Positions 1 through 36,317 of a DNA stretch of 36,317 nucleotides are shown piece by piece. The translations under genes and the position numbers were made by a program. Numbering within the stretch: position 1 is the first letter of the stretch; every line of letters starts with the position of its first letter. The notes beneath the pieces were generated by a model. It saw only the letters and a list, made by a program, of their open reading frames with translations, was not told the DNA's origin and ran no database searches. The DNA is from Candidatus Erwinia dacicola (lineage in GTDB: Bacteria; Pseudomonadota; Gammaproteobacteria; Enterobacterales; Enterobacteriaceae): contig NZ_MAYS01000057.1 of the NCBI RefSeq assembly GCF_001756855.1, positions 1 to 36,317 on the forward strand, given 5' to 3'.

Positions 1-118
1 TAAGGTACGATTTTTTTGATGTCTTTTGATTTAATTCCGCTTTACGGGTAAAATATAAACTAAACAGAATTATATATCGACATTGAAATCGTATCTCCTC
101 AAATAAAAAGGAATTGAT

Positions 119-1447
119 ATGGCTAAGGGTGCTGTTTTCCCCGTTCAGTTTACTGGCAGTAAAGGCGTTATCAATTGTGATGAGTCTTTTCAGAAAAATG
201 AAGTCGTGGAGTGGCACCGTTACCTAAGACACGCACGTAACAACCGCAAGACGGTTTCGGTAAGCTGCCTTTGTCAGCCTGTCTGCACGGAGGGGAAGAT
301 CCTCAGACTGAAAGTCAGTCATTCAGAAGCAACGGACCGCTACTGGCTGTCAGCATGGCCCTATGAGGGCAGCCGGCACGCGGAGAATTGCCGGTTCTAT
401 TCCGTCTGGTCCGACAAATCTCAGGCCAGTATTTATGAAGCGGGTGTGGTCACAACAGGCGCAGACGGAATGTTTAAAATCAGGCTCCCGACGGGACTGC
501 AGAAAAAGGAGCCAAAGGCACCTGATGACGACAACGCTGAACCGGTCGTTAAGACTTCAGCGACTACGAAACGTAAACCTGCCATGCAGCTGCTCGGACT
601 GCTCCACTTTATGTGGGAGCAGGCAGAAATAAACGTCTGGCATCCCGCCTTCGAGCTTAAAAAATCCCGTGGCACTGCCTGGCTGGGTTACCGCCTGGAT
701 AATATCTCAGGGAGGATCCGGATAGGTAAGACCCTGCTCAGCGACGTCATGCTTATACCCGGTAACCGGGACGGCGCGCACAGTAAACCTAATCTGCAGA
801 AGCTCCGGGCGGCCACCAAAAATAAAAAACGCTTGGTGGTGGTTTCTCAGCTTGTCAGCTGGACAGAAAAGACAGAGGCGAGGCTGAATAGTGGCATGCT
901 GCCTCTGGGACTGTTCGGCGGTTTTCCTGAACTCAGGATCCCACCGGATGCCAGGGCGCGCTGTGAGGCAAGCTTTGGTCGCGAACTCGGGCACTGGAGG
1001 AAGGGGGCGAAGGTGATTGCGATCGCTGAAACGGATCCGCCGATTACCACATTTCGTCACGTGGACGGAAAGCCGGTTCCCTCTACCCGCTGCGAGGTTA
1101 TCGACATTGCGCTGATGGTGGTCAGCCCCCGTTATATCCCCCTGGATTCGGGGTATGAAGCGGTTATCGAGAACAAACTTTGGGCTGAACAGCGTGCGTT
1201 CATTAAGCCGCTGCGCTATGACGGTGGTGAAGACGTGTTTCCTGACTTCCTGCTGACGGACGTCGGCGGCGAAGAGTTTGTGCCGCTTGAGGTGTTTGGC
1301 ATGAATACGCCTGAATACCTCGCGCGAAAGGCCTTAAAGCAGGCCCACTACGAAGAGGAATTCGGTGAGGGACGTTGGTGGAGCTGGGACGCGACAGCCA
1401 GGGATGCGGAGTCAGCCATACCCGATTTTCCCGAAAAGAAAAAATGA
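119..1447 (+). CDS. DUF1173-like plasmid protein, function unknown
   Basis: A 442-residue protein starting at an ATG preceded by AAGGA about five bases upstream. The N-terminal third has a possible metal-binding cluster: C50, C52 and C56, followed by H87 and C91 in an HxxxC arrangement. The C-terminal half has a mixed alpha/beta pattern with a DVFPDFLLTDVG stretch near residues 370-380, vaguely reminiscent of a nuclease-like core, but I cannot assign catalytic residues. Overall length and the N-terminal cysteine pattern resemble DUF1173 proteins of proteobacterial plasmids; that assignment is from memory and moderate. It is followed after about 50 bases by an orphan gene on the same strand, which suggests co-transcription. 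No membrane segment or signal peptide is visible. Confidence 0.75.
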   Translation: MAKGAVFPVQFTGSKGVINCDESFQKNEVVEWHRYLRHARNNRKTVSVSCLCQPVCTEGKILRLKVSHSEATDRYWLSAWPYEGSRHAENCRFYSVWSDKSQASIYEAGVVTTGADGMFKIRLPTGLQKKEPKAPDDDNAEPVVKTSATTKRKPAMQLLGLLHFMWEQAEINVWHPAFELKKSRGTAWLGYRLDNISGRIRIGKTLLSDVMLIPGNRDGAHSKPNLQKLRAATKNKKRLVVVSQLVSWTEKTEARLNSGMLPLGLFGGFPELRIPPDARARCEASFGRELGHWRKGAKVIAIAETDPPITTFRHVDGKPVPSTRCEVIDIALMVVSPRYIPLDSGYEAVIENKLWAEQRAFIKPLRYDGGEDVFPDFLLTDVGGEEFVPLEVFGMNTPEYLARKALKQAHYEEEFGEGRWWSWDATARDAESAIPDFPEKKK

Positions 1448-1496
1448 AATATATGACACCAGTCCGGCTTAAAGAACTTAGCGGAGAGCTAACCGA

Positions 1497-1772
1497 ATGT
1501 TATTGAATAAGATACTGACGGGTAAGAACAGCACGTTCGCGGGAACAATAAAACAAACGGCGCATGTGATGACCAGTGTGTCTGAGGTCGCTTTTTTTGG
1601 CGTCCTTTTCACCGACGGGGGCGAATGGCTTCGGGTGGCTACTGACGATATCTCCTTGGCTGAACGAGTCGCGTTCCTGCAGTCAGGTAGCAGCGTCAGG
1701 ATCACGGTGGAGGGGAGCATCGTGCAGGCTCGAAGCAGTTATCACAGGCTCGTGAGGATCGACATTATCTGA
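1497..1772 (+). CDS. Hypothetical protein, 91 aa, possible OB-fold
   Basis: A small protein that I do not recognise. The ATG is preceded by GGAGAG with a good eight-base spacing, which supports translation. The sequence alternates short hydrophobic strands; the stretch SSVRITVEGSIVQ near residues 63-76 resembles a strand pair of an OB-type fold, but this is only an impression. It lies 49 bases after the DUF1173-like gene and probably shares its transcript. No transmembrane segment. Confidence 0.6.
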   Translation: MLLNKILTGKNSTFAGTIKQTAHVMTSVSEVAFFGVLFTDGGEWLRVATDDISLAERVAFLQSGSSVRITVEGSIVQARSSYHRLVRIDII

Positions 1773-1881
1773 CACCGAGTTATGATATATCAGGCCCTCC
1801 ATACGGTCAGTCGTAAGTCCCATACGGTAAAAAAACTAACAGAGTGGGTGTTTTTTTTAGAAACATTAAGGATGAAGTGAT

Positions 1882-2100
1882 ATGAAAAAATGCGATCCTC
1901 TTGACGATTTTAAAAACGTAGGCCGAAAGAAAGAAGTATGCAGCCATGAACCGGTGACAGATACTAAAAAGGTCGAATTAAACCATGTATACTCTCCACT
2001 GGATACGGCAGTTATAGTATTTGTCGCTGTAATTATTGGGTTCCCCATGCTGTTGTTTTTATTAGCGTTTGCAAACGCACTTATTATGGAATCCCCTTGA
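1882..2100 (+). CDS. Small single-pass membrane protein, 72 aa
   Basis: The ATG is preceded by AGGATGAAG. The first 40 residues are charged, and one strong hydrophobic helix spans about residues 42-65 (AVIVFVAVIIGFPMLLFLLA core), ending close to the C terminus. The product should be a bitopic inner-membrane protein with a cytoplasmic N-terminal tail containing two cysteines. Family unknown. It is followed by another small membrane protein after 45 bases. Confidence 0.55.
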   Translation: MKKCDPLDDFKNVGRKKEVCSHEPVTDTKKVELNHVYSPLDTAVIVFVAVIIGFPMLLFLLAFANALIMESP

Positions 2101-2145
2101 TATTTTACCTCTGAATTTTTGGTTTAATCAATTGAAGGATAAAAC

Positions 2146-2382
2146 ATGTCCAAAGAAAAAGGCAACTTGCTAATTAAATCTGCTATAGCCGCGGGGATCA
2201 GTACCATACTGATAGATTTAATGCTTCCCTTTACCTCCTTCAGTCCGGTGTCCACATCTTCTTCCGGACCGTTTGGAGTATTCTCTTTTTATGTCATTTG
2301 GGCGGCAATAACACTAGTAGTGTTCATAATTTGGAAGTTGAAGTTGAAATTTTTCGGGTTAAAGAAAAAGTTTGATAGATAA
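2146..2382 (+). CDS. Small membrane protein, 78 aa, two helices
   Basis: The ATG is preceded by GAAGGAT. Hydrophobic segments span about residues 8-28 and 46-64, separated by a serine-rich linker (TSSSGPFG), and the C terminus is strongly basic (KLKLKFFGLKKKF), so both ends are probably cytoplasmic. Family unknown. It is the last plus-strand gene before the convergent KAP NTPase gene; a GC palindrome (cgccgcgcggcg) sits just after its stop. Confidence 0.55.
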   Translation: MSKEKGNLLIKSAIAAGISTILIDLMLPFTSFSPVSTSSSGPFGVFSFYVIWAAITLVVFIIWKLKLKFFGLKKKFDR

Positions 2383-2550
2383 AAAAAGCTATTCGCCGCG
2401 CGGCGATCGTTGATGACCAGGAGAACTAAATACTGTTGATTTCGTTACCCTGACGTAGCGTCAGCTTTTCACTGCCCGGTGCAGGGTACTGCTGCATCAG
2501 CGCCTGATGCACCTCGCCTCCGAGCGACCGGCTGTTACTTTCTGCAGAGT

Positions 2551-4791
2551 TCAATCCATACCATGTGAGAGAGCATCCTGGATTTGTTGAATCTGCTCGC
2601 TGAATCCACCTTCTGCCTCAATTTTATTTAGCCGATCTGCAACCGAGTAATCTTTACCAAAAATGGTTTCCATATTGCTCATGCTTAATCCCTTATAGCG
2701 GCCGCTGGCTGAACTTATACCGTCATATCTGAGCCTCATAAGTACGTCCAGGAAATTGCCGTCATCCCTAGTTTCGGACTGTATCCACGCGGCGACTCTT
2801 TCGGGAGAATTTATATCCCGCCATGCATAAATAATTTCAGACATGTCGTCTTCGCGCCATAACATGTCTCTGTTCTCAGGGCATTCAAAGCATGCAGAAG
2901 CCTTTGCACAAAGCATTTTCAAATCCTGATCGTACAGGACCCGGTCACTTTCATTTGCCGGCCGATTTCCTGCCAGCCCGTTCTGCCACAACAGATGACG
3001 CAGGTAAGATACACTCCAGTTAAGCGTCCCATCATTTGTCAGTGAATTACCCAGCAGAGCCAGTGCCTCGCTGCGGTTATCGATAACAAGGCGACGAAGC
3101 AGGTTATCGGCTAACTCTCTCAGTTGAATGGAATATACGGTCAGCCACTCTCCACGGGCGTAGTAGCGACGAAGCACTTCCCGACCGTTCTTAAAGAGAA
3201 ACAGCAGTAATCCTCTGCACTGCACGGAAGTTGCCTGGCCAAGCATCGCGGGGGTGAGCCTGTCAAGAATGTGGTCAAACCACCATCGGGTGGTGTATCC
3301 ATTTCCGGTCATCTTATTAAATAGCAAGCTGGTCAGTTCAGACGGGGCATCTGTCTTGCCGGCAACGTCAAAAAGTTCTTCAAAAAAGGCGACAGGAAGA
3401 ACATCTTTTGGCGGAGAAAAGGCAAAATAGAATCGCCAGTGGAAGCCACTTCTTAGTCGTTTTGCTGAGTCAGCTTGGCTTCTTACTGCATCTCTTTCAA
3501 GGACGAAAAGCTTCAGCGACTGTTGGTTAATCCCCTCAATACCGGGCAGCCATTTAGCCAGCTCCATCAAGGACAATGGTGACGCCGGGGGAAGTGAAGA
3601 CATGAGGTTATTTAGCTCATCAGCAATTGCATGGTTTTCCTTTACTGTAACTTGTCCGTTTCCTGATGCGACCGTTGCGTATTCAGTGAGGTAATGTTCA
3701 GTCCAGTCATACATTGATGGAAAAGTGACGCGCAGAAGATGAAGTAGGCACAGATCAGGAAACCATACGGAATCTTTCAGCGGGGGATAGCGGAATGCCA
3801 GACTGCCCAGAACCAGTCTGACTTCACGTGGGGTGTTCAGCATCGCGCCAAAGGTTCCTGTTACAGATCTGATGTCTTCAATCAGAGAATAATCTGGTTC
3901 CGAACCATTCACTTTTTCAAAAAGTTGAATTGAGCCTGCCATAAATTCATTGCGAAGGTCGAAGGACTCAGGTCGCGGCAAGCTGAAAGAGAGCTGGATT
4001 ATTTTCTGAAGGTATCTCTGGCCGTCCTTAATATTCAATCCGACTTCCACTGCGTGGCCAAGGACAATGGGGTCGTAGCACATGATGTAGCGGAACCGGG
4101 AGAAATCTGCGACAGAACGCACCATCCTCAGAACATCCACGGCCTGTTCTGGCTCTAGTCGGTCAAGATCATCAAGTACGATGACAAAGTTCAGATCCAT
4201 ATCTGAAATTCTTTTTTCTATATCCGCCCTGAGTGCTGCAGTGGTTTGCCGGCTAGCAGATAGGTCAGCCGTAGATACCGTCTTCATTATTTTTCCTGCA
4301 ATGCCAAAACCCGGAACCCAGTTGCTGGCCAGCTCGGCCAGAGGGGCAATCTTACCTGAGGCCTGCTGTGCATAGCGCAGCACGTCAGTCGCGATCGCGG
4401 AAGCCCTGCCACTCCATATTTTGCGTTTTAAACGGCGTAGCCATGAATACTGCTTTTCCTGTTCCTTATCCAGAATCGCTGCAACGGGAATCAGCAGACT
4501 CTCCACGCTGCTGGTACCGGAAGCGCTGAGCCAGGGAGAAATGGGAATAATATGCGTATTGTCCGGTTTATCCTTTTTCAGCTGGAGCTGGAGAAGATTA
4601 AGAAGGCTGGTTTTTCCTGCTCCCCATGCCCCTTCAATGCCTACAACGGTGCTGACATCAGTATCCAGAGCAAAAATGCTTTGTGACAGGTTTTCAGCCA
4701 GTGAAGTAAAGCCGTATCTGTCATCTTCTGGTGTGGCGACGGGCAGGTCATTACCTGCTCTTACCCCGCCAGGAATACATTTGTACTTCAT
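2551..4791 (-). CDS. KAP family P-loop NTPase
   Basis: A protein of about 746 residues with a Walker A motif GAWGAGKT at roughly residues 54-61 and a Walker B motif VIVLDDLDRL at roughly 203-212. The LDDLDR form is typical of KAP NTPases, which belong to the STAND class and often sit in mobile or defence contexts. The long helical C-terminal half (about 300-746) has no recognisable catalytic motif and may be a sensor or effector region. I prefer the ATG at 4791 because AGGGAG lies nine bases upstream; an in-frame ATG at 4815 would add eight residues but has no good ribosome-binding site. A remnant reading frame ends at 4805, overlapping this start region, so the gene was probably once the second member of an operon. 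A defence role is inference from family and location only. Confidence 0.85.
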   Translation of the reverse strand: MKYKCIPGGVRAGNDLPVATPEDDRYGFTSLAENLSQSIFALDTDVSTVVGIEGAWGAGKTSLLNLLQLQLKKDKPDNTHIIPISPWLSASGTSSVESLLIPVAAILDKEQEKQYSWLRRLKRKIWSGRASAIATDVLRYAQQASGKIAPLAELASNWVPGFGIAGKIMKTVSTADLSASRQTTAALRADIEKRISDMDLNFVIVLDDLDRLEPEQAVDVLRMVRSVADFSRFRYIMCYDPIVLGHAVEVGLNIKDGQRYLQKIIQLSFSLPRPESFDLRNEFMAGSIQLFEKVNGSEPDYSLIEDIRSVTGTFGAMLNTPREVRLVLGSLAFRYPPLKDSVWFPDLCLLHLLRVTFPSMYDWTEHYLTEYATVASGNGQVTVKENHAIADELNNLMSSLPPASPLSLMELAKWLPGIEGINQQSLKLFVLERDAVRSQADSAKRLRSGFHWRFYFAFSPPKDVLPVAFFEELFDVAGKTDAPSELTSLLFNKMTGNGYTTRWWFDHILDRLTPAMLGQATSVQCRGLLLFLFKNGREVLRRYYARGEWLTVYSIQLRELADNLLRRLVIDNRSEALALLGNSLTNDGTLNWSVSYLRHLLWQNGLAGNRPANESDRVLYDQDLKMLCAKASACFECPENRDMLWREDDMSEIIYAWRDINSPERVAAWIQSETRDDGNFLDVLMRLRYDGISSASGRYKGLSMSNMETIFGKDYSVADRLNKIEAEGGFSEQIQQIQDALSHGMD

Positions 4792-4804
4792 TTCAGAGGT
4801 CTCC

Positions 4805-4921
4805 CTAGAGTTCATGCAGATCGGCCGCCACAGCGGCCTGGAATATCGCCTTCAGTTTCAGAAAATCTTCCAGCGTCAGGAAAATATGGTGATGTTCCGT
4901 ACGAGGATTACTCTGTCTACA
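4805..4921 (-). pseudogene. 3' remnant of a gene once upstream of the KAP NTPase
   Basis: Thirty-eight sense codons and a TAG are open on the minus strand, with protein-like composition (for example TEHHHIFLTLEDFLKLKA). The stop codon overlaps the alternative KAP start at 4815, as expected for translationally coupled genes. The frame is cut by a TGA at 4922-4924 and no start exists, so only the C-terminal tail of the former partner remains. The family is not recognisable. Confidence 0.4.
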
Positions 4922-5237
4922 TCACCGCGTAGGTTGTATAGCGATACCAAACTGTCCAGGGCGCTCTAGCCGTGCAGGGCACCAAGGTCGGCACGGACCA
5001 AAGCACTGAAAATACCCCAGCTCAACGCAAGCGGCGCCGGTGTGACGACAGGAATCCAACTGTGGCTGCTCCTGTTTCGCTTGATCTGCCGGATTCTACA
5101 AGTATTGTAGCGGTTAAAGTTCACCGGGTATGGTAAAGCCGGGAAGGAGTACCTGCGCGTTGTCCGTCCGAAAAAAAGAAACCCGCAGCTTGTAAGCCAC
5201 GGAGAGATGATCTGCCTGCCATACGGGTGCCAGGCGC
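4922..5237. other. Degenerate intergenic sequence
   Basis: No intact gene. Read on the plus strand, about 4970-5130 translates with protein-like composition up to a TAA, and a different frame from about 5105 onward gives another protein-like run (KAGKEYLRVVRPKKRNPQ). This looks like a decayed, frameshifted gene joined to the remnant upstream of the KAP gene. Its identity is unknown. Confidence 0.35.
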
Positions 5238-5852
5238 TTAATTCTTCGGGAAGCTGGCCAGCAGCGCAGCCACCAGGGCTGGAGGAACATTCAGTCCGGC
5301 CATGGCGAAGGTTTCCGCGGTCATATGGTTAAACGCAGGCTGTATCGTACGAAGACGCGGGATGGCATCCGGTTCCAGAGCCAGCAGTTCCCGGACGCGG
5401 GCCGCTGCGTCGATGTACTTCTGCGTGGTTGTCCAGGCGTGTTTATTGGAGACGCTATACCATTCTTCAAGTATGTCTTCCGAGAACGCGGTGGCCAGCC
5501 CCTCTTCAATCACCGGCGCACCACCGCCAACGACCGGGGCCAGCAGGTGGACACATTCGTGCGCCAGCTGATACACCGTGAGCAGTATGTTGGAAAAGGC
5601 CTCCGCACTCAGGCAGATGGCAATGTGTTTCCGGGGTGGGGTTTCATTACTGCCCGGGAACCATATCTGCGGCCGGCCTGCGTGAAACTCAACACCCACA
5701 TAGGTCCAGCTGCGATCGCGGCTGCCATAGCGTTTCTCCATTTCCTGGATGAAACAGCTGACGTAAGTAGCGGGTGTAAAACTACAGTTGCCGTTCGCCA
5801 GCTTAACCCTGAATAAATGATCCGGAATATCAAAACTGTTGTTCATCGTCAT
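5238..5852 (-). CDS. Putative zinc metallopeptidase (HExxH), 204 aa
   Basis: The protein contains HECVH at residues 98-102 inside a helix-like stretch (VYQLAHECVHLL). This fits the HExxH zinc site of zincin peptidases, and E116 or E117 in VIEEGLATAFSE could be the third, gluzincin-type ligand. There is no signal peptide or membrane segment, so it would act in the cytoplasm. It lies 56 bases downstream of the RHH-like gene on the same strand, so the two are likely an operon. The substrate is unknown. Pairing of a DNA-binding-like protein with a small peptidase recalls regulator/peptidase modules of mobile elements, but this is not an ImmA/IrrE protein that I can recognise. The start has only a weak ribosome-binding site, and a second ATG lies two codons inside. 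Confidence 0.7.
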   Translation of the reverse strand: MTMNNSFDIPDHLFRVKLANGNCSFTPATYVSCFIQEMEKRYGSRDRSWTYVGVEFHAGRPQIWFPGSNETPPRKHIAICLSAEAFSNILLTVYQLAHECVHLLAPVVGGGAPVIEEGLATAFSEDILEEWYSVSNKHAWTTTQKYIDAAARVRELLALEPDAIPRLRTIQPAFNHMTAETFAMAGLNVPPALVAALLASFPKN

Positions 5853-5908
5853 GCTCTGTAATTATCTGGTGACACTGTCAGGGCGAAGGTATCCCCCCGG
5901 TTTTCTGC

Positions 5909-6532
5909 TCAGTTGCCGGCGTTCACCTTCACCACAAAATCCCCGTTTCCGTCCGGCTTAAAACCGACCTGTTTTGTGTAATGCTGCGCCAGCGCTTTTT
6001 CATGCGAAGACAGCGCAGAGTAAAGCCGGCCATCCAGCGCCGGAAGTGAAGCCACGTACTCCGTACTCAGCCGTTTATTTTCTTCCCGCGCCGCCTGCTC
6101 TTCCTCGGCCGTCATACTAAAATCCGTCGCCGGGAACAGGACAGAGGCAGTTGTGAACATGGGATCGTGTAACTCAATGTGCTCCCTGTGGAGTTCGTCA
6201 AACAGGGCTTTGCGACAGGACTCGCTGGGAAAGCGTTGCCATGTCGGCGAGTGCACCTGGGCCAGCTCACAGAAATCATTTTCAGGGATGGCATCCTGTG
6301 GCCAGCAGGCGATAACCTCGTTCCAGACCATCTCCGCCAGCCCCTTCCAGACGGTCTTCTTTACCGCCATGGATGCCAGAATATCGTCGTCTGCAATATT
6401 TTTAATGCCCTTCTGGATAGCCAGACGCAGCACTTCCACTTCTTTCACCGGCTGCTGCGTCAGGGTGACACAGCGCACGTAGAGTTCATCCAGCTCGGCT
6501 GCTGTGCCGTCATCGATATGTTTCGTTGGCAT
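5909..6532 (-). CDS. Hypothetical protein with RHH-like N terminus, 207 aa
   Basis: Translation is supported by AAAGGAGG just upstream of the ATG. Residues 1-55 follow the strand-helix-helix pattern of ribbon-helix-helix DNA-binding domains (short beta strand, TAAELDELYVRC helix, VEVLRLAIQKGIKNI helix). The remainder is helical and charged and I do not recognise it. Four 8-bp tandem repeats (6589-6620) lie about 57 bases upstream of the start, an arrangement usual for RHH autoregulators and partition adaptors. The gene precedes the HExxH peptidase gene. An operator or centromere role for the repeats is inference. Confidence 0.65.
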   Translation of the reverse strand: MPTKHIDDGTAAELDELYVRCVTLTQQPVKEVEVLRLAIQKGIKNIADDDILASMAVKKTVWKGLAEMVWNEVIACWPQDAIPENDFCELAQVHSPTWQRFPSESCRKALFDELHREHIELHDPMFTTASVLFPATDFSMTAEEEQAAREENKRLSTEYVASLPALDGRLYSALSSHEKALAQHYTKQVGFKPDGNGDFVVKVNAGN

Positions 6533-6588
6533 GACTGCCTCCTTTCTGTGAGAATTGTTTCCTGCTCATCTATAACTAATAAAATTTG

Positions 6589-6620
6589 CTAAGTTTCTAA
6601 GTTTCTAAGTTTCTAGGTTT
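6589..6620. repeat. Four 8-bp tandem repeats upstream of the RHH-like gene
   Basis: Three copies of CTAAGTTT are followed by one CTAGGTTT, exactly head to tail. RHH proteins bind short tandem or inverted repeats with this kind of spacing, so these may be the operator of the gene at 5909-6532. The same 8-bp period recurs next to the parA/RHH cassette near 32.7 kb. Confidence 0.6.
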
Positions 6621-6669
6621 ACTAATTCTAACATAACATAAATACGTTTCTGCGCAAGCAGCTCTCAGT

Positions 6670-6696
6670 GAGACCGGTTTGTCGGCTCTCTTTTTT
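6670..6696 (+). terminator. Possible intrinsic terminator
   Basis: A GC-rich stem (6670-6676 with 6683-6690) is followed directly by TTTTTT. The transcript it would end is not apparent; a short non-coding RNA starting in the AT-rich repeat region is one possibility. Confidence 0.4.
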
Positions 6697-7059
6697 CTGC
6701 GCAGATCCGAAAAGTGATAGAACCGGATCCCGCCCCTCCCGGCGGCTGATTTTCACCCTGACACTATATGTAGTGGCTGTATCAGCTTGTCTGCATACAA
6801 TATATGGGATGAGGACGGCAACTGGCTTCGGCAGTGGAGGGCTTCTCCCCGCCCTGCCGCCGTGCTACGCTTCCGGTTACTGCCTTATCGGGATAAACTC
6901 GGATCTGGCCGGTGAGGGTGTGCGGTTATTGCCATAGGTGGTTATATGCATGATTACTATCACTTTGGTTATGGTGTTTGCAGGAAAAGTTTCAGGTGTG
7001 ACGGTCAGGGTCGTTATTGAGGGTGATCTCGGGGCGGGATTATTTCAAAAGGGAGAACA

Positions 7060-7371
7060 ATGTGTAAATCATGCAAGCCGGATGCGAACTATTTCCGTTC
7101 AGTAGACTGTGTGTACGAGTATTTGTTGCCGGCACATCCGGTGTTGTGGCTCAGGGATTCGCTCCGCACAAGGCCGGGCTATGTGTCGCGCAGTTTGCTC
7201 TGCCCGGCCGGTAAAGTGCTTGCCATCCAGAACAGGTCAGATCAAAGCTGGCGCCTGCGAAAAGATCCGAATGAAACCTTGGACGAAATTCCTGATGAAA
7301 AGCGGAGAGAGTTTGTACTGCTTACGGACGAAGCAGCCCGGTTCCAGGCATTTCTCCTTACCTGGAGATGA
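7060..7371 (+). CDS. Hypothetical protein, 103 aa
   Basis: The ATG is preceded by AAGGGAG with good spacing. The sequence starts MCKSCKPD, which gives a CxxC pair, with a further cysteine at residue 17 and another near residue 48; a structural metal site is possible but unproven. There is no membrane segment. I do not recognise the family. It is followed by another plus-strand gene of unknown function and then a recombinase, so it may belong to that transcript. Confidence 0.55.
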   Translation: MCKSCKPDANYFRSVDCVYEYLLPAHPVLWLRDSLRTRPGYVSRSLLCPAGKVLAIQNRSDQSWRLRKDPNETLDEIPDEKRREFVLLTDEAARFQAFLLTWR

Positions 7372-7460
7372 CGAGCACTTATGACTTTTAGCCATTTTAA
7401 GAGGAACCCTTCTGGATCGATTTGGTTCTGACGGCTGACGTCTTAACAGAGGAACAACGG

Positions 7461-8204
7461 ATGCAGGCAGACTTGATAAACGGTATGGCGGCAGCTGTAT
7501 CGCACCCGGCCACCGTTCAGGTGATTAACCAGGGGCCGGGGATCTGGGGCAACGTGGCCACCGGGGCCATCACTGCGGTCGCAGCGATTGCGGCGGTGAT
7601 GCTGACGCACCGGTTTACGCTGCGGCGGGAAAGGCAGGCGGCAGATAGAAAACTCGCACAGGATCGCCTGTTCATTGCCACCGAACTTGTCTTTTTACTG
7701 GAACAGTTCGCAGAAACCTGCGCCAATGTTGCCAAAGACTGCGGTTATTACAACCAAGAGGGTATCAGCGTTCCAGCAGTAAAAACCCCAGCCCTTGATT
7801 ACTCTGTCATACAAGGTGACTGGCGCGCCCTGACGGGAAGACTGATGTATCAAGTCCGCGAGCTTGCAGTAATAAAAAGCGAGGCTGATCGCACAATTAA
7901 TGAAGCTGATTATTGGGCTCCAGACTTTGATGAATTTTTTTGTGCGCGGCAGTTTCAGTATACGCGGCTTGGGCTTAAATCGGTCATTCTGGCCAAACGG
8001 CTGCGTAAGTTTGTTGGATTCGGGGAAACTCGTCTTAACTCCACTCCGTGGTCAGCACAGCAGGTACTCTGGAGTGTCTGGCGTGAAGAAATGAAACTGC
8101 GTTCTGAAGCGGCTATCCTCCATAAACAGGCGCTGGAGGGATTAGCGATTAATAATATGAAGCAGGCCTCTGACGATGTGGGTGACAGAGGAGGACTGGC
8201 ATGA
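7461..8204 (+). CDS. Hypothetical membrane-anchored protein, 247 aa
   Basis: I chose the ATG at 7461 because AGAGGA lies seven bases upstream; a TTG at 7422 would add 13 residues without support. One hydrophobic helix at about residues 28-47 is followed by a basic, probably coiled-coil stretch (HRFTLRRERQAADRKLAQDR), so the bulk of the protein is likely cytoplasmic and anchored to the inner membrane. No catalytic motif is visible. Its TGA overlaps the ATG of the tyrosine recombinase (ATGA), which indicates translational coupling. Confidence 0.65.
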   Translation: MQADLINGMAAAVSHPATVQVINQGPGIWGNVATGAITAVAAIAAVMLTHRFTLRRERQAADRKLAQDRLFIATELVFLLEQFAETCANVAKDCGYYNQEGISVPAVKTPALDYSVIQGDWRALTGRLMYQVRELAVIKSEADRTINEADYWAPDFDEFFCARQFQYTRLGLKSVILAKRLRKFVGFGETRLNSTPWSAQQVLWSVWREEMKLRSEAAILHKQALEGLAINNMKQASDDVGDRGGLA

Positions 8205-8989
8205 CCCATACACACCTGCCGGCGATGGGGGGCTGCCAGTCATACGCGTCACCGCTGCCGGTACCTATTGATTATCCGGCGGCGCTGGCGCTGCGGCAGA
8301 TGGCCTTAGCACATGATGAGTATCCTCAGTATCTGCTGGCGCCGGAGGTCAGCGCCCTGCTCCACTATGTCCCCGACCTCTATCGCAAGATGCTGTTCAC
8401 CACGCTGTGGAACACCGGCGCGCGCATTAACGAAGCGCTGGCCCTGACCCGGGGAGATTTCAGCCTGGCACCGCCCTACCCCTACGTGCAGCTGGCCACC
8501 CTCAAGCAGCGCGGTGAAAAAGCGGCTCGCGGCCCGGGCAGGGCACCGTCAGGAGTGGTACCTCACCGCCTGGTTCCGCTGTCCGATCCGCAGTACGTGG
8601 CCCAGCTGGAGATGATGGTGGCCACGCTGAAAATTCCCCTCGAGCGGCGCAGCCCGGAGACGGGACGCGCGGAACGCGTCCGGCTGTGGAGCATCACTGA
8701 CCGGACGGTCCGCACCTGGCTGAACGAGGCCGTTGACGCCGCCGCTGATGACGGTGTGACGTTCTCGGTACCGGTGACGCCACACACCTTCCGGCACAGC
8801 TATGCCATGCACATGCTGTACGCCGGCATTCCGCTGAAGGCGCTGCAGAGCCTGATGGGGCACAAAAGCATGAAGTCGACCGAGGTGTACACGAAGGTGT
8901 TTGCGCTGGACGTGGCCGCCCGGCACCGGGTGCAGTTTCAGATGCCGGGTACTGAAGCCGTGGGTATATTGAAGAGTATTAAAGGGTAA
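8201..8989 (+). CDS. Tyrosine recombinase, plasmid resolvase type
   Basis: All signature residues of the lambda-integrase family are visible: R75 in NTGARINEAL, K102 in ATLKQRG, H195 and R198 in HTFRHS, H221 in LMGHKS, and the nucleophile Y230 in TEVYTKVF. At 262 residues with a short N-terminal domain it is similar in size to the F-plasmid ResD (D protein) type, which resolves plasmid multimers; that role is inferred from family and context. It is translationally coupled to the preceding membrane-anchored protein. No obvious recombination site was identified next to it. Confidence 0.9.
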   Translation: MTHTHLPAMGGCQSYASPLPVPIDYPAALALRQMALAHDEYPQYLLAPEVSALLHYVPDLYRKMLFTTLWNTGARINEALALTRGDFSLAPPYPYVQLATLKQRGEKAARGPGRAPSGVVPHRLVPLSDPQYVAQLEMMVATLKIPLERRSPETGRAERVRLWSITDRTVRTWLNEAVDAAADDGVTFSVPVTPHTFRHSYAMHMLYAGIPLKALQSLMGHKSMKSTEVYTKVFALDVAARHRVQFQMPGTEAVGILKSIKG

Positions 8990-9042
8990 TATTGTCAGGA
9001 CTTGGAAACTGAACTGCACGGCATTAGCGTGCAGTACGGTGA

Positions 9043-9498
9043 CTACTTAGTTTTACTGAAACAGGCGCCGACAATGAACGACACCAGCAAAGATAAACAT
9101 GCTCCTGTGATGCTGGCATACGAGGCCATTAACTCAATCTGATCCCAGAATGGATTGTCCGAATTAACATCCTCATAAGCTATGGTCAACCCGACTGGTG
9201 CCTTTGGAACGTAATCCGACGGTGCGACTAGGCAGGCGAGAATGTAAATCAGCATAGCCACTGAATGTCCCTGCAGTGCCCGGGAGTTTTCATGAGCGCA
9301 AGAAACTATGATCCCAATTATTGCCTGGACGATACAGGCAAGCAGCATGCCCGTTGTCCAGGGTATTGAGGACTTTCCCTCATGCACGAGTACAAGCGAA
9401 TAGATACATCCCAGTGCGAGACTTGACAGGAGAGTGACCAAAACTCCCGTCATGGAGATATATCGTGACTTACGAATTCCAGTTATATGACGTACCAT
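9043..9498 (-). CDS. Four-helix membrane protein, 151 aa
   Basis: The ATG is preceded by AAGGGG. Hydrophobic helices are predicted by eye at about residues 15-37, 49-66, 78-92 and 126-146, with a polar loop between the third and fourth helices. I do not recognise the family and see no motif. It is convergent with the recombinase gene and is separated from the parA/RHH cassette by about 125 bases. Confidence 0.55.
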   Translation of the reverse strand: MVRHITGIRKSRYISMTGVLVTLLSSLALGCIYSLVLVHEGKSSIPWTTGMLLACIVQAIIGIIVSCAHENSRALQGHSVAMLIYILACLVAPSDYVPKAPVGLTIAYEDVNSDNPFWDQIELMASYASITGACLSLLVSFIVGACFSKTK

Positions 9499-9622
9499 CC
9501 AAGCCCCTTACGATGATAGAAACAGCAGTTTGACAGCAACTCAAACGCAAGCGCAACGAAGTGATCTGCCAAATCCTAACCGTAAGATTGAGTAATAAAT
9601 AATACTTCACACGTATGAAGGA

Positions 9623-9907
9623 TTATTTATTCAGATAACCTTCAAGTGCAGCCCGAACCAGCGCACTGACATTCTTAGGCTCAATGCCGTTACGCTTGTT
9701 ATTCAGAGCAAGATCTTCGCATTGCCTGAGTAAAGACTCCGGAAGAGAGATGGTTGTTCTGGCCAGTTTTTCAGGGGACTCAATGGGTCTTTTGTCGTCA
9801 CCGTAGGGCTTATCGGCCAGCATACTTGCAAGCTTGTCCGCCTGATCTTCAGAAACTGAAGTTACCGGGCGAGGAGCTTTATTTTTATCACTCGGTTTTT
9901 TTAGCAC
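9623..9907 (-). CDS. Ribbon-helix-helix partition adaptor (ParB/ParG type), cassette 1
   Basis: A 94-residue protein with a basic, disordered N terminus and a C-terminal RHH domain: LARTTISLPESLLRQCEDLAL followed by PKNVSALVRAALEGYL. In ParA/ParG-type partition such proteins bind the centromere and stimulate the ParA ATPase through the flexible N terminus. The start is a GTG at 9907 that overlaps the parA stop codon (GTGCTAA), so the two are coupled. Tandem repeats upstream of parA (10678-10705) are the likely binding site. Confidence 0.8.
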   Translation of the reverse strand: MLKKPSDKNKAPRPVTSVSEDQADKLASMLADKPYGDDKRPIESPEKLARTTISLPESLLRQCEDLALNNKRNGIEPKNVSALVRAALEGYLNK

Positions 9908-10542
9908 CCGAACACCTCATTTAAAAGTGACAGAACTTCTCCCTTGGCCTTCTGATTATCCGTTTCCAGTACGGACATACCCTGAGACATCACATCCCGG
10001 TATACCTTGCGATAACATCCGACGGATTCAAGAGGTGTCAGGGTCTCAAACTCTTTCACGTACTCAAGGAATTCATGACGCTCATTCCCCTGTAACAGCG
10101 GGTTCGTGGTGGCCATCGTCTGGTAACAAAATACCTTCAGGTCTGGATTTAGATCTCGTATTGCTTCGATTTGCTGGCGCAGCTCTTCCATCGTGTCAAG
10201 ATCCAGCTGGGAGCACTGGTGAGGAGCGATTATCTGGTGGGCAACCGTTCCTCCAGTGATCAGTTCTCTGCTGTTCCGTCCTGCTACATCCACGATAACG
10301 TGGTCATATTTTTCATCCAGGCTGCGCAACGTTGAGGAGATATTGTCGCGTTTTTCAATCAGCGTAATACGCGGGGACAACTCTGCTTCTTCCCTCTCGG
10401 CATACCACCGTGAAGCTGAACGTTGCGCATCCGCGTCCACGAGGCAGACGTCTGAGCCTCTCAAGGCCAGCCCAATAGCCACATTTATTGCTGTGGTAGT
10501 TTTAGCTGCGCCACCCTTGTTACATCCAATAATTGTAATCAT
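9901..10542 (-). CDS. parA: ParA-type partition ATPase, cassette 1
   Basis: A 213-residue small ParA without an N-terminal HTH, hence of the type Ib (ParF-like) class. The deviant Walker A motif is at residues 9-16 and reads KGGAAKTT: the signature lysine K9 and the P-loop K14 are present, but the usual glycine before K14 is alanine. Walker A' is followed by LVDADAQRSA (about 34-43), and DHVIVDVAGR gives Walker B near 80-90. Together with the RHH protein it would position plasmid copies. It lies downstream of umuDC on the same strand, separated by a 200-base region of tandem repeats. Confidence 0.88.
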   Translation of the reverse strand: MITIIGCNKGGAAKTTTAINVAIGLALRGSDVCLVDADAQRSASRWYAEREEAELSPRITLIEKRDNISSTLRSLDEKYDHVIVDVAGRNSRELITGGTVAHQIIAPHQCSQLDLDTMEELRQQIEAIRDLNPDLKVFCYQTMATTNPLLQGNERHEFLEYVKEFETLTPLESVGCYRKVYRDVMSQGMSVLETDNQKAKGEVLSLLNEVFGC

Positions 10543-10609
10543 ATCAGCACCATTTTTTGTTTTCTCAGCTGCCGACCTGGCAAGCTAAATCTGTATGAAA
10601 TCATACTTC

Positions 10610-10710
10610 ATTTCTCATAAGTAGCAAATGTTATTTATGAAGTGTGAAGTATGAAAGATGAAGTGTGATTTGCTGTTTATGAGGTATGAGGTATGAGGTA
10701 TGAGGTGTGG
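10610..10710. repeat. Tandem repeats between parA and umuC, cassette 1
   Basis: Positions 10678-10705 hold four head-to-tail copies of the 7-mer TATGAGG. Just before them (10635-10668) are looser repeats of the type ATGAAGTG/TGAAGTAT. They lie about 70-160 bases upstream of the parA start and are the natural candidate for a centromere and operator bound by the RHH protein. Related TATGAAG sequence also occurs beyond the RHH stop near 9610. Confidence 0.6.
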
Positions 10711-10753
10711 GGTAGCGAACATGAGCGTCTGAGAGTTTAAATATTCGTAAGAA

Positions 10754-12028
10754 CTATTTTAGTAGTGCAACCGGTATGTCCTTCCATCTTGTGGTCCACG
10801 CCGGTGAAAGCATCTCTCGCTTCATTTGCCACTCTGGGGCTGTTCCTTGCCCGGCAAACCACAGCTTACCAAGTCCTGAGTTATTCACTTTGTCCAGCAC
10901 CGACATCAGCTGCGCGCTGGCAGGGCGCGGCGGCGTATCATCGAACAGACCCAGCTGAGCCATTGCTCCAGAGCTGAAGTCTCCCAGCATGATGCCAGCC
11001 TTTGCATACCTGTGGCCATCGCGCCAGATGCGCTCGAGACAGCGCATGGCCACGGCAATGATGTCCCGGGTGTCCTGAGTGGCCACCGTCAGTTTTTCTC
11101 CCGCCACGTTGCCGTAGTACGGTTCCCCCTGAGCAAACGGGGAGGTCTTGATGAATGCAGAGATGTGCTGACAGTACTGTCCTTCCTGTCGCAGTTTTTC
11201 GGCCGCACGTTGAGCATGGGTGCATACCGCCTGACGCATACTTTCAAGCGACGTGATGCGCTCGCCGAAGCTGCGGCTGCAGACGATCTGCTGTTTCGTC
11301 GGAGGGACTTCTTCCAGTGCGATGCACGATTCGCCGGCCAGTTCCCGCACGGTACGCTCAAGAACTACGTTGAAATTTTTCCTGATGAAGGCCGGATTAC
11401 TACGGGCAAGATCTAGCGCCGATATTATCCCCATTGCATTAAGTTGCTTACTGAGCCTGCGCCCAACGCCCCAGACTTCTTCAACCGGCTGACGTGAAAG
11501 CAGCTTGTCCGTTCGCTGAGGGTTGCCCGGAGTCAGTGCCAGCACGCCTCCAAATTGCTTCCATTCCTTGCTGGCCCACTGGGCTGATTTTGCCAGTGTT
11601 TTAGTTGGGCCCATTCCTACGCCTACGGTTAACCCTGTCACGGTCCTGACCCTCTCACGCACGCGCCTGCCGTAATCTTCAAATGACTCTGTGCGGTCAA
11701 TGCCCCGTATATCCAGGAAAGATTCATCGATCGAGTAGATTTCCGTGGCCGGTGCCATTTCTTCCAGAACCGTGGAAACCCTGACGGACATGTCGTGATA
11801 CAGCGAGTAATTACTGGAAAAGGCGTGCAGGCGTACCGGAAACTGCTGTGATTTTATCTGAAACCACGGCTGCCCCATTTTAATACCCAGGGCCTTACTT
11901 TCGGCGCTGCGGGCGATCACACAGCCATCGTTATTCGAAAGTACGATAACCGGGGCGTTTTTTAAATCCGGGCGGAATACCTTCTCGCAGGAAGCGTAAA
12001 AGCTATTGACGTCAACAAGTGCAAACAC
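10754..12028 (-). CDS. umuC: Y-family DNA polymerase V catalytic subunit (UmuC), copy 1
   Basis: A 424-residue protein close in length to E. coli UmuC (422). The catalytic carboxylates are present: D6 in MFALVDVNSF and D101-E102 in YSIDESFLD. The C-terminal clamp-binding motif QLGLFDD is also present. With processed UmuD it performs mutagenic translesion synthesis. It starts with GTG three bases after the umuD stop and is in the same LexA-controlled operon. It resembles the second copy at 32777-34048 throughout but is clearly diverged from it. Confidence 0.95.
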   Translation of the reverse strand: MFALVDVNSFYASCEKVFRPDLKNAPVIVLSNNDGCVIARSAESKALGIKMGQPWFQIKSQQFPVRLHAFSSNYSLYHDMSVRVSTVLEEMAPATEIYSIDESFLDIRGIDRTESFEDYGRRVRERVRTVTGLTVGVGMGPTKTLAKSAQWASKEWKQFGGVLALTPGNPQRTDKLLSRQPVEEVWGVGRRLSKQLNAMGIISALDLARSNPAFIRKNFNVVLERTVRELAGESCIALEEVPPTKQQIVCSRSFGERITSLESMRQAVCTHAQRAAEKLRQEGQYCQHISAFIKTSPFAQGEPYYGNVAGEKLTVATQDTRDIIAVAMRCLERIWRDGHRYAKAGIMLGDFSSGAMAQLGLFDDTPPRPASAQLMSVLDKVNNSGLGKLWFAGQGTAPEWQMKREMLSPAWTTRWKDIPVALLK

Positions 12029-12031
12029 GAT

Positions 12032-12460
12032 TCACCCCCGCGTAGCGTGGAGAAACCAGGTCACAACACCGAAAATTTCCAGCGCGTCCGGTTCCGGATA
12101 GATCGTGGAAAACGCGGGGTTCATCGGCTGCAGTGCGAGGCACGGGCGCAGCTGCAGAACTTTGACGGTGAACTCCCCATCCACGGCAGCGATCACAATG
12201 TCTCCGTGAGAGGGTGTTTCTGATTTATCCACGACGAGCAGGTCACCATCCCTGATCCCGGCATCTACCATGCTGTGGCCAGAAGCTCTGATGAAGTACG
12301 TTGCACTGCGGTGCCGGATACACAGGTCGTTCAGATCCAGCATCTCCTCAACGTAGTCCTGGGCCGGAGAAGGAAAACCGGCGGGCACTCGTTCCGTAAA
12401 GAGAGGAAGGGGTATGTGGGTTAACGCTGCAGAGACTGCACATAGCCCGGATCGATTCAT
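12032..12460 (-). CDS. umuD: UmuD-like SOS mutagenesis protein, copy 1
   Basis: A 142-residue protein from the ATG at 12460, which has AAGGTG upstream. The cleavage site is A27-G28 in [12 protein letters not shown], the catalytic serine is S63 in ASGHSMVD, and the lysine is K100 in GEFTVKVL, as in LexA/UmuD peptidases. RecA-stimulated self-cleavage yields UmuD', the partner of UmuC. A longer frame beginning at 12541 would read through the LexA box and is not credible. The A-G cleavage pair rather than C-G matches plasmid homologues such as MucA and ImpA. Confidence 0.93.
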
Positions 12461-12479
12461 AAGAGCACCTTTGTGAATA

Positions 12480-12495
12480 CTGTATTTATGTACAG
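12480..12495 (-). promoter_or_regulatory. LexA binding site (SOS box) of umuDC copy 1
   Basis: CTGTATTTATGTACAG matches the LexA consensus CTGT-N8-ACAG, with an AT-rich centre. It lies 20 bases upstream of the umuD start, so LexA repression and damage induction are expected. Confidence 0.9.
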
Positions 12496-12585
12496 TATTA
12501 ATATAATCGCGACTTACGCGCTCTACAACCGGGCAGGCCAATACTTACAAATCGTTCTTAAAACCGCAGAAACCGAGCCTTTTAC

Positions 12586-12673
12586 ATCTCATATTGTTCT
12601 CAAATTTATCTCAAAAAGGTTGATGATTTTCTCTTTTGTCGCTAGCATTTGAATTGTTCTCACATTTATCTCT
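12586..12673. promoter_or_regulatory. parC: parC-like centromere with two iteron clusters
   Basis: Hexamers of the type ATCTCA/TTCTCA start at 12586, 12597 and 12608, which is an 11-bp period, and recur at 12657 and 12668. The 20-bp stretches at 12593-12612 and 12653-12672 differ at one base and are exactly 60 bp apart. Between the clusters lies a promoter-like TTGATG (12620-12625), 17-bp spacer, TAGCAT (12643-12648). Plasmid R1 parC likewise has two sets of 11-bp iterons flanking the parMR promoter, so this is the likely ParR-binding centromere and autoregulatory site. Confidence 0.7.
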
Positions 12674-12725
12674 GAAATGTGTCTTTTAGTTATTAATAAT
12701 TCCCTTTAGGGGTAAGGTATGCCAG

Positions 12726-13682
12726 ATGAAAATTTTTATGGATGACGGTTCAACTAACATCAAAATGAAATGGGAAGCTGATGGCGAAATCAGGCAGATG
12801 ATCAGCCCTAACAGCTTCAAGCCGCAGTGGTCTGTGCCATTCGGCGCACAGCCAGTGTTCAACTACAGCATGAACGGCGAGCAGTATTCATTTGACCCGG
12901 TCGCTGCCGATGCCGTGGTGACAACGAACGTGGCGTGGCAGTACAGCGATGTGAACGTTGTGGCCGTTCATCACGCACTGCTGCAGACGGGGCTGGTACC
13001 GTGTGAAGTAGATATCACCGTTACGCTGCCGCTGAGTGAGTATTACAACCGGGACAACCAGCCTGATAATGAAGCCATCAGGCGTAAAGAACAGAGCCTG
13101 ATGAGGCCTGTCACTCTCAATGGCGGCAAAACCTTTACAGTGCGGAGCGTGGCCGTGATGCCTGAATCGATTCCTGCCGGATTCAGCGTTCTACAGACTA
13201 TGGACCCGCTGGAGTCTCTGCTGATTGTTGACCTCGGTGGGACCACTCTTGATATTTCTCAGGTAACCGGGCGGATGTCGGGAATAACGCGAATTTACGG
13301 CGACTCAACAATCGGCGTGTCGCTGATGACGTCTGCAGTGCGTGATGTGCTGCGCGTGGCCAGAACACACGGCAGCAGCTATCTTGCTGATGAGATGATT
13401 ATTCACCGCAGTGACGACAGTTATCTGGCTGCGCGCATCAATGACACGACGCGTCTGCCTGAAGTGAAAAGTACGCTGACCGAGTCTGAAAACAGACTGA
13501 CAAAACGGGTTCTCAACGCGGTCAGTTCATTTGAGGGATACACGCACGTCATGGTTATCGGCGGTGGTGCTGAAATCGTGGCAGGGGCAATCCGTGAACA
13601 CTGCGGCATCCGGCCGGAGCGCTTCTTTAAAACAGATTCTCCCCAGTATGACCTCGTAAACGGTATGTTTGAAATCGGATAA
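12726..13682 (+). CDS. parM: ParM/StbA actin-like plasmid segregation ATPase
   Basis: A 318-residue protein that I can align with R1 ParM almost end to end: the N-terminal phosphate-binding loop [13 protein letters not shown], the stretch [20 protein letters not shown], the second phosphate loop [12 protein letters not shown], and [11 protein letters not shown]. ParM forms insertion-polymerising filaments that push plasmid copies apart when capped by ParR bound to parC. The start at 12726 is supported by an AGGGGTAAGG stretch upstream. ParR follows after five bases. Confidence 0.95.
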
Positions 13683-13687
13683 GAGAT

Positions 13688-14065
13688 ATGGATACGCGAC
13701 GGAAAATACAGTTTTACCTGAACCCGGAAACAAACCAGGCAGACCGCTGTGTGGACGCGGTACTGAATAATACGCCGCAGGGGGACCGGGGCAGGTTACA
13801 GCGTGCAGCTATGCTGAGTGGTTTTGCTCTGCATAAAATTGATCCGCGTATCCCGTTCCTGCTCTCGGAGCTGCTGACCGAAAACACCACGTTCAGCGAA
13901 ACCCTGCAGGTCATAAAAGCGGTCCTGCCCGCTGCTCAGGCGGAGAGGCTGGAAGAAATTATACAAACAGCACCGCCGGAAAATATCCCCGAGCAACATT
14001 CTCTACAGGCTGGTGCAGAGGATGAAACCCGCAGCAATGCGAGGGGCATATTCGGTACCAAATAA
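13688..14065 (+). CDS. parR: ParR/StbB centromere-binding adaptor
   Basis: A 125-residue protein immediately downstream of parM, where ParR is found in type II partition loci. The N terminus (RRKIQFYLNPE) has the short strand of an RHH domain, followed by helices containing GDRGRLQRAAMLSGFAL. The C terminus is polar and probably disordered, as in ParR proteins where it contacts ParM. The predicted targets are the 11-bp iterons at 12586-12673. Confidence 0.88.
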   Translation: MDTRRKIQFYLNPETNQADRCVDAVLNNTPQGDRGRLQRAAMLSGFALHKIDPRIPFLLSELLTENTTFSETLQVIKAVLPAAQAERLEEIIQTAPPENIPEQHSLQAGAEDETRSNARGIFGTK

Positions 14066-14074
14066 GGAGCGACG

Positions 14075-14311
14075 ATGATCACAGCAATAAGAATATTTTT
14101 TTTGAGGGTAACTGGAGCTGACCGCCTCTCTGCGAAGCAGCGGAAAAATATCGGTGAGTTTTTTCTTCTTGGCAGCAGCCTGTTTATTGTTCCACTGCTA
14201 TTTCTGGATAATCCGGGGGTTGTGGTGAAGGTCGTGCTGCAGCTGCTGTGGGCGCTTGCGATAGCTGTGGGCGCGATGCTGGCGCATGTGCAGAAGAGAA
14301 AACCGGAGTGA
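14075..14311 (+). CDS. Small two-helix membrane protein, 78 aa
   Basis: The ATG is preceded by AGGAG. Hydrophobic segments span about residues 27-44 and 49-70, and both ends are basic. It is nine bases downstream of parR and probably on the parMR transcript. The family is unknown. Confidence 0.6.
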   Translation: MITAIRIFFLRVTGADRLSAKQRKNIGEFFLLGSSLFIVPLLFLDNPGVVVKVVLQLLWALAIAVGAMLAHVQKRKPE

Positions 14312-14962
14312 ATATTGCCGGGAAGGGAGTGGCCGTGCTCGTTGTCACTCCGTTGCACTGACGCTTCCTCGCCCGGGCTGTTCGTTCCTCGCTTCGCTGC
14401 GGTACGCCTCAGTCCTGGCTGTGGCGAGCGTTAGGGGTGATTTTTTTATCATTTTAATGTTCAGTCCTTTCACTACGGTGCGGTAAGCGCGGGGAAATTC
14501 TTTAGCCGGAAATACCGTGCCTGCCCGTCCGGCAGGACTCCGTGACCTCATCTTCAGTATGGAAGTCGCGTTGCTCCTTATTTATGGCGCCTGTCGGCGC
14601 ACCCCTTCCAGCCATCGGCGCCAGCAACTTTCTCACCTCATCCAATGTTCTGTCCGAAGATGACCCACGTTGTTCGCTTTCTGTTTTAAGGATGTCGCTG
14701 CGCTCCGCTTCTGAGCCGTCCAACGCCCTGCGGTCGTCAGCCGGCGGGTCTGAGGTGCCGTGCCCTCACTGTAGCCGGGCTGGCGTTCAGACAAGGGAAG
14801 CTTCGCCGGCCTGCTCACCCGTTCCCCGCCGTGCGCGGGACATTCAGTCCGCTCCGGCGGCGCGTGCGGCTTGCGCGTCCGCCCCTGTCTGTTCCGCCTG
14901 TCGCCCGTCTTTGTGGAGGCCACGGCACAAGAGGGTGCCCCCATCAGATAAGGAGTCAGCGT
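14312..14962 (+). other. Leading-region intergenic block upstream of the DNA methylase
   Basis: No gene. The right part (14813-14950) resembles the block at 16619-16745 in sequence and layout, both running up to the ribosome-binding site of a leading-region gene. Short GC palindromes are frequent, for example GCCTGTCGGCGC at 14588. Such repeated, hairpin-rich spacers are where single-stranded (Frpo/ssi-like) promoters sit in conjugative leading regions; no promoter is proven here. Confidence 0.45.
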
Positions 14963-15643
14963 ATGTCACGTTTCATTCAGGGTAACTGCATCCAGATTAT
15001 GTCCGGCTTTCCCGATAAGGCCGTGGATTTCATTCTCACCGATCCGCCGTACCTCGTCGGTTTTCGCGACCGCGCCGGGCGCACGATAGCCGGCGACAAG
15101 ACGGACGAGTGGCTCCAGCCCGCCTGTCATGAGATGTACCGCGTGCTGAAAAACGACTCGCTCATGGTCAGCTTCTACGGCTGGAACCGCGCCGATCGCT
15201 TTATCAGCGCATGGACCGCTGCGGGCTTTCGCATCGTCGGCCACTTCGTATTTGCCAAAACCTACGCGTCAAAATCTGCATACGTCGGCTATACGCACGA
15301 ATGCGCCTATGTGCTGGCCAAAGGACGCCCGCGCCTGCCGGAGAATCCGCTGCCCGACGTGCTGGGATGGAAGTACACGGGCAACCGGCATCATCCGACC
15401 GAAAAGCCCGTGACCAGCCTGCAACCCCTGATTGAGTCGTTCACGCACCCGGGCGCTATCGTGCTTGACCCGTTCGCGGGATCCGGTTCGACCTGCGTCG
15501 CGGCGCTCCAGTCCGGCCGGCGCTACATCGGCATTGAGCTACTGGAACAGTACCACCGCGCGGGCCAACAGCGGCTGGCCGCCGTACAGCGCGCCATGCT
15601 GCAACCTGCGGCCAACGGTGACTGGCTACCGGAGGCTGCGTAA
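14963..15643 (+). CDS. DNA methyltransferase, beta class (DPPY)
   Basis: A 226-residue protein started by the ATG with AAGGAG upstream. The catalytic motif is DPPY at residues 27-30, HPTEKP is at 144-149, and the SAM-binding FAGSGS is at 171-176, an order typical of beta-class N6-adenine/N4-cytosine methylases (CcrM/YhdJ-like). Similar orphan methylases are common in plasmid leading regions (YubD type) and could protect entering DNA from restriction. No restriction endonuclease gene accompanies it. Its stop codon overlaps the next start (TAATG). A paralogue starts at 36220. Confidence 0.93.
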   Translation: MSRFIQGNCIQIMSGFPDKAVDFILTDPPYLVGFRDRAGRTIAGDKTDEWLQPACHEMYRVLKNDSLMVSFYGWNRADRFISAWTAAGFRIVGHFVFAKTYASKSAYVGYTHECAYVLAKGRPRLPENPLPDVLGWKYTGNRHHPTEKPVTSLQPLIESFTHPGAIVLDPFAGSGSTCVAALQSGRRYIGIELLEQYHRAGQQRLAAVQRAMLQPAANGDWLPEAA

Positions 15644-15864
15644 TGAACTACGCGGGAATTGAATCACTGCGATCGGATGTGGCAGAGCTGGTCAACATGA
15701 TGGATGAACTGTGGGTAAGAATGAATGCGCTAGGTAGCCACAACTACCGGGACGACACGCCGGCGGCAGAGCTGATGGCCCGGCAGGCCGTTACCCGTAT
15801 TAACGCGCTGTTTCTCAATGCATACCGCGAAATGCTGGCGCTCAATGCCTGCTTTAAAGACTGA
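15643..15864 (+). CDS. Hypothetical leading-region protein, 73 aa
   Basis: A small, mostly helical protein whose ATG overlaps the methylase stop codon, so it is translationally coupled. No motif or membrane segment is visible. After its stop there is a GC hairpin (15872-15889) and then the ribosome-binding site of the DUF1380 gene. Confidence 0.65.
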   Translation: MNYAGIESLRSDVAELVNMMDELWVRMNALGSHNYRDDTPAAELMARQAVTRINALFLNAYREMLALNACFKD

Positions 15865-15911
15865 AGTATCCGGCCGGGAAAGCCCGGCCACGACTAAAAC
15901 CGGAGAAAATC

Positions 15912-16322
15912 ATGTACGGAACACGAAAAGAGATTAACGAAAAGCTGAAACGCGCCTTCACGAACAGCGAACCGCTGGCCGTGCTGGTCTGGTCACGGGA
16001 AACGGTGACGGACATTATCGACGAAGAGCTGACCGACGCCGAGGCTGACCGCCTTCTGTGCCGCATCGGCGGGGTTGCGTTTTACGGGCACGCGGCGGAG
16101 GGGATTTCGCGCCATACCCTGAGCGAATGGCTGCGGTCTGACAGAAAAACAATCCAGACGGTGACGGTGGACGCCGGGCTGCTGAAAAAAATAACGGAGA
16201 GGGCGCAGCGCGCGCTGCTGTCAGAAGAGGGGAGCGCCTGGGATGCAGGCAATGACTGCCCGCCGGGGGTACGCGAGGGCCTGGACGACGTGGCTCGCAT
16301 GCTGACGCTGCTGGCCGCCTGA
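15912..16322 (+). CDS. DUF1380 family protein, copy 1
   Basis: A 136-residue protein beginning MYGTRKEINEKL, with VLVWSRETVTDI and ELTDAEADRLL following. The same layout is seen in the second copy at 17238-17645 (MYGT, LIVWTSGNVSDV, ITPEEADEI), so the two are paralogues. Proteins of this family (YubE/YubF-like) occur in IncF-type leading regions; the biochemical function is unknown. CGGAG precedes the start. Confidence 0.75.
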   Translation: MYGTRKEINEKLKRAFTNSEPLAVLVWSRETVTDIIDEELTDAEADRLLCRIGGVAFYGHAAEGISRHTLSEWLRSDRKTIQTVTVDAGLLKKITERAQRALLSEEGSAWDAGNDCPPGVREGLDDVARMLTLLAA

Positions 16323-16770
16323 CGCTGAGCAAAGCCTGACTGCCGGAGGCGGCGAAGCCCGTCGCTTCCGGACGGGTACGGGACCCGCGAGAGACCGGCC
16401 GGCAGCGGAGCGGCAGGTACGGTCGCGGGCATCGAACCCCCGCCCGTACACCAACGCCACGCGGCAGTTCCCGGCCCTGCCGGGGCCGCAAAGGGCGCAG
16501 GCTGAGCCTGCCCACGGGGTAAAACGGTGCGCCATGAGGCCGCCGTGTCGTGGGGGCTTACGCCGTGCCCGAACCTTAGCCGGGCCGCTGCAATCGCAAG
16601 AGTCCGCTGCGCCGTCTCCTCACCCGTTCGCGCCCGTCACGGGCATTCAGCCCGCAACGGCCTTGCGCTGCGGCTTCCGGGGACGCTCCTGCGCTTTCCG
16701 CTTTGCGCCCGTCTCTGGTGTGGTCACGGCGCAAGCCCGCGCCGTATCACATGCTAACAGTGGAGATGCT
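16323..16770 (+). other. Leading-region intergenic block upstream of ardB/klcA
   Basis: No gene; GC-rich with many short palindromes, for example CGGCCCTGCCGGGGCCG near 16470. Positions 16619-16745 are related to 14813-14950 (shared words such as TCACCCGTTC and CATTCAG). A frame open from 16534 through this block into the antirestriction gene lacks a ribosome-binding site and is not used. Candidate single-stranded promoter region by analogy. Confidence 0.4.
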
Positions 16771-17196
16771 ATGAACACACAGACCCCCGCCGCCGTCCAC
16801 GTCGATCGCTTAATGACGATGCGTTTTTTGCCGATGCTCTTTTCCCACGACTACGTGCGCGCCGAACATAACGTTTTTCTCTATGCAAGTCGCTTTCTTA
16901 CAAGCTATGACGGCTGCGAGTGGAGTTTTGTTGCGCTGGAAAACGGCGGGGGATTCATGCAGCCCGGTGGCGACAAGTGGCACTTTAGTAACCCGGACAA
17001 CGGGGCCGAAGTGAATCTGTCGGCAGAGGCGGCGGGCATCGTCATCACTTCAATGGTGCTGAACCACCGCAGCTGGTTTTATGACCGCCATGATGAACCG
17101 GAACTGTGTGAGCACTACTGTGAGCGCTTTCGCCAGCTGACCGGGTTTATCTCCGCACATCCTGAATACAGCGCCATCTACCGCGCGCTTAACTGA
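16771..17196 (+). CDS. klcA: Antirestriction protein, ArdB/KlcA family
   Basis: A 141-residue protein from the ATG at 16771 with TGGAG upstream. The family pattern is clear: FLPMLFSHDYVRAEHNVFLYASRFLTSYDGCEW, then NGGGFMQPGG and the C-terminal FRQLTGFISAHPEYSAIYRALN. ArdB/KlcA proteins alleviate type I restriction without resembling DNA, by a mechanism different from ArdA. The position in the leading region suits early expression in the recipient. It is followed by a GC hairpin (17203-17225) and the second DUF1380 gene. Confidence 0.92.
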   Translation: MNTQTPAAVHVDRLMTMRFLPMLFSHDYVRAEHNVFLYASRFLTSYDGCEWSFVALENGGGFMQPGGDKWHFSNPDNGAEVNLSAEAAGIVITSMVLNHRSWFYDRHDEPELCEHYCERFRQLTGFISAHPEYSAIYRALN

Positions 17197-17237
17197 CAAC
17201 GGCGGGCGGCTGCCGCCGCCGCCCGTAAGGATATGAA

Positions 17238-17645
17238 ATGTACGGAACGCCGAACGAACTCTGTATACAGCTGCTTAAGCAGTTTGCGCCGGGTGAAAGA
17301 ATTACGCTGATTGTCTGGACCAGCGGGAATGTATCAGACGTGCTTGACGGGGAGGACATCACCCCGGAAGAAGCCGACGAAATTAACGCTGACATCAGCG
17401 AGCTTGATTCCGTGCACGAGTATGGTGTGGGCGAGGAAACGCTACGGGCGATGCTGGAAAACGTGCGGGAATCAGCCCGCGCAGAACGAGAAGTGCGGGT
17501 GACGGCGGGCACCCTGGAGAGGATTGCCAGGCTTGCCGGAGAGTATATCCGCCGGGAAGAAGCTGAAGGAGGAGAGGGGGCCGCCAGAAGGCACTTCCCC
17601 CTTGAACTGGATGCGCTCGAGGCCGTCAGAAAGCTGGTGATGTAA
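17238..17645 (+). CDS. DUF1380 family protein, copy 2
   Basis: A 135-residue paralogue of the protein at 15912-16322, sharing the MYGT start, a central VWTSGNVSDVLDGE segment and acidic helices. The C terminus is divergent. TAAGGAT precedes the start. Duplicate DUF1380 genes around klcA suggest local duplication in the leading region. Function unknown. Confidence 0.75.
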   Translation: MYGTPNELCIQLLKQFAPGERITLIVWTSGNVSDVLDGEDITPEEADEINADISELDSVHEYGVGEETLRAMLENVRESARAEREVRVTAGTLERIARLAGEYIRREEAEGGEGAARRHFPLELDALEAVRKLVM

Positions 17646-18283
17646 GGCAGAAACGGGCAGGGAGGCCCGTAACCTGACCGCTGTCAGCCCGCAAAAACCC
17701 CTGCCCGCCTGCGGCGGGGCGGGCGAACGGCGCCAGCGGCGCCATTTTCCGCCCCTTTACAGCAAGTTTAAGTTGTGCAGAACAGTCAGTAGCTCATCAT
17801 TTCCTGCGTTGGCGTTGGCGTTGGCGTTGGCGTTGGCGTTGGCGTTGGCGTTGGCGTTGGTCTGGTGATCGCTTTTAAACATACTCTTTTGCCCGGGGCG
17901 TCTCCCTCCGGGCCGCGCTGTCATGCTTCGCACCGAGCCGGCAAGCCGTCTCTGCCCTTGCCCTGCGGGCCGACGGGTTTCCATCGACTGACGCAACACC
18001 CGCAGCCGGCATGCTGCCGCCGCACTCACTGGCCACGGGCGTGGCCGCTGAGGACCGGACCGCGTTTGCGCCGTCCGGGGCCGTGCCATGCTCATCCACC
18101 GGTGGCTGATGTTCCCGTGGTATTTCCGTCGCAGGGAACTGCGCCACACCGCCTCGCTCCTTCTGACAAGGCTGAAGTGCACGCCTGCGGCGGCCTTGTC
18201 AGCGCTCCCCGGTGAGGCTTTTTCCCTTCTGCGACGGCGAATACTCACAGAAACATCATTTAACCCACAGAAGGAGAAGCAGC
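17646..18283 (+). other. Leading-region intergenic block with hexamer repeat and long hairpin
   Basis: No gene. It contains the 9-copy GCGTTG microsatellite (17806-17859) and most of the first copy of the 311-bp repeat (18025-18335), which holds a hairpin with 10-bp arms (18163-18172 and 18193-18202). A minus-strand open frame across the block encodes an Asn-Ala repeat and looks accidental. Confidence 0.5.
17806..17859. repeat. GCGTTG hexamer microsatellite, nine copies
   Basis: Nine perfect head-to-tail copies of GCGTTG in non-coding sequence downstream of the second DUF1380 gene. Copy number is likely to vary by slippage. No function is evident. Confidence 0.9.
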
Positions 18284-18335
18284 ATGTCACAGCAAAACGT
18301 CAAGAGCGCGACAACGAAGCCTACAGAATCATCAG
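18025..18335 (+). repeat. 311-bp leading-region direct repeat, copy A
   Basis: Nearly identical to 20728-21039, with about a dozen substitutions and one single-base indel. It runs from intergenic sequence across the ribosome-binding site into the first 17 codons of the DUF3560 gene. It contains a hairpin with perfect arms CTGACAAGGC and GCCTTGTCAG around a 20-base loop, enclosed by a GCCTC/GAGGC outer pair (18151-18155 and 18214-18218). Confidence 0.9.
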
Positions 18336-19660
18336 ATTTTCAAACCGAAGGGCCGGAATATCGTGCCACTTATTCCCCCGATGACAACAAGTTACGTCTG
18401 TTCGCGGATTCACGTCTCGATGAGGAAACTTATAAGCGTGTGAAAGACGCAGGATTTAAATATGCGCCTAAACAGGGGTTGTTTGTGGCACCAATGTGGA
18501 CACCGTCCCGCGAAGATTTGCTGCTGGAGCTGGCTGGGGAAATCGAAGATGAAGATCAGTCACTGTTTGAACGGCAGGAAGAACGTGCAGAACGTTTCGA
18601 AGGCTACAGCGTTAAACGGGCAGCAGAATCTGAGCAGGTGCTTTCCGCAGTGGATAAACTTGCCTCCGCCATTCCTTTAGGTCAGCCGATCCTGGTTGGC
18701 CACCACAGCGAACGCCGCGCGCGGAAGCACGCACAGCGTATCGAAAACAGTATGCGCAGGGCCGTAAACCTGTTTGAAACCTCCGAATACTGGGAGCGCC
18801 GTGCAGAAGCATCCCTGCGCCTGGCAACGTATAAAGAACGCCCGGATGTGCGTTATCGCCGTATCAAAAAAATTGAGGCCGATTTGCGCAAGTCGGAAAG
18901 ACACATTGAAAATGCCCGTCTGTTTATCAAACTCTGGTCATGTGAAACCCTTGACCGGAAGATGGCGCTGAAAATCGCAAACGGCGATCATGTTTATGCA
19001 CGTCTCACGCTGGAAAAATTTCCGCGCCCGGCGGATAAAAGCCAGTATGAAGGCCAGACGTCCGTATGGTCAGCCCTGACGGATGAGATTATTACCGCCG
19101 CACAGGCGCGGGAAATCTGTGTCCGCGTCCATCAGCAGACAATCGACTGGCAAGACCGCTGGGCAGGACACTATCGCAATCGCCTGATGTATGAGCGTGC
19201 CATGCTGGACGAAACTGGCAGCCTTCTGGCGTCCGGTGTTGACATGGTTCCGGGCGGTAAAATTCTGAGCCGTGGCGAATGGCTGACTATCATCCGGGTC
19301 AACCGCAGCGGGGGTGAAATCAGCTCCGTGGTGACCAGTGAATACTCATTTATGGGCCGCAAGGGAACGACGGTTATCCGGCGTGACCGCATTACGGATT
19401 ATGCGGAACCCACGGCAGAGATCGCCGCAGCGGCAAAGGTTGCCGCAAAACGACCGCCGATCGTGAATTATCCGGGGGAGGGCTTCATCACCCTGACAAA
19501 ACAGGAATGGAGTAAAAAGCATGCTGATTTTAAACAGGTGCGCGGCATTGCGGCGGGTGACGATCACGGCGCTTACCGTATCCGCCGTGTGCTGTCGTCG
19601 GGTTACTCACTAACACCTGTATATATCACCGATTTGAAAACGGTGGAAATCCCACGCTGA
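18284..19660 (+). CDS. DUF3560 domain protein
   Basis: A 458-residue protein from the ATG with GAAGGAG upstream; the frame extends upstream but without a start signal. Residues 30-75 (YRATYSPDDNKLRLFADSRL and the region around GFKYAPKQGLFVAPMW) match the start of DUF3560 proteins found on plasmids, followed by a long charged helical region. The function is unknown. Its first 17 residues (MSQQNVKSATTKPTESS) are almost the same as those of the unrelated ParB-like protein at 20988 because both genes sit behind copies of the same repeat. It is followed by a perfect 10-bp-stem hairpin (19669-19691). Confidence 0.8.
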   Translation: MSQQNVKSATTKPTESSDFQTEGPEYRATYSPDDNKLRLFADSRLDEETYKRVKDAGFKYAPKQGLFVAPMWTPSREDLLLELAGEIEDEDQSLFERQEERAERFEGYSVKRAAESEQVLSAVDKLASAIPLGQPILVGHHSERRARKHAQRIENSMRRAVNLFETSEYWERRAEASLRLATYKERPDVRYRRIKKIEADLRKSERHIENARLFIKLWSCETLDRKMALKIANGDHVYARLTLEKFPRPADKSQYEGQTSVWSALTDEIITAAQAREICVRVHQQTIDWQDRWAGHYRNRLMYERAMLDETGSLLASGVDMVPGGKILSRGEWLTIIRVNRSGGEISSVVTSEYSFMGRKGTTVIRRDRITDYAEPTAEIAAAAKVAAKRPPIVNYPGEGFITLTKQEWSKKHADFKQVRGIAAGDDHGAYRIRRVLSSGYSLTPVYITDLKTVEIPR

Positions 19661-19724
19661 TAAGCAGTGTTTCCCGGCTCTGCCGGGAAACCTCCCGCAA
19701 CGATTTACACTGAAGGGCAAACAA

Positions 19725-20291
19725 ATGCAGACCGGACTTAAAGAGCGCATAGCGCAGATGCAGCAGAAGCTCAGTTCCCGCCAACCGATGGGTGAAATAC
19801 ACGCAGACAGCCAGCTGTTTGTCACACCCGAACCCGTATGTGACAGACTTGTCACGCTGGCTGATATCCGGCCCGGTGACCGGGTTCTGGAGCCTAACGC
19901 GGGTACCGGGGCTATCCTCCGGGCTGTTCTGGCCGCGCAGCCTGCGGCCCGCTGTGAGTGCGTTGAAGTGAATTATGCGCTGGTTCAGCACCTGCTGTCA
20001 GCTTTTCCCGGCGTGCCGGTCAGCTGTGAAGATTTTCTGAATTTTAGCCCGGTAAAACCTTTTGATCGCATCATCATGAACCCGCCATTCAGGCACGCGG
20101 TCGATCTGAAGCACATCCTGCATGCCAGGACGATGCTGGCCCCCGGCGGTAATCTGGTCGCGATCTGCAGCAACGGACCCCGTCAGCAGAAAGCGCTGTG
20201 CGACCTCGCGGTGTACCATGAAACGCTGCCGCGCGGCACTTTCGCATATACGGACGTTACAACAATGATTGTCCTCATTGATGCTGAGTAG
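19725..20291 (+). CDS. Class I SAM-dependent methyltransferase, N6-adenine-type motifs
   Basis: A 188-residue protein. SAM-binding motif I is VLEPNAGTG at residues 54-62 and the catalytic motif NPPF is at 119-122, the form used by N6-adenine DNA methylases and some RNA or protein methylases. The short length leaves no separate target-recognition domain. Lying between the DUF3560 and ParB-like genes, it probably modifies nucleic acid early after transfer, but the substrate is not shown by the sequence. Only a weak ribosome-binding site (GAAGGGC) precedes the ATG. Confidence 0.82.
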   Translation: MQTGLKERIAQMQQKLSSRQPMGEIHADSQLFVTPEPVCDRLVTLADIRPGDRVLEPNAGTGAILRAVLAAQPAARCECVEVNYALVQHLLSAFPGVPVSCEDFLNFSPVKPFDRIIMNPPFRHAVDLKHILHARTMLAPGGNLVAICSNGPRQQKALCDLAVYHETLPRGTFAYTDVTTMIVLIDAE

Positions 20292-20987
20292 CTGTGCTCA
20301 GGGAGCATTCCCGGGTATCCCCCGGGATGCCCTATCTGTAACCGGGTGATCGTCCGGCCCCGTGGTCGCTTGCCTCCGAAGCCGAAAACCGGGCGGGCCT
20401 GCGGCCCGGGGGTGAACAGTGCTGACGCACTGTAATACCCCCTTCGCCTGCCCTTGCTCTGCCCGGTCTTTCTCTCACTGTCTCTCTTCCTGCTGTGATT
20501 TGATTTCCTGCTGTATTTCCTGTTGCTGTCGTGCTGCTTAACATCACTGAAAACCAGATGCTAAAGCATGGCCCCCTGCGGCTCCCCGGCGTTGCCGGCT
20601 CGTCAGCCCCACTGCGCTAACCGGCAAAGCCGGTAAGCTCCGCCGAATCCCGCACGCGGGTTTCGGGCCTCCCGGCTAGGGTCTGATGGCGAACTGCCAG
20701 GGCGTGCAGCTGGCTGGCGCCAGCGCGCTCACTGGCCACGGTCGTGGCCGCTGAGGACCGGACCGCGTTAGCGCCGTCCGGAGCCGTGCCATGCTCATCC
20801 ACCGGTGGCCGGTGTTCCCGTGGTATTTCCGTCGCAGGGAACTGCGCCACACCGCCTCGCTCCTTCTGACAAGGCTGAAGTGCACGCCTGCGGCGGCCTT
20901 GTCAGCGCTCCCCGGTGAGGCTTTTTCCCCTTCTGCGACGGCGAATACTCACAGAAACATCATTTAACCCACAGAAGGAGAAGCAGC
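20292..20987 (+). other. Leading-region intergenic block upstream of the ParB-like gene
   Basis: No gene. It contains two repeat modules in series: 20565-20691, shared with 25694-25823, and 20728 onward, the second copy of the 311-bp repeat. Palindromes such as ACCGGCAAAGCCGGT and CCCGCACGCGGG punctuate the first module. It has the mosaic structure expected of duplicated leading-region promoters. Confidence 0.5.
20565..20691 (+). repeat. Leading-region repeat module 2, copy B
   Basis: About 127 bp related to 25694-25823, starting with AGCATGGCCCCC and ending CTAGGGTCTGATGGC. Both copies carry a hairpin in the middle whose arms differ in sequence but still pair (ACCGGC/GCCGGT here, AGCGGC/GCCGCT there), which argues for selection on structure. 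Confidence 0.8.
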
Positions 20988-21039
20988 ATGTCACAGCAGA
21001 ACGTCAAGGGCGCGACAGCGAAGCCTACAGAATCATCAG
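20728..21039 (+). repeat. 311-bp leading-region direct repeat, copy B
   Basis: The second copy of the repeat at 18025-18335, including the hairpin arms at 20866-20875 and 20896-20905 and the first 17 codons of the ParB-like gene. The single indel is in a run of C within TTTTCCCCTTC. Confidence 0.9.
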
Positions 21040-22973
21040 CAAAGAAAACCCGCGCTGCGAAAAAATCAGCGACTGCCGTTGAAGCGGTGCTGGAAAAGGC
21101 CACCCTCGCGTACTTCCCCCTTTCCCGCCTGGTGAAGTCCCCGCTTCAGGCCCGCAAGCGGCCGCACTCCCCTGAAGATATCCGCGACACGGCTGAAAGC
21201 ATTGCCGGGGTCGGACTTATCCAGAATCTGGCGGGGCATGAAATGGCCGATGGCCAGATCGGTATCTGCGCCGGGGGCGGACGCCTGGAATCGCTGGTGC
21301 TGCTGCAAAGCGAGGGGCGCTGGCATCCCGACCAGCTGGTCCCTGTGCGTATCGTGCCGGAGGATATGGCAAAGGCCGTTTCGCTGACCGAGAACGGCAG
21401 ACGCCGGGATATGCACCCGGCTGAGCAGATTCAGGGTTTCCGCGAACTGTCAGAAGAGGGCAAAACGAATGCACAGATTGCAGACCTGATGGGCTACAGC
21501 ACCCGCCACGTTGAGCGCTGCATGAAGCTCGCCGGACTGGCTCCCTCACTGCTGTGCCTGCTGTCCGAAGACCGCATTCAGCTCGACCACTGCCACGCGC
21601 TGGCGCTGGCCGACACCCATGAACGCCAGGAAGAAATCTGGGAAAGCGCCGTCAGCCGCGCGTATGACGTCCCGTCCCCGCAGGCGATCCGCAGCCTGGT
21701 CACCTCGGGCGAGGTGAAAACGTCAGGCAGCGACCTGTTCCGCTTCACCGGGCTGGATGCGTATCTCGCAGAGGGCGGCGAGCTGCGCACCGACCTGTTC
21801 AGCGACGAAAACGAGGGCTGGGTCGATTCCCTGACGCTGCAACGCGCCGCGCTGAACAAGCTGTCCGTCATCGGGGCTGAGATTGCGCAGCGCGAAGGCT
21901 GGCAGTGGAGTGAGGCGCGGCTGAGTCAAATCAGGACGTGGGGCGATGATGCAAGGGCGTATCGTCACTATCCGTTTCCTGAGCGCGTATTTACCGCAGA
22001 GCAGGCGTCCCGCCTGGAGGAGATTGAAACGCTGATGGACGCGGCCAGCGACGACGAACGCGCCGCGCTCGATGCCGAAGTCGCGGCCATCCATGACGCC
22101 GGGGAAGCCGCCGCGTGGCCTGAAGCAACGCGCCAGCTCTGCGGCGTGGTGGTGTCGCTGGACCACGGTGTGATTCACATTCAGCGCGGGCTGGCGCACA
22201 TCACCGAAGAGGAAGCCGCCGCCATCGAAGCCCGCCAGGCCGCAGCGGTCGCGGCCGTCACCCACGCACAGCCGACCGTTGAGGCCGATGAATTCCCCGC
22301 CACGCTGGTGAAAGCGATGTCCTGTGAGCGCACGCTGGCGGTTCAGGCCGCGCTCTGTACGCAGGCTGATATGTCGGTCACGCTGCTGATCTGGCATCTG
22401 GCAAAGGGGGTATTCACCTCCGGGCGCGGCGGTCCGGATCCATCCCGGGTTCAGCTTAACGACAACCAGTACATACTGCGGGAAAAATCCGTCTCCGGTG
22501 AAAACGGCAGGGCGTACCGCTTCCTGATGGAAGAAAAAGCCCGCTGGGAGGCCCGCCTGCCGGACGACTGGCGTCACGACATGCGCTGGCTGCTGGCATG
22601 GTCTCCGGAGGAGAGAAATGCCCTGCTGGGCTTCCTGTCTGCCCTGTCGGTCGACGGCATGCAGGACCGCGAGTACAGCCGCACGCAGCGCAGCAGCCTG
22701 GACGCGCTGGAGTCGGTGATGGCATTCAACCTTTACGACTGGTGGCAGCCGACCGCTGAGAACTATTTCAGCCGCATCGGCAAGACGCAGATCTGCAAGG
22801 CGATGAGCGAGGCGGGACTGACGGGCAAGGCCAGCGATGCCGAAAAAATGAAGAAAGGCGATGCCGCCGAGCTGGCCGCTGAAGAACTGGCGGCAAGCAG
22901 CTGGCTCCCCGCGTGGATGAAACCCGCCGTCGATGCCAGCGAAGAAACCACCCCGGACGAGCGCGCCGCCTAA
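20988..22973 (+). CDS. ParB/Spo0J-like protein of the leading region (YubM type)
   Basis: A 661-residue protein from the ATG behind GAAGGAG. Residues about 41-140 form a ParB/Srx N-terminal domain ([15 protein letters not shown], later [10 protein letters not shown] and [13 protein letters not shown]). A helix-turn-helix follows at about 160-182 ([19 protein letters not shown]). The long C-terminal region is helical with acidic stretches. Leading regions of IncF and related plasmids carry such proteins (YubM), unlinked to a ParA, so a role in the recipient rather than in partition is likely. It is followed by a GCCGCCCC hairpin (22981-23000) and psiA. A psiB gene, usually located between the two, is absent. 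Confidence 0.85.
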
Positions 22974-22980
22974 CCTACAG

Positions 22981-23000
22981 GCCGCCCCGCGAGGGGCGGC
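22981..23000 (+). repeat. GCCGCCCC hairpin before psiA
   Basis: A perfect 8-bp stem, GCCGCCCC and GGGGCGGC, with loop GCGA, directly after the ParB-like stop and before the psiA ribosome-binding site. The same stem recurs at 27421-27440 before another gene. With no T run after it, it is not a classical terminator. Confidence 0.85.
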
Positions 23001-23015
23001 ATTCAGGAGAAAACA

Positions 23016-23780
23016 ATGAGCCAGGAACTGACCATCATTTCCGCCAGCCGTGCGCTGGTTCCCGTCAGCGATGCCCGTCGCGCCGCTATGGACGCGATTG
23101 CCGAGGTGGAAGACAGGCGCCGGAACGGGCGGCGTTTATCCCGCCACCCGTATTCGTGGGCGTTCTTCCGCCACCTTTCAGGGGCGGGCCGGGCCAGCGG
23201 GCAGAGCCTGCTGCGCGCCGGGATAATGTGGGAGCCGCGCCGCCGGATGACCAGCATCAGCGAGTACGAGCACGCGCTGAACGTGCTGCTGGAAAGCCAC
23301 GGGCTGCACTGCCCGCTGCCGCTGTCGGGCAGCGTGCGGCAGCAGCTGTTTCCCGAATACTGCTTTGCCCAGGATGATCGCCGTGAGAAGAAACGGGCAC
23401 TGTCCATGCACACGGCAGCCCGGCGGGAAGCGAGCCAGGCTGCGCGGGAATACATGCTGCTTCAGGGGCGGGCAGGGCAGGTGGCGTCTGAGCTGAACTT
23501 CTGCACGCCGGTGACCGTCAGCGCGTGGTACAACAGGTGGGAAAGGGAACTGCCTGAAGAACTGCTCGAAGGCGCTTTCTGGCGGTGGCAAAAAAGGTTT
23601 CCCTCGCTTCAGCCCCTGCTGCCACTTGAAGGAATGGGAAATCCCCTCTGGTTCGTGATCGGTGCCCTGAACCACTGTAACAGCCATACTCCCGACTGGC
23701 TTAGCTCGCTGGAAACTAACTTCAGTCAGAACCGTCTGAGGGTAATAACTCAGGATGAAATGATGAAAAAATCTCCGTAA
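23016..23780 (+). CDS. psiA: PsiA-like leading-region protein
   Basis: A 254-residue protein with CAGGAG before the ATG. The N-terminal part (SRALVPVSDARRAAMDAIAEVEDRRRNGRRLS followed by HPYSWAFFRHLSG) has the pattern I know from PsiA of F-type plasmids (about 240 residues). PsiA is encoded with the SOS inhibitor PsiB in the leading region, but its own activity is not established. Here the gene follows the ParB-like gene directly and no psiB is present. The first residues extend slightly beyond usual PsiA. Confidence 0.75.
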   Translation: MSQELTIISASRALVPVSDARRAAMDAIAEVEDRRRNGRRLSRHPYSWAFFRHLSGAGRASGQSLLRAGIMWEPRRRMTSISEYEHALNVLLESHGLHCPLPLSGSVRQQLFPEYCFAQDDRREKKRALSMHTAARREASQAAREYMLLQGRAGQVASELNFCTPVTVSAWYNRWERELPEELLEGAFWRWQKRFPSLQPLLPLEGMGNPLWFVIGALNHCNSHTPDWLSSLETNFSQNRLRVITQDEMMKKSP

Positions 23781-23783
23781 AAG

Positions 23784-23836
23784 TGTGACTTTGTGTCACT
23801 CCGTGGTATTATAAGTGTGACAAAGTTACACACAGG
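23784..23836 (+). promoter_or_regulatory. Promoter and operator of the toxin-antitoxin operon
   Basis: TGTGAC (23784-23789), a 17-bp spacer and TATTAT (23807-23812) form a plausible promoter. Overlapping it are the related motifs GTGTGACTTTGTGTCAC and GTGTGACAAAGTTACAC, inverted-repeat-like elements expected for autoregulation by the antitoxin. Confidence 0.6.
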
Positions 23837-23843
23837 AGGCGAT

Positions 23844-24116
23844 ATGTCAGTTACCCGATTACGGCAACAGGGTGGTGCGGTGGTGTTGACCATTCCAAGC
23901 GACATCGCTGCAAAGGCGGGATGGAGTGTCGGCACCCTGCTCGATGTGACTGCAGATGGTGAAGCCGTGAGCATTAAGCCATCAGGCCGCATGGCGCGGG
24001 GAAGTAAAACACTCTCGCAACTGCTACAGGGGATTGATGAGGAAGAGATCCGCCAGTTTAATCAGGACGTCAGTGACGGCCTGAATGATGAGCCGCAGGG
24101 CAGGGAGGCGATCTGA
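23844..24116 (+). CDS. Antitoxin, MazE/PemI (AbrB-fold) family
   Basis: A 90-residue protein from the ATG with CAGGAGG upstream. Residues 1-50 show the swapped-hairpin AbrB/MazE DNA-binding pattern: VTRLRQQGGAVVLTIPSDIAAKAGWSVGTLLDV. The acidic C terminus should wrap around and inhibit the toxin. It is expected to repress its own promoter at 23784-23836. The stop codon overlaps the toxin start (TGATG). Confidence 0.88.
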   Translation: MSVTRLRQQGGAVVLTIPSDIAAKAGWSVGTLLDVTADGEAVSIKPSGRMARGSKTLSQLLQGIDEEEIRQFNQDVSDGLNDEPQGREAI

Positions 24117-24481
24117 TGGTATCAAGGAAGGTGCCACAGAAAGGCGAAATCTGGCACGTCAATGGCGACCCCGTCGAGGGAAGGGAGTTCAGGGGACCGC
24201 ATTATTATCTTGTCATTTCACCGCGTGAGCTGGTCGCTGCCCTGGGAACAGCCGTATGCGTCCCGGTCACGAGCGGAGGAGCAGCAGCCCGTTCGAAGGC
24301 CGTCACGGTATACCTGGACGGCGACAGTACCGACAACGGGAAAGTGACAGGCGTGGCATTGTGCTATCAGCTGCGCTCTCTCGATCTGACCGCGCGAAAG
24401 GCCAGCTATGCGGCTAAAGTAGAGCCGCATATCATGGATGAGATCCTTTCAATGGTTGTGGACCTGATTGACCCACGTTAA
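24116..24481 (+). CDS. Toxin, MazF/PemK/ChpB-type endoribonuclease
   Basis: A 121-residue protein with the MazF-family pattern: KGEIWHVNGDPVEGREFRGPHYYLVISP, then VCVPVTSGG, and GVALCYQLRSLDLTARKA where the QLRSLD segment corresponds to the conserved NQVRxxD region. Such toxins cleave mRNA at short motifs. It is coupled to the antitoxin by overlapping TGATG and has its own GGGAGG. The pair would act in plasmid stabilisation. Confidence 0.9.
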   Translation: MVSRKVPQKGEIWHVNGDPVEGREFRGPHYYLVISPRELVAALGTAVCVPVTSGGAAARSKAVTVYLDGDSTDNGKVTGVALCYQLRSLDLTARKASYAAKVEPHIMDEILSMVVDLIDPR

Positions 24482-24489
24482 AACTGAAT

Positions 24490-24515
24490 CAGCTGGCCTG
24501 CATAGCAGGCAGCTG
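24490..24515 (+). terminator. Hairpin after the toxin gene
   Basis: A strong stem-loop, GCCTGC and GCAGGC around ATA with an outer CAGCT/AGCTG pair and one bulge, lies nine bases after the toxin stop. The 3' side carries CAGGCAGCT, the same nonamer as the CRISPR I-F-like repeats downstream, so this may be a degenerate repeat rather than a simple terminator. No T run follows. Confidence 0.45.
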
Positions 24516-24561
24516 TATTTCAGGACCGAGGACCGTTAAGGATGTATTTTTTTTTCATTAT

Positions 24562-24589
24562 GTAAACTGCCGTGCAGGCAGACTATTAA
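24562..24589 (+). CRISPR. Solitary CRISPR type I-F-like repeat
   Basis: GTAA, then ACTGCCGTGCAGGCAG (24566-24581), then ACTATTAA. The 16-bp core differs at one base from the E. coli/Yersinia-type I-F repeat core ACTGCCGTACAGGCAG and keeps the CTGCC/GGCAG stem bound by Cas6f. It stands alone, 30 bases upstream of the start of an orphan gene, in an AT-rich stretch. There is no spacer array on either side and no cas gene in the window. Confidence 0.75.
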
Positions 24590-24619
24590 AATCAATTGAT
24601 AACCATACAGGATGTCATC

Positions 24620-25108
24620 ATGAAAAATATCAGCCAGGCCGCTAGTTTTATTGAAATTCAGACTGCCGCCCGCAATATAGGAATGGACGTCATTACCGGT
24701 GCGACGCTGTTCGAACTGTGGAAAGGCGATCGCTATAAGGGCGGCTATCCCACGCTGGAAATGTTAGCACACGAGGTCAGCCTGCATCTTTCAATGGCTG
24801 CTGATGCCGCCGCAGAACGGGCCAGCCAGTTTGAGCTGGTCAGAACAGCGCTGGAAAATCAGGGCGCAACTGAAGCCGCCGTCCTTCATCATGGTAAAGT
24901 CATTGGCCTTTGCACCACTTCCGCCGGGCGGGGTAAATCCATCCAGCTGGCCAATGCCGTGACCGATGACGGCAGGCCGCTGAACACTCACAATCTTGAG
25001 ATATCCCGTTCTAAACAAAACCTGAAAGCGGCGCAGCTTAAATCACAGTTCACGGCCAGAATTTATGATGGAGAGATTTTCTATGTCTGTCAGCACGATC
25101 CCTACTAA
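24620..25108 (+). CDS. Orphan protein between I-F-like repeats, 162 aa; candidate anti-CRISPR
   Basis: The ATG at 24620 has ACAGGAT upstream; a TTG at 24596 would add eight residues without support. The protein is soluble and mostly helical in its first 90 residues (LFELWKGDRYKGGYPTLEML, then AADAAAERASQFELVR). A basic, lysine-rich stretch lies near residues 125-150 and YVCQHDPY forms the C terminus. I recognise no family. It is flanked by a solitary I-F-like repeat upstream and three such repeats downstream, and it overlaps the next gene. Its function is unknown; an anti-CRISPR role is inferred from position only. Confidence 0.65.
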   Translation: MKNISQAASFIEIQTAARNIGMDVITGATLFELWKGDRYKGGYPTLEMLAHEVSLHLSMAADAAAERASQFELVRTALENQGATEAAVLHHGKVIGLCTTSAGRGKSIQLANAVTDDGRPLNTHNLEISRSKQNLKAAQLKSQFTARIYDGEIFYVCQHDPY

Positions 25109-25343
25109 TGACGTTTTTAAAGATTTGTGCCTCATTCTCCGGCTACATAAGGACAAGGACTATATTGAAGAACTTTTTATCAGGAAGGGGTGGGATGTAA
25201 GCCGGGCCAAAATCAACGCATGGAGTAAGCGTGCAGGGGACTTTAATCGCGACTTTCGCCCTATGCCTGAAAAGGCCTTGCGGGACTTTATCGATGCCTT
25301 GAAAGAGGAAAAACTGATTGAAGACGACTCTTCGGCAGTGTAA
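25083..25343 (+). CDS. DUF1456 (YehS)-like single-repeat protein, 86 aa
   Basis: The ATG at 25083 is preceded by GGAGAG at good distance and lies inside the end of the preceding gene, so the two are co-translated. The sequence TNDVFKDLCLILRLHKD, then GWDVSRAKINAWSKRAGD and KALRDFIDALKEEKL follows one repeat of the DUF1456/YehS domain, which is normally present twice. The pattern is compatible with a small helical DNA-binding regulator, comparable in position to anti-CRISPR-associated (aca) genes, but this is inference. Confidence 0.7.
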   Translation: MSVSTIPTNDVFKDLCLILRLHKDKDYIEELFIRKGWDVSRAKINAWSKRAGDFNRDFRPMPEKALRDFIDALKEEKLIEDDSSAV

Positions 25344-25348
25344 GTTAA

Positions 25349-25464
25349 AAAAACTGCTGAACAAGCAGCTTAGAAAATTCTGTCGTAGAGTCTGCAGTCT
25401 ACTGCCGGACAGGCAGCTTAGAAAATTCCACTGGAAAGAAAGTTATCCACTGCCGAACAGGCAG
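25349..25464 (+). CRISPR. Mini-array of three CRISPR I-F-like repeats with 20-nt spacing
   Basis: Cores start at 25353, 25401 and 25449, exactly 48 bp apart: ACTGCTGAACAAGCAG, ACTGCCGGACAGGCAG and ACTGCCGAACAGGCAG. The first two continue with CTTAGAAA, identical to the 3' end of type I-F repeats. The third lacks that tail. In the first repeat the stem pair CTGCC/GGCAG has become CTGCT/AGCAG, a compensated change. With 28-nt repeats the two intervals are 20 nt, much shorter than the usual 32-nt I-F spacers. No cas genes or leader are present. Confidence 0.8.
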
Positions 25465-26164
25465 AGTTGTTAAGGTGCAGTACGCGCATAGTCCCCCATG
25501 TTTTAAGCGCGTATTACACCCCGCCTCCATAGCAACTTTTGTTACCTCACATCCTCTTCATCTCGCATGTTTCAGATGGAATAAAAATCCCCTCTTCTGT
25601 TGCCTGATTCAACCACTTCTGCCCGTGCAGGTAATGCCTCCTAACCGATTGTCGGTGGCGTGGTGCTGCAGCTGCAGGTCCTAAAAGAAAAACAGCATGG
25701 CCCCCTTCGGCTCCCCGTCCGTTCCGTCCGGGTCGTCAAGCCCGACTGCGCTAAGCGGCAAGCCGCTAAGCTCCGCCGAACCCCGCAGGCGGGTTTCGGG
25801 CCTGACGGCTAGGGTCTGATGGCAACGTCAAGGTCAACCCCCGCAGCCGGCTATCGCCGGCGCACTCACTGGCCGCGCAGCGGCCGCTGAGGACGCCACG
25901 CCGTTCCGCCGTGTCGGGTGTGTTCGTGCTCATCTCAACATCCGTGCCCCCACTCCCGGCGGTTCTTCGCGGAGGGCTGGTCGTAGCACCGCCGGTTCGG
26001 GCAGAAAGGGGTGAAATGCACGTCGCCTAAAACTTTTTGCCTGGAGCCGCAAAAACTTTTCGTCGTCGCCCCTTTATGCCCTCTCTTCGTCGTTGCTCCT
26101 TTGCCCTTTGCCGCGATGAACTCACCGAGAGATGGCATAAGCCACCGACAACAGGAGAACCAGC
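25465..26164 (+). other. Intergenic block with leading-region repeat module 2
   Basis: 25465-25690 holds nothing that I can interpret. 25694-25823 is the second copy of the module at 20565-20691. 25840-25935 resembles part of the 311-bp repeat (CACTCACTGGCC and GCCGCTGAGGAC), then the similarity fades. The block ends at the ribosome-binding site of the gene at 26165. Confidence 0.5.
25694..25823 (+). repeat. Leading-region repeat module 2, copy C
   Basis: About 130 bp related to 20565-20691. The central hairpin is AAGCGGC-AA-GCCGCTT-like, compensated relative to the other copy, and CCCGCAGGCGGG follows where the other copy has CCCGCACGCGGG. Confidence 0.8.
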
Positions 26165-26554
26165 ATGAACACACAGAACATCAAAACCGCCGCTTCTGAA
26201 TCTTCCGAAAGATGGGGGGAAGGGCAGGAAATCAGGGGTGTCAGCCCGGCGCTGGCTGAACGTCTTAAATATCTAAAAATCTGGCGTGAAGAACGTATGT
26301 TGGCATGTGAGCGCGAGGAGCTGCTGTTCGGGACGCTGATAAATATGGCTGATGACGTGTGCAGGACTGTCACCAACTGGTCGGTGCCGCGCCCTGTCAT
26401 GCCACTTTCATCCGTACAGGCCTGGGCTGAAGCCCGGAAAATTGCGCTGAGTCTGTACGGGGAGTTGGGCCAGGCGGCATGGAGCTATGCGGTCGACTAT
26501 CTGAAAACTGAACTTAGCGCCGGTTACGCCATGTTCAAAGCCGACATCGCCTGA
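26165..26554 (+). CDS. Hypothetical leading-region protein, 129 aa
   Basis: The ATG is preceded by ACAGGAG. The protein is helical without membrane segments or motifs. Its first 15 residues (MNTQNIKTAASESSE) echo the shared N termini of the DUF3560 and ParB-like proteins, in keeping with its position behind a related repeat. Function unknown. Confidence 0.65.
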   Translation: MNTQNIKTAASESSERWGEGQEIRGVSPALAERLKYLKIWREERMLACEREELLFGTLINMADDVCRTVTNWSVPRPVMPLSSVQAWAEARKIALSLYGELGQAAWSYAVDYLKTELSAGYAMFKADIA

Positions 26555-26615
26555 TCCACAAACATCACACGAACCCGGCCCGCCTCCGGTGGGCCAGAAA
26601 CAGAAGGAATGCAGC

Positions 26616-27077
26616 ATGACACAGAACCAGACGGCAGTAGCAATCTACCCTGAAAAGGTGTTTTTCAGCCCATCGCTGTTTATCGGCTGGCACGCGGTGC
26701 GCGTCAGCGGTAAATGGCGAACCAGAGCCGACGGCAGAACGCTGGACGAACTGCGCCAGACTTGGCCGGATATGGTGCTGGGAAAATTGAGTGACTATCA
26801 GGCCCTGTCCGATGCCCGGCACTATACGCCCGTGAAGGAAATCGACGAGGCGCGCTTCACCGACCAGCTGGAGGTACTGCCTCCGGAAGACTGGCAGTGT
26901 CTAGGCAAAGGGCTGGGGCAGTCGTTTAAGTCGTCAGAATACTGGAGTGGGGACGTCACGGACATTTTTGCCCACGTTCAGGGGCGTTTCTTTGAGTTTC
27001 GTGACCGCTGCACGCTGTCGCATCAGGATATCGTGGCGCGTATTCAGAAGGAGGTGTTTGACCGGGAGCAGGCGTAA
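26616..27077 (+). CDS. Hypothetical leading-region protein, possibly DUF1419, 153 aa
   Basis: I prefer the ATG at 26616, which has GAAGGAA upstream, over an in-frame start at 26589. The region LEVLPPEDWQCLGKG and VQGRFFEFRDRCTLSHQDIVARI resembles the plasmid-borne DUF1419 family, though this is from memory and not firm. No catalytic motif is visible. A GC-hairpin with one wobble pair lies between the preceding gene and this start. Confidence 0.65.
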   Translation: MTQNQTAVAIYPEKVFFSPSLFIGWHAVRVSGKWRTRADGRTLDELRQTWPDMVLGKLSDYQALSDARHYTPVKEIDEARFTDQLEVLPPEDWQCLGKGLGQSFKSSEYWSGDVTDIFAHVQGRFFEFRDRCTLSHQDIVARIQKEVFDREQA

Positions 27078-27080
27078 AAA

Positions 27081-27102
27081 AAGCAGAGCAAAGGCTCTGC
27101 TT
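27081..27102 (-). terminator. Intrinsic terminator, minus-strand oriented
   Basis: A perfect 9-bp stem, AAGCAGAGC and GCTCTGCTT, with a 4-base loop. Read on the minus strand it is followed by TTTTTT, so it could stop transcription leaving the transposase region leftward. On the plus strand it has only the TT of its own stem and is a weak terminator for the gene ending at 27077. Confidence 0.6.
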
Positions 27103-27161
27103 CATTACGGTCAACTGCGCTAACAGCTGGCCATCATCAACAAAATCAAATGAGGTTAATC

Positions 27162-27410
27162 ATGGAACTTGCTGAAGTCACAATCATTGCACCAACGGCG
27201 GGATATGTAAAGTCTGACGTGACCGCGCCACACGTCCGGGTGATGCATGGAAGCATCGCCGCGCAGGATATCGCTCCGGAAATTCGGGCCAGAGGCCGCC
27301 ACGTTGCCCGCTGTTCGCAGAAACGGCGGTCAGTGCGCGTCCCCGCGATGCGCGGCAGCGAATGGGGGCAGTTCCTGCGCACCCTTGAATTAACCCGGGC
27401 ACTGGCCTGA
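27162..27410 (+). CDS. Hypothetical leading-region protein, 82 aa
   Basis: The ATG at 27162 is preceded by TGAGGT; an ATG four codons upstream lies on top of that ribosome-binding site. The C-terminal half is very basic (RARGRHVARCSQKRRSVRVP), which suggests nucleic-acid or membrane-surface binding. The family is unknown. A GCCGCCCC hairpin follows (27421-27440). Confidence 0.55.
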   Translation: MELAEVTIIAPTAGYVKSDVTAPHVRVMHGSIAAQDIAPEIRARGRHVARCSQKRRSVRVPAMRGSEWGQFLRTLELTRALA

Positions 27411-27420
27411 ACCACGGAGT

Positions 27421-27440
27421 GCCGCCCCTGTCGGGGCGGC
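27421..27440 (+). repeat. GCCGCCCC hairpin, second copy
   Basis: A perfect 8-bp stem identical to that at 22981-23000 but with loop TGTC, again located between a stop codon and the ribosome-binding site of the next gene (here 27458). Confidence 0.85.
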
Positions 27441-27457
27441 AGTAAGGAGAACCGATC

Positions 27458-27997
27458 ATGCTAAATCTGACGTTACGCAAAACCCCTGTATGTACGGCGC
27501 TATCAGGCGTCTGCCTTCTGGTACTGGACAACGATGACCAGGCGCTATTCATCAACGGTGACTACATCAGCGAGCTGGCAGAAACCCCCGCCCTGGCGGA
27601 CGTGGGGCGGCTCACGGCGGCAGCGATGGGCGTGCCGCTCAAACGGCTGGAACTACCGGAACCTGCCGGGGAATGGTGTTGGGGAGATATCACCGAACGC
27701 CTGAATAGCACGGCGGCTACGCTGGATGCACGGGCTAAAGTGACAATTCTGGAATGTGCGCTGAAGAGCGGCCGGGGCTTTCATTTCTGCAATCATCCGT
27801 TGCTCAGTGGCAGCAACAGCGATCTGTGGTTCCCCCGTCAGGAAGGGGAAAGCCTGCACGAAGCCGTGGAGCGAGTGATGGTGATGAACCACCAGGCAGA
27901 AAACGTGACGCGGCTGGAACCTGTTGCCGGGGTCCGCTTGGAAAACGGAAAATATCCTACGCTAAGCCTGTTTTTTGTACAGACTACTATTCACTGA
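27458..27997 (+). pseudogene. Leading-region gene truncated by a Tn3-family transposon
   Basis: The start has AAGGAG and the protein is well formed up to about residue 157 (NVTRLEPVA). From 27929 the frame runs into the transposon inverted repeat, so the last 22 or so residues (VRLENGKYPTLSLFF and onward) are transposon-encoded. The native C terminus is missing and I did not find it on the far side of the element. The family is not recognised. The product may still be made as a hybrid. Confidence 0.65.
27929..27967. repeat. Tn3-family terminal inverted repeat
   Basis: It begins GGGGTC and contains GGAAAACGGAAAAT and CGCTAAGC, the pattern of Tn3-family ends and closest to what I remember of Tn5393. 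It overlaps the last codons of the transposase gene, as is usual in this family. Confidence 0.85.
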
Positions 27998-30946
27998 GCG
28001 TAATGCGCGGTATTTACCCTGTCCCAGTTTGAGGTTTGTTCTCCAGACGTAATCCCCGCTCAGGTTGATGTGTTCCCATCCCAGCGGTGACAGATGAGAA
28101 ATCAGCTGCTCATTTAGTGGGATCCCTTTTCGCTTCAGAGAATCTATGGCTCTTTCTATATATACCGTATTCCACAGTGAGATCGCCGCAGTCAGCAATG
28201 TCAGCCCGCTGGCCCGGTAGCTCTGGTTTTCCAGTCCCCGATCTCTGATTTCCCCCAGTCGGTGCATAAAGACTGCTCGCGCAAGGGCATTGCGGGCCTC
28301 ACCTTTATTCAACCCAGCCTGTACTCGTCGACGCAGCGAAGGATCCCGGAACCAGTCCAACATAAACAATGACCTTTCTATGCGGCCAATCTCCCTCAGA
28401 GCCTTTGCCAGACCATTCTGTTTAGGATAGCTGGCCAGCTTTTTCATCATCAGTGATGCTGTTACCGTTCCCTGCTTTATAGAACTTGCCAGACGCAGTA
28501 CCTCATGCCAGTGGGTTTCAATTTCCTTCAGATTCAGGCTGGTTGAGGAGATGATTGACTGAAGCCCCGGATACAACTCAGCTTTCCCATGGATAAACAG
28601 CCGCTTGTCATGAAGATCCCGGATCCTTGGCGCAAAAGCGAATCCGAGCAGATGCATTAGCGCGAAAACATGCTCAGTGAAACCTGCGGTGTCAGTATAA
28701 TGCTCTGTAATTTCCAGATCGGTTTCGTGATACAGCAGACCATCAAGTACGTGTGTTGAGTCCCGCACGCGGCTGATGACTTTGGTGTAAAACGGGCTGT
28801 ACTGGTCCGAAATATGTGTATAAATTTGCACGCCTGGCTCCTGACCGTATTTCAGATTGACCTGACCCGCATAACGCCCGTGACTCCCCACCCGAAAGTT
28901 CTGTCCGTCAGACGATGACGTTGTTCCATCGCCCCAGAATGCTGCCAGAGGCCGCTTTTTCTGCGCATTAACCACCTCGGCCAGCGCGGCTGAATAGGTT
29001 TCATCCCTGATGTACCAGGCCTGAATGCCCTCGAGTGACGATTTTGTCGTTCCCGGACAGGATTCGGCCATCTTTGTCAGCCCAAGGTTGATCCCATCGG
29101 CAAGTATGGTGGTCAGTAACAACTTTCTGTCTTTAGGTTTAACGTGATTATTTTTGAGGTGTGTGAAATGTCGGGTAAAACCCGTCCAGCCATCCACTTC
29201 ATCCAGCATTTCAGTAATTTTAGGGTGAGGCAGCATGCCATAAACCAGATCACCAAAAGGGGATGCTGCTGAAGGGACACTATTATCCAGCGGGGTAATT
29301 TTCACGCCTTTATCTGATATATCAACATCGGGTAAATCACCGGCCAGCGCCATTGCATTAACTTCCTCCAGGCGCGATGCCAGAAGCGTCAAACGGCTCT
29401 CGATGTATTCATGGCAATCGCCCGGAACAGCAAGGGGTAACAGGTAATCCCTGAGTGATTTTTTAAAATCGCCGGACGGGATCAGATAATCATCGAAATT
29501 CCTGTAGCGGCGAGACCCTTTTACCCAGATGTCACCTGAACGCAAGGCTCCCTTCAGCTCGTTCAGCACGCAAAATTCGTAATATTTTCGGTCAATGCCG
29601 GTGGGAGTGATCACCACCTTTCTCCAGCTTTCCGGGATAAACCCGGTTGGCGCGGAAGGTGGTACTTTTCGGAGTTGTTTTCGATACATCTCTCTGAAGG
29701 TATCAAGCGCGTCACAGAGCTGCATTGCGGTGGGTGCAGCCCTGAACTGCAACGCGGACAGCATCCGGGGGGCGTATTTACGCAGCGTACTGTATTTTTC
29801 TGTGATCAGATGCAACGGGTCGAAGTTGTCCTTACGTGACAGGAGCCGCGTCTCTTCCATGCTGTTGATAAATTCCTGCCAGGGAAGGACGCCTTCTATT
29901 GCGGCCCAGGGATCTTCACCGGATTCTCTGGCATTAAGCAATGCCTGCCCGACGGTAACGTATTGCTTCAGCTTACTCTGAATCAGCTTTCCCGTTTGCT
30001 GGAGTCGTTCGGCCTGTGTGCGTTTTGCCCAGCTGAACAGACTGCCAAGAATACGCTCGTGCAAATCAATAACTTCGTCAGTCAGGGTGGCCCTGGCCTC
30101 CGATATGACACAAACCAGAGAGGCATAACGGCGAACATCCGTGAATTTTGCCAGGTCCCGGCTACTCATTTTCCTGCCTTCGCGTGCGAGTTTCAGGAGC
30201 CTGTTCTGGTGAACGGAAAGCGCAATACCGTCTGGCAGTGCCAGCGACTCTATCGCATTTAACCGGTCGATATGTTGCAGGACATTCTTACCATTAATTT
30301 TCCCCGGAGGCTGGAGCATCCAGGCCAGCCGTGAAGGTTGCTCACCCTCAGATACCAGCAGACGGTCCAGCGCCGCTTTATGTCCCGGTTCAAGCTGCGC
30401 GGTCAGCGCAGAAAATACCGCCCTGTCTGCAAGCGTTGTTGCTTCGGCCAGAGTTCGCTCGATGACATCAACAGAAGGGAAAATGACATTATTACTGTGG
30501 AGCCAGGAAAGCATTTCTTCCGCAAGCAAAAAACCTCTGTCTGTCCGCATGGCGTGGGGGTAAAGGTGACGAATGCAAATTTTTTGCAGTGCCCGGTTGA
30601 ATGGGGATAATTCCAGGTAGCGGTAGAGTTCAGCCAGATGCTCCCAGCGGGTGACCTCTCTTGAGGCATACTCGGCCCACAAATCAGGCTGAAGTTTCAA
30701 ATGCGCTGCCAGCCGGGAAACAACACCGTCGTGAGGTGACATACTTTTGTCAGGGGGAAACCCCGGCCCCCGCAAATAGCAGAGTAAAACAGCAAAGCCC
30801 AGGCGATTAGCGGGTCTGCGGTGTTTATTAATAAGCGCGAGGTCATGTTCACTCAAAAAGCACATGCGCGTCAGAAGAACGTCATCATCCGGCACGACCA
30901 GCAAGCGTTCTTTTTCTTCACTACTGAGTATTTGTCTCCGTGGCAT
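27962..30946 (-). CDS. tnpA: Tn3-family transposase TnpA
   Basis: A 994-residue protein, the normal size for Tn3-family transposases. The N terminus has the DUF4158-like start (ILSSEEKERLLVVP, then NRLGFAVLLCYLRGPGFPP). The catalytic region carries FWGDGTTSSSDGQ and HYTDTAGFTEH (two DDE aspartates), and the C terminus contains the helical LSPLGWEHINLSGDYVW. It acts on 38-bp-type ends by a DDE mechanism and makes cointegrates. The gene is intact but its element is not. Confidence 0.95.
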   Translation of the reverse strand: MPRRQILSSEEKERLLVVPDDDVLLTRMCFLSEHDLALINKHRRPANRLGFAVLLCYLRGPGFPPDKSMSPHDGVVSRLAAHLKLQPDLWAEYASREVTRWEHLAELYRYLELSPFNRALQKICIRHLYPHAMRTDRGFLLAEEMLSWLHSNNVIFPSVDVIERTLAEATTLADRAVFSALTAQLEPGHKAALDRLLVSEGEQPSRLAWMLQPPGKINGKNVLQHIDRLNAIESLALPDGIALSVHQNRLLKLAREGRKMSSRDLAKFTDVRRYASLVCVISEARATLTDEVIDLHERILGSLFSWAKRTQAERLQQTGKLIQSKLKQYVTVGQALLNARESGEDPWAAIEGVLPWQEFINSMEETRLLSRKDNFDPLHLITEKYSTLRKYAPRMLSALQFRAAPTAMQLCDALDTFREMYRKQLRKVPPSAPTGFIPESWRKVVITPTGIDRKYYEFCVLNELKGALRSGDIWVKGSRRYRNFDDYLIPSGDFKKSLRDYLLPLAVPGDCHEYIESRLTLLASRLEEVNAMALAGDLPDVDISDKGVKITPLDNSVPSAASPFGDLVYGMLPHPKITEMLDEVDGWTGFTRHFTHLKNNHVKPKDRKLLLTTILADGINLGLTKMAESCPGTTKSSLEGIQAWYIRDETYSAALAEVVNAQKKRPLAAFWGDGTTSSSDGQNFRVGSHGRYAGQVNLKYGQEPGVQIYTHISDQYSPFYTKVISRVRDSTHVLDGLLYHETDLEITEHYTDTAGFTEHVFALMHLLGFAFAPRIRDLHDKRLFIHGKAELYPGLQSIISSTSLNLKEIETHWHEVLRLASSIKQGTVTASLMMKKLASYPKQNGLAKALREIGRIERSLFMLDWFRDPSLRRRVQAGLNKGEARNALARAVFMHRLGEIRDRGLENQSYRASGLTLLTAAISLWNTVYIERAIDSLKRKGIPLNEQLISHLSPLGWEHINLSGDYVWRTNLKLGQGKYRALRSVNSSLYKKQA

Positions 30947-31081
30947 AGATGCTTTCTCTGCATATAGTTTATTCTAGTTATCACCTCACACTGACCGAAA
31001 CCGGTCGGTTTTGTACATACCAATGAGGTATACCCTAATATGACGGGCTGACGCGCCCGCAGGGCTTGCCCAACCCCTCCC

Positions 31082-31106
31082 CTGTTCAGAAACGAGTTCT
31101 GAACAG
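31082..31106. repeat. Perfect inverted repeat, 10-bp arms
   Basis: CTGTTCAGAA and TTCTGAACAG separated by ACGAG. It could fold in RNA or be a dimeric protein site; no T run follows. The function is unknown. Confidence 0.7.
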
Positions 31107-31322
31107 ACTTACGGTTTTCGCTGCTAGTCAATAAAATTAAATACGAACATCAGAAATATCTTCCGGACACTTTTTCCCGATAGTGCCGAAATGTCCAATA
31201 TGGATAGCATTTTTCGTCCATTGCAGAAGGGCCGCATCGAGTGCCATAAGATGGCAAATATAATGCTGGGCAGAAAGCTCTGTATGTCTAACTACAAGGG
31301 GTATTGAATGAGGGGCGTAAAA

Positions 31323-31342
31323 AAGGCCGCTAGCGCGGCCTT
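31323..31342 (-). terminator. Intrinsic terminator after the small membrane protein gene
   Basis: An 8-bp GC-rich stem, AAGGCCGC and GCGGCCTT with loop TAGC. On the minus strand it runs into TTTTTT, directly after the stop of the gene at 31345. Confidence 0.75.
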
Positions 31343-31344
31343 AT

Positions 31345-31548
31345 TCAGACTTTAAGTGGGTGCTTTATGCCATGTAAAGAGTAAATGCCAGTGACCACAT
31401 GGAAAGCAAGTAACCCATATGCAAAGCCGCACGATGTCCAGAAGTGAGCAAAACTATCCGCATCACCACTGTAAGAAGCGAATATAAAGAATAGCTGAGC
31501 CAGGCAACCTGCAACAAATATAACCATCGTATGTTTAGCAATGTTCAT
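31345..31548 (-). CDS. Small two-helix membrane protein, 67 aa
   Basis: I chose the ATG at 31548 because AAAGGAG lies seven bases upstream; the longer frame has no such signal. Two hydrophobic helices lie at about residues 8-26 and 39-57. The family is unknown. It has its own terminator (31323-31342). Confidence 0.6.
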   Translation of the reverse strand: MNIAKHTMVIFVAGCLAQLFFIFASYSGDADSFAHFWTSCGFAYGLLAFHVVTGIYSLHGIKHPLKV

Positions 31549-31630
31549 TAGTCGGCTCCTTTTTTTCAATTACACCAGGCCAGATCCCGCACAGTCAGCA
31601 GAACTGGACAGAATGACCTGAACGCCCATT

Positions 31631-31654
31631 AACAAGATAACAAGATAACAAGAT
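31631..31654. repeat. Three 8-bp repeats downstream of the RHH gene, cassette 2
   Basis: Three copies of AACAAGAT head to tail, immediately after the RHH stop. The same octamer register is found in five copies at 32706-32745, in the same orientation, so the parA/RHH cassette is flanked by this repeat on both sides. Confidence 0.8.
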
Positions 31655-31655
31655 G

Positions 31656-31958
31656 TTATTTTTGTTTTGCTACTGCTATCAATCGTGATATCTCTGTTTT
31701 TGGTAGTGTCTTTAGTGCTTCTATCGCCGCCCTGACAACATCAGAACGATTCACTCTGCCTTTGCCTGAAACCATCTCTGCCGTTATAAGCTCATCAATG
31801 TCTTTTAGGTTTTCTTCAAAAAAGGAAACACTCACTGGTTTTGCTTTGCTTACAACCGATAATTTATCTGATGACTTTTTGGCATTATCAAGACCAGCCG
31901 TGCCACCGTTAATAAATGCTGCCTCGTCACGAGGTGGAGTGTTTGCTCTATTTCTCAC
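31656..31958 (-). CDS. Ribbon-helix-helix partition adaptor, cassette 2
   Basis: A 100-residue protein with a polar N-terminal arm and a C-terminal RHH-like domain (AKPVSVSFFEENLKDIDELI, then GRVNRSDVVRAAIEAL). The start is a GTG that overlaps the parA stop (GTGA). It would bind the flanking octamer repeats and stimulate ParA. It is not closely similar to the RHH protein of cassette 1. Confidence 0.78.
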   Translation of the reverse strand: MRNRANTPPRDEAAFINGGTAGLDNAKKSSDKLSVVSKAKPVSVSFFEENLKDIDELITAEMVSGKGRVNRSDVVRAAIEALKTLPKTEISRLIAVAKQK

Positions 31959-32581
31959 AGAATAACCTCTTTAACTAACGCTTCGATTTCTTGCTGTGCT
32001 TTATCATTTTGCGTTTCAAAAATTGTCATTGATTCGGCCCAGGCATCTCGATGTGCTTTACGATCACATACTCGGGAGTTCGCCAGATGCATTTCAGGAT
32101 AATCCTTGAGTACTTCAGCTGCCTGATTGGCTTCATTAACAAACATGTTTGTAGGAGTCATGTTTAAAACGAGATATCCCCGAACATCCTCATTAAAATT
32201 TTTTGCTGCTGTAAAAACGGAGCATGTATGAGGTACAACATCCAGGTCCATCTGCGAAGGACGCAAAGGAGATATGAATACATCAGCGGCCATCAATCCA
32301 CTACGCATTTCTGCACTATCACGGCCAGCACAGTCTGCAATGACAAAATCATAGGATTTTTCGTGTTCCTTTAACATTGCTTTGATGTTGCCTGTTGCGC
32401 CTGTTACCGGAATATGGAGGAAATCTTCAGGGCGATTGTTGTACCAGGTTAAAACTGATTTCTGGTCATCTGCGTCGACAATAATCACGCGATTACCTAA
32501 TGACATCAGATATGCGGCTATTGATACCGCTAGTGTACTTTTACCAACACCACCTTTTTGACTACCTAATACAATTATCAT
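31955..32581 (-). CDS. parA: ParA-type partition ATPase, cassette 2
   Basis: A 208-residue small ParA with an orthodox deviant Walker A motif, KGGVGKST at residues 9-16, followed by VIIVDADDQKS and, for Walker B, FVIADCAGRD. No N-terminal HTH is present, hence type Ib. Downstream coupling to the RHH gene and upstream operator palindrome and repeats complete the cassette. It has the same layout as the ParA at 9901-10542 but is clearly diverged. Confidence 0.92.
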   Translation of the reverse strand: MIIVLGSQKGGVGKSTLAVSIAAYLMSLGNRVIIVDADDQKSVLTWYNNRPEDFLHIPVTGATGNIKAMLKEHEKSYDFVIADCAGRDSAEMRSGLMAADVFISPLRPSQMDLDVVPHTCSVFTAAKNFNEDVRGYLVLNMTPTNMFVNEANQAAEVLKDYPEMHLANSRVCDRKAHRDAWAESMTIFETQNDKAQQEIEALVKEVIL

Positions 32582-32591
32582 TATAACCTCA

Positions 32592-32620
32592 TATTAAGTT
32601 GTTAAGTTAACAACTTAATA
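32592..32620 (-). promoter_or_regulatory. Palindromic operator upstream of parA cassette 2
   Basis: A perfect inverted repeat with 14-bp arms, TATTAAGTTGTTAA and TTAACAACTTAATA, around a single G. It starts 10 bases upstream of the parA ATG, so it is a probable autoregulatory site. Confidence 0.75.
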
Positions 32621-32705
32621 TTGCCACCAGGGCATGGATTACGCAATTATTTTATTAAGTTAATAATTTATTATATTGGTAACTGTCTGATTTATAATTT
32701 AATTA

Positions 32706-32745
32706 AGATAACAAGATAACAAGATAACAAGATAACAAGATAACA
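32706..32745. repeat. Five 8-bp tandem repeats between parA and umuC, cassette 2
   Basis: Five perfect head-to-tail copies of AGATAACA followed by a partial AGATG. With the three copies at 31631-31654 they are the likely centromere sites for the RHH protein. Confidence 0.85.
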
Positions 32746-32776
32746 AGATGATAGGGTTTATGGATGGGTTAACTAT

Positions 32777-34048
32777 TCATAATCGGGCTATTGGCAAATC
32801 TGTCCATCTGGTGGTGTACGCAGGGGAAAGCATTTCCCGTTTCATTTGCCAGTCAGGAGCTATGCCTCGTCCCGCAAACCACACTTTTCCCAGCCCTGAA
32901 TGGTTAATACCGTCCACGACTTTCATCAGGGCTTCGCTGTTTTCCCGTGGTCGTGCATCATCGAACAGGCTCAGTTGCGTAACGCCCACTGGCGTGAAGT
33001 CGTTCAGCATCACGCCTGCTTTGGCATAACGATGACCCGGAACCCAGATGCGGTTCAGCGCCCGCACGGCTGCGGCGATGATATCCCGGGTATCCTTTGT
33101 CGGGATCACCAGGCTTTCGCTCGCCATATTGCTGTAATAAGGTTCGTTCGCGGCAAACGGTGACGTTTTCACAAACACCCCGATATGCCGGCAGAACTGC
33201 CGCTCGCCGCGCAGCTTCTCAGCCGCCCGCTCCGCATAGCTGCAGACGGCCTCCCGCAGCGCGAAGAAGTCCGAAACACGTTCGCCAAAGCTCCGGCTGC
33301 AGACAATCTGCTGTTTTGCCGGCGGCGCTTCTTCCAGACTGATGCAGCTTTCGCCCTGAAGCTCCCTGACCGTCCTCTCCAGCACCACGCTGAAATGCTT
33401 CCGGATGAATGACGGGCTTGTCTGCGCCAGCTGCAGCGCGGTGCTTATCCCCATTATGTTCAGCTTCCCGGATAATTTTCTGCCCACGCCCCAGACTTCT
33501 TCCACCGGCTGCAGGGCGAGCAGTTTTGCTGTCCGGCGTGGATTATCCGGGGTGATAGCCAGTACGCCGCCGAACTGGCGCCACTGCTTTGACGCCCACT
33601 GCGCGCTTCTGGCCAGCGTTTTAGTCGGCCCCATGCCGACGCCGATGGTCAGGGCCGTATGGCGGTGAACATATTCGCGCAGCTGACGACCGAAGTCCTC
33701 AAACGTCGCGCAGCTGTCGATGCCGGCGACGTCGAGAAACATCTCATCGATACTGTACTGCTCCACGCGGGGGGAAAGGGCCTCCAGGCAGCGCATGACG
33801 CGCTCCGACATCGAGTGGTACAACGAATAATTACTTGAGAACACCACCACGCCTGACTTCTCAGCCGTGGCCTTCAGCTTAAACCAGGGCTCCCCCATCG
33901 GAATATTCAGGGCTTTTGCCTCGGCGCTGCGTGCGATGACGCACCCGTCATTGTTACTGAGTACAATGACGGGGCGGGTTTTGAGATCGGGGCGGAACAC
34001 CTTCTCGCAGGAGGCATAGAAACTGTTAACATCAGCCAGGGCAAACAT
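32777..34048 (-). CDS. umuC: UmuC-type DNA polymerase (ImpB/RumB-like), copy 2
   Basis: A 423-residue Y-family polymerase with D6 and D101-E102 (YSIDEMFLD) and the clamp-binding motif QLSLFDD near residue 365. The start is an ATG preceded by a run of G (AAGGGGGGAACG). It is the last gene of a dinI-umuD-umuC operon, the order known for impCAB. Its sequence follows copy 1 throughout but with many differences, so the two operons were probably acquired separately rather than duplicated recently. Confidence 0.95.
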   Translation of the reverse strand: MFALADVNSFYASCEKVFRPDLKTRPVIVLSNNDGCVIARSAEAKALNIPMGEPWFKLKATAEKSGVVVFSSNYSLYHSMSERVMRCLEALSPRVEQYSIDEMFLDVAGIDSCATFEDFGRQLREYVHRHTALTIGVGMGPTKTLARSAQWASKQWRQFGGVLAITPDNPRRTAKLLALQPVEEVWGVGRKLSGKLNIMGISTALQLAQTSPSFIRKHFSVVLERTVRELQGESCISLEEAPPAKQQIVCSRSFGERVSDFFALREAVCSYAERAAEKLRGERQFCRHIGVFVKTSPFAANEPYYSNMASESLVIPTKDTRDIIAAAVRALNRIWVPGHRYAKAGVMLNDFTPVGVTQLSLFDDARPRENSEALMKVVDGINHSGLGKVWFAGRGIAPDWQMKREMLSPAYTTRWTDLPIARL

Positions 34049-34060
34049 CGTTCCCCCCTT

Positions 34061-34510
34061 TTAAAGGCGCGCCCGGGTCCGGTGGATGAAGTGCGTCACC
34101 ACCCCGAACAGGGTGAGGGTTTCCGGGTACAGCGTCGGGTAATCCGGGTTCATTGGCTCAAGCGCCGGGCGGGGCCGCAGCCGCAGACGTTTGACGGTAA
34201 ACCCCCCGTCCATTTCCGCAATAACGATATCGCCTTCCTGCGCGGTTTCTGCCCGGTCGACAATCAGAATATCGCCGTTATACAACCCGAGGTCGCGCAT
34301 GCTCTCTCCACTGGCGCGGAGAAAGTAGGTGGCAGACGGATGCCGGATGCACAGGCTGTTCAAATCAAGTTCCGCTTCGACATAGTCGCCAGCCGGGCTC
34401 GGAAAGCCGGCCGGGCAGGCTTCGCCAAACAACGGGATAGCCACCGGCGCGGGTGACGCCGGACATGCCTGCAGCTGCGTCCGGGAGAAAACAGGTTCGT
34501 TACGCTTCAT
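34061..34510 (-). CDS. umuD: UmuD-like SOS mutagenesis protein (ImpA-like), copy 2
   Basis: A 149-residue protein. The cleavage site is A34-G35 in [12 protein letters not shown], the catalytic serine is S70 in ASGESMRD and the lysine is K107 in GGFTVKRL. The ATG at 34510 overlaps the stop of the DinI-like gene (TGATG), so translation is coupled. It cooperates with the UmuC encoded 12 bases downstream. Confidence 0.92.
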   Translation of the reverse strand: MKRNEPVFSRTQLQACPASPAPVAIPLFGEACPAGFPSPAGDYVEAELDLNSLCIRHPSATYFLRASGESMRDLGLYNGDILIVDRAETAQEGDIVIAEMDGGFTVKRLRLRPRPALEPMNPDYPTLYPETLTLFGVVTHFIHRTRARL

Positions 34511-34752
34511 CACGGCAGCCAGCTGTCGTCCTGCCAGATAGCCTCCAGCGTTTCCATCACATCCGCCTTCTCACGATCACTGCGCGCGCCGCTGACATCG
34601 AGGCTGCTCTGTGATCCCTTGCTGACGTTGAGCCACAGTGACGGGTAATGCGGCGTCAGGCGTCGCTCAATTTCCTGCTGCAGAGCGGCAAATGCCCCGG
34701 CGGGCATGGCCTTTACCTGTTCCGGAGAAAAACGTACTGAAACCTGTAGCAT
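34510..34752 (-). CDS. dinI: DinI-like SOS protein (ImpC-like), 80 aa
   Basis: An 80-residue protein with the DinI pattern: MLQVSVRFSPEQVKAMPAGAFAALQQEIERRL at the N terminus and a DREKADVMETLEAIWQDDSWLP C terminus. DinI proteins bind RecA filaments and modulate SOS and UmuD cleavage. It starts 23 bases after the LexA box, which makes it the first gene of the operon. A frame open further upstream crosses the LexA box and is not used. The other umuDC operon in this window lacks such a gene. Confidence 0.88.
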   Translation of the reverse strand: MLQVSVRFSPEQVKAMPAGAFAALQQEIERRLTPHYPSLWLNVSKGSQSSLDVSGARSDREKADVMETLEAIWQDDSWLP

Positions 34753-34774
34753 GATATTCTCTCTCATATCTTTA

Positions 34775-34790
34775 CTGTATGCATATACAG
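34775..34790 (-). promoter_or_regulatory. LexA binding site (SOS box) of dinI-umuDC
   Basis: CTGTATGCATATACAG matches the LexA consensus with perfect CTGT and ACAG ends. It lies directly upstream of the DinI-like gene. Confidence 0.92.
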
Positions 34791-34799
34791 TAAAGATAT

Positions 34800-35267
34800 G
34801 CGCAGCCGCCCTTTTTGTCAATCTGTGACAGAGGTCTGTTTGCCTGGATTTTAACCGTATCGATCCGGCAGAACCCCACCGCCTGTCCTTTGCGGCTTTG
34901 AGCCGATCCCTCATCGTTATCCACAGGGTTGTCGGCTGGTTTTCCACCCTGTCTGTGGATAATGCGGTCATCGGCACGCTGCCAGGGTGCCGCGTCCGCC
35001 TTTCACGGGACGGGCGGTTTACCGCTCAGGCCCGGTGCCGTGGGTATTTTTCACCACGCCCTCGCTCCGCTGAGGAACGCCCTTCAAGCCGCTTTCGCGG
35101 CATAGCCTTGCCGCCATAAAAGCTGACGGCTGCGGTATTCCACGGTCGGCCTGACCCGTCGGCTTTCGCGGCGTACGGGCAGCGTGCGGCAGGGAACGGT
35201 ATCGCGGTGATGCCTCCTGCTCACGCTGACTGTTGAGGAGGCGGGCGAGCCATTGCCCGAAAAACAG
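34800..35267 (+). other. Leading-region intergenic block with repeat module 4
   Basis: No gene. 34800-34990 shows nothing identifiable beyond short GC palindromes. 34991-35220 is the first copy of a repeat found again at 35963-36194. A GAGGAGG lies at 35234-35240, 28 bases before the start assigned to the next gene. Confidence 0.45.
34991..35220 (+). repeat. Leading-region repeat module 4, copy 1
   Basis: About 230 bp highly similar to 35963-36194, including ACGGGACGGGCGGTTT, GCCGCTTTCGCGGC (a hairpin), ATTCCACGGTCGGCCTGACC and GGCAGCGTGCGGCAGGGAAC. Each copy ends shortly before a plus-strand leading-region gene. Confidence 0.9.
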
Positions 35268-35501
35268 ATGAAAAAACGCATGACCGTGAAAGCTTTTATA
35301 AACAGGCTGTCGCACTACCCCGACGACGCGCTGTGCTGCGGCACGTTCTGGCTGGCCGATGATTTTCTCTCACTGGACGGCTCGCTCACGGACGGCGACA
35401 TCGATGCAGCGATGGAGCGGGCGCAGGACAGCCATGATGCGAATGACGGATTTAACTGGAGCCACCTGCAGGCGGCGATTGATGAGGTAAAACGTGTATG
35501 A
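35268..35501 (+). CDS. Hypothetical leading-region protein, about 77 aa
   Basis: A small acidic protein (VKAFINRLSHYPDDALCCGTFWLADDFLSL and onward) that I recognise only as a type common in enterobacterial leading regions. The start is uncertain: ATG at 35268 or 35280, or a TTG at 35253 about 12 bases after GAGGAGG. The stop overlaps the ATG of the next reading frame (ATGA), so the two were translated together. Confidence 0.6.
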   Translation: MKKRMTVKAFINRLSHYPDDALCCGTFWLADDFLSLDGSLTDGDIDAAMERAQDSHDANDGFNWSHLQAAIDEVKRV

Positions 35502-35833
35502 ATACCTGGCTGGTCGGCTTTGCCGTTGAAATCAGCGGCGTGGAAATGATGGTGCATCACATGATATCAGCAACCGGCCTGGCGCAGGCTGAATCGGGCG
35601 CGATACTGATGGGCCGGACGTGGTAGGACAGTCTGCTGCGCGAGGATGACCGTCACCGCTGGCAATATCCGGATGGCGTGGTCTGGTATAACAGTATCAT
35701 CCTGCTCGATGACGTGGAGAGCAGTATCCTGCGCGGGCTGAAGTTTCTGGATACGTGGGCAGTAACCGGCGTGACGGATACGCCCGGCCTCTGCGATGAT
35801 TACGGTAATGACTGGCGGGATATCACCCGCTGA
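35498..35833 (+). pseudogene. Leading-region gene interrupted by an in-frame amber codon
   Basis: From the coupled ATG at 35498 the frame is open for 42 codons, has a TAG at 35624-35626, and then continues open for 68 more codons to a TGA at 35831. Protein-like sequence is present on both sides (GAILMGRTW before; DDRHRWQYPDGVVWYNSI after). A single substitution would restore a 111-residue protein. It is most simply a recent nonsense mutation or a sequencing error; the family is unknown. Confidence 0.7.
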
Positions 35834-36219
35834 CTCCTTCCTGACCGGGCGTGCAGCCCGGTTTTTCTCCCTGTTTAGGCCATCGCCCTCACCGGCTCCG
35901 CTTTTCTTCCGCGACCGCGGCGCGGCGCGGGGGGATGAGCCTGCCACCCGCTGCCAGTGTCTCGCGTCCGGCCTGTTACGGGACGGGCGGTTTTTCCGCT
36001 CAGGCCCGGCGCCGTCGGTATTTTGCGCCAGCCCCTCGCCCTTTAAGGAACGCCCTTCAAGCCGCTTTCGCGGCATATCCTTGCCGCCATAAAAGCCTGG
36101 CGGCTGCGGTATTCCACGGTCGGCCTGACCCGTGACCGGACGCGATGAACAGGCAGCGTGCGGCAGGGAACGGTATCGCGGTGATGCCTCCTGCCCCCTC
36201 TGACTACAGGAGTGCTGCC
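35834..36219 (+). other. Leading-region intergenic block upstream of a second methylase
   Basis: No gene. Most of it (35963-36194) is the second copy of the repeat at 34991-35220. It ends at the ACAGGAG ribosome-binding site of the methylase at 36220. Confidence 0.5.
35963..36194 (+). repeat. Leading-region repeat module 4, copy 2
   Basis: About 230 bp highly similar to 34991-35220, with differences clustered in the middle (around 36000-36050 and 36130-36150). It is placed just before a methylase gene. Confidence 0.9.
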
Positions 36220-36317
36220 ATGTCCAGATTCATTCTCGGGGACTGTACTGACGTGATGCGCGGATTTCCCGACCGCGCCGTTGACCTTATTGTGACCGAT
36301 CCGCCGTACCTCGTCGG
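36220..36317 (+). CDS. Second DPPY-type DNA methylase, 5' part only
   Basis: The ATG is preceded by ACAGGAG. The visible 32 codons (MSRFILGDCTDVMRGFP, then DLIVTDPPYLVG) match the first residues of the methylase at 14963, with DPPY in the same position. The gene is cut by the end of the window exactly within the conserved motif. The last 23 bases are identical to 15038-15060. Confidence 0.85.
   Translation, partial: MSRFILGDCTDVMRGFPDRAVDLIVTDPPYLV

What the first reader, a model, noticed from the sequence alone, without database searches (positions are those of the whole stretch)
24490..25464. CRISPR type I-F-like repeats flank two small orphan genes, with no cas genes
A solitary I-F-like repeat (core 24566-24581, one mismatch to ACTGCCGTACAGGCAG) stands upstream and three more stand downstream of two overlapping small genes, one an orphan and one DUF1456-like. 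A hairpin after the toxin gene (24490-24515) shares CAGGCAGCT with them. Solitary repeat units next to anti-CRISPR genes are known in phages and plasmids (RNA anti-CRISPRs, Racr). Location in a conjugative leading region suits early delivery into a recipient with a type I-F system. The combination of repeat RNAs with protein genes could be a composite counter-CRISPR locus.
Basis: partly seen in the sequence, partly recalled or inferred. Interest (0 to 1): 0.9.

Follow-up and report, generated by a model that had tools for sequence, protein, structure and literature searches.

The report
Plasmid array of short-spacer CRISPR mimics
A plasmid carries, beside two small genes, a tiny CRISPR-like array whose spacers are too short to guide DNA cutting; similar arrays sit in other plasmids and phages, and they probably tie up a host's CRISPR machinery in useless complexes.

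Summary
In detail: four type I-F-like repeats stand where stated. The three downstream repeats form an array with an exact 48-nt period, that is 20-nt spacers instead of 32, and two keep the I-F handle CTTAGAAA. The gene pair, or one of its genes, recurs with such repeats in Erwinia, Salmonella, Cedecea (upstream repeat only), Shewanella and viral contigs, with the array in varying places and on either strand. A viral-contig scan blind to proteins found more short-spacer arrays: of 38 locus-lengths, 8 are 14 nt and 21 are 18-21 nt, 6 are 22-31. Published work says that 14- and 20-nt spacers give complete Cascades that cannot trigger cleavage (PMC7296934). Best reading: a decoy array, a variant of RNA anti-CRISPR, beside an acr-aca-like gene pair. 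A guide role is disfavoured: three chromosomal CreR-like controls match their cas8f upstream regions, the window's spacers match none of the cas regions tried, and mobile-element spacers as a group hardly do. The published solitary-repeat search discards repeats within 100 bp of each other (PMC10651486), so it would drop such arrays. No function was tested.

The parts
24562..24589 (+). solitary I-F-like repeat upstream of gene A (hairpin kept, 5' handle lost), 30 nt before the start codon
   Evidence: 29.2 bits; same element upstream of gene A in L004, L005, L006, L007
24620..25108 (+). gene A, 162 aa, orphan; candidate anti-CRISPR partner; its C-terminal part resembles small proteins beside 14-nt-spacer arrays of phages
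25083..25343 (+). gene B, 86 aa, DUF1456-like, predicted four helices with an HTH-like middle; candidate Aca-like partner
25349..25376 (+). array repeat 1 (compensated stem CTGCT/AGCAG, handle CTTAGAAA)
   Evidence: 36.1 bits
25377..25396 (+). 20-nt spacer 1
25397..25424 (+). array repeat 2 (handle CTTAGAAA)
   Evidence: Rfam RF01317 38.6 bits; 40.8 bits
25425..25444 (+). 20-nt spacer 2
25445..25472 (+). terminal array repeat 3 (hairpin kept, handle lost)
   Evidence: 28.3 bits
25317..25345 (+). possible promoter of the array (TTGAAG-17-TAAGTT, -10 ending 3 nt before repeat 1); weak, 7 of 12 matches; not reported by the standard scan
   Evidence: the same place holds TTGACA-17-TACAGT in Salmonella L007

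Best explanation
The locus is a counter-CRISPR module of a plasmid (psiA nearby suggests a leading region). Its RNA part is a short-spacer decoy array. In a recipient with a type I-F system Cas6f would cut the transcript after each hairpin and release crRNA-like units with a normal 5' handle, a 20-nt spacer and a normal 3' hairpin. These should assemble complete Cascades with four Cas7f instead of six, which cannot trigger Cas2/3; the array would thus take Cas8f, Cas5f, Cas7f and Cas6f out of service. The upstream hairpin adds a classical Racr-like Cas6f site (or an operator for gene B). Genes A and B are read as an acr-aca-like pair. Shown: repeats, exact spacing, handles, compensated stems, recurrence with the genes, spacer lengths clustered near 14 and 18-21 nt, no clear targets. 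Inferred: transcription, Cas6f processing, truncated complexes, inhibition, the roles of A and B.
For: Spacing: 48 nt twice in the window; relatives 18 (Erwinia), 25/20/18 (Salmonella), 18/21/20/20/21/14/14 (Shewanella pSB01-1, read). Viral contigs, pattern covering spacers of 0-30 nt, 53 stretches: pairs with both 5-bp stems and 5-nt loops, distinct loci per length 8:1, 14:6, 16:1, 17:1, 18:1, 19:6, 20:7, 21:1, 24:1, 28:1; the pattern for 28-56 nt (77 stretches) gave 32:40, 33:8 and one or two at other lengths. A scripted recount that also allows loops of 4 or 6: 33 of 112 viral loci, 38 locus-lengths, 8 at 14, 21 at 18-21, 2 at 16-17, 6 at 22-31, 1 at 8; with ten plasmid or other sources 41 of 53 at 14 or 18-21. 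PMC7296934 (passages and section 7): spacer length = 6N-4 for N Cas7f; 14- and 20-nt complexes form with all subunits, 8 nt could not be purified, even 26 nt gives no plasmid interference. C6-G20, crucial for Cas6f in the Racr paper, is invariant in 39 of 39 repeats. Gene link: six groups found through proteins (Erwinia, Salmonella, Cedecea, pSB01-1, L063, L213) have repeats (L213 at E 0.03); protein-blind searches returned gene B in L015, L028, L019, L024 and a divergent DUF1456 gene in a Halomonas plasmid. Promoter-like sequence ends just before arrays: 10 of 33 at 9/12 or more against 4.9% of composition-preserving shuffles. A non-targeting crRNA lowers interference in PMC10651486.
Against: No RNA, binding or interference data. 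The host genome has no Cas6f. The window's array promoter is weak (7 of 12), and no terminator was flagged after its last repeat. The best predicted fold pairs repeat 3 with spacer sequence instead of forming three clean hairpins. 8 of 54 mobile-element spacers reach p <= 0.05 against host cas intergenic regions, more than the 2.7 expected, though mean p is 0.52; one of the eight (L024) lies beside a gene B. Lengths of 22-31 do occur (9 of 53). Other repeat types gave little: CTAAGAAA handle 3 rows with stems among 49, all with one and the same spacer; ATGGCG stem 0 of 10. In PMC10651486 the handle is not needed for RacrIF1 to inhibit, so hairpins alone might do.
Confidence: 0.56

Rival explanations
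1. Multi-copy classical Racr: only the hairpins matter, sequestering Cas6f and Cas7f; spacing and handles are leftovers.
For: PMC10651486: changing the handle leaves substantial inhibition by RacrIF1; the upstream repeat and the last array repeat lack handles.
Against: Handles are kept on inner repeats of the Erwinia, Salmonella and Shewanella arrays while stems drift (in the viral arrays the handle was part of the search pattern); spacer lengths cluster near 14 and 18-21, which hairpin-only titration does not need.
Confidence: 0.2
2. Guide-type crRNA mimic (CreR- or CreA-like): the short spacers direct host Cascade to repress the host cas promoter or a gene of the element.
For: Short-spacer I-F units in three Enterobacterales genomes lie between cas2/3 and cas8f and match that region at a CC PAM (16/20, 13/25 with a run of 14, 13/15; p <= 0.01), so such guides exist (the cas genes other than cas6f are inferred from ORF sizes and order). 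8 of 54 mobile-element spacers reach p <= 0.05 against host cas intergenic regions.
Against: With the same score 2 of 54 spacers match their own locus at p <= 0.05 (mean 0.56). The window's two give p 0.67 and 0.98 against 131 intergenic stretches of 43 Cas6f-bearing loci, those of L005, L007, L015 and L028 0.34-0.93. Some spacers within one array are near copies of each other (L012, L016, L033).
Confidence: 0.13
3. The palindromic repeats are DNA operators of gene B, an Aca-like repressor.
For: Gene A varies (31-36% to the window's), gene B is conserved (63-81% in the five nearest, 45-50% in three, 30% in pSB01-1), as in acr-aca operons; predicted four helices with an HTH-like middle; the upstream core ends 37-41 nt before the start codon in the window, Erwinia, Cedecea and Salmonella.
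Against: CTTAGAAA kept 3' of the palindrome; arrays also lie on the opposite strand or without gene B; periods of 42 and 48 differ by 6, not by a helical turn; Foldseek's best E is 2.9, so Aca1 (3.1) and AcrIF24 (3.5) in its top three are no evidence.
Confidence: 0.07
4. Genuine mini-CRISPR arrays that target competing elements.
For: Mini-arrays of archaeal viruses do this (PMC11656645, passages).
Against: 20-nt spacers do not license cleavage (PMC7296934); repeats differ within an array; some spacers look duplicated, not acquired. Targets in rival elements were not searched.
Confidence: 0.04

Closest known systems
RNA anti-CRISPRs (Racr): RacrIF1 and the acrIC5-racrIC1 operon (PMC10651486)
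   Same: I-F repeat mimicry with the Cas6f-critical C6-G20 pair; no cas genes beside it; on plasmids and phages; repeat RNA beside a candidate acr gene
   Different: an array with an exact short period and handles instead of one solitary repeat; predicted to capture the whole Cascade; repeat elements on both sides of the genes; genes that matched no named Acr family in the libraries searched
CreR/CreA crRNA-like RNAs (PMC12737573, passages)
   Same: crRNA-like units that would use host Cascade without cleavage
   Different: not beside cas genes; no promoter match of the window's spacers found
Artificially shortened I-F1 crRNAs (PMC7296934, passages and section 7)
   Same: 14- and 20-nt spacers with normal handle and hairpin
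   Different: there an engineered series; here natural sequences of plasmids and phages
acr-aca operons (papers seen in a search listing only) and leading-region anti-defence islands (PMC11541004, passages)
   Same: small variable gene followed by a small conserved gene; psiA in the window, psiA and an antirestriction gene in the Salmonella relative
   Different: A and B match no Acr or Aca model in Pfam, PADLOC, PHROGs or NCBIfam

Membership tests
Racr | sequence and hairpin similar to a CRISPR repeat | tested here: met
Racr | solitary: no other repeat within 100 bp | tested here: not met
   met only by 24562-24589; the other three are 48 nt apart; SRUFinder would discard them (PMC10651486, section 30)
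Racr | promoter directly upstream | tested here: inconclusive
   window 7 of 12; across arrays 10 of 33 at 9/12 or more against 4.9% of shuffles
Racr | expressed, bound by Cas6f, inhibits interference | not testable with these tools
   needs bench work
functional type I-F CRISPR array | 32-nt spacers and near-identical repeats | tested here: not met
   20-nt spacers, diverged repeats
functional type I-F CRISPR array | cas genes in the same genome | tested here: not met
   no Cas6f in G000; other cas families not searched
CreR/CreA | spacer partly matches a cas or local promoter next to a CC PAM | tested here: not met
   window spacers p 0.15-0.39 locally, 0.67 and 0.98 against host cas regions; positive controls 3 of 3; true host unknown
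CreR | lies beside the cas operon | tested here: not met
   plasmid context; no Cas6f in G000
acr-aca operon | downstream gene encodes an HTH regulator | tested here: inconclusive
   four helices, mean pLDDT 77; no significant fold match
acr-aca operon | upstream gene inhibits CRISPR-Cas | not testable with these tools
   no match to named families; fold model poor, mean pLDDT 50
DUF1456 (PF07308) | score above the curated cut-off | tested here: not met
   25.3 against 27 bits, E 1.8e-5: related, below cut-off

The most novel reading that the evidence does not exclude
Plasmids and phages of Gammaproteobacteria and their kin carry a widespread class of truncated-crRNA decoy arrays whose spacers are cut near Cas7f steps (14 and about 20 nt), so that host Cascade assembles completely but cannot recruit cleavage. 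In one lineage the arrays are tied to a dedicated protein pair: A, whose C-terminal domain recurs beside 14-nt arrays, and B, an Aca-like clade of DUF1456. It would be a third mode of RNA counter-defence beside Racr and CreR-type RNAs, removed by the filter of the published solitary-repeat survey.
Probability: 0.48. Interest if true: 0.9.

Novelty: new variant of a known kind. Interest (0 to 1): 0.8.

Why it matters
It would show that mobile elements exploit a structural checkpoint of type I-F immunity (PMC7296934: only R-loops of 32 nt or more license cleavage). The prediction is sharp: 14- and 20-nt units should act as whole-Cascade sponges. The published search rule discards clustered repeats, so a class of RNA inhibitors may have been overlooked. 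It also points to two protein families, A/C and B, worth testing as anti-CRISPR partners.

Tried and rejected
Rejected: the hairpin at 24490-24515 as a fifth repeat. Rejected as main reading: CreR/CreA guides and DNA operators (periods, strand, handles). Led nowhere: relatives in E. coli genomes (none) and in phage records (none); B in 392 family genomes (E <= 1e-6) and 369 class genomes (E <= 1e-12), own genome only; protein search of viral contigs with B alone found none, with a B alignment 5 loci, 4 of them known; genome-contig scan with an early B alignment found one locus, L063; ATGGCG-stem arrays; structure of A (mean pLDDT 50); fold search of B (no E below 2.9); two papers not held. E. 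coli record H59 was opened, showed no annotated feature and was not scanned with the model. Searches for print on short-spacer decoy arrays: (open-licence PMC only, no preprints; listings of at most 30 papers); in these listings and in the passages that I opened I saw no natural 14- or 20-nt arrays on mobile elements. DUF1456 with anti-CRISPR: 12 of 144 papers listed, none of the 12 holds DUF1456.

The scripted recount replaces it (41 of 53 at 14 or 18-21, 9 at 22-31). In one search repeated spacers were counted once, the near-identical L004, L218 and L267 were not given, and the script misses degenerate units that I read by eye (L008: 20, 20; L063: 13; L268: 18; L269: 19; L032: 18).

Full report
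What is there. The region lies on a plasmid-like contig: PsiA (23016-23780), a MazE-like (below Pfam's cut-off) and PemK pair (about 23844-24481), a ParB-HTH protein (20988-22973) and a ParM homologue (12726-13682) (ten window proteins were scanned). Two overlapping genes follow: A (24620-25108, 162 aa) and B (25083-25343, 86 aa). A has no Pfam, PHROG or NCBIfam match; PADLOC gives only BrxF at E 0.04. B is DUF1456-like, just below Pfam's cut-off (25.3 against 27 bits).

The repeats are real. Four I-F-like cores stand at the stated places; with a weak fifth at 14521 there are 5 matches, against 0.30 expected and none of 100 shuffles reaching 5. Rfam CRISPR-DR4 matches 25397-25424. The three downstream repeats start at 25349, 25397 and 25445: a period of 48 twice, so two spacers of 20 nt. 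The first two keep the 8-nt handle CTTAGAAA; the last one and the upstream repeat do not. The nearby hairpin 24490-24515 is terminator-like and no repeat.

Relatives. Of 72,556 plasmid records 6 match gene A and 5 match gene B at E <= 1e-5: two Erwinia persicina, two Salmonella Karamoja and one Cedecea with both, Shewanella baltica pSB01-1 for A. Erwinia has the upstream repeat and two array repeats (spacer 18); Salmonella the upstream repeat and four (25, 20, 18); Cedecea only the upstream repeat, plus another before an integrase gene. pSB01-1 has eight repeats on the opposite strand between A and a weak B homologue (37% over 51 aa), spacers 18, 21, 20, 20, 21, 14, 14, stems changed with compensation. 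Gene B of an uncultured Shewanella (L063) has three reverse repeats upstream, viral L213 one weak one (E 0.03). More distant DUF1456 genes of Glaesserella, Haemophilus and Acinetobacter plasmids (four records opened of 75 such) have no convincing repeat (best E 0.76). In the Salmonella relative psiA lies upstream and an antirestriction gene downstream, as in the leading-region islands of PMC11541004 (passages).

Blind tests. A scan of viral contigs with the repeat-spacer-repeat pattern alone returned 27 and, with the wide gap, 53 stretches. Among them L015 and L028 encode both A (42% to the Erwinia protein) and B (69-71% to P0002); L019 and L024 encode B (46% and 51% to the Salmonella protein). 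A DNA search of plasmids with the window's array gave 65 records at E <= 10, 40 of them listed; I opened six plasmid regions. Five have short arrays by the covariance model or the listed match: Erwiniaceae PD-1 (20, 25), three Serratia plasmids (19), Halomonas KO116 (18, 19); E. coli record H59 showed nothing annotated and was not scanned. The Halomonas array lies beside an annotated DUF1456 gene, 26% identical to B. A Pseudomonas phage, found with the array of L016 as query, has one too (18). Gene B itself is rare: own genome only in 392 family genomes (E <= 1e-6) and 369 class genomes (E <= 1e-12), none in 50,697 phage records.

Spacer lengths. In viral contigs the pattern covered spacers of 0-30 nt. 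Pairs with both 5-bp stems and 5-nt loops, distinct loci per length: 8:1, 14:6, 16:1, 17:1, 18:1, 19:6, 20:7, 21:1, 24:1, 28:1. The pattern for 28-56 nt gave 32:40, 33:8 and one or two at other lengths. A scripted recount with loops of 4-6 over 112 viral loci finds such units in 33: 38 locus-lengths, 8 at 14, 21 at 18-21, 2 at 16-17, 6 at 22-31, 1 at 8; with ten plasmid or other sources 41 of 53 at 14 or 18-21 and 9 at 22-31. With the CTAAGAAA handle 3 rows of 49 had stems, all with one and the same 18-nt spacer; with an ATGGCG stem 0 of 10. PMC7296934 (passages and section 7) reports that I-F1 spacers follow 6N-4 for N Cas7f, that 14- and 20-nt spacers give complexes with all subunits, that 8 nt could not be purified, and that even 26 nt gives no plasmid interference. 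The commonest natural lengths, 14 and 19-20, thus lie on or one nt from sizes that assemble but do not lead to cleavage; 18 and 21 are less exact.

RNA features. In 39 aligned repeats the pair C6-G20 is invariant, 99.5% of stem cells pair and 4 of 5 pairs change on both sides. Most rows came from searches that ask for a paired stem or a near-consensus core, so this is partly built in; the Salmonella rows, found by core similarity alone, still show compensated changes (CTGCT/AGCAG, CTGTC/GACAG). PMC10651486 (parts 1-3 of 9, sections 30 and 41) calls C6/G20 crucial for Cas6f, shows that RacrIF1 captures Cas6f and Cas7f but not Cas5f and Cas8f, and that a non-targeting crRNA also lowers interference. 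Its SRUFinder discards full matches within 100 bp of each other. Promoter-like sequence ends just before the first repeat more often than in composition-preserving shuffles (10 of 33 at 9/12 or more against 4.9%; 6 at 10/12 or more against 0.6%), Salmonella with TTGACA-17-TACAGT; the window's own is weak, 7 of 12. A terminator-like hairpin ends the Erwinia array; none was flagged after the window's. The window array folds at -36.8 kcal/mol, z -2.4, but the best fold pairs repeat 3 with spacer sequence.

Guide or decoy. Of 394 order genomes 12 matched the pattern (the window's among them, several within ordinary arrays or without stems) and 82 have Cas6f. In three (L219-L221) the unit lies between cas2/3 and cas8f (by ORF size and order upstream of cas6f), and its spacer matches that region beside a CC PAM (16/20; 13/25 with a run of 14; 13/15; p <= 0.01): CreR-like units, used as positive controls. 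With the same score 2 of 54 mobile-element spacers match their own locus at p <= 0.05 (mean 0.56). Against 131 intergenic stretches of 43 Cas6f-bearing loci 8 of 54 reach 0.05 (mean 0.52): L012, three of L016, L017, L022, L024, L062. L024 carries a gene B; two of the eight matches lie in repeat-like sequence. The window's two give 0.67 and 0.98, those of L005, L007, L015 and L028 0.34-0.93. Eight exceed the 2.7 expected, and the true hosts of the viral contigs are unknown, so this rival is lowered, not excluded.

The proteins. A is variable (31-36% to the window's) and B more conserved (63-81% in the five nearest, 45-50% in three, 30% in pSB01-1), as in acr-aca operons. B is predicted as four helices with an HTH-like middle (mean pLDDT 77); Foldseek finds nothing significant (best E 2.9; Aca1 and AcrIF24 at 3.1 and 3.5 are no evidence). 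Among 137 ORFs near arrays in the viral loci (30 loci tried, two without a cluster), a small family C stands beside three of the 14-nt arrays (L044, L058, L062), and its profile matches the C-terminal part of A (hhalign probability 53.5%, E 1.3e-4, score 29.8; 30 column shuffles at most 19.4, reversed 14.7). This comparison was made after the likeness had been seen.

Verdict. A short-spacer decoy array, a variant of RNA anti-CRISPR, with an acr-aca-like gene pair. The anatomy and its recurrence are shown; expression, processing, complex formation and inhibition are inferred.

Noticed in passing
L219:2044-2086 (-), L220:2147-2194 (-), L221:6448-6485 (+): CreR-like short-spacer I-F units between cas2/3 and cas8f (by ORF order) in three Enterobacterales genomes, each matching that upstream region beside a CC PAM.
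   Followed up: yes
L016, L030, L050, L089, L102, upstream of the arrays: A recurrent protein family (about 230-280 aa, with an early GPF motif) precedes short-spacer arrays in five phage loci (L089 and L102 near copies); unknown function.
   Followed up: no
L044, L058, L062: Small protein family C beside 14-nt-spacer arrays; similar to the C-terminal part of gene A.
   Followed up: partly
L006:1681-1708: A solitary I-F-like repeat just upstream of a tyrosine recombinase gene in the Cedecea plasmid.
   Followed up: no
   Followed up: partly
window 10754-12541 and 32777-34513: Two UmuDC-like gene pairs, judged by eye from the ORF translations.
   Followed up: no
window 119-1447: This ORF resembles, by eye, the annotated DUF1173 gene that precedes gene A in the Erwinia plasmids, so the plasmids may share more than the module.
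   Followed up: no
G663:C44 (L202): One 21-nt spacer inside an otherwise 60-nt-period array close to cas6f.
   Followed up: no
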